Below, in pieces: positions 1 through 25,900 of a stretch of DNA of 25,900 bases. The position numbers were made by a program, and so were the translations under genes. How positions within the stretch are numbered: the stretch's first letter is position 1; every line of letters starts with the position of its first letter. The stretch is from a virus. The notes beneath the pieces were generated by a model that was given only the letters and a program-made list of their open reading frames with translations, searched no databases and was not told the DNA's origin. The stretch is taken from positions 1 through 25,900 of IMG/VR virus record IMGVR_UViG_3300021961_000564; one strand, given 5' to 3'.

Positions 1-82
1 TTTCACAATGAGGAATGAGTTGGTCAAGTAGTTGTTGAATATAATGACCTTCGTTATGAGTTGTGATTGCGAAACTAATCAT
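1..82 (-). CDS. Glycosyltransferase family 2-like protein, N-terminal fragment
   Basis: Only the first 27 codons lie in the window; the gene continues past base 1. The N-terminus reads MISFAITTHNEGHYIQQLLD, which matches the first strand and nucleotide-contacting turn of GT2 (GT-A fold) glycosyltransferases, where a hydrophobic strand is followed by T-x-N-E. The start is set by GGGAGA seven bases upstream, and it overlaps the stop of the UV endonuclease by four bases (ATGA), so the two are translationally coupled. Substrate and linkage cannot be inferred from this fragment. The GT2 assignment is by motif only. Confidence 0.6.
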   Translation of the reverse strand, partial: MISFAITTHNEGHYIQQLLDQLIPHCE

Positions 83-975
83 AGTATCTCCCGATATTTA
101 AATAATGCGAGTTCTTTGGCTTTTGCTTCTAGGTCAACATCAATGTCTAGTCCATAATCATCAATCTTGGAAAATACATAATCAGCGTGTGCCCGTGGAT
201 TACCAGAAACACTCTCGTTTAGATTCTTGGACTCGCTGTAATGAAACAGTGGTTTGGTATCCCATGTGGATGCAGCGAGGTGTGCCGCATCAGTAGACGA
301 CATTCCATCTGTATGAAATGTATGGTGAAAGTAGTCAAAAGTCAAGGGAACACCAGTGCGAGTAGTAATCTCACGATGGAGTTGTTTGATAGAAAATGCG
401 TTTTGTTTGTCATCATTTTCAACCACCAAGCGCTTCTTACAGTTGTCGGAAAGTCTGTCAAATGCACGAACCCATCGGTCAATCGTATCGTTGTCATAGT
501 TCATACCAACATGGATATTGAGACAGTTGTAATGCGATGCTTCCAATCCCATCAAGTCAAATACTTCGGAATGATGTTCAAGGTCGTGGATAGCATTATC
601 TACAACTTCGGGTTTGAGTGACCCAAGTTTAACAAAGTGGTCAGGATGTGCGGTAATACGCTGACCAGTATTATGCGCGAACGCACCAGCGGCAAGAAGA
701 TATTGACTAATTTTGTCGTAGTCTGGAAGGTCGGTCAGTTTGTATTTAGAGTTCCACGGAAACAAATCGGAGGATAGTCGGAACACTTTAACACCATTCT
801 GTGCATTCCACTTGATAATCTCCACCAAATCCTTGGCGTTCTGTAGTGCAAGTTCAGACGCATATTTAACACCACGATCTAGAAAAGTACGCTGTATCAT
901 ACCACGATTAGTAGTAATTTTACGAGTCTTTTGTAGTGTGAGATTGATACAACAATAGCCGACTTGATGTGGCAT
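79..975 (-). CDS. uvsE: UV damage endonuclease (UvsE/UVDE family)
   Basis: Predicted TIM-barrel, metal-dependent endonuclease that nicks DNA 5' to UV photoproducts and starts alternative excision repair. The 298-residue length is normal. Visible family motifs, in order: RLSSDLFPW (66-74), AHPDHF (109-114, H110 and H113), HVG (155-157), VVENDD (184-189, E186), DYFHH (214-218), HYSES (245-249), H263 and D265, and DLEAKAKE (281-288) near the C-terminus. These include the expected His/Glu/Asp metal ligands, so the enzyme looks intact. A consensus promoter lies about 55 bases upstream, and AGG precedes the ATG. It overlaps the downstream glycosyltransferase by ATGA. The role is probably repair of phage DNA in sunlit habitats (inference). 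Confidence 0.9.
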   Translation of the reverse strand: MPHQVGYCCINLTLQKTRKITTNRGMIQRTFLDRGVKYASELALQNAKDLVEIIKWNAQNGVKVFRLSSDLFPWNSKYKLTDLPDYDKISQYLLAAGAFAHNTGQRITAHPDHFVKLGSLKPEVVDNAIHDLEHHSEVFDLMGLEASHYNCLNIHVGMNYDNDTIDRWVRAFDRLSDNCKKRLVVENDDKQNAFSIKQLHREITTRTGVPLTFDYFHHTFHTDGMSSTDAAHLAASTWDTKPLFHYSESKNLNESVSGNPRAHADYVFSKIDDYGLDIDVDLEAKAKELALFKYREIL

Positions 976-1028
976 ATAAATAACCTATTAGTAGTTAATG
1001 AAATATGTAAGTTACATTATTTACATGT

Positions 1029-1057
1029 AATATACTAAATCCGTCGTGTATTGTCAA
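1029..1057 (-). promoter_or_regulatory. Sigma70-type promoter for uvsE
   Basis: Minus strand: TTGACA at 1057-1052, exactly 17 bases, then TATATT at 1034-1029. Transcription should start near 1022, giving a leader of about 47 bases before the UV endonuclease ATG. It lies in the spacer after the 355-residue membrane protein gene. Confidence 0.8.
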
Positions 1058-1060
1058 GTG

Positions 1061-2128
1061 TTATATAGTTTTACCGTTTCTTTTCGCCCACCACTTTTCT
1101 AAAACATCTTCTGTTTCAGCCTTGGTCATGTATTGTGGAAACGGATCATCTTCATCCCAATCACCATTATTAAAAGGTATTATTTTACGCTCGTGATCAA
1201 TTTCATTTACTCGTGTTTCTTGTCGTTTTATCATCGTTTGTGCTTGCACAATTGACTCAGGATCGACGATTTCTTCTTCAACAGGTTCAGATATAGGTAC
1301 TACTGGATCTGTTGGTAGTTCGTTAAAAATAGTTAATATTTTGGGTTCTTGTACTACTTCACCACGCTTATGTAAAAAATTATAAGCTAATACTAAACAA
1401 ATAGATAACGGATCAAAAACAAAAACAATAACCAATATAAACCATTTAACTACCGTATCCAACGATACCCCGATTGCTTTTGAAATATATACGAAAGTAC
1501 CAATATCGGAGTTAGTATTAATTTCTACCTCAGTCATCAAACTTTTTGATTTTAAACTATCTCGTTGTGCTGATATTTTGTTAATATCTTTTTGCAGTTG
1601 TGTAACCGTTACATCTAATTGTCGTAATGAATTTTGTGCTGTTCTAATTGTTGAATTATTACCAGTACTACTTTTACTAATTAAATTATCAATTCTATTT
1701 TCTTGTTGACCCCGTAGGGAAATAATCTGGTCCAATCTAATGGTTTTTCGTTTTATTTCTTCATCTATTGTTGCTACTTGCCCATTTAAAATTTGAATAT
1801 CTGTGCTCATTTTCAAGGGTGTTGCTGCTACCTTAGCATAAGCAGATGACAAATATCCATAAATTCCCGCAGATGTAATAATAATTAAAATTACCGTTGC
1901 AATAGACAAATATGTTTTTAGTGCTTTGGGAATTTCTACCCAATATCGATATAAAAAAGAAATACCCACCAGTTTACCTAACTCCAACGCACTAGCCATT
2001 ATCATCGCAGACACTGCTGCGCCGGCAAACAATGTCCCAATACCAGTTACAGAAAATAACGCAGCACATCCTGCGATTACTAATGCAGAAAAAGAAACTA
2101 GTGTTTTGAAGTTAAAAAATTTACTCAT
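1061..2128 (-). CDS. Multi-pass membrane protein with long coiled coil
   Basis: No family recognised. The 355-residue protein has hydrophobic segments at about 8-28, 31-58, 72-96 and 225-250. Between the third and fourth lies a long heptad-rich, probably coiled-coil region (about 108-200). After the last membrane segment comes an acidic, proline-rich tail with many Glu/Asp (about 258-345). This looks like a phage inner-membrane protein with one large coiled-coil domain and a soluble C-terminal tail. GGAG five bases before the ATG fixes the start. Just upstream of that RBS is a strong terminator-like hairpin, so expression must rely on read-through, RNA processing or an unseen promoter. Function unknown. 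Confidence 0.8.
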   Translation of the reverse strand: MSKFFNFKTLVSFSALVIAGCAALFSVTGIGTLFAGAAVSAMIMASALELGKLVGISFLYRYWVEIPKALKTYLSIATVILIIITSAGIYGYLSSAYAKVAATPLKMSTDIQILNGQVATIDEEIKRKTIRLDQIISLRGQQENRIDNLISKSSTGNNSTIRTAQNSLRQLDVTVTQLQKDINKISAQRDSLKSKSLMTEVEINTNSDIGTFVYISKAIGVSLDTVVKWFILVIVFVFDPLSICLVLAYNFLHKRGEVVQEPKILTIFNELPTDPVVPISEPVEEEIVDPESIVQAQTMIKRQETRVNEIDHERKIIPFNNGDWDEDDPFPQYMTKAETEDVLEKWWAKRNGKTI

Positions 2129-2135
2129 ATATTCT

Positions 2136-2173
2136 CCAAAAAAATGGGCCGAACCTTGTCAGTCCGGCCCATT
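2136..2173 (-). terminator. Rho-independent terminator, possibly bidirectional
   Basis: Nine-base stem AATGGGCCG (2143-2151) with CGGCCCATT (2165-2173). On the minus strand it is followed by seven T. On the plus strand it is followed by TATATTTTTATTTT. The minus-strand T run runs directly into GGAG, the ribosome-binding site of the 1061-2128 gene. Confidence 0.75.
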
Positions 2174-2217
2174 ATATTTTTATTTTGTCTCCCAAAATGT
2201 TAGAGGTTTTGAGCCGT

Positions 2218-2262
2218 ACACATAACTTTTAAGGATCACCTCCTAGTTAATCGGTTATGTGT
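2218..2262 (-). promoter_or_regulatory. Hairpin presenting an extended SD, start codon in stem
   Basis: ACACATAAC (minus, 2262-2254) can pair with GTTATGTGT (2226-2218). The 27-base loop contains AGGAGGTGATCC (2244-2233), a 12-base match to the 3' end of 16S rRNA. The 3' arm contains an ATG (2223-2221) that opens a seven-codon frame, MCTAQNL. The geometry resembles a translational switch or ribosome stand-by site. No regulated gene is certain. Confidence 0.4.
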
Positions 2263-2297
2263 GAATAACAAGTACAAAAAACACAAGTACAAATCAT
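2247..2297 (-). CDS. Candidate 16-residue cysteine-rich micropeptide
   Basis: ATG at 2297-2295 is preceded by GGAGG with five-base spacing, a strong ribosome-binding site for such a short frame. The product is MICTCVFCTCYSHITD, with four cysteines as CxCxxCxC, a pattern able to bind a soft metal or form disulfides. It lies between hsp20 and the SD-presenting hairpin; its last codons overlap the hairpin's 5' arm, so translating it would open that hairpin. It could therefore be a leader peptide controlling the hairpin rather than a functional product. Too short for homology; support is the RBS and composition only. Confidence 0.4.
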   Translation of the reverse strand: MICTCVFCTCYSHITD

Positions 2298-2322
2298 TCT
2301 GACCTCCATTTAGTAATAGTGA

Positions 2323-2802
2323 TTACTTAATCGTAACCTTTTTTGTTTCTGGCTCCTTCGTTAACTTTTGGATTGAAATTGTAAGTAACCCATTATCGAA
2401 CTTCGCATTTACATCTGAGACATCCAACTGGTCACCGAGCGTAAACGACCGGCTGAAAGCACTGCGCTTCAACTCACGGAGGAGATAAACTGCTTTATCA
2501 GTGTACCCGGCGTGTTGCGATGCCTTTCCAGATACAGTAAGAACACCGTCTTGTACTGCGATATCGATATCTTCTTTCTTATATCCAGCCAATTCTGCCT
2601 CAATTACAACAGAATCATTATCAGAAATTACATTAACCTTTGGATACGACGATTTTCCAAATGGTTCAACTCCCAGATTTTGATACAGTTCTGGAAAACT
2701 GTTTCGTGCGACTTCATCAAACATTTTGTCAAATGTGCTAATGAAACTGTCACGATTGTTTAAAACATGCGTATTAAACGGACGAAAAACTAAACGAGTC
2801 AT
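2323..2802 (-). CDS. hsp20: Small heat shock protein (Hsp20/alpha-crystallin family)
   Basis: ATP-independent holdase chaperone that keeps unfolding proteins soluble, here probably during virion assembly or stress. The 159-residue protein has an N-terminal region (1-50), an alpha-crystallin domain (about 52-147) with AELAGYKKEDI (69-79) and the conserved A-x-x-x-x-GLLTI signature (133-142), and a C-terminal tail ending in VTIK, whose V-x-I fits the IxI groove-binding motif. AGGAGG lies eight bases before the ATG. Hsp20 genes are common in T4-like phages of cyanobacteria and other aquatic bacteria. The 5' leader can fold GTGATGCCC against GGGATCAC, just upstream of the SD. Confidence 0.92.
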   Translation of the reverse strand: MTRLVFRPFNTHVLNNRDSFISTFDKMFDEVARNSFPELYQNLGVEPFGKSSYPKVNVISDNDSVVIEAELAGYKKEDIDIAVQDGVLTVSGKASQHAGYTDKAVYLLRELKRSAFSRSFTLGDQLDVSDVNAKFDNGLLTISIQKLTKEPETKKVTIK

Positions 2803-2850
2803 AAAATGACCTCCTATGTTATGTGATCCCTATATGGGCATCACGGTAAA

Positions 2851-2878
2851 AGGACTCCACCACCGCGGTGCGAGTCCT
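2851..2878 (-). terminator. Terminator-like hairpin upstream of hsp20
   Basis: AGGACTC (2851-2857) pairs with GAGTCCT (2872-2878), enclosing the palindrome CACCGCGGTG. On the minus strand four T follow. It separates the tRNA-Thr transcript from hsp20 and may end it or protect a processed 5' end. Confidence 0.5.
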
Positions 2879-2908
2879 ATATAAATATCATGCTTATTGA
2901 GTTTTAAG

Positions 2909-2980
2909 AGCCACAAGTCGGGCTTGAACCGACGACCGCCCGATTACAAATCGGGTGCTCTACCACTGAGCTATTGTGGC
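2909..2980 (-). tRNA. tRNA-Thr(UGU)
   Basis: Complete 72-base cloverleaf: acceptor GCCACAA/TTGTGGC, D arm GCTCAGTGGTAGAGC, anticodon loop TTTGTAA, T loop TTCAAGC. No encoded CCA. Last tRNA of the array before hsp20. Confidence 0.93.
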
Positions 2981-2981
2981 G

Positions 2982-3115
2982 TAAAATGTGCGCAGAAAAT
3001 TGACAAGATTTTCTGTACTGATGAATGTGTATAGCATGGCGCCGAAGAACCATGTACTATCTGATAACATCCTTGTCCGCCGTTCAGTGGACAGCTATGA
3101 GTCACACACATTTTA
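2982..3115 (-). ncRNA. Candidate multibranched structured RNA between tRNA-Ser and tRNA-Thr
   Basis: The 138-base spacer is closed by a nine-base stem, TAAAATGTG (2982-2990) with CACATTTTA (3107-3115). Inside are three hairpins: CAGAAAAT/ATTTTCTG (2993-3000/3008-3015), CATGG/CCATG (3035-3039/3050-3054, extended by ATAG/CTAT) and TGTCC/GGACA (3074-3078/3089-3093). No credible ORF with an RBS was found. The strand is inferred from the neighbours. Confidence 0.4.
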
Positions 3116-3118
3116 AAG

Positions 3119-3203
3119 CGGAAGCGGTGAGATTCGAACTCACGGAGCCTTGCGGCTCGTCGGTTTTCAAGACCGGTGCCTTAAACCACTCGACCACACT
3201 TCC
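3119..3203 (-). tRNA. tRNA-Ser(UGA)
   Basis: 85-base class II tRNA: acceptor GGAAGTG/CGCTTCC, discriminator G, anticodon loop CTTGAAA, long variable arm GAGCCGCAAGGCTC, T loop TTCGAAT. CCA is not encoded. Confidence 0.93.
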
Positions 3204-3300
3204 AAATAAAATAAGAACACTCCCTTTCAAACAGTAATCTGTTCTTCCTGCCACCACAACAAGTGCGTCACACCTCGCACGGGAATATTCTTATAACTCG

Positions 3301-3483
3301 TTACTTAATAAAAGTTGTATCAACCTTGACAGTATCAATAGTCTGTGCTGTCGTATCGGTTGTTACTGCGGTCGTATCTGTTGTTACTGCTGTCGTATCG
3401 GTTACAGTGCTATCTACCGTTGCAGACTCACTCTTACCACACGCCATCATAAACACCATAGGAATAATCATCATCTTCTTCAT
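3301..3483 (-). CDS. Small lipoprotein with Thr/Asp repeat
   Basis: A 60-residue protein whose first 15 residues (MKKMMIIPMVFMMAC) form a lipoprotein signal peptide with a plausible lipobox ending at C15. The mature part of about 45 residues is Thr/Asp/Val rich with a seven-residue repeat (TTDTTAV-like). It is encoded by three 21-base direct repeats at 3350-3412. AGGAG precedes the ATG. There is no enzyme domain. Small phage lipoproteins can act in superinfection exclusion, as known for T5 Llp, but nothing here proves that role. The repeat could be a spacer or a receptor mimic. It sits between tRNA-Met and tRNA-Ser. Confidence 0.75.
   Translation of the reverse strand: MKKMMIIPMVFMMACGKSESATVDSTVTDTTAVTTDTTAVTTDTTAQTIDTVKVDTTFIK
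3350..3412. repeat. Three 21-bp tandem repeats inside the lipoprotein gene
   Basis: Units start at 3350, 3371 and 3392, each beginning GTCGTATC; the third is degenerate after GGTTAC. They are in frame and encode the TTDTTAV-like heptads, so copy number could change without a frameshift. Confidence 0.75.
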
Positions 3484-3528
3484 ATCTATCTCCTGATAAA
3501 TTTTATTTTTTCATATTACGGTACTGCA

Positions 3529-3601
3529 TGGCAGGGGTGGGAATTGCACCGCACGATTTCTTGGTTATGAGCCAAGCGAGATACTACTTCTCTACCCTGC
3601 T
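3529..3601 (-). tRNA. tRNA with CAU anticodon, initiator-like
   Basis: Acceptor AGCAGGG/CCCTGCC leaves an unpaired 1-72 position (A1 opposite C72). The D arm GAGAAGTAGTATCTC and anticodon arm CTTGGCTCATAACCAAG resemble bacterial initiator tRNA, though only two of the three usual G-C pairs are present next to the loop. The T arm is irregular (GTGCAATT loop, one stem mismatch). It could be a phage tRNA-fMet or a decaying tRNA. Confidence 0.7.
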
Positions 3602-3606
3602 ACAAG

Positions 3607-3677
3607 AGCGGTTTCACGGAGTTGCACCGGACTTCCAATGTGGAACATTGGTGTGCTATCTATTACACTAAAACCGC
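3607..3677 (-). tRNA. tRNA-Gly(UCC), first copy
   Basis: 71 bases: acceptor GCGGTTT/AAACCGC, anticodon stem CCAAT/ATTGG with loop GTTCCAC, T loop TGCAACT. The T stem has a mismatch and the loop departs from TTCRANN, like the adjacent CAU tRNA, so it may be degenerate compared with the copy at 7362. Confidence 0.82.
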
Positions 3678-3681
3678 GTTA

Positions 3682-3753
3682 TAGGCCCACATGGAATCGA
3701 ACCATGATATGCGGATCCAAAGTCCGCCGTAATAACCGTTATACTATGGGCCA
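3682..3753 (-). tRNA. tRNA-Gln(UUG)
   Basis: 72 bases: acceptor TGGCCCA/TGGGCCT with an unpaired 1-72 position (weak in glutamine tRNAs generally), anticodon loop CTTTGGA, T arm CATGG/CCATG with loop TTCGATT. Confidence 0.9.
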
Positions 3754-3759
3754 ATAGGT

Positions 3760-3821
3760 GGGGAGGTGATTCGGGTGTTTTCCACACACCCAAGGTTACC
3801 TACGGTCTAGAACCGCTCCCC
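3760..3821 (-). ncRNA. Candidate three-way-junction RNA element
   Basis: GGGGAG (3760-3765) pairs with CTCCCC (3816-3821). Inside are GGGTGT/ACACCC (3773-3778/3786-3791) and CGGT/ACCG (3803-3806/3812-3815). The 3754-3937 spacer also holds GTAGAAT/ATTCTAC and GCAACA/TGTTGC inverted repeats, and no gene is seen in 3822-3937. Element class unknown; it could be a riboswitch-sized fold or a processing element. Confidence 0.35.
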
Positions 3822-3937
3822 TCCAACCTTTTGCAACATCCGACACGTTGCCAAGCCCCTGTTGCTGCACCCAATTGGGATGGTGGTAGAATTTCAAATT
3901 TAACGTCAAGCCATTCTACGGAAGTTGACGGGATCAA

Positions 3938-4030
3938 TTAGTGATTACGCTTACGATTCTTCCAACGATTTCTTCGTTTTTTTGAACCGACCTTTCTTCG
4001 ACCTTTACCGCACTTTTTAGGATGTGGCAT
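3938..4030 (-). CDS. Very basic 30-residue protein, ribosomal-protein-like composition
   Basis: ATG at 4030 is preceded by GGAG with six-base spacing. The 30-residue product begins MPHPKKCGKGRRKVGSKKRR and is over half Lys/Arg, ending RKRNH. Size, charge and the MPxPK start recall small bacterial ribosomal proteins (bL32, bTHX), but the similarity is too short to claim homology. It lies within the tRNA array, where a translation- or RNA-linked role would fit. An alternative is a nucleic-acid packing peptide. Confidence 0.6.
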   Translation of the reverse strand: MPHPKKCGKGRRKVGSKKRRNRWKNRKRNH

Positions 4031-4046
4031 GTTACTCTCCAATTAG

Positions 4047-4120
4047 TGGTCCTTGAGGGACTTGAACCCCCGCACTTCGAATTATGAGTTCGCTGCTCTA
4101 ACCAACTGAGCTAAAGGACC
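4047..4120 (-). tRNA. tRNA with CAU anticodon (Met or Ile2)
   Basis: 74 bases: acceptor GGTCCTT/AAGGACC, D arm GCTCAGTTGGTTAGAGC, anticodon loop CTCATAA, T loop TTCAAGT, discriminator A. The acceptor and D arm look more like lysidine-type tRNA-Ile2 than elongator Met; the choice needs a TilS-determinant check. Confidence 0.88.
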
Positions 4121-4159
4121 AATACTTTACGATGCAAGGATTCTAAATTTACATAACCA

Positions 4160-4235
4160 GTCCGCCCCACAGGACTTGAACCTGTATATCTCCCGTATAT
4201 AAGACGGATGCTGTCACCATTTAGCTAGAGGCGGA
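4160..4235 (-). tRNA. tRNA-Ile(UAU)
   Basis: 76 bases: acceptor TCCGCCT/GGGCGGA, anticodon stem TCCGT/ACGGG with loop CTTATAT giving UAU, T stem ACAGG/CCTGT. This reads AUA directly without lysidine modification. Confidence 0.88.
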
Positions 4236-4249
4236 TAATTCTATTTTAG

Positions 4250-4321
4250 TACCGCGTACGGGAATCGAACCCGTCTTACCAGAGTGAAAGTCTAGCGTCC
4301 TAGCCGATAGACGAACGCGGC
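4250..4321 (-). tRNA. tRNA-Glu(UUC)
   Basis: 72 bases: acceptor GCCGCGT/ACGCGGT with a G-U first pair, anticodon loop CTTTCAC, T stem ACGGG/CCCGT. First RNA of the transcript from the promoter at 4339-4367; its 5' end is about 10 bases after the predicted start. Confidence 0.92.
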
Positions 4322-4338
4322 TCATAACTTATGTATTA

Positions 4339-4367
4339 AATATACATCACTCACACAACTTTGTCAA
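4339..4367 (-). promoter_or_regulatory. Sigma70-type promoter for the tRNA-Glu cluster
   Basis: Minus strand: TTGACA (4367-4362), 17 bases, TATATT (4344-4339). It lies in the 57-base gap between the sulfotransferase-like gene and tRNA-Glu, and should transcribe Glu, Ile, CAU and further tRNAs. Confidence 0.82.
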
Positions 4368-4378
4368 GCCTTCAAATA

Positions 4379-4996
4379 TTACGATTGTATTATGTTCCAA
4401 CTATCTACTAATTGTTGTAATTCTTGGTAATTATCGTATTGCTGTTGATAATTTGAATTTATTGATTTATGTTCCATCGTCATATGTTCTTCTGTAAACT
4501 CTAAATTCGTTACGGAATTTAAATAGTCCACAGTATTATTTTGTAATTCTTCGTAATCTACAACAAATACATTATTATATGTTTGTAACAAATGTCTCTT
4601 CACATCATAAAATAACTGTATCCATTGTTTTTGATTATTATATAATTCAAGTACTTCTGGTGAATTGAGATCTATATGTGTCTGATCGTAGTAGTGAACA
4701 TTATATACACTAGCCATTTGATCTGTTAGATTTTGTCTCTGAGTAATAAAGATATAATCAAATATATCCCAGTCAAATTCAGTTTGGTTTATATACAGAT
4801 CATTATAAAAATATTTAGCAAATAGTTTGATTACATAATCATTATGAGTTTTTAAAAAATTAAAGGTTGCATCTTTGTTTCCGGAAAAGTTTCCATAAAC
4901 CTTTTCACCATGATTAATAATATTAAATTTATTGGATATTATTTGACAAATAAATGTACTACATGTTCTTGGTGTTGAAAATACTGCTATCTTCAT
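4379..4996 (-). CDS. Sulfotransferase-like P-loop protein, paralogue A
   Basis: The 205-residue protein opens with a strand and phosphate-binding loop, VFSTPRTCST (5-14), matching the 5'-phosphosulfate-binding loop of PAPS-dependent sulfotransferases, where P-R-S/T-G-S-T is usual; a Cys replaces the Gly here. FITQRQNLTDQMASVYN (83-99) has the Arg (R87) and Ser (S96) expected of the 3'-phosphate-binding region. The predicted reaction is transfer of sulfate from PAPS to a sugar or other hydroxyl. Its start overlaps the stop of paralogue B by one base (TAATG), so the tandem pair is cotranscribed. The acceptor is unknown, and a related P-loop kinase is not excluded. Confidence 0.7.
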   Translation of the reverse strand: MKIAVFSTPRTCSTFICQIISNKFNIINHGEKVYGNFSGNKDATFNFLKTHNDYVIKLFAKYFYNDLYINQTEFDWDIFDYIFITQRQNLTDQMASVYNVHYYDQTHIDLNSPEVLELYNNQKQWIQLFYDVKRHLLQTYNNVFVVDYEELQNNTVDYLNSVTNLEFTEEHMTMEHKSINSNYQQQYDNYQELQQLVDSWNIIQS

Positions 4997-5625
4997 TATT
5001 CAGTGATTCCCCACGAATCTACAATTTCTTTTAATTGATTATAATTAGTATATTTTAATTTATAATCTATATTTGACTTACGATATTTCGATATAATATT
5101 TTGTTCACTAAAATTTAATTCTGTTACTCTATTCAAATATTCTGTAGTAGAAGTCTGTAGTCTTTCGTATTCCAGTACGAACACATTTTTATGTGTGTTT
5201 AGCAAACTATTTTTTATATTATAAAATAATTGCATGTATCGTTTTTGTCTAGAAAAGCGTTCTAGTATTGTTTTATTTTCTAAATCTATAGTATTAACAT
5301 CAGACAAACGGGCAGTCGCACGAAAATTCCATATATTGTATAAACTTGCCATTTGATCTGATAAATTATTTCGTTGTGTTATAAACACATAATCAAATAT
5401 ATTCCAATCAAATGTCCGAACATCTATGTATTCATCAAAATATCTTGCAAACAATTTGGTTACATAATTTTCAGACTCATATAAAATTTGTGTACGGCCC
5501 TCAACTGGACCTACAAAGTTTCCATATATTTCTTCCTTGTAATTATGTAAATTAAATTTACTTGCCAATATTTCACATACAAATGTACTACATGTTCGTG
5601 GTGTTGAGAATACTGCTATCCTCAT
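4996..5625 (-). CDS. Sulfotransferase-like P-loop protein, paralogue B
   Basis: 209 residues, a clear paralogue of the downstream gene: identical VFSTPRTCST loop (5-14), FITQRNNLSDQMASLYN with R85 and S94, and a shared Y-G-N-F block at 34-37. The two copies diverge along their length, so the duplication is not recent. The start follows the PspC-NTF2 stop directly (TAAATG) with only a weak GGA upstream, implying coupled translation. Expected to use PAPS as donor; the acceptor may be a cell-surface or virion glycan given the sugar genes in the window (inference). Confidence 0.7.
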   Translation of the reverse strand: MRIAVFSTPRTCSTFVCEILASKFNLHNYKEEIYGNFVGPVEGRTQILYESENYVTKLFARYFDEYIDVRTFDWNIFDYVFITQRNNLSDQMASLYNIWNFRATARLSDVNTIDLENKTILERFSRQKRYMQLFYNIKNSLLNTHKNVFVLEYERLQTSTTEYLNRVTELNFSEQNIISKYRKSNIDYKLKYTNYNQLKEIVDSWGITE

Positions 5626-6141
5626 TTAAAATCCACGATATGCCATGATATTGGTAATCTTGCTATTTACTACCGTAATACTATCAACCACTTTAACTTT
5701 TTGTGCATTATCTAAATAGACTGTAATTTCATTTAATGATGTTTTGTTATTTTCACCAGTATTGTTGACAATTACTCTAATAGACTTTGTGTTTTCAAAT
5801 AACTGTTTATTTGCTTCCAATACTGCTTGCTTTCCTTTATACACATTTGCATCCCATTCCGATAATACAATATCTTCCGCGTATAATTCACTTAACTTAT
5901 CTATATTTTTAGAAGAAAACGCGCTAAAGTATTGATCAATTATATTTCCAATTGGAACTTCTTTACTCAACGGAAATAGTAACCATGCGATTAAATAAAT
6001 CGTAATCACAGGTAATGGTGAGAAAAATGAACAAATAAATACAAATCTGATAAATACAGGATCTATATTTAGTTGCTCACCAATACCACCACAGAACCCC
6101 GCAAGTCGTTTGTTCGATGCACTACGATAAAATCTTTTCAT
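5626..6141 (-). CDS. PspC domain fused to NTF2/SnoaL-like domain
   Basis: 171 residues. Residues 2-59 form a PspC domain: RLAGFCGGIGEQLNIDP (12-28), then a hydrophobic helix (31-57) ending in LFPLSK. PspC proteins in bacteria sense membrane stress with the phage-shock system. Residues 65-170 form an NTF2-like cone domain: IIDQYFSAFSSKNIDKLSEL (67-86), then D-A-N-V-Y-K-G-K-Q-A (97-106) and alternating strands. Neither domain shows a catalytic set. AGGAG precedes the ATG by six bases. It is the first gene of an operon with the two sulfotransferase-like genes, downstream of tRNA-Pro. The likely place is the inner membrane with the NTF2 domain in the cytosol (inference). Confidence 0.8.
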   Translation of the reverse strand: MKRFYRSASNKRLAGFCGGIGEQLNIDPVFIRFVFICSFFSPLPVITIYLIAWLLFPLSKEVPIGNIIDQYFSAFSSKNIDKLSELYAEDIVLSEWDANVYKGKQAVLEANKQLFENTKSIRVIVNNTGENNKTSLNEITVYLDNAQKVKVVDSITVVNSKITNIMAYRGF

Positions 6142-6158
6142 ATATTACTCCTGTTAAG

Positions 6159-6232
6159 TAGGGGTGGCGGGAATCGAACCCGCTCGATGTCTTGCTCCCA
6201 AAGCAAGCGGCTAGCCTTTAGCCCACACCCCT
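6159..6232 (-). tRNA. tRNA-Pro(UGG)
   Basis: 74 bases: acceptor AGGGGTG/CACCCCT, anticodon stem CTTGC/GCAAG with loop TTTGGGA, T stem GCGGG/CCCGC. Its 5' end overlaps the last 15 bases of the HNH gene upstream. Confidence 0.93.
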
Positions 6233-6763
6233 AAGTTTTTCTTTAATCTCGTTTACCGTTTGCTCACCCCATTCGTTTGTATGAATCATTTGGTGATGAT
6301 TAGGACAAACAGGAACAAGATTATTTTTATCGTTATTTTTATTATTATAATCCAAATGATGAACTTCTACAACCTTATCGAATCCGCACAAAATACATTC
6401 TTTTTTCCAATATTTAAAACAAATAGTACGATAATTTTTCCAATTTTCTGGTTTGTTTCGTAGATGTGCAAAATATGTGTTTGAACATGAATGCGAACAA
6501 GTAATCTTTTCTCGTTTATGTCCTTTTTTTTCAAGAAACTTTGAATTGCAAACAGGACATATTTTTTCAATTAATTTATATTTTCTATTAAATTTGTCAA
6601 CTGCAGCTTTATGAGAAAAATGACTAATATCTACCGAATACTTATCTGCCAATTCTTTAAACTTTTTTAAGCCATGTCCATTAGGATACATTCCCAGTTT
6701 ACGGCATACTTCCGATTTTGATACAGATTCTTTTACAATTTGTTCAAATTGTTCTTTTGTCAT
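6218..6763 (-). CDS. HNH endonuclease (probable free-standing homing type)
   Basis: 181 residues from the ATG with GGGAG seven bases upstream; a longer in-frame ATG lacks an SD. The N-terminal part (1-50) looks like a helix-turn-helix DNA-recognition region (SKSEVCRKLG). A zinc cluster follows, C69-x2-C72 and C89-x3-C93. The HNH fold has C123-x2-C126, EVHHLDYNN (133-141, catalytic His), N149 and CPNHHQMIH (153-161). Such phage enzymes cut cognate DNA without the gene and spread themselves. Its end lies inside tRNA-Pro and its start is near tRNA-Leu, a typical tRNA-neighbouring position. The C-terminal RGVG is encoded by tRNA sequence, suggesting the stop was acquired on insertion. Confidence 0.88.
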   Translation of the reverse strand: MTKEQFEQIVKESVSKSEVCRKLGMYPNGHGLKKFKELADKYSVDISHFSHKAAVDKFNRKYKLIEKICPVCNSKFLEKKGHKREKITCSHSCSNTYFAHLRNKPENWKNYRTICFKYWKKECILCGFDKVVEVHHLDYNNKNNDKNNLVPVCPNHHQMIHTNEWGEQTVNEIKEKLRGVG

Positions 6764-6840
6764 ATTGATTCTCCCATTTACTATAAGTAGTCGGGACAAT
6801 GTGATTTGAACAATTTTTCAAAACATTTCTTTACGACATA

Positions 6841-6923
6841 TGCTTCCGGTGAGACTCGAACTCACAAGGTCATATGACCAGCAGTTTTTGAGACTGCCGT
6901 GTATACCATTCCACCACAGAAGC
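6841..6923 (-). tRNA. tRNA-Leu(CAA)
   Basis: 83-base class II tRNA: acceptor GCTTCTG/CGGAAGC, anticodon stem GCAGT/ACTGC with loop CTCAAAA, variable arm TGGTCATATGACC, T loop TTCGAGT. Confidence 0.92.
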
Positions 6924-7026
6924 GTTTCATTATCATTCATCATTCTTGTGTCTTGACCGGCATGTTGAGCATCAAGACCATTTATCTATCACCCATGTAT
7001 GCCCACGGGAAAAAAGTAATACAGCG

Positions 7027-7194
7027 GGAAAGATGTTGTCCTGGACAATCGGGTGATGCGGAGTTGCAACTCGCATCTGTGTGTTTCCTGGGCGTAGACT
7101 CATCACCAGGTTTAACCACCCCTACTCCACCGTCGCCATTCATCCTAAGTTCCTTTCGGAGAGTTTCAGGGAACTTTCAAACAGATGTCTTTCC
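7027..7194 (-). ncRNA. Candidate multibranched structured RNA in a 300-base spacer
   Basis: GGAAAGA (7027-7033) pairs with TCTTTCC (7188-7194). Enclosed hairpins include a long GATGC-GAGTT/AACTC-GCATC near 7055-7077, CCTGG/CCAGG near 7087-7110 and AAGTTCC/GGAACTT near 7147-7176. Outside the closing stem are GTCTTGA/TCAAGAC (about 6949-6977) and CGAGT/ACTCG (about 7209-7221). The spacer 6924-7226 has no ORF with an RBS. Class unknown; strand assumed from neighbours. Confidence 0.4.
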
Positions 7195-7226
7195 ATACGA
7201 CCACTAACCGAGTAAGACTCGTCCTG

Positions 7227-7358
7227 CTATATTACTAATGTTAATTTACATCGTGCAAGAAATTCTATAATTTCTCTGTTTTTGTAATATACTTGTATAT
7301 TATGTGGAAGTTGTTGTAACTGTTCTTCCGTTAATATGGTATCTGTTGTTATTATCAT
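7227..7358 (-). CDS. Possible 43-residue protein after tRNA-Gly
   Basis: An open frame of 43 codons starts four bases after the 3' end of tRNA-Gly, product MIITTDTILTEEQLQQLPHN followed by a mixed charged/hydrophobic helix. It has no Shine-Dalgarno, because tRNA sequence occupies that place, so translation would have to be leaderless after tRNA cleavage. Codon use looks like the neighbours. It resembles no family I know and may be chance. Confidence 0.35.
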   Translation of the reverse strand: MIITTDTILTEEQLQQLPHNIQVYYKNREIIEFLARCKLTLVI

Positions 7359-7361
7359 AAG

Positions 7362-7433
7362 AGCACGTGGCGGGAGTCGAACCCGCGTCACAACTTTGGA
7401 AGAGTTGGATAATGGCCGTTATATGACACGTGC
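7362..7433 (-). tRNA. tRNA-Gly(UCC), second copy
   Basis: 72 bases: acceptor GCACGTG/CACGTGC, anticodon stem CAACT/AGTTG with loop CTTCCAA, T stem GCGGG/CCCGC with loop TTCGACT. Much more canonical than the copy at 3607 and unrelated in its stems, so not a recent duplicate. Confidence 0.92.
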
Positions 7434-7441
7434 AACTTCTA

Positions 7442-7648
7442 TTAAGTGAAATACTTATTCAGTGTTTCCAACTTATCCTCTGCATCAACTAACATTTGCA
7501 ACGCTTCTTCTGCATTCTTATAAAAGTCACCAGTCGAATGGTCACCAATACCAACAGGAACATTCATTAATAGTTCAAGTGATAACAATGCTTTCTGACG
7601 CTCTGCTTCTGCTTGTGTGCGTAACATTTCAACAACACGATCTTTCAT
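7442..7648 (-). CDS. Small helical phage protein of unknown function
   Basis: 68 residues, start fixed by AAGGAG seven bases upstream. The sequence is charged and helical at both ends, with a central PVGIGDHSTGDFYKNAEEAL block (31-50). I recall similar short acidic proteins in T4-like phages, but no function is known to me. It lies alone between tRNA-Val and tRNA-Gly with no membrane segment or metal motif. Confidence 0.8.
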   Translation of the reverse strand: MKDRVVEMLRTQAEAERQKALLSLELLMNVPVGIGDHSTGDFYKNAEEALQMLVDAEDKLETLNKYFT

Positions 7649-7669
7649 ATTATTCTCCTTGTTAAAATA

Positions 7670-7743
7670 TGGGTAGTGAGGGACTCGAACCCCCGACCCC
7701 TTCGGTGTAAACGAAGTGCTCTAACCAACTGAGCTAACCACCC
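7670..7743 (-). tRNA. tRNA-Val(UAC)
   Basis: 74 bases: acceptor GGGTGGT/ACTACCC, D arm GCTCAGTTGGTTAGAGC, anticodon stem CTTCG/CGAAG with loop TTTACAC, T loop TTCGAGT. Confidence 0.94.
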
Positions 7744-7746
7744 AAG

Positions 7747-7819
7747 TGGACCTGACCGGGATCGAACCGGTTACCTTCTGAATGCAAATCAGACGTGCAC
7801 CCATTTACACCTCAGGCCC
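7747..7819 (-). tRNA. tRNA-Ala(UGC)
   Basis: 73 bases: acceptor GGGCCTG/CAGGTCC, anticodon stem TCTGA/TCAGA with loop TTTGCAT, T stem ACCGG/CCGGT. The G3-U70 identity pair of alanine tRNAs is present. Its 5' end overlaps the methyltransferase stop by eight bases. Confidence 0.94.
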
Positions 7820-8438
7820 CATAATACTTAGTTGTATCTACAAAATTTAAAATGTATTCTTGATTTTGTAAATAATACTCATATGTTAATTCATCATCAC
7901 TTGGAATTTGAATTGGTACGGATGTACCTTCATATATAAGTGACAATCCCAAATCAAAATTTATAGTTTCACATACAAATTGTGTTTCGGTACTTCTAAA
8001 TTTTGCTACTGCTTTCCAAACATCTCCTGTCCAAATACCACCGTTTGCAACTTCATCTGGTTGTGGATTTCTTTGCATCAATTCTGTGTGCGGTTTGGTG
8101 TCGTGTAACAGAATAATACCACCAGAATTTAAATTTTGTATACTATTGTATATGTCTCGTAATGCTTGGTCGCAATGATGTAATCCATCAATAAATACGA
8201 TATCATATTTTTTACATACATAATTTTCGAAAAAGATATCAGATGTATATGGATAAGTAATAAATGATGGTACATCTGGTTTTGTTATATCACCACCATT
8301 GGGGTCTACACCTTCTTTTACATCACAAATAACTTCTCGAAAAGTATTTCCAGATGAAATACCAATTTCTAAATAAGTTTTGTAACCATTATCTTGTACT
8401 AACTTATTTATGATTTGACTTGTATATGGTATTGACAT
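7812..8438 (-). CDS. SAM-dependent class I methyltransferase
   Basis: 208 residues with a Rossmann-type methyltransferase core. Motif I is YLEIGISSGNTF (22-33, SAM-binding Gly loop), the acidic strand end is EGVDP (42-46), YDIVFIDGLHHCDQALRDI (78-96) is a hallmark of the Methyltransf_24 / cephalosporin-hydroxylase-like group, and GGIILLHD (106-113) is the following strand. His-Asp pairs suggest a metal-assisted small-molecule or sugar O-methyltransferase. AAGGAG lies five bases before the ATG. It is located after tRNA-Gly(GCC) and ends inside tRNA-Ala. With the sugar-modifying genes elsewhere it may methylate a glycan (inference). Confidence 0.85.
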   Translation of the reverse strand: MSIPYTSQIINKLVQDNGYKTYLEIGISSGNTFREVICDVKEGVDPNGGDITKPDVPSFITYPYTSDIFFENYVCKKYDIVFIDGLHHCDQALRDIYNSIQNLNSGGIILLHDTKPHTELMQRNPQPDEVANGGIWTGDVWKAVAKFRSTETQFVCETINFDLGLSLIYEGTSVPIQIPSDDELTYEYYLQNQEYILNFVDTTKYYGA

Positions 8439-8452
8439 ACATCTCCTTTTTA

Positions 8453-8526
8453 AGCGGATGGCCGGGTTCGAACCGGCGACCTCAACTTTGGCAAAGTTGC
8501 GCTCTAACCAACTGAGCTACACCCGC
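8453..8526 (-). tRNA. tRNA-Gly(GCC)
   Basis: 74 bases: acceptor GCGGGTG/CATCCGC, anticodon stem CAACT/AGTTG with loop TTGCCAA, T stem GCCGG/CCGGC. Confidence 0.93.
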
Positions 8527-8540
8527 AACCAACTACACAG

Positions 8541-8623
8541 TGCTCCGAGCCGGAATCGAACCGGCAAGCTTATTAGGCGGAAGATTTTAAGTCTTCTGTG
8601 TTTACCGATTTCACCATCGGAGC
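8541..8623 (-). tRNA. tRNA-Leu(UAA)
   Basis: 83-base class II tRNA: acceptor GCTCCGA/TCGGAGC, anticodon stem GAAGA/TCTTC with loop CTTAAAA, variable arm ending AATAAGC, T stem GCCGG/CCGGC. Confidence 0.93.
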
Positions 8624-8660
8624 AAATTGGATAGTACTACATCCCCCCATTTTATAGGGG

Positions 8661-8826
8661 AGAATCTACCTATTCTTCATGATGCCATCCTCATCATGTT
8701 TTCCATCCACGAGGGCTGCTGCTTACGGTATTTTCCCATGCACCGTTGTAGTGATGTCTCACGTAAGGGCCAGTAGAGAATATAATCGTGTGGCGCGGGA
8801 TTTACTTCCGACCGCGGGTAGATTCT
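8661..8826 (-). ncRNA. Candidate multibranched structured RNA between tRNA-Lys and tRNA-Leu
   Basis: A perfect ten-base stem, AGAATCTACC (8661-8670) with GGTAGATTCT (8817-8826), encloses CATGATG/CATCATG (8678-8684/8692-8698), ACGGT/ACCGT (8725-8729/8742-8746) and CGCGG/CCGCG (8794-8798/8812-8816). A further CCCC/GGGG hairpin lies just outside (8643-8660). There is no minus-strand ORF with an RBS in this 230-base spacer. It would be transcribed from the promoter at 8962. Confidence 0.45.
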
Positions 8827-8853
8827 ACAACAACTTGTTAAACAGCGTTTCAG

Positions 8854-8927
8854 TGCGTCCCCTGGGATTCGAACCCAGACTGTAGAGATTAAAAGTCTCT
8901 TGTGCTAACCGTTGACACTAGGGACAC
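8854..8927 (-). tRNA. tRNA-Lys(UUU)
   Basis: 74 bases: acceptor GTGTCCC/GGGACGC, anticodon stem AGAGA/TCTCT with loop CTTTTAA, T stem CTGGG/CCCAG with loop TTCGAAT. First RNA after the promoter at 8962-8990. Confidence 0.93.
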
Positions 8928-8961
8928 ATTACTTCATGACCATCATTCACTCAACACTAGT

Positions 8962-8990
8962 AATATACATCACTGTATCTCTGTTGTCAA
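8962..8990 (-). promoter_or_regulatory. Sigma70-type promoter for the tRNA-Lys cluster
   Basis: Minus strand: TTGACA (8990-8985), 17 bases, TATATT (8967-8962), in the gap between tRNA-Ser and tRNA-Lys. The expected start is near 8955. Confidence 0.82.
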
Positions 8991-9027
8991 GGGGAGCTTA
9001 TATATAGTGTGATATTAAATTATATTA

Positions 9028-9111
9028 CGGAAGGTGAGGGATTCGAACCCACATGACCTATTAGGGTCGTCGGTTTAGTAGACCGGTGCAATACCATTAT
9101 GCGAACCTTCC
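9028..9111 (-). tRNA. tRNA-Ser with ACU anticodon
   Basis: 84-base class II tRNA: acceptor GGAAGGT/ACCTTCC, discriminator G, variable arm GACCCTAATAGGTC, T loop TTCGAAT. The anticodon loop CTACTAA places A at position 34, giving ACU instead of the usual bacterial GCU. The anticodon stem has a C-A mismatch at its base pair 27-43. Confidence 0.87.
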
Positions 9112-9119
9112 AATTCATA

Positions 9120-10163
9120 TTATTGATAATCTTTTTCCCAAACTTCTTTAGTATCTTGATACTTTTCTTGTAATGACTCCAATGAGCGTTCCATAAAATT
9201 TCCATTGAACCATCCAGAACTGTAATGTTGTACTGCGTGAGTATATGCAGGTAGTTGAACTCGAATAACATCTAGTTCACCACTGTGTATTGTATACTGC
9301 AACATACCACCCATGTGAAAATTTATGTGAATTTCCGGCATGGGTATTTCGTACAACAATCCATTTTCATTTTGTTTGAATGCTTTATCTGGCCAAAAGT
9401 TTTGGATTGGTCCACCGTCTTTAAATTTGTAATCGTAATACATGAATACCCAATTAAAATCTGCTGCATAAACCATTTCTTTTGAAATACCAACAAAATC
9501 ATTTCTAACCTTCATTTGATATGGAGAAAAAACTGAAGTTGTATATTTTCTTCTGTGATCTTCTTCTCTCATAGTTTTTTCTTGTATTACAATTTGTGTA
9601 CTTGGTCGTATTATGTTTTCATCCTCATAAAAATTAATTCTTTTTGGTTGTGTAAACACATATTCGGTATCTCCATGAACTATATTAACAGGATACGAAT
9701 CACCAGCAAGCGTTATCATAACCCGTGGATGAACCATTCGTAAAAAATTTATATTACAAATAGATTTTTCAAAATTTTCCAAAAATTCACAATCTGTATC
9801 TACATGGAATATCCAATCTGCTTCAAAAAATGAATATTTTTTTGAATAGTCGTACAATATGTTCATGTGTATTCCTATACGACTGAACCAATCTATGTTA
9901 TCTAGTACTTCTATAGATTTTTCTGGTAGTTCTAGATCGTATATAGTTTTTAATTCAACCACATCTGATAGTCCGTATTCACCAATTCGTTTTTTCAATA
10001 AGCTTGATTCTATATCTTCTATTTTGTATGTTGTTAACAAAATAACTTTGGTATCAAAAAATGGAACCACATTTTTTTTCAATGAAGCAAGATACAAATT
10101 AACATAATTTGTTTCTTCTGGTTCATTTAATTTTCCGCATACAGATAAAAATAATAACTTCAT
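9120..10163 (-). CDS. GT-A-type glycosyltransferase-like protein
   Basis: 347 residues from the ATG preceded by GGAG at five bases; the upstream in-frame ATG has no SD. The N-terminus MKLLFLSVCGKL and later KVILLTTY are two strands of a nucleotide-binding fold. WIFHVDTDCEF (117-127) carries a D-x-D (D122, D124) typical of metal-dependent GT-A enzymes. Late in the protein, MPEIHINFHMGG supplies His residues that often close the donor site in this fold. There is no signal peptide or membrane segment, so it is cytosolic. It lies between tRNA-Asp and tRNA-Ser. Donor and acceptor are unknown; a specific GT family cannot be assigned by eye. Confidence 0.7.
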   Translation of the reverse strand: MKLLFLSVCGKLNEPEETNYVNLYLASLKKNVVPFFDTKVILLTTYKIEDIESSLLKKRIGEYGLSDVVELKTIYDLELPEKSIEVLDNIDWFSRIGIHMNILYDYSKKYSFFEADWIFHVDTDCEFLENFEKSICNINFLRMVHPRVMITLAGDSYPVNIVHGDTEYVFTQPKRINFYEDENIIRPSTQIVIQEKTMREEDHRRKYTTSVFSPYQMKVRNDFVGISKEMVYAADFNWVFMYYDYKFKDGGPIQNFWPDKAFKQNENGLLYEIPMPEIHINFHMGGMLQYTIHSGELDVIRVQLPAYTHAVQHYSSGWFNGNFMERSLESLQEKYQDTKEVWEKDYQ

Positions 10164-10179
10164 ACAATCTCCACATTTA

Positions 10180-10251
10180 CGGAACATACGAGAGTCGAAC
10201 TCGTCCTTACAGCGTGACAGGCTGTCGTCCTAACCGATAGACCAATGCTCC
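10180..10251 (-). tRNA. tRNA-Asp(GUC)
   Basis: 72 bases: acceptor GGAGCAT/ATGTTCC, anticodon stem ACAGC/GCTGT with loop CTGTCAC, discriminator G, T loop TTCGACT. Confidence 0.93.
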
Positions 10252-10259
10252 TATAGTAA

Positions 10260-10331
10260 CACACCTGCTAGGACTCGAACCTAGACAAACGCTTTTGGAG
10301 AGCGTTGTGCTACCAATTACACCACAGATGC
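10260..10331 (-). tRNA. tRNA-Trp(CCA)
   Basis: 72 bases: acceptor GCATCTG/CAGGTGT with a G-U first pair, anticodon stem ACGCT/AGCGT with loop CTCCAAA, T stem CTAGG/CCTAG, discriminator G as in tryptophan tRNAs. Confidence 0.93.
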
Positions 10332-10336
10332 ATTAT

Positions 10337-10588
10337 TTACTTCGTTACTTCTTCATACAATGTTTCAAACTCTTGGTGGGTTGCTACTTCATCTGCAAAG
10401 TTTTGTTTATGATATACTTTTGCTAACTTGCTGAACACCTTCTTGCTCAAGTCTAATTCCTTACAAATATCACCCTTGATATTCTTTTGCAGATCTCGTT
10501 CTGCATCAACTCGTGTCATGGATGTGCTCATATCCTTCAGCGCGCCAACCAACTTTAACTTATCATTTGGTGTCATCTTCGATAACAT
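10337..10588 (-). CDS. Small T4-type DsbA-like protein
   Basis: 83 residues, almost wholly helical and charged, with the pattern DMSTSMTRVDAERDLQKNI (19-37) followed by LSKKVFSKLAKVYHKQNF (47-64) and an acidic end EFETLYEEV. The arrangement (T-R-x-D-A-E-R-D-L, then K-L-A-K-x-Y-H-K-Q) matches my recollection of small T4-like phage proteins annotated DsbA, a double-stranded DNA-binding protein linked to late transcription. That assignment is from memory, not a search. The ATG has GAGG upstream but also overlaps the -10 box of a consensus promoter, so a transcript from that promoter would need the internal ATG at codon 5. It overlaps the DUF1289 gene by 26 bases. Confidence 0.72.
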   Translation of the reverse strand: MLSKMTPNDKLKLVGALKDMSTSMTRVDAERDLQKNIKGDICKELDLSKKVFSKLAKVYHKQNFADEVATHQEFETLYEEVTK

Positions 10589-10742
10589 TATAACCTCGTT
10601 GTTTTATGTTGTCAAGTATTTTTTGTTTTTCATTTTGTGTCATATTTCGCCAATTTTTTATTTCATCAATTGTACGAAAACACCCTACACAGATATCATT
10701 GTGTAATTTACATATTTTTATACATGGTGATTTTACACCCAC
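10563..10742 (-). CDS. DUF1289-family iron-sulfur/zinc-type protein, GTG start
   Basis: 59 residues, missed by ATG-only calling. Protein: GVKSPCIKICKLHNDICVGC (2-21), then FRTIDEIKNW and MTQNEKQKIL. The Cys pattern C7-x3-C11-x6-C18-x2-C21 followed by x-R-T-x-D-E-I-x-x-W and a helix starting M-T is the DUF1289 signature of short bacterial proteins such as YdhL, thought to bind a metal or cluster. The GTG start overlaps the end of the upstream membrane-protein gene. A consensus promoter lies inside its 3' end. Its function in phage is unknown; the family call is strong on motif. Confidence 0.78.
   Translation of the reverse strand: MGVKSPCIKICKLHNDICVGCFRTIDEIKNWRNMTQNEKQKILDNIKQRGYNVIEDDTK
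10587..10615 (-). promoter_or_regulatory. Perfect consensus promoter inside DUF1289 gene
   Basis: Minus strand: TTGACA (10615-10610), 17 bases, TATAAT (10592-10587). The last two bases of the -10 box are the first two of the ATG of the DsbA-like gene (TATAATG). Initiation should fall near codon 4-5, just before a second in-frame ATG. Confidence 0.7.
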
Positions 10743-11011
10743 CGAATCATTCCAGTTATATCAATTAGCATCCACACTGCATTGACGATAACCATTGGAT
10801 AATCTCGTTTATTAACAAAACTATGTAACATTCCACCGTGTCCAAAAAAGAATAGTAAATATGGGATCCACAGTGGAATATTTGGTATTCTACCAGCAAG
10901 TATTATACCACCAACAATAAGTAATAACACTGCCCACCACTTGCGTTTAACAATTTTATGTTCTTGTGTTTCGGATAATAGTTTTGGTTTTGCAAAAATA
11001 ATGTGTTTCAT
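10733..11011 (-). CDS. Small integral membrane protein
   Basis: 92 residues: a basic N-terminus (1-25), then hydrophobic segments at about 26-40, 47-60 and 72-90, with GRIPNIPLWIPYLLFFFGHG (40-59) between. Two or three membrane passes are likely. There is no catalytic motif. It overlaps the upstream 50-residue membrane protein by ATGA and the downstream DUF1289 gene by ten bases, so the three are one coupled operon. Resemblance to PQ-loop or SemiSWEET half-transporters is slight. Confidence 0.78.
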   Translation of the reverse strand: MKHIIFAKPKLLSETQEHKIVKRKWWAVLLLIVGGIILAGRIPNIPLWIPYLLFFFGHGGMLHSFVNKRDYPMVIVNAVWMLIDITGMIRWV

Positions 11012-11160
11012 TTATTTTGTCCAGTATCTATAGAATGTTGAATGTCACCACCCTGTAACGGTGTGGTTTCTATTTCACTCAATAATATTCCTACTGCAAA
11101 AACCAATATTATTATAATTATTAAAGTATTTGCTATTAACTTTTTTGTTTGTTCTTGCAT
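11008..11160 (-). CDS. Short single-pass membrane protein
   Basis: 50 residues from the ATG with GGAGG eight bases upstream; longer frames run into tRNA-Cys and are rejected. The N-terminus MQEQTKK is followed by one membrane helix (about 8-28, rich in Ile/Leu) and a short acidic tail of about 22 residues. N-in/C-out topology would put the tail in the periplasm. First gene of the three-gene operon that follows tRNA-Cys. Function unknown. Confidence 0.75.
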   Translation of the reverse strand: MQEQTKKLIANTLIIIIILVFAVGILLSEIETTPLQGGDIQHSIDTGQNK

Positions 11161-11182
11161 GTTGTATACCTCCAAATAATAA

Positions 11183-11265
11183 AGGTGTGAGCCAGATTCG
11201 AACTGGCGTGGGATTTCTCCAAAGGTTTTGCAGACCCGTGCTTTCAACCACTCAGCCATCACACC
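11183..11265 (-). tRNA. tRNA-Cys(GCA) with extended variable arm
   Basis: 83 bases: acceptor GGTGTGA/TCACACC, D arm GGCTGAGTGGTTGAAAGC, anticodon loop CTGCAAA, T stem GCCAG/CTGGC. Discriminator U supports cysteine identity. The 14-base variable region TGGAGAAATCCCAC can form GGA/TCC, a class II feature not usual for Cys. Confidence 0.87.
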
Positions 11266-11270
11266 AGAAG

Positions 11271-11344
11271 CACCCTCGGAGAGATTCGAACTCCCGACCG
11301 TTCGCTTAGAAGGCGAATGCTCTATCCAACTGAGCTACGAGGGT
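11271..11344 (-). tRNA. tRNA-Arg(UCU)
   Basis: 74 bases: acceptor ACCCTCG/CGAGGGT, D arm GCTCAGTTGGATAGAGC, anticodon stem TTCGC/GCGAA with loop CTTCTAA, T loop TTCGAAT. Reads AGA, common in A+T-rich phage genes. Confidence 0.94.
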
Positions 11345-11348
11345 ATAA

Positions 11349-11424
11349 GTCCGCGTCCCAAGAATTGAACTTGGTACCTTTGCTTTATCAGAGCAACGTG
11401 CACACCATTTACACCTGACGCGGA
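11349..11424 (-). tRNA. tRNA-Ile(GAU)
   Basis: 76 bases: acceptor TCCGCGT/ACGCGGA, anticodon stem TTGCT/AGCAA with loop CTGATAA, T stem CCAAG/CTTGG with loop TTCAATT. Confidence 0.92.
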
Positions 11425-11427
11425 TGG

Positions 11428-11509
11428 TGGGAACGGATGGACTCGAACCATCGTAGGCTTGCGCCGGGAGATTTACAGTCTCCTGCCATTGCCGCTAGGC
11501 GACATTCCC
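11428..11509 (-). tRNA. tRNA-Tyr(GUA)
   Basis: 82-base class II tRNA: acceptor GGGAATG/CGTTCCC, anticodon stem GGAGA/TCTCC with loop CTGTAAA, variable arm GGCGCAAGCC, T stem GATGG/CCATC. Its 5' end is only about five bases after the predicted start of the promoter at 11521. Confidence 0.94.
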
Positions 11510-11520
11510 ATCACGGATTA

Positions 11521-11549
11521 AATATAAAACCCTCCACTTAATTTGTCAA
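11521..11549 (-). promoter_or_regulatory. Promoter for the Tyr-Ile-Arg-Cys tRNA cluster, fused to a terminator
   Basis: Minus strand: TTGACA (11549-11544), 17 bases, TATATT (11526-11521). The -35 hexamer covers the hairpin loop and the adjoining stem bases of the overlapping terminator, and the -10 lies in its T-rich tail. Confidence 0.83.
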
Positions 11550-11558
11550 GTGGAGGGT
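11523..11558 (-). terminator. Terminator of the Ig-like lipoprotein gene
   Basis: Eleven-base stem ACCCTCCACTT (11529-11539) with AAGTGGAGGGT (11548-11558), loop of eight. On the minus strand it is followed by TTTATATTT. It ends the Big2 lipoprotein transcript 25 bases after its stop codon. Confidence 0.85.
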
Positions 11559-11582
11559 TCCATATTCTAGAATTCCACTTTA

Positions 11583-12707
11583 TTACGGAACAATTACTAC
11601 CTTTGCATTATCATATACAACACCGATTCCAGCAGTTACAAGCGTTGTGCCTGGTGTTACACCCAATACAAGACCTGTGTTTGACACTACTGCAACTGCA
11701 CTGTTAGCAGAACTCCATGTGAACGAACGACCATGTAAAGCTGCTGTGGATAACGGCACACTATCTACATCAAATGCGGTTGCCGTGTATTGCCGTGTAG
11801 CTCCCACCTTGAGGTCTGAGCTGTCAGGAGTCACAGTGATGAAGTCAATATCCACTTCCGTAACATTGACTACTAACACACCCACCTTGTTTTCCACAAC
11901 ACAACTGATGATGGTGGTGCCATAATTAAGTCCTGTGATGACACCTGTTGGGGAAATCGTAGCGATGGTTTCATCACTACTATGCCAACCTAGTGTGCGA
12001 TTCGCCTGGTTCAATACTGCGCCTGTGCTATTGAATAGCTCAGCCATAACTGTTACAGTACGACCTACTTTAGCCGCCTTAGGCAAGCTAAGTGCAACCC
12101 GTGCAACAGGGGTCATGGTCACAGTAACATTCAATGTTCCTGATTTTCCACCTGATGTTGCCGTGATGGTTGTGGTTCCTGCCGCGACTGCGGTAATCAA
12201 TCCTGTTGAGGATACCGTTGCAACCGCAGGTGCACTGGATGTCCATGTAACAGCAAAACCAGATAGTGTGTTATTTAACCCATCTTTCGGTAATGCGGTT
12301 GCTTGTATCGTTTGACCAACATAGAATATTGCAGGTAATGTTGCAGTCAATGCAACTGATGATACTGTTGGGTCTACTACGAAAATTGTTGCAGTCGCTG
12401 ACTTTCCTTCAAATGATGCAACAATACTTGCTTGTCCACGACCTACGGCAGTTACAACACCTGTTTGTGACACAGTTGCTATTGAGGTATTGTTCGATGC
12501 CCAAGTAATAGTTTTACCTGTCATCACTGAATCCCGTTGATCTTTTACTGTTGCCGTGATATTCACTGTACGGCCAATTTCTAGTTGTGCTGCGGTAACA
12601 TTTAAGGAAACAGTTGTTGCCTTTGCTGGTTCAGGTGCCGTAATTGTCTCCGAAGTACAGGCACTAATACCAACAATCATTAATGCTGCTAGTAATACTT
12701 TCTTCAT
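11583..12707 (-). CDS. Lipoprotein with four BIG2-type Ig-like domains
   Basis: 374 residues. The signal peptide MKKVLLAALMIVGISAC ends in a lipobox (GISAC, C17), so the mature protein should be lipid-anchored. Four bacterial Ig-like group 2 repeats follow at about 32-110, 115-197, 201-281 and 285-373. Each carries the T-W-x-S-S/N-x-x-x-x-A-x-V-S-x-x-G-x-V/I-T-G/A-V core. BIG2 domains mediate adhesion and are found on phage virions and bacterial surfaces. A lipobox implies a host-envelope location in infected cells rather than a virion part. AGGAG precedes the ATG. The gene looks clearly richer in G+C than its neighbours, suggesting recent acquisition, probably from a bacterium. A fused terminator-promoter follows. 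Confidence 0.85.
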   Translation of the reverse strand: MKKVLLAALMIVGISACTSETITAPEPAKATTVSLNVTAAQLEIGRTVNITATVKDQRDSVMTGKTITWASNNTSIATVSQTGVVTAVGRGQASIVASFEGKSATATIFVVDPTVSSVALTATLPAIFYVGQTIQATALPKDGLNNTLSGFAVTWTSSAPAVATVSSTGLITAVAAGTTTITATSGGKSGTLNVTVTMTPVARVALSLPKAAKVGRTVTVMAELFNSTGAVLNQANRTLGWHSSDETIATISPTGVITGLNYGTTIISCVVENKVGVLVVNVTEVDIDFITVTPDSSDLKVGATRQYTATAFDVDSVPLSTAALHGRSFTWSSANSAVAVVSNTGLVLGVTPGTTLVTAGIGVVYDNAKVVIVP

Positions 12708-12741
12708 ACTAAAAAACTCCTGTAAAATTATTTATAAAACC

Positions 12742-12762
12742 GTAAAAATATTGTATTTTTAC
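12742..12762 (-). terminator. A+T-rich hairpin at the end of the oxidoreductase gene
   Basis: GTAAAAATA (12742-12750) pairs perfectly with TATTTTTAC (12754-12762) around TTG. On the minus strand TTTTTACGGTTTTAT follows the loop. It begins two bases after the flavodoxin-fold gene's stop; weak in G+C, so termination is plausible but unproven. Confidence 0.4.
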
Positions 12763-12763
12763 T

Positions 12764-13342
12764 TTAGTTTTTAGTTAAACATGTTATATCTTTACGAATA
12801 TCGCGTTTAACCTTGTCAAGATAAATAGTGCGTTCTTTATCATTAACAAACGGTACACTCCAAAATTGACGAGTGTTTGTTTTAAACCAACCAAATACAA
12901 AGGAATATACTCCAAGCACTAATCGTAGTTTTACTGCATTAAAATACAATAAATAAACAGGTAGTGCGGGTGCACCATGTGTTAAATAAGTTCGAACTTT
13001 TTTATTTGACAACAGTGGTTTAGGATATCCATATTTAGGAATCAAGGGCATAAACTTATACGCAAATCCAGGCGTAAATACCACATCAAAAAATTCTTCC
13101 ATCAGTGGGGTACACCGAAACCACCAGACTGGTGAAATGAAATAGATACGATCTGCCCATGTCACCAATTCTTGATAATGTTTAATAACTTCTTTCTTTT
13201 TAATTGAAAGATCGTCCTTATACAAATCAATAATTTGTACTTCTTCATTGGAACCTTCAAGTTCTGCTTTAATAGTTTTAAATATACCATTATAACAAAA
13301 ACTTTTTTTATCGGGGTGTCCTATAACAATTAAATTCTTCAT
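12764..13342 (-). CDS. Flavodoxin-fold NAD(P)H oxidoreductase (quinone reductase-like)
   Basis: 192 residues, the usual length for the NQO/KefF/MdaB family that reduces quinones or other acceptors with FMN or FAD and NAD(P)H. The first strand and phosphate loop are LIVIGHPDKKSFCYN (4-18). WADRIYFISPVWWFRCTPLM (62-81) is the conserved flavin-binding strand with P-x-W-W, followed by FFDVVFTPGFAYKF (84-97), the G-F-A-Y motif. No Shine-Dalgarno is visible; the start lies 18 bases after tRNA-Met. It may support redox metabolism during infection or relieve oxidative stress (inference). Phage copies are uncommon to my knowledge. Confidence 0.85.
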   Translation of the reverse strand: MKNLIVIGHPDKKSFCYNGIFKTIKAELEGSNEEVQIIDLYKDDLSIKKKEVIKHYQELVTWADRIYFISPVWWFRCTPLMEEFFDVVFTPGFAYKFMPLIPKYGYPKPLLSNKKVRTYLTHGAPALPVYLLYFNAVKLRLVLGVYSFVFGWFKTNTRQFWSVPFVNDKERTIYLDKVKRDIRKDITCLTKN

Positions 13343-13360
13343 AAATTATAATTAAAGTTA

Positions 13361-13434
13361 TAGCACGAACTGGATTCGAACCAGTGTAAGACGCCTTATG
13401 AGAGCGTTGCCTAAACCACTCAGACCATCGTGCT
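13361..13434 (-). tRNA. tRNA-Met(CAU), elongator-like
   Basis: 74 bases: acceptor AGCACGA/TCGTGCT fully paired, D arm GGTCTGAGTGGTTTAGGC, anticodon stem ACGCT/GGCGT with loop CTCATAA, T stem ACTGG/CCAGT. The paired 1-72 position argues against an initiator; Ile2 is not excluded. Confidence 0.88.
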
Positions 13435-13437
13435 AAA

Positions 13438-13513
13438 AGTAGTATCACCGGTTTTGTCCGACTCCTTCGGAATAGGCATTACCAATTTACCTACTAGTTT
13501 TCGTGATACTACT
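13438..13513 (-). ncRNA. Candidate tRNA-sized structured RNA
   Basis: An eleven-base perfect stem, AGTAGTATCAC (13438-13448) with GTGATACTACT (13503-13513), fills the gap between tRNA-Met and tRNA-Asn. On the minus strand it encloses TAGG/CCTA and TCCGA-AGGAG-TCGGA, a hairpin whose loop is a Shine-Dalgarno sequence. At 76 bases it is tRNA-sized but has no T arm or anticodon arm. Confidence 0.45.
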
Positions 13514-13515
13514 AG

Positions 13516-13588
13516 CTCCCGAGGTAGGGATCGAACCTACGACATTTTGATTAACAGTCAAACGCTACTACCACTGAGCTACTCGGGA
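13516..13588 (-). tRNA. tRNA-Asn(GUU)
   Basis: 73 bases: acceptor TCCCGAG/CTCGGGA, anticodon stem TTTGA/TCAAA with loop CTGTTAA, T stem GTAGG/CCTAC with loop TTCGATC. Confidence 0.93.
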
Positions 13589-13595
13589 ATACATA

Positions 13596-13703
13596 CTACA
13601 CAACATTTCCATTTTTATCAAAACTAATAAATTTTCCTTCTTTTACTAACTTTTCGAATACAGACTCCACTGTGTCATCTAAAAAGTTATCTTCATCACT
13701 CAT
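13596..13703 (-). CDS. Small acidic protein (35 residues)
   Basis: ATG at 13703 overlaps the stop of the preceding small membrane-protein frame (ATGAGTGA) and has GGA eight bases upstream. The product starts MSDEDNFLDDTVESVFEKLV and ends KFISFDKNGNVV, an acidic helix then a beta-hairpin-like tail. It lies just before tRNA-Asn. No family known; support is coupling and normal codon use. Confidence 0.55.
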   Translation of the reverse strand: MSDEDNFLDDTVESVFEKLVKEGKFISFDKNGNVV

Positions 13704-13800
13704 CTTCTTTTTCCAAAAAGTTTGCAATATACAAAGTCCCACCCACCGCGGTGATGAATATCACACTGAAAAATAAAAGCGCGCTGACCATTAATCCCAT
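13696..13800 (-). CDS. Very short single-pass membrane protein
   Basis: 34 residues from the ATG at 13800, or 31 from the ATG at 13791. The sequence is one membrane helix (MVSALLFFSVIFITAVGGTL) followed by a short charged tail FLEKEDE. The upper start lies within the last codons of the 137-residue gene, so translation is probably coupled. Size and topology fit holin-like or regulatory micro-membrane proteins. No SD of note. Confidence 0.5.
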   Translation of the reverse strand: MGLMVSALLFFSVIFITAVGGTLYIANFLEKEDE

Positions 13801-14204
13801 AACCCACGATAATATTTACCAAACAATTCGAATCCGTTTTGAATTCGCATATAACGCATTGTGACTTCAGGAGAAGTTAAATCTTCACATTGATCAATCC
13901 AATGTGTCAACTTGCTTTCAAATGCGAAAATCATTTCATCCATGACATAATCCCACCGCTTGAAATAATTATCATCGGTTTCATAGGCCATCGTGGGAAC
14001 TTCTGTTCTTCTGAGATGTTGTGGTACATCTTCATCATCAACATCCGGCGCGCCGTGCTTTGTTTCCTTTAACTGTTTCAACATCGGAACAATGATATGT
14101 GCGAGGGTAATATCCATACTCCACGTATCATATGCATCAATACGAACGGAAATTTTCTGTTCTTTCTTTGAAGTTTTTGGATAGGGACCAATATACACTT
14201 TCAT
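13791..14204 (-). CDS. Conserved large-phage protein of unknown function
   Basis: 137 residues from the ATG four bases after the upstream stop, with AGGTGG nine bases upstream. The sequence begins MKVYIGPYPK and carries IDAYDTWSMDITLAHIIVPM (22-41), then KHGAPDVDDEDVP and a long helix DNYFKRWDYVMDEMIFAFES, ending NGFELFGKYYRGLWD. I recognise this pattern (W-S-M-D-x-T-L, DDEDVP, D-E-M-I-x-A-F-E, LFGKYYxxLWD) from hypothetical proteins of many large myoviruses. No catalytic role is known to me. It is the third gene of the thioesterase/PQ-loop operon. Confidence 0.85.
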   Translation of the reverse strand: MKVYIGPYPKTSKKEQKISVRIDAYDTWSMDITLAHIIVPMLKQLKETKHGAPDVDDEDVPQHLRRTEVPTMAYETDDNYFKRWDYVMDEMIFAFESKLTHWIDQCEDLTSPEVTMRYMRIQNGFELFGKYYRGLWD

Positions 14205-14205
14205 T

Positions 14206-14499
14206 TTAAAATTCCACCTTAATAAAATGTTCACGAGTTAGATGCATTTTTTTACGGTACCACACCCGAATCTTATATGCCAACATGACAACCACAACAA
14301 TGAAATTGAAAATGTAATTCATCATCAAGGGAACATTCCATAACATCACTGCATAGGTTGTCATGAACACTTCACCTACAAACCACAAGAATAACATAGG
14401 CCACCCGATATGACAACGCTTATCTTTTATAGTGCGTATCAATTCAGGGACGGCATTAATTGTTAAAAAAATACTACCAATGTATCCAATAAGTTCCAT
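14206..14499 (-). CDS. PQ-loop/SemiSWEET-like small membrane protein
   Basis: 97 residues with three predicted membrane helices (about 2-20, 33-52, 56-78) and a basic tail. The first helix, GYIGSIFLTINAVPELIRTI (5-24), has the G-x-x-G...P-x-x-x-R pattern of PQ-loop half-transporters, which dimerise to move small sugars or amino acids. The usual P-Q is P-E here, so transport activity is uncertain. It overlaps neither neighbour by more than three bases and sits between the thioesterase and the conserved large-phage gene. Confidence 0.7.
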   Translation of the reverse strand: MELIGYIGSIFLTINAVPELIRTIKDKRCHIGWPMLFLWFVGEVFMTTYAVMLWNVPLMMNYIFNFIVVVVMLAYKIRVWYRKKMHLTREHFIKVEF

Positions 14500-14500
14500 A

Positions 14501-14860
14501 TTACTTACTCAATGAATGAGGTATTGGTATACCAGCATCATCGACACACACAAATACCATTTCATCAATATCAACAATAGTTTTTTGTGTAGTAAGATCT
14601 CGTACTTGTACTTCTAGTGTAATAGAAGTTTTTCCTACCTTTTTTAATCCAACACCAATTTCAACAACATCACCTTGAAATGCAGGTGCAACAAAGTTAA
14701 TTGCTGAAATACTTTTGGTAACGACTCGTTTGTGTCTTGTTTCTATTGCCGCGTAGATAGATGCTTCTTCGTCTACCCATTCCAAACACCGACCACCAAA
14801 CAATGTACCATTGACATTCAAATCACCTGGTTGTACTAACTTTCTTGTAAGAAATCTCAT
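14501..14860 (-). CDS. Hotdog-fold acyl-CoA thioesterase (YciA/BFIT-like)
   Basis: 119 residues. LVQPGDLNVNGTLFGGRCLE (8-27) and WVDEEASIYAA (28-38) match the YciA/acyl-CoA hydrolase signature, with N-x-x-G-x-x-F-G-G and the catalytic Asp (D30) after W-V/M-D. V-V-T-K-S and F-V-A-P-A-F-Q-G-D (57-65) complete the hotdog. Predicted reaction: hydrolysis of acyl-CoA thioesters to free acid and CoA in the cytosol. No Shine-Dalgarno is seen; the ATG lies 21 bases after tRNA-Arg(UCG). A phage could use it to remodel lipid or CoA pools (inference). Start of a three-gene operon. Confidence 0.85.
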   Translation of the reverse strand: MRFLTRKLVQPGDLNVNGTLFGGRCLEWVDEEASIYAAIETRHKRVVTKSISAINFVAPAFQGDVVEIGVGLKKVGKTSITLEVQVRDLTTQKTIVDIDEMVFVCVDDAGIPIPHSLSK

Positions 14861-14881
14861 AATAGTAAATTTATATTGTTA

Positions 14882-14953
14882 TGCCCCAAGCAGGATTTGA
14901 ACCCACGCTGTTTGTTCCGAAGACAAAAGTGCTATCCACTACACTATTGAGGC
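14882..14953 (-). tRNA. tRNA-Arg(UCG)
   Basis: 72 bases: acceptor GCCTCAA/TTGGGGC, anticodon stem TTTGT/ACAAA with loop CTTCGGA, T loop TTCAAAT. The T stem has one mismatch. Reads CGA/CGG. Its first ten bases overlap the stop of the HNH gene. Confidence 0.87.
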
Positions 14954-15399
14954 TGTAGTAAGTTATACATTGACCAATTACCTCGTTCTGCCGTTTTTAT
15001 TCTGTGGCAATTGGCGCATCTAACTTCGCATTTTTCAATTTCTTCAAGTATTGTTTGTTTGGTATATTGTTTGCCAACCATAACAGATATGGCTTCAAGT
15101 TTTTTACCTTTAATATGATCAAATTCTAAAACTAGTGGGTTTGATTCCCCGCAATCAATACAAGGATGCGACTTAAAATATTCTATAAAAAATAGATACA
15201 TTTCTTTTTTATAAACACTTCTTCTAACTTTAGCTTTATTTATATATTTTGTTTTATTTTTAATATAATGTGTATCGCTATAAATTTTATGGCAAGATTT
15301 ACAACTATTTTGATATGTTATTTCTCCATTTTTCTTTATTCTTTTTTTAGAATATTCTTCAATGGATTTATCTATTTTACATACAGAACATGTTCTCAT
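14944..15399 (-). CDS. HNH endonuclease inserted beside tRNA-Arg
   Basis: 151 residues. An N-terminal zinc finger-like pair (C4-x2-C7, C33-x2-C36) with a basic linker precedes the HNH core: C80-x2-C83, LEFDHI (91-96, D94 and H95) and C128-x2-C131-H132 followed by R-I-K-T. GGAG lies five bases before the ATG. It cuts DNA with a metal ion; such free-standing genes are typically selfish homing elements. Its stop lies inside tRNA-Arg(UCG), and the 5' piece of a second tRNA sits just upstream (15443-15484), so it interrupts a tRNA pair or a former tandem duplication. Confidence 0.87.
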   Translation of the reverse strand: MRTCSVCKIDKSIEEYSKKRIKKNGEITYQNSCKSCHKIYSDTHYIKNKTKYINKAKVRRSVYKKEMYLFFIEYFKSHPCIDCGESNPLVLEFDHIKGKKLEAISVMVGKQYTKQTILEEIEKCEVRCANCHRIKTAERGNWSMYNLLQPQ

Positions 15400-15442
15400 A
15401 TATTCTCCAAATGATGATTATATATAAGTATCATGTATGGAT

Positions 15443-15484
15443 TTGAAAACTATATTAATTTCGAATCCAATTGAGCTATTGAGG
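15443..15484 (-). pseudogene. tRNA remnant (5' half)
   Basis: GCCTCAATAGCTCAATTGGATTCGAA repeats the acceptor 5' strand and D arm of a tRNA, with the first ten bases GCCTCAATAG identical to tRNA-Arg(UCG). It then breaks down into TATAGTTTTCAAATCCATAC, which keeps a T-arm-like stretch but no anticodon arm or 3' acceptor. It flanks the HNH gene on the other side from the intact tRNA. Confidence 0.6.
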
Positions 15485-15488
15485 CGAA

Positions 15489-15674
15489 TTACTTTTTATC
15501 TGTTACTTGTAACGGAACACCGATTGCAGATAACCATGTATTGAGATGCGTTTTTACTGTTTCTATGTCTCTATTTTCCCAATTCATAGTTAAAGTTAAA
15601 ACCTCTTCGTTAGATTGAGAATCACGTGCGTAATATGACACATTCCACGATTCATTTATTTTTTGTTTTGCCAT
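15489..15674 (-). CDS. Small phage protein of unknown function
   Basis: 61 residues, with GGAG eleven and AGG five bases upstream of the ATG. Contains LTLTMNWENRDIETVKTHLN (26-45) and a hydrophobic WLSAIGVPLQV end: a predicted beta-beta-alpha fold. I recall similar short proteins from T4-like phages without a known role. It lies between tRNA-Leu(UAG) and the tRNA remnant, and shows no catalytic or metal motif. Confidence 0.75.
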   Translation of the reverse strand: MAKQKINESWNVSYYARDSQSNEEVLTLTMNWENRDIETVKTHLNTWLSAIGVPLQVTDKK

Positions 15675-15701
15675 AACCTATCTCCAATTGATTGCCGACT
15701 A

Positions 15702-15782
15702 TGCACTCGGAGGGACTTGAACCCCCACGCTTTTGGGCGAACGCTCCTAAGGCGTTTGTGTCTGCCATTCCACCACGAGTGC
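15702..15782 (-). tRNA. tRNA-Leu(UAG)
   Basis: 81-base class II tRNA: acceptor GCACTCG/CGAGTGC, anticodon stem ACGCC/GGCGT-type with loop CTTAGGA, variable arm CGCCCAAAAGCG, T loop TTCAAGT. First tRNA of the array after the protein block. Confidence 0.92.
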
Positions 15783-15792
15783 GTCCTACAAA

Positions 15793-16416
15793 TCAAAACT
15801 TTGTCTGATCTCGTTCAGCCGAACAAGCCATATGGTCTGCCCAATGAATAATATACGGAAGATTTGTTTTCATCGGGTATACACCATGATTTTTCAAATA
15901 TGCTTTATTACCATCATCATACATTCCATCGGACAACTTAATTGCAATCCATTCCTTTTCGGTGACTGGAATTTCAAATTTCTGTAAAAGGTACAGAGCA
16001 CGATCAGTTACCGTCATATACTGAATGTTCTCGTTGTACTTATACATTTCTCCACGCTTCCGATGCCAGTCACTATCTTGGTCAAGATAGTATGCACCCT
16101 GCTCATTACCAAGTTTACCCAAATCATGATGAAGTGCCGCAAAAATCATTTCTTGTTTTGTGAAGTCAATCTCACCACCAATTGCTTTATATGCAGTAGC
16201 CACCTTCATTGAAGCTTCCGCAACATGTACCACATGGTCGAGGTACCCACCAGGAAAGGCATTATGATAATGTACCTTACCAGATGCGGGTGCGGTAATC
16301 AACTGTTCTCCAAATGTTTCATACATCTCATTTAACTTATCTAGACGAGGATCTTCGGCAAGAAATGCATTGAACTTTTCCAAGTTCTTTTTTGCTTTTT
16401 CTTCGTAATCGAGCAT
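15793..16416 (-). CDS. HD-domain metal-dependent phosphohydrolase
   Basis: 207 residues. HYHNAFPGGYLDHVVHVAEA (49-68) provides the first His ligands, AALHHDLGKL (93-102) is the HD doublet (H97, D98) with a conserved Lys, and IIHWADHMACSAERDQ (188-203) supplies the last Asp. The G-x-L-x-H-x-x-x-V and HHDLGK motifs place it with HD hydrolases acting on nucleotides or RNA ends; the closest overall type I recall is the T4-like phage HD protein and YhaM-like exonucleases. GAGG lies five bases before the ATG. Substrate unknown. It ends the block that begins at the zinc-ribbon proteins. Confidence 0.85.
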   Translation of the reverse strand: MLDYEEKAKKNLEKFNAFLAEDPRLDKLNEMYETFGEQLITAPASGKVHYHNAFPGGYLDHVVHVAEASMKVATAYKAIGGEIDFTKQEMIFAALHHDLGKLGNEQGAYYLDQDSDWHRKRGEMYKYNENIQYMTVTDRALYLLQKFEIPVTEKEWIAIKLSDGMYDDGNKAYLKNHGVYPMKTNLPYIIHWADHMACSAERDQTKF

Positions 16417-16426
16417 CGTAACCTCT

Positions 16427-17125
16427 TTAATAATTTAATTGTTTGAAATCTTCTTCATAATACGCATGTAGTAATTTTTGTATCTCGGTATTATTGAAGT
16501 CTACATTTTGTAGAACATAGTCAAAACTTCTTGGTCTGAGAGAGGTATCTACTTTACATCCTAATCTATTTTCTATAAACTGTGTACATGTAGACAATTC
16601 CTCATATCTAAAAATATAATCACGAACTTCCATTTTGTCAAGATACAGATATTGAGGTAATATAAAAGACCACATAACACAATTTTCTGGATCCATTATT
16701 ATCTTATTATTTATAAAGTTTTTTTGTAAACTTTTTACTAACTCCAACCACAAAAGATCCGATCCATTATAATATGTTTTATAATGAAAATTATCTATTG
16801 ATTTTGATAAATCTACTATTTCTTTTAAAAATTTTATAACTTGATTTGTGTTGGGTGGATTTTCAGGAAAAGTAATACACATTTTACACGAGCAATGATT
16901 AAATACATGATTTAATCCAGAAATAAAACGGGTTATAGGATTACGAACAACAGTAAACCCCGTATATTTTCCGTGCATTTCTACATTTTCTGTGTATGTG
17001 TAGTGATCTTGTCGTTCTTCTGGATTTTCGTGATTGAATAACGCATTACCAATTAATGTTGATGCGGTTTTTGGTATGTTGATCCATAACCACTTTGAGT
17101 TATCTACTTTTGATTCAACCAGCAT
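16427..17125 (-). CDS. Sulfotransferase-family protein, paralogue C
   Basis: 232 residues. WINIPKTASTLIGNALF (14-30) is the 5'-phosphosulfate loop of the Sulfotransfer_2/galactosyl-sulfotransferase type (P-K-x-A-S/T-T). VVRNPITRFISGLNH (59-73) is the 3'-phosphate-binding motif with R61 and S69. NHCSCKMC (76-83) adds a CxCxxC cluster also present in its neighbour, so it may bind zinc. Predicted: sulfate transfer from PAPS to a glycan hydroxyl. There is no signal peptide or membrane anchor, unlike animal Golgi enzymes. It starts one base after the stop of paralogue D, so the two are translated together. Confidence 0.8.
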   Translation of the reverse strand: MLVESKVDNSKWLWINIPKTASTLIGNALFNHENPEERQDHYTYTENVEMHGKYTGFTVVRNPITRFISGLNHVFNHCSCKMCITFPENPPNTNQVIKFLKEIVDLSKSIDNFHYKTYYNGSDLLWLELVKSLQKNFINNKIIMDPENCVMWSFILPQYLYLDKMEVRDYIFRYEELSTCTQFIENRLGCKVDTSLRPRSFDYVLQNVDFNNTEIQKLLHAYYEEDFKQLNY

Positions 17126-17126
17126 A

Positions 17127-17828
17127 TCACAATGAGTAATCGTAATTTATAAAGTCATCTTTGTGTAATTCGTAAATCATATGTCTTAGTGTAGAATTAT
17201 TAAAATCCACATTGACCAATTTATTATCATAGTTTCGATATCTTTCTACAGGTATTTGATACCCCAACTCATATGTTACAAACTTAAAAAATACATCTAA
17301 GTTTTCATATCGAAAAATTCTACCTCGTTGTAAACCATTCAATATATAATTCTGTGGGATGATGAGCGGCCAACGAACACAATTAATATTCACATCTCCG
17401 ATACGAATATTGCGATTAAAATGTTTCTGTATACTTCGTATTACTTCCAAATATAATTTATTTGTAGAATTTTTATATACAGTATCAAAAAAATTATTTT
17501 GTTTATTTTTTAATTTTAACATATCACCCAAGAAAGCAATAACTTCTTCTGTTTTGGGTGGCACAGTTAAATCAAAATTACATCGTTTACATTCACATAC
17601 ACTAAAAATGTGATTTAATCCAGACATAAATCTGTCTATAGGATGTCGTACCATAGTAAAAACATCATACTTATCTTGATATCTGTTGATTAGTTCACGA
17701 TATGTATAATGTTCTTGTGAATTGTAAGGTTTGTCCGGAAATATGGCTTTCATAGTACTAGTTGTGGCTGTTTTTGGAACATTAACCCACAACCAGACTT
17801 TTCCATTTAATTTAGATTTTACTAACAT
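17127..17828 (-). CDS. Sulfotransferase-family protein, paralogue D
   Basis: 233 residues, clearly paralogous to the downstream gene: WLWVNVPKTATTSTMKAIF (12-30), TMVRHPIDRFMSGLNHIF (58-75) with R61 and S69, and VCECKRC (77-83). H40-Y-T-Y is shared with the other copy. The start codon overlaps the HNH stop (ATGTTAG), with no SD of its own. Its role should match paralogue C; two diverged copies suggest two acceptor sites or a heteromer (inference). Confidence 0.8.
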   Translation of the reverse strand: MLVKSKLNGKVWLWVNVPKTATTSTMKAIFPDKPYNSQEHYTYRELINRYQDKYDVFTMVRHPIDRFMSGLNHIFSVCECKRCNFDLTVPPKTEEVIAFLGDMLKLKNKQNNFFDTVYKNSTNKLYLEVIRSIQKHFNRNIRIGDVNINCVRWPLIIPQNYILNGLQRGRIFRYENLDVFFKFVTYELGYQIPVERYRNYDNKLVNVDFNNSTLRHMIYELHKDDFINYDYSL

Positions 17829-18340
17829 TGTGAATATAATTTATTTTGTTGTCGCGTCCAAATTTCAAATATTGTAGGTTCTGTTGGTTGCTTTAGTAAC
17901 ACCATACCGATTTCTTCCATCAAGTAATCGGATTTTTTATTATTACAAATATTACAAGATGTCACTACATTAGTCCATATATCCAAACCACCTTTTGCAG
18001 TGGGAACTACATGATCTCGTGTTAAAAATTCAGAACTTTTTATTTGTGATTTTTTTCTACCACAGTACTGACAAGTATATGCATCTCTTACAAACAAATT
18101 TTTTTGTGTAAGTAATGCTTTTGTTTTAAACACGCGTCTACCTTTAATATAATTTTTTAATGCAATCATCAAAGGAACAGGGAATGTTTGCCTGGGTGAT
18201 CGCATCACATATTCTGGATGTTCCTCAACAATTACCGCCTTACCTTCCAAAAACATCAATAGTGCACGCTTTGCAGACACTACTGTTATTGGCTCGTATG
18301 TGGCATTTAAAACAACACATCTAGTTGTTTCTATCGCCAT
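17822..18340 (-). CDS. HNH nuclease of the conserved phage/bacterial type
   Basis: 172 residues. The N-terminal half, CVVLNATYEPITVVSAKRAL (8-27), with EGKAVIVEEH (32-41), is the usual lead-in of a widespread HNH family of bacteria and T4-like phages. The nuclease core is YTCQYCGRK (88-96, C90/C93), TRDHVVPTAKGG (107-118, D109/H110) and N124-V-V-T-S-C129-x2-C132-N-N-K-K. Unlike the two other HNH genes it is embedded in an operon with coupled starts and stops, so it is more likely a resident gene than a mobile one. GAGG lies upstream of the ATG. Confidence 0.87.
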   Translation of the reverse strand: MAIETTRCVVLNATYEPITVVSAKRALLMFLEGKAVIVEEHPEYVMRSPRQTFPVPLMIALKNYIKGRRVFKTKALLTQKNLFVRDAYTCQYCGRKKSQIKSSEFLTRDHVVPTAKGGLDIWTNVVTSCNICNNKKSDYLMEEIGMVLLKQPTEPTIFEIWTRQQNKLYSQC

Positions 18341-18343
18341 AAT

Positions 18344-18679
18344 TTATTCCTCGTGTTTACTAATATCGTTTAGTAATTTAGTAATATGTTTTTCTCTATA
18401 TTCATCGATAGTATTTTTTGCAGCTGCCGCAGTTTCGTAATCTTCTACCTCTGCACATACCTCTATAGCTTGTTCCAAAACCTTTTCATAATCAATTTCC
18501 TTTACTATTGCAACATGTCGAATATTCTGTGGGCTAGGTAATTCGAATAATTCTATTCTAGTAATATCATGTTTGATAGCAAATTTTATTTTCTTTACCA
18601 AATATTTAAACACCAATGGTCTATTTTCATATAAAAATTTTTGAATTACATGAAATGGTTTATTTGGTAACTTGAACAT
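18344..18679 (-). CDS. Unknown protein with UVR-like C-terminal motif
   Basis: 111 residues. The first 60 residues are basic with alternating hydrophobics. EVEDYETAAAAKNTIDEYRE (76-95) resembles the UvrB/UvrC interaction motif (E-D-Y-E-x-A-A-x-x-R/K-D), a helical hairpin for protein contacts. The ATG lies 20 bases inside the upstream zinc-ribbon gene with no clear SD, so translation is probably coupled. No enzyme motif is present. Confidence 0.75.
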   Translation of the reverse strand: MFKLPNKPFHVIQKFLYENRPLVFKYLVKKIKFAIKHDITRIELFELPSPQNIRHVAIVKEIDYEKVLEQAIEVCAEVEDYETAAAAKNTIDEYREKHITKLLNDISKHEE

Positions 18680-19043
18680 GTTTTTTTGTTTTTATAAGTT
18701 TCTTAGATTTTACAGACTTTTTTACAACTCTCGTTTTCTTTTCTACAGATGGTGTATCCGTTTCATCGGTCAACTTACCACGAACATATACTTTACCATC
18801 AGTATGTACATATCGTGCTTTAAAATGCCAACCACGAGGAAATTTTTCACCATCAGATTTCTTTTGTGTATCAGGTGGTGGTGCGACCATTTTTTGCACA
18901 CAATATGCACAAGTTACACGGGAAATGTCAATAGGAACTTCCACTTCTTCATTTCCACACTCACTACAAACCAAATACTGCCGACTACCAACTCTACGAA
19001 TCTCTGTTTTTGTCAACTTTTTTATTCGACGCTTTAATGCCAT
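18660..19043 (-). CDS. Zinc-ribbon protein with basic tail
   Basis: 127 residues from the ATG with GAGG six bases upstream; a longer frame through the upstream gene is rejected. C26-x2-C29 and C45-x2-C48 form a zinc ribbon. FPRGWHFKARYVHTDGKVYV (64-83) is a conserved-looking strand block, and the C-terminal 30 residues are Lys/Thr/Val rich. I recall similar hypothetical proteins in T4-like phages. Probably nucleic-acid or protein binding; nothing catalytic is visible. Confidence 0.8.
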   Translation of the reverse strand: MALKRRIKKLTKTEIRRVGSRQYLVCSECGNEEVEVPIDISRVTCAYCVQKMVAPPPDTQKKSDGEKFPRGWHFKARYVHTDGKVYVRGKLTDETDTPSVEKKTRVVKKSVKSKKLIKTKKHVQVTK

Positions 19044-19044
19044 A

Positions 19045-19308
19045 TTAACCTCGTGCTTTCCATAGTCTGTATTGTTTATCCCACCGTGCTTCAAGAAATT
19101 TTACTTTATTTTTTGATCCGTTTGGATATCCAATTTCTTTCATCATTTCATTGAATTCTATCAGTCGGGCACGTGCATTGAACAGTTGTGCTAAGTTTTT
19201 TGCTTCACAAATTAATTGCTGCACCTTTGTATATTCTGATTCCACAAACTCTTTTTCAGAATCAGTACCAAATATATTGCTGAGATAGTGTTTAATTTCT
19301 TCATACAT
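19045..19308 (-). CDS. Small helical protein next to tmRNA
   Basis: 87 residues. The start is the ATG with GGAG six to nine bases upstream; the longer open frame runs back into tmRNA and is rejected. The protein is charged and alpha-helical throughout, MYEEIKHYLSNIFGTDSEKE at the start and a basic/aromatic end (WDKQYRLWKARG). It is the first protein gene after tmRNA, with 38 bases between, and its stop is one base before the zinc-ribbon start. No family recognised. Confidence 0.78.
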   Translation of the reverse strand: MYEEIKHYLSNIFGTDSEKEFVESEYTKVQQLICEAKNLAQLFNARARLIEFNEMMKEIGYPNGSKNKVKFLEARWDKQYRLWKARG

Positions 19309-19346
19309 TCTTTTCTCCGATAAGATGTAAACACTAACCATTAAAG

Positions 19347-19686
19347 TGGATCCGGCGGGAGTCGAACCCGCGTCCATGATTGCTTCCTACTAAGGATTTA
19401 TGTGCGTAGTTGATTTTGTAATGTTTCTGTGTTTTAAATAATCAACGAACCCACACAGATAAGAGTTTGTAAATTTGATATTGGATACTAACTCCCCTCT
19501 CCAATACTACACCATATACTGTGAACAAGTTAATCTTATATGGGTCAGACTAATCTTGTCAGGCTGCAATTACGCAGCGAGGGCTAGATATTCGTTGCCA
19601 GTTAAATATTTTGGTCTGTTTTACTCGTCTTACCAAACGAGACACAAAGCTTAATCATCCACACCATGTCGAAGCCAGGCGGACCC
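19347..19686 (-). ncRNA. ssrA: tmRNA (transfer-messenger RNA)
   Basis: 340 bases, one-piece form. The 5' end GGGTCCGCCTGGCTTCGACA and 3' end GGACGCGGGTTCGACTCC...GGATCCA form the tRNA-like domain; acceptor GGGTCCG (19686-19680) pairs with CGGATCC (19354-19348) with one G-U, discriminator A, and a canonical T arm. The tag frame at 19599-19570 reads GGC AAC GAA TAT CTA GCC CTC GCT GCG TAA, giving GNEYLALAA, with the degradation signal ALAA intact. The resume codon is inferred from the spacing to the upstream TTTAACT. CCA is not encoded. tmRNA rescues stalled ribosomes and tags the product for proteolysis with SmpB. It has its own promoter at 19712. Confidence 0.95.
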
Positions 19687-19711
19687 TTTACACTATACAT
19701 AGATATACTTA

Positions 19712-19740
19712 AATATAAAAAGACCGAATTGATTTGTCAA
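19712..19740 (-). promoter_or_regulatory. Promoter for tmRNA, fused to a terminator
   Basis: Minus strand: TTGACA (19740-19735), 17 bases, TATATT (19717-19712). The -35 lies in the loop of the terminator hairpin 19720-19749. The expected start is near 19705, about 20 bases before mature tmRNA. Confidence 0.83.
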
Positions 19741-19749
19741 GTCGGTCTT
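19714..19749 (-). terminator. Terminator of the UDP-sugar dehydrogenase transcript
   Basis: Eight-base stem AAGACCGA (19720-19727) with TCGGTCTT (19742-19749), loop of 14. On the minus strand it is followed by TTTATATTT. It lies 25 bases after the dehydrogenase stop. Confidence 0.8.
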
Positions 19750-19774
19750 AATATATAGTATCTAATAAATATTT

Positions 19775-20614
19775 TTATACAACTGCTCTACCTTTGTCAT
19801 TTTCCCAATCTTTTTCTGGTCGTACTTCCAAATTTTTACTCCAGACAGCATCAAGTAGTGGTGTTGATTGCCCGTTTGCTTTACCATATTGTATCAGTGC
19901 GTTTAAATCCTTTGGAAAACAAGTACCACCAAATCCAAACTTACCATCATGTCCTGGAACATTCCAGTGCGAAGTACCAAGTCTTGGATCTAGTTTTAAT
20001 ACTTTAGTTAATTGATCAAAATCAGTATCGGTTTTTTTACAAATTTGATATATTTCGTTCAAAAATGCTACTTTGGTAGCTAGCATGGTATTGGCAACAT
20101 ACTTAATCATTTCCGATTGTTTTGCTGTAGTCACCCACACTTGTGAATTCGGAAATCGTTCATAGTATAATTGTGATACAGGTTTTACAGAACGACTGTC
20201 ATCGGTATAACCCAGTGTAATATTAGTTTGTGAAATAAAATCATTAATATAATTTCTTTCTGTCAAAAACTCTGGATTAAAACACACAGTAATATTAGGA
20301 TATCGTTTTGCTAAAAAATCACAGGTTCCTGGAGTAACTGTGGATTTAATAACACATATAGATTTATGTGGTAGTTCTAACAAAGATATTTCTGAAAGCA
20401 CTGTGTCAACGATTTCAATATTACATGCTCCATCTGCATTCATCGGTGTTGGTACACAAATAAAAATAATTTGTGCTTTCTGAGCAACGCCTATAATATC
20501 TTTTTCGGTGCATTCTTTTTGAATATCAAATGTTACTACTTTATTATTTTTTTCAAATCCTGTTTTTACTGCGGTACCTACATATCCTAACCCAACAACA
20601 CCTATTGTATTCAT
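19775..20614 (-). CDS. Short UDP-glucose/GDP-mannose-type dehydrogenase
   Basis: Oxidises a nucleotide sugar to the uronic acid with two NAD+. Residues 4-16 form the Rossmann loop (IGVVGLGYVGTAV), CVPTP (53-57) and STVTPGT (91-97) follow, NPEFLTE (113-119) is conserved, and EMIKYVANTMLATKVAFLNE (168-187) is the catalytic helix with K171 and N175. GFGGTCFPKDLNAL (227-240) holds the catalytic Cys (C232) and K235. At 279 residues it stops just after this domain and lacks the C-terminal domain that binds the nucleotide in typical 390-450-residue enzymes. Catalytic residues are intact, so it may pair with a partner or act on a different substrate. The start overlaps the glycosyltransferase stop (ATGA). 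Confidence 0.85.
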   Translation of the reverse strand: MNTIGVVGLGYVGTAVKTGFEKNNKVVTFDIQKECTEKDIIGVAQKAQIIFICVPTPMNADGACNIEIVDTVLSEISLLELPHKSICVIKSTVTPGTCDFLAKRYPNITVCFNPEFLTERNYINDFISQTNITLGYTDDSRSVKPVSQLYYERFPNSQVWVTTAKQSEMIKYVANTMLATKVAFLNEIYQICKKTDTDFDQLTKVLKLDPRLGTSHWNVPGHDGKFGFGGTCFPKDLNALIQYGKANGQSTPLLDAVWSKNLEVRPEKDWENDKGRAVV

Positions 20615-21747
20615 ATTGCCCTCTGGACAGAACCTATGTTTGAACGAAAACTATACCAACCATTATTATATTTTATATCATTAACTTGTTGAAATACTTT
20701 ATCGTAATTATGTGCTAATTTATACATATCATACTTTTGTGCAGCAAAATTTCTAACTGTTGAACGATCTATAAACCCATCTTCTATTTTTTCTAATGCG
20801 GCCAGGTAATCACCTAACGTATGACAGTTAAATCCTGTAGTGCCATGCTTAATTGTTTCTGTGAAGCTTCCGTATGACGAACCAATAACAGGTGTTCCGC
20901 ATAATTCGGCTTCTACAGTAACACCACCAAACGGTTCTACATATCTGGTTGGCATTAATACTGCCATAGCATTACCAAGAAAGTCAGCACGGTCTTTACC
21001 ATGAATAGGAGGTTTATATGTAAGATTTGGTAATCCCATATATGGTGACGGATCCCCCTGCCCACACATAATAAATTCTATATCTGGTCTGTGTTTGGCT
21101 ATTTCGTATACAATATTGACACCTTTTATATCGGATATCCTCCCGAAATATGCCACATATTTTTGTGGTGTATGTATGTAATCCCACTCACTCACATCAA
21201 AATAATTTGGGATTACCCAATGATAATCGTGACCACTTTTACCTTCACGACCAATTTCGTAGTGATACCATGCATAACTCTCAAATACACGGAAATTTTG
21301 ATACGAATTGGGATATCCTATACCAGTTTCTACTTTTGGATTACTAAAGTCTTTTATCGCTTCGTTGTGAGCAAATCCAAAAGGTAAACATATGATATCA
21401 TCATCGTCTAAATTTTTTTCTAATTCAAATTTTAATTGCTCATTAAATCTACGATATAATTCATTTCCGGTATCAGCGAGATCACCAATAAAATCACTCG
21501 ACATAACTTCACGATCACCGTACTTTTCTTTAAATAATTTTTTACGAATATACATCCATTCGTCGTACATCATCACATTTACATTATACCGCGCGCCACT
21601 ATAAGATCCTTCTACTCCATAATGTATAACATCGTATCCCACGGACTGTAACATGGGTGAGAATCGTTTTACCTTGCCAGTAAACGCACAGTGACTAAAT
21701 TCGTTAGTGGTCTGTGTATGTGGAATTCCTAATAAATGTAACCTCAT
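20611..21747 (-). CDS. GT-B glycosyltransferase (GT4/GT1-like)
   Basis: 378 residues in two Rossmann halves. The N-terminal half carries MRLHLLGIPHTQTTNEFSHC and holds the acceptor site. The C-terminal half starts at about residue 197 with VAYFGRISDIKGVNIVYEIA; EFIMCGQGDPSPY supports the donor fold, and MPTRYVEPFGGVTVEAELCG followed by TPVIGSSYGSFTE is the E-x-x-x-x-x-x-E donor-sugar motif of family 4 enzymes. GAGG lies five bases before the ATG. It overlaps the sugar dehydrogenase by four bases, so the two probably make and transfer a uronic-acid-type sugar together (inference). Confidence 0.87.
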   Translation of the reverse strand: MRLHLLGIPHTQTTNEFSHCAFTGKVKRFSPMLQSVGYDVIHYGVEGSYSGARYNVNVMMYDEWMYIRKKLFKEKYGDREVMSSDFIGDLADTGNELYRRFNEQLKFELEKNLDDDDIICLPFGFAHNEAIKDFSNPKVETGIGYPNSYQNFRVFESYAWYHYEIGREGKSGHDYHWVIPNYFDVSEWDYIHTPQKYVAYFGRISDIKGVNIVYEIAKHRPDIEFIMCGQGDPSPYMGLPNLTYKPPIHGKDRADFLGNAMAVLMPTRYVEPFGGVTVEAELCGTPVIGSSYGSFTETIKHGTTGFNCHTLGDYLAALEKIEDGFIDRSTVRNFAAQKYDMYKLAHNYDKVFQQVNDIKYNNGWYSFRSNIGSVQRAI

Positions 21748-21756
21748 ACTAACCTC

Positions 21757-21912
21757 TTATAATTTAATTTCCAATCTATTGAATTGGTCTTTTAAAGCTT
21801 CCAAATACGCTTTGGGTTTATCAAATATTTCCACTTCTAATTTTAGAAGTTCGAGTTGCTCAGTAGAAAGTTTTGTTAGAAACATTTCTTGTGGGTGAAT
21901 CTTACTAGACAT
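21757..21912 (-). CDS. Small helical protein (51 residues)
   Basis: Perfect AAGGAGG upstream of the ATG. The product begins MSSKIHPQEMFLTKLSTEQL and continues as a charged, leucine-rich helix with coiled-coil spacing (LELLKLEVEIFDKPKAYLEA). It precedes the glycosyltransferase by nine bases and is probably the first gene of that operon. It may be a chaperone or partner of the enzymes downstream (inference); no family is known to me. Confidence 0.75.
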   Translation of the reverse strand: MSSKIHPQEMFLTKLSTEQLELLKLEVEIFDKPKAYLEALKDQFNRLEIKL

Positions 21913-21970
21913 AACCTACCTCCTTGAATGTACTTCTATAAGTACAAACTCACTACTATAAAAATAGAAA

Positions 21971-21992
21971 AGGGAGAGCATTTGCTCTCCCT
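21971..21992 (-). terminator. Strong rho-independent terminator
   Basis: Nine-base stem AGGGAGAGC (21971-21979) with GCTCTCCCT (21984-21992), four-base loop. On the minus strand it is followed by TTTCTATTTTTATAG. It ends the 22017-22325 gene. A second palindrome, GTACTT-ctat-AAGTAC (21928-21943), lies before the SD of the next gene. Confidence 0.88.
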
Positions 21993-22016
21993 AATTCTAT
22001 TTCATAATTTAACTAA

Positions 22017-22325
22017 TTACGCAAGAGTCCATGCGGTGATGTATCGACCCTTAGCCTGTGGACGGCTCGAAGCGACCATACCATCCTGCTCAAACATCCC
22101 ACTGCTGAAAACAGAATTGATGAAAGAAAGACGAGTACGAACCTGCTGTGGGCGTACGCCATCACGGTTCAGATAATTATGAACATCGTCGGCGGTGACT
22201 ACCCCATCGGAACGCCGTGAGGCGAGACTACGAAGGTACGAAGAAATGCGACGAGTCGTAGCTTCACGCTCCTGCGTGTTGTAAGTACGAACCACGAAAC
22301 GGTTGTTGCTATTACGCTTTGACAT
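22017..22325 (-). CDS. Small winged-helix-like phage protein, monocistronic
   Basis: 102 residues, basic N-terminus then VTADDVHNYLNRDGVRPQQV (43-62), RTRLSFINSVFSS and a turn-strand end KGRYITAWTL. The helix-turn-helix-like pattern and V-R-T-R-L-S-F-I-N-S core suggest a winged-helix DNA- or RNA-binding protein. GAGG lies eight bases before the ATG. It has its own promoter (22431), a long structured leader and a strong terminator, so it is a single-gene unit, unlike everything around it. It looks richer in G+C than its neighbours. Both points fit a highly expressed protein; function unknown. Confidence 0.82.
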   Translation of the reverse strand: MSKRNSNNRFVVRTYNTQEREATTRRISSYLRSLASRRSDGVVTADDVHNYLNRDGVRPQQVRTRLSFINSVFSSGMFEQDGMVASSRPQAKGRYITAWTLA

Positions 22326-22430
22326 ATATGTAACCTCTTTTAAAAAAAGTTTTATGAGATATCCGATATTTGTACGAGCGTCACCACATTGGCGGGTGAG
22401 CTTCGGAACTGTCTCACACAGTACACATTA
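22326..22430 (-). promoter_or_regulatory. Structured 5' leader of the winged-helix-like gene
   Basis: About 100 bases between the predicted start (near 22424) and the ATG. On the minus strand: ACTGT-gtgag-ACAGT, then TCACC/GGTGA hairpin, then a T-run (TTTTTTT) just before AAAAGAGG, the SD. The order hairpin, T-run, SD resembles an attenuator or translational control site; no riboswitch class recognised. Confidence 0.4.
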
Positions 22431-22459
22431 ATGATACACTTGTTTGATCAATCTGTCAA
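22431..22459 (-). promoter_or_regulatory. Sigma70-type promoter for the 22017-22325 gene
   Basis: Minus strand: TTGACA (22459-22454), 17 bases, TATCAT (22436-22431). It is located after the stop of the 92-residue upstream gene. Confidence 0.72.
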
Positions 22460-22487
22460 GTTGTGTAGAAAATCTTGTTGTTTAATA

Positions 22488-22766
22488 TTAACCTTTAACT
22501 GTTAGTTTTGGATTTTTGAAATCAAAATTGTCATCCAAAATATAAATTGTTTCTTGTGTAAACTTACTCAAAACTGTAAGACGATTAACAATTTCTGTAG
22601 TACCAATTTCACCGCTAATGTCTCCATACCACAATTTCCCTAGTGTCTTGGTAGCGATACTAATATTAAACAAAGTATCTTTTTCCATAGACATATTTCC
22701 TACTGTACCAAATAACTTAACTGCTTCCTTCACTGCCGGGCTAATATCTTCTTCTGTATAAAACAT
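22488..22766 (-). CDS. Small soluble protein of unknown function
   Basis: 92 residues with GAGG five bases before the ATG. MFYTEEDISPAVKEAVKLFG at the start is helical; the middle carries LGKLWYGDISGEIGTTEIVN and the end ILDDNFDFKNPKLTVKG. No metal, membrane or catalytic motif. It follows the 119-residue zinc-ribbon gene by seven bases, so it is cotranscribed with it. Confidence 0.75.
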   Translation of the reverse strand: MFYTEEDISPAVKEAVKLFGTVGNMSMEKDTLFNISIATKTLGKLWYGDISGEIGTTEIVNRLTVLSKFTQETIYILDDNFDFKNPKLTVKG

Positions 22767-22773
22767 ATGTACC

Positions 22774-23133
22774 TCATTCTTGAGGTTCTTGAATTGTCAC
22801 CAAAGGTGACGCGGACTCCATAAATTCGTTATATTTTAATGTATAACATTTGGTACATAACGCCTGTATTATTTCTATATCTTTTCTACGGATGGCGTAT
22901 GCACCACATTCTTCACAAGTGCGTACAGAATCTCGTTCTAACTTGTATGATACAGAATCTAATACATACTGTTCATGTTTGTCAAGTACCTGAGCAAACT
23001 TAATTTTAAGCATACCATGCTCTCGGTTAATAGATATTATATTTGCATACTCTAGTTTGTTAGCTATAGTGTAAGCTTTATCTATTAATGTAAGCCATCC
23101 TTTTCCTGTTATTTCTATATTATTATTTTTCAT
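22774..23133 (-). CDS. Zinc-ribbon protein (119 residues)
   Basis: The N-terminal 65 residues form a predicted alpha-beta domain (GKGWLTLIDKAYTIANKLEY). C73-x2-C76 and C93-x2-C96 form a zinc ribbon, then a helix and an acidic tail. The start is preceded by a long purine run (AAAGAAAGAAA) rather than a normal SD, and overlaps the upstream Lys-rich micro-ORF, so it is probably translated by coupling. Function unknown; nucleic-acid binding is plausible. Confidence 0.77.
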   Translation of the reverse strand: MKNNNIEITGKGWLTLIDKAYTIANKLEYANIISINREHGMLKIKFAQVLDKHEQYVLDSVSYKLERDSVRTCEECGAYAIRRKDIEIIQALCTKCYTLKYNEFMESASPLVTIQEPQE

Positions 23134-23194
23134 TTTCTTTCTTTTCTTTTTGCTTCTTTTTCTTTTCTTTCTTTAAAGGAAAGATTATGCGCAT
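23123..23194 (-). CDS. Candidate 23-residue Lys-rich micropeptide
   Basis: ATG at 23194 has GGGAG seven bases upstream. The product begins MRIIFPLKKEKKKKQKEKKE and ends NEK: a short hydrophobic start and a Lys/Glu tail encoded by an almost pure purine tract. It overlaps the next gene's start by about ten bases, so it may serve mainly to deliver ribosomes to that gene, which lacks an SD. It could instead be a charged peptide product. Confidence 0.45.
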   Translation of the reverse strand: MRIIFPLKKEKKKKQKEKKENEK

Positions 23195-23251
23195 GAGTAA
23201 GCTCCCAAAAACATATGTATGTTTCTAGAAAATACTTTTATTTACACATGT

Positions 23252-23271
23252 GCGCACATGTGTTTATTTTT
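23252..23271. repeat. 20-bp perfect palindrome
   Basis: ACACATGTGC followed by its exact inverse GCACATGTGT, in the 86-base spacer between the 57-residue gene and the Lys-rich micro-ORF (coordinates within a base or two). On the plus strand it is followed by TTTATTTTTT and could end antisense transcripts. On the minus strand no T-run follows, so a protein-binding operator is equally possible. Confidence 0.6.
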
Positions 23272-23280
23272 TAAATTATT

Positions 23281-23454
23281 TTAATCTGTGTAAGGTAATT
23301 TTTTCATCTCACGGAATATTTCATCCGCGGTAGCCGACTCAACCTTTGTATCAGTATCATCGTGTTCAATGATAGGTTGTACCTTCTTTTTAGTCAAGGG
23401 CTTCTTACTTAATTTTTTTACAAGTTGAGCAATTTGTTTATCACTTGGTATCAT
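23281..23454 (-). CDS. Small charged protein (57 residues)
   Basis: Begins MIPSDKQIAQLVKKLSKKPL and ends DEIFREMKKLPYTD. A basic helical first half, acidic middle (HDDTDTKVE) and helical end. AAAGG lies seven bases before the ATG, which overlaps the upstream stop (TAATG). No family known. It ends before the 20-bp palindrome. Confidence 0.75.
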   Translation of the reverse strand: MIPSDKQIAQLVKKLSKKPLTKKKVQPIIEHDDTDTKVESATADEIFREMKKLPYTD

Positions 23455-23894
23455 TATTTACCTTTCCATGGTTCGTTTGACTCTTCGGATGAATCGTCAT
23501 CATCCTCATCTAAGTTATCTTCAAACAATTTACGAATTTCGTTTATATCATCTTCGGACATTTGCTTATACGATGGATCTTGTTTCATTTTATTTATTAA
23601 TTCATCGTAAGTTCTACCTGTATGCTTTCCATCTTCGGAACCAAACATTTTAAAAATAACTGGTGTCCGTGTATCTTGATCACCTACCGCTTCACCCAAT
23701 GCCTCTACAAAATTTTCAGACGCTTGCATTGTAGCTTGACTCATCTGTTCTATTTTATTTGTAGCTATATATATGGATTTTATTATTGTAGACATTTCTG
23801 ATACAAGAAATGATAATCGTATAGAGATGGTTATCAATGTTATAAACCCTATACTTACTGCTCCAAAAACAAAACCCAGAATTATATTTTCCAC
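23454..23894 (-). CDS. Membrane-anchored acidic protein, GTG start
   Basis: 146 residues. The SD GAGG is five bases from the second of two GTG codons, which I take as the start. One N-terminal membrane helix (about 2-30) is followed by an amphipathic stretch (35-65), a charged linker and a very acidic tail (FEDNLDEDDDDSSEESNEPW). YDELINKMKQDPSYKQMSED (about 96-115) is a helix pair. Expected topology: one membrane pass with the acidic domain in the cytosol or periplasm. No known family. Confidence 0.75.
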   Translation of the reverse strand: MENIILGFVFGAVSIGFITLITISIRLSFLVSEMSTIIKSIYIATNKIEQMSQATMQASENFVEALGEAVGDQDTRTPVIFKMFGSEDGKHTGRTYDELINKMKQDPSYKQMSEDDINEIRKLFEDNLDEDDDDSSEESNEPWKGK

Positions 23895-23909
23895 GATCAC
23901 CTCTGTTTG

Positions 23910-24227
23910 TTAACCAATACCAAATCCTGTTTGATGCCGTAAAACTGCTGGTGCTTCACATGGTTCAAACTCATTGGTAATGGAATTGTGTTTATACCAC
24001 AACCGTAAACTATCTGCTTCTAAATTCGGACGAATCTCGTTTAGTAAAGTTTTTTCTATTACGGCATATTGATATGTTGATTCGTCTGCTATATCACGCA
24101 AATTGTTTTTAACTATATAAATTGCGTCTTTTAATTCAGTTAAAATTACAGGTGTAGTTCTATACCCAAGAGGTAAGTTTACTTTTAAATCCAACACGGT
24201 TATCGTATAAACAACATTATTAATCAT
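23910..24227 (-). CDS. Small widespread-type phage protein
   Basis: 105 residues from the ATG that overlaps the upstream stop; AGG lies ten bases before it. MINNVVYTITVLDLKVNLPL opens a strand-rich domain; ELKDAIYIVKNNLRDIADES is a helix, then YAVIEKTLLNEIRPN (54-68), W-Y-K (77-79) and the end TGFGIG. The order strand, helix, YAVIE, W-Y-K, P-x-x-x, F-G-x-G matches my memory of short hypothetical proteins in many phages. No enzyme function is known. Confidence 0.75.
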   Translation of the reverse strand: MINNVVYTITVLDLKVNLPLGYRTTPVILTELKDAIYIVKNNLRDIADESTYQYAVIEKTLLNEIRPNLEADSLRLWYKHNSITNEFEPCEAPAVLRHQTGFGIG

Positions 24228-24555
24228 CGTGTTTATACCTGTGTTCACCTGTTATGTTTTCGTATTTTGACAAACGCGCTTTTAATACATTTACTTCAAA
24301 CAACAATTCGTTTGTTGTTTCTACTTGATGATAGTATCGTTCACGCCATTCATCAACTTCTTCTTGAATACGAATCAATTCTTCTTTGACTTTATCCAAT
24401 TCTTCTCGTAGTTCTTTACGCAAAGACGAATGTTCATCAATTAAGTTATTTTTATTATCTAAAAACTTTTCTGTGAACTTTAGTAAGAATCCACCTACCA
24501 CAGTCAAAATACCAACGGTAGTAGTTTCTGGTGAGAGCATATTAATTTCTGACAT
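24220..24555 (-). CDS. Membrane-anchored coiled-coil protein
   Basis: 111 residues: a membrane helix at about 11-30 (TTVGILTVVGGFLLKFTEKF) and a heptad-rich, Glu/Lys/Arg coiled coil from 35 to 100 (KELREELDKVKEELIRIQEE). This architecture is shared by inner-membrane spanins (Rz-type) and other phage envelope proteins. No lysis genes are seen next to it, so a spanin role is only a possibility. There is no clear SD at either of the two candidate ATGs (codons 1 and 6). Confidence 0.7.
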   Translation of the reverse strand: MSEINMLSPETTTVGILTVVGGFLLKFTEKFLDNKNNLIDEHSSLRKELREELDKVKEELIRIQEEVDEWRERYYHQVETTNELLFEVNVLKARLSKYENITGEHRYKHDD

Positions 24556-24587
24556 ATATTAGATGATTATTGTAATAAATAACCAAA

Positions 24588-24770
24588 TTATTTGTGTATA
24601 TGTCTAACGAACTTAGTTATACTTAGTTTTCGTATGAAATGGAATAGTAAGGCGGCTATTAGTAGTAATAACACATCTGATAATTCAAATCCTCCATGAA
24701 CTATCATACCAATCACCATACCAAATATAAATACAACTGTCAGTAGCTTGTCAACACTAGAGCACATCAT
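24588..24770 (-). CDS. Short two-helix membrane protein
   Basis: 60 residues with hydrophobic segments at about 8-25 and 29-44 and a basic C-terminus (IRKLSITKFVRHIHK). The size and two-helix layout fit holin-like or other small phage membrane proteins, but nothing specific supports a lysis role. No SD is seen at the ATG, and an internal ATG (codon 18 or 22) could be used. Confidence is limited to it being a gene. Confidence 0.5.
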   Translation of the reverse strand: MMCSSVDKLLTVVFIFGMVIGMIVHGGFELSDVLLLLIAALLFHFIRKLSITKFVRHIHK

Positions 24771-24808
24771 ACAATATAGTAAAATGTAAAAGAAACTGTT
24801 TATAAATA

Positions 24809-25012
24809 TTATACCAATTCCAAATCGTCTATATTGACAATATACTTTAAATATGTATCATGTTGCATTGCAACCCATACATAAACTTTATTATTATGTA
24901 TTTTTGGATTTGAAACCAAAATAACATTATTTCCTGTGGACAATACTTTGGCTACCGCACCTTTACGGTAGCCTTGTTTTTCGTATTGAACTTGTACGAA
25001 TATATTGTCCAT
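24809..25012 (-). CDS. Small beta-rich protein
   Basis: 67 residues with alternating hydrophobic strands: FVQVQYEKQGYRKGAVAKVL (5-24), NNVILVSNP, NKVYVWVAMQ and YIVNIDDLELV. The pattern suggests a small beta-barrel (SH3 or OB-like). It starts six bases after the upstream stop, with no SD, so it is probably coupled. No family known. Confidence 0.65.
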   Translation of the reverse strand: MDNIFVQVQYEKQGYRKGAVAKVLSTGNNVILVSNPKIHNNKVYVWVAMQHDTYLKYIVNIDDLELV

Positions 25013-25018
25013 AAAAAA

Positions 25019-25270
25019 TTATTGTAAAGTATCAAGTACAAACTCATTACAAAGTGATTCGTTTTTCATGATGATAAGCGTGTCACGTGCAGATCTACCA
25101 ATACTCAGAAGAGATGGGCAAATAACATTTTTTCTTTGCTCCATAGCAATCTTACGCTCATTTTCCCGCTTAACGGATAGTCCATACAGTAAATACAATA
25201 CAACACTAATTACCGCCACACCAAACCAAAATTTAAAATCAATCGTCTTCACTTTCTCCATAATCTTCAT
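25019..25270 (-). CDS. Single-pass membrane protein with periplasmic-type tail
   Basis: About 83 residues starting at one of two adjacent ATGs with GAGG just upstream; the first 11 codons of the longer frame are rejected. One membrane helix (about 12-32, FWFGVAVISVVLYLLYGLSV) is followed by a basic stretch and a tail with two Cys (C51 and C74 approximately) around LLSIGRSARDTLIIMKN. It overlaps the acidic gene upstream by about 30 bases. Function unknown. Confidence 0.68.
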   Translation of the reverse strand: MKIMEKVKTIDFKFWFGVAVISVVLYLLYGLSVKRENERKIAMEQRKNVICPSLLSIGRSARDTLIIMKNESLCNEFVLDTLQ

Positions 25271-25451
25271 CATAATCCTCTTCTTCAAAGAGTTCGATAT
25301 CATCATGTACTATTTCAGCACCTAAGATACCATCTTCTTGGATAATCGAAGTATTATCCAATGCTTCTTCAACATATGTTGCAGCATCTTCTTCACTTTC
25401 ACCGTAACATATAATGTTAACAGGCACTACAAATTTAGTTAACTTATTCAT
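25239..25451 (-). CDS. Acidic small protein
   Basis: 70 residues. MNKLTKFVVPVNIICYGESE begins a strand-helix domain (to about residue 50), then a very acidic tail (FEEEDYDEDYGESEDD). The ATG overlaps the -10 box of the promoter at 25450, so transcripts from that promoter would not include it; read-through from purA could. It may mimic DNA or bind a basic partner (inference from charge only). Confidence 0.7.
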   Translation of the reverse strand: MNKLTKFVVPVNIICYGESEEDAATYVEEALDNTSIIQEDGILGAEIVHDDIELFEEEDYDEDYGESEDD

Positions 25452-25478
25452 AATAATACTCAGTTAGTGGTTTGTCAA
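25450..25478 (-). promoter_or_regulatory. Sigma70-type promoter downstream of purA
   Basis: Minus strand: TTGACA (25478-25473), 17 bases, TATTAT (25455-25450), in the 38-base gap after the purA stop. Its last two bases are the first two of an ATG (TATTATG). Confidence 0.75.
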
Positions 25479-25489
25479 GTTATATTTTA

Positions 25490-25900
25490 TTAAATATTAT
25501 TTGGTGATGTAGACCATTTAATTGAATTAATAGGTATATGTGTATTTAAATCTAATATATTTTCAACTTCTTGTCTAAATGCGGTGCTACTTGTAAATAC
25601 AATTTTTTTAGATTTATATATCAAAGAATATTTTTCAAGTTGATCCAATATATCTATCTTATTAATAATAAGGTCGGTTACTCCGTTTATGTTTATTGCT
25701 TGGAGTACACCATCCATATCCAACCAACGAACTTGTCTCTTTCTACCTGTGGTGGCTCCAAACTCTTCACCTAAAGTTTGAATTTGATCTAGAGTAGATT
25801 GATCGGAGTCATCATAATTAAATTGTTTAAATCCAGAATAAGTTTCATATGCCTTCATAACTCCATATATTTTACGAATATTTTTGGGTGGTATTCCGTT
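25490..25900 (-). CDS. Adenylosuccinate synthetase, C-terminal part (PurA or PurZ type)
   Basis: The frame is open to the window edge, so 137 C-terminal residues are visible. NGIPPKNIRKIYGVMKAYET matches the GVPP...GVVKAY block; GEEFGATTGRKRQVRWLDMD is the IMP-site loop with both Arg; ININGVTDLIINKIDIL is the following helix and strand (K-I/L-D). After it, only about 45 residues remain, ending IPINSIKWSTSPNNI, instead of the longer insert of typical bacterial PurA. That short form resembles archaeal PurA and phage PurZ, which makes succino-2-aminoadenylate from dGMP for Z-DNA phages. The deciding N-terminal residue lies outside the window. Confidence 0.85.
   Translation of the reverse strand, partial: NGIPPKNIRKIYGVMKAYETYSGFKQFNYDDSDQSTLDQIQTLGEEFGATTGRKRQVRWLDMDGVLQAININGVTDLIINKIDILDQLEKYSLIYKSKKIVFTSSTAFRQEVENILDLNTHIPINSIKWSTSPNNI

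Follow-up and report, generated by a model that had tools for sequence, protein, structure and literature searches.

A predicted stem-loop terminator overlapping a sigma70-type promoter in front of the tmRNA gene of a distant T4-superfamily phage lineage

The PeSL (promoter early stem-loop) cassettes of T4-like phages of the RB49 type were reportedly described by Arbiol et al. in 2010 and Comeau et al. in 2014, and they are said to combine an early promoter and an effective stem-loop terminator with modular shuffling and density in hyperplastic regions. Two other papers present PeSLs as motifs of T4-like phages in which an early promoter and a stem-loop are combined (PMC4503421, PMC3950731), and the former credits them with recombination-based gene shuffling in these phages (PMC4503421); the 2014 PeSL paper is also cited by title in PMC5348500. 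A promoter and inverted-repeat motif of the haloarchaeal virus HGTV-1 is likened to PeSLs in PMC3950731. The terminator-promoter concept is thus not new, the PeSLs of T4-like phages being the same concept.

The window analyzed here is a whole IMG/VR record of 25,900 bases, and a genome-scale count was therefore made on related contigs. The window itself is without T4 core genes, and its assignment to the T4 type comes via a relative, G001. The lineage is placed in the T4 superfamily, on a distant branch, because G001 has a Gp23-type capsid protein (E 4.5e-73) and a gp17-type terminase, the latter with 54% identity to that of Flavobacterium phage immuto and 52% to that of Microcystis phage Mel-JY01; it is distant from the Straboviridae.

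The window carries a tmRNA gene and 27 tRNA genes, the latter all on one strand; ARAGORN found 26 of them and Rfam one more. The additional tRNA, at 3529-3601 on the minus strand, scored 53.8 bits with Rfam and was missed by ARAGORN. There are two tandem pairs of similar proteins, at 4379-5625 and 16427-17828, both on the minus strand; in the second pair, the protein encoded at 16427-17125 has a Sulfotransfer_2 (PF03567) match, which suggests that sulfotransferase-like genes interspersed with the tRNA genes have been duplicated. An adenylosuccinate synthetase-like gene (PF00709) is cut by the window edge (25490-25858, minus strand) and is whole in the relative L043 (9660-10682, plus strand). 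Its PHROG name is '2-aminooxy adenylosuccinate synthetase', in the PurZ group, and a gene of this group may point to 2-aminoadenine (Z) DNA.

Anatomy of the modules

The features of the tmRNA locus and of a second module in the window are as follows.

19712-19749, minus strand: composite module, AAGACCGA-C-TTGA-CAAA-TCAA-T-TCGGTCTT-TT-TATATT, 38 bases
19718-19749, minus strand: hairpin of the module, AAGACCGA C TTGA CAAA TCAA T TCGGTCTT and the initial T residues of the tail
19712-19740, minus strand: sigma70-type promoter TTGACA-17-TATATT, with the -35 at 19740-19735 and the -10 at 19717-19712
19775-20614, minus strand: upstream gene, UDP-glucose dehydrogenase-like, with its stop codon 25 bases before the hairpin
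19346-19686, minus strand: downstream gene, tmRNA with tag GNEYLALAA (ARAGORN; Rfam RF00023, 118.4 bits)
11521-11566, minus strand: second module, long hairpin GGAACCCTCCAC-TTGA-CAAA-TTAA-GTGGAGGGTTTT fused with TTGACA-17-TATATT

The minus-strand letters at 19749-19712 are AAGACCGACTTGACAAATCAATTCGGTCTTTTTATATT. The sequence, the coordinates, the 17-base spacer, the T-rich tail and the location before tmRNA all agree with the original prediction, which had further placed TTGACA in the loop of an 8-base stem. That stem proved to be the lower part of a longer hairpin: at both window modules the fold adds pairing of TTGA, so that at the tmRNA site the -35 TTGA pairs with TCAA as the upper stem and only the CA of the hexamer lies in the loop, the unpaired bases being CAAA. 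The tmRNA-site hairpin has 12 pairs, one mismatch and a CAAA tetraloop, and its fold of -13.7 kcal/mol (z -5.7) was equaled in stability by none of 200 shuffles. Of the 12 consensus positions of a sigma70 promoter, 11 are matched here, the spacer being 17 bases long, and the -10 hexamer doubles as the end of the U-rich tail of the hairpin. The mature tmRNA starts about 25 bases past the -10 hexamer. The start called for a 110-aa ORF at 19045-19377 (minus strand) falls within the 3' end of the tmRNA gene. A later start is likely, and the initial codons of this ORF may be an artefact.

The module at 11521 lies between an Ig-domain (Big_2) ORF upstream and tRNA-Tyr downstream. Here the -35 TTGA pairs with TTAA around a CAAA loop, and the fold (-28.4 kcal/mol, z -7.4) was again matched by none of 200 shuffles. 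As had been proposed, the two modules have a common layout and unrelated stems, and both fold far better than shuffled sequences.

On the minus strand of the window, which is the coding strand, there are seven cases of TTGACA and TATATT separated by 15 to 19 bases, with none on the plus strand and none in the reversed control, and we therefore regard the promoter class as real. Among the 11 minus-strand promoters in the window of the form TTGACA-16..18-TAnnnT, only those at 11521 and 19712 have such a hairpin; the fused form is thus a subset and not the general form of the promoter.

Recurrence and stem covariation among relatives

IMG/VR relatives were found by a composite DNA pattern search and by a dehydrogenase search; neither the locus nor the tmRNA had a DNA match in an annotated phage collection. 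Most relatives have the module at the corresponding position (L008/L110, L010, L021/L100, L022-L026 and L107/L108), and L028/L112 have it there with an unrelated stem, GGGTGACT..AGTCACCC. L109 and L111 retain the promoter, upstream of a tRNA-Val cluster, but lack both a strong stem and a T-run; L106 retains it with only a weak stem remnant, and an ORF follows. For the tmRNA of L107/L108 (2436-2787), ARAGORN gives an improbably long tag peptide, ANIKHNYPTSDLCLFLVKRRMKLNKELCA, and Rfam supports the tmRNA; the tag frame is probably misassigned.

A second conserved fusion site lies between genes for a lipase and an amidase, with a purA/PurZ-type gene after the amidase. In several relatives the promoter at this site is weaker (TTGACT, TACTTT), and in its G001 ortholog the hairpin is weak and partly broken. 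The original prediction had both window modules leading into stable RNA genes, which is correct for these two (tmRNA and tRNA-Tyr) and does not extend to a rule, the amidase/purA-type site leading into mRNA. Specificity of the module for stable RNA genes is ruled out by this operon site and by G002 and G006, in each of which a different small ORF separates the module from tmRNA.

One candidate measure of fusion, base pairs enclosing TTGACA in free folds, was dropped: at least 6 such pairs were found in half of the promoters and in 54% of shuffles. Since this count failed to discriminate, a stable hairpin with a T-rich tail was made the criterion, and a fusion was defined as a terminator-like site that includes TTGAC and has a suitably spaced -10. 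In 423 kb from seven related contigs, 10 of the 74 terminator-like sites are fusions. By comparison, 20 first-order Markov sequences of equal total length gave a mean of 0.1 fusions (maximum 1) and a mean of 23 terminators, and even after correction for the actual surplus of terminators only about 0.3 would be expected. The overlap is therefore far more frequent than the random placement of short promoters after terminators that had been named at the outset as the competing outcome.

In a larger set of 667 kb, consisting of the window phage and ten related contigs, there are 14 fusions among 116 terminator-like sites, but the contigs are related and not independent, so that the tmRNA site is counted several times and the 14 correspond to only about three to four origins. 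The distinct sites are those at tmRNA, amidase and tRNA-Tyr, plus the tmRNA site of G006 with its unrelated stem; G009 and G012, both within this set, are identical in sequence at the amidase site. Each of the 14 fusions follows a long same-strand ORF, 15 to 38 bases after its stop codon. The T content just before the -10 is higher in promoters with a stem than in those without (p 0.003).

In each of the eleven hairpins compared, the dyad is placed at the 3' end of TTGAC. Stems are unrelated among the tmRNA, tRNA-Tyr, amidase and G006 sites, and TTGAC and a -10 hexamer are constant. The lower arms form a mean of 7.5 of 8 pairs with their own partners, compared to 3.3 of 8 with the partners from other sites. 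For five representatives, 39 of 40 pairs form with their own arms, and the actual assignment of arms ranks first among 120 permutations. Covarying arms around a fixed TTGAC and -10 are what the original prediction had expected of such an alignment, here seen over few independent sites. Together, the unrelated stems in one layout, the covarying arms and the large excess over chance bear out its view of a selected design and not a copied element. Within sites, the lower stem at tmRNA is kept or compensated in relatives, with one G-C pair changed to G-U, and the sixth lower pair at the amidase site is T-A, T-G or C-G. These G-U and compensatory changes are more readily reconciled with a hairpin in RNA than with a palindrome in DNA.

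Proposed mechanism and alternative readings

We consider it highly probable that the module is a composite of an intrinsic terminator and a sigma70-type, probably early, promoter that closes one transcription unit and opens the next in the manner of a PeSL. Polymerase from the UDP-glucose dehydrogenase unit would enter the module, the nascent RNA would fold into the hairpin, and the polymerase would be released at the U-rich stretch, the DNA of which includes the -10 hexamer. The double-stranded module would also bind a sigma70-type holoenzyme through TTGACA and TATATT, and a new transcript would begin about 7 bases past the -10, within the tmRNA leader. From this promoter geometry, the hairpin would be present only in RNA derived from upstream and absent from the new transcript. 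Overlap of the two signals would save space and insulate adjacent units. Termination is predicted from the fold and U-rich tail, and it may be leaky, since the distal tail is TATATT and not pure T; the promoter, which resembles the host sigma70 consensus, would presumably be used by the host polymerase, for initiation early in infection. In L109 and L111, the promoter has outlasted the stem. A further version, in which the unrelated stems have independent origins at several sites, with dyads converging on the end of TTGAC, and upstream-coupled promoters tune the tmRNA and amidase units, strikes us as improbable.

The dyad is centered on the -35 region, where operators are commonly found, and the tmRNA-site stem is well conserved among relatives, so it could be asked whether the palindrome is, at the DNA level, the binding site of a repressor dimer that shuts the promoter off. 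However, one repressor would need one operator, and the stems within a single phage are unrelated; the tolerance of G-U pairs keeps the RNA hairpin and not the DNA palindrome, and neither the T-rich tail nor the fixed place after stop codons would be required. We judge this reading very unlikely. Chance overlap in short intergenic gaps might be suspected in a compact phage with many promoters, most of them without a hairpin, but it has against it the excess over random sequence (even after terminator scaling), the constant dyad position in all modules with covarying arms, and the presence of the same layout in KVP40; we regard it as extremely improbable.

The modules might instead be mainly recombination cassettes, short repeated promoter-stem-loops that offer homology for gene swaps, with the transcription signals making the cassette useful. 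This role is the one credited to PeSLs of T4-like phages in the paper noted above (PMC4503421). Module and upstream side are similar in G002 and G001, the similarity ending at the -10, and the small ORFs that follow the module in G002 and G006 could be read in the same way. Yet the stems differ, the modules of one genome having only about 10 to 20 bases in common, most relatives retain the same neighbors, and the few junctions seen are accounted for by simple insertion or deletion. Homology for gene swaps seems to us an unlikely main basis for the module, less remote than an operator; a gene-shuffling role is possible, and it is compatible with, rather than exclusive of, the terminator-promoter reading.

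Comparison with known systems

Sites with and without a stem form a natural comparative set for the purpose of the overlap, be it space, insulation or coupling, and the module offers a simple search rule for the borders of transcription units in phage metagenomes. A scan of Microcystis phage Mel-JY01, by terminase among the nearest cultured relatives, gave no terminator with a promoter nearby. HGTV-1 is a tRNA-rich virus that likewise has a promoter element and an inverted repeat before many genes, but its promoter is of the archaeal TATA-box type.

Our scan of RB49 found seven terminators with a near-consensus promoter 16 to 19 bases after the hairpin and overlap in none of the seven. Like the RB49 PeSLs, the window modules sit between two units and pair a strong sigma70-like promoter with a predicted stem-loop terminator in one short cassette, and they share with PeSLs a T4-like phage background, judged from G001. 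The difference is that the promoter of RB49 lies beyond the hairpin, whereas the -35 of the window module is part of it.

In Vibrio phage KVP40, our scan found seven GGGTTGAC-N4-GTCARCCC hairpins, all on the plus strand; TTGAC is part of the arm, and the T-rich tail is directly followed by a -10 resembling TATTAT. With seven such modules, the overlapping layout is already present in a well-studied phage, and the window modules resemble it in having the -35 within the hairpin and the -10 directly after the T-rich tail. They extend terminator-promoter cassettes from enterobacterial and vibrio T4-like phages to a distant uncultured T4-superfamily lineage, in which the -10 is TATATT with a spacer of 16 to 18 bases, compared to the TATTAT-like -10 of KVP40. 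The KVP40 stem is near-identical at all sites, as if copied, whereas the stems here differ; new in this lineage is a stem that is free to vary around a dyad fixed on the -35 element.
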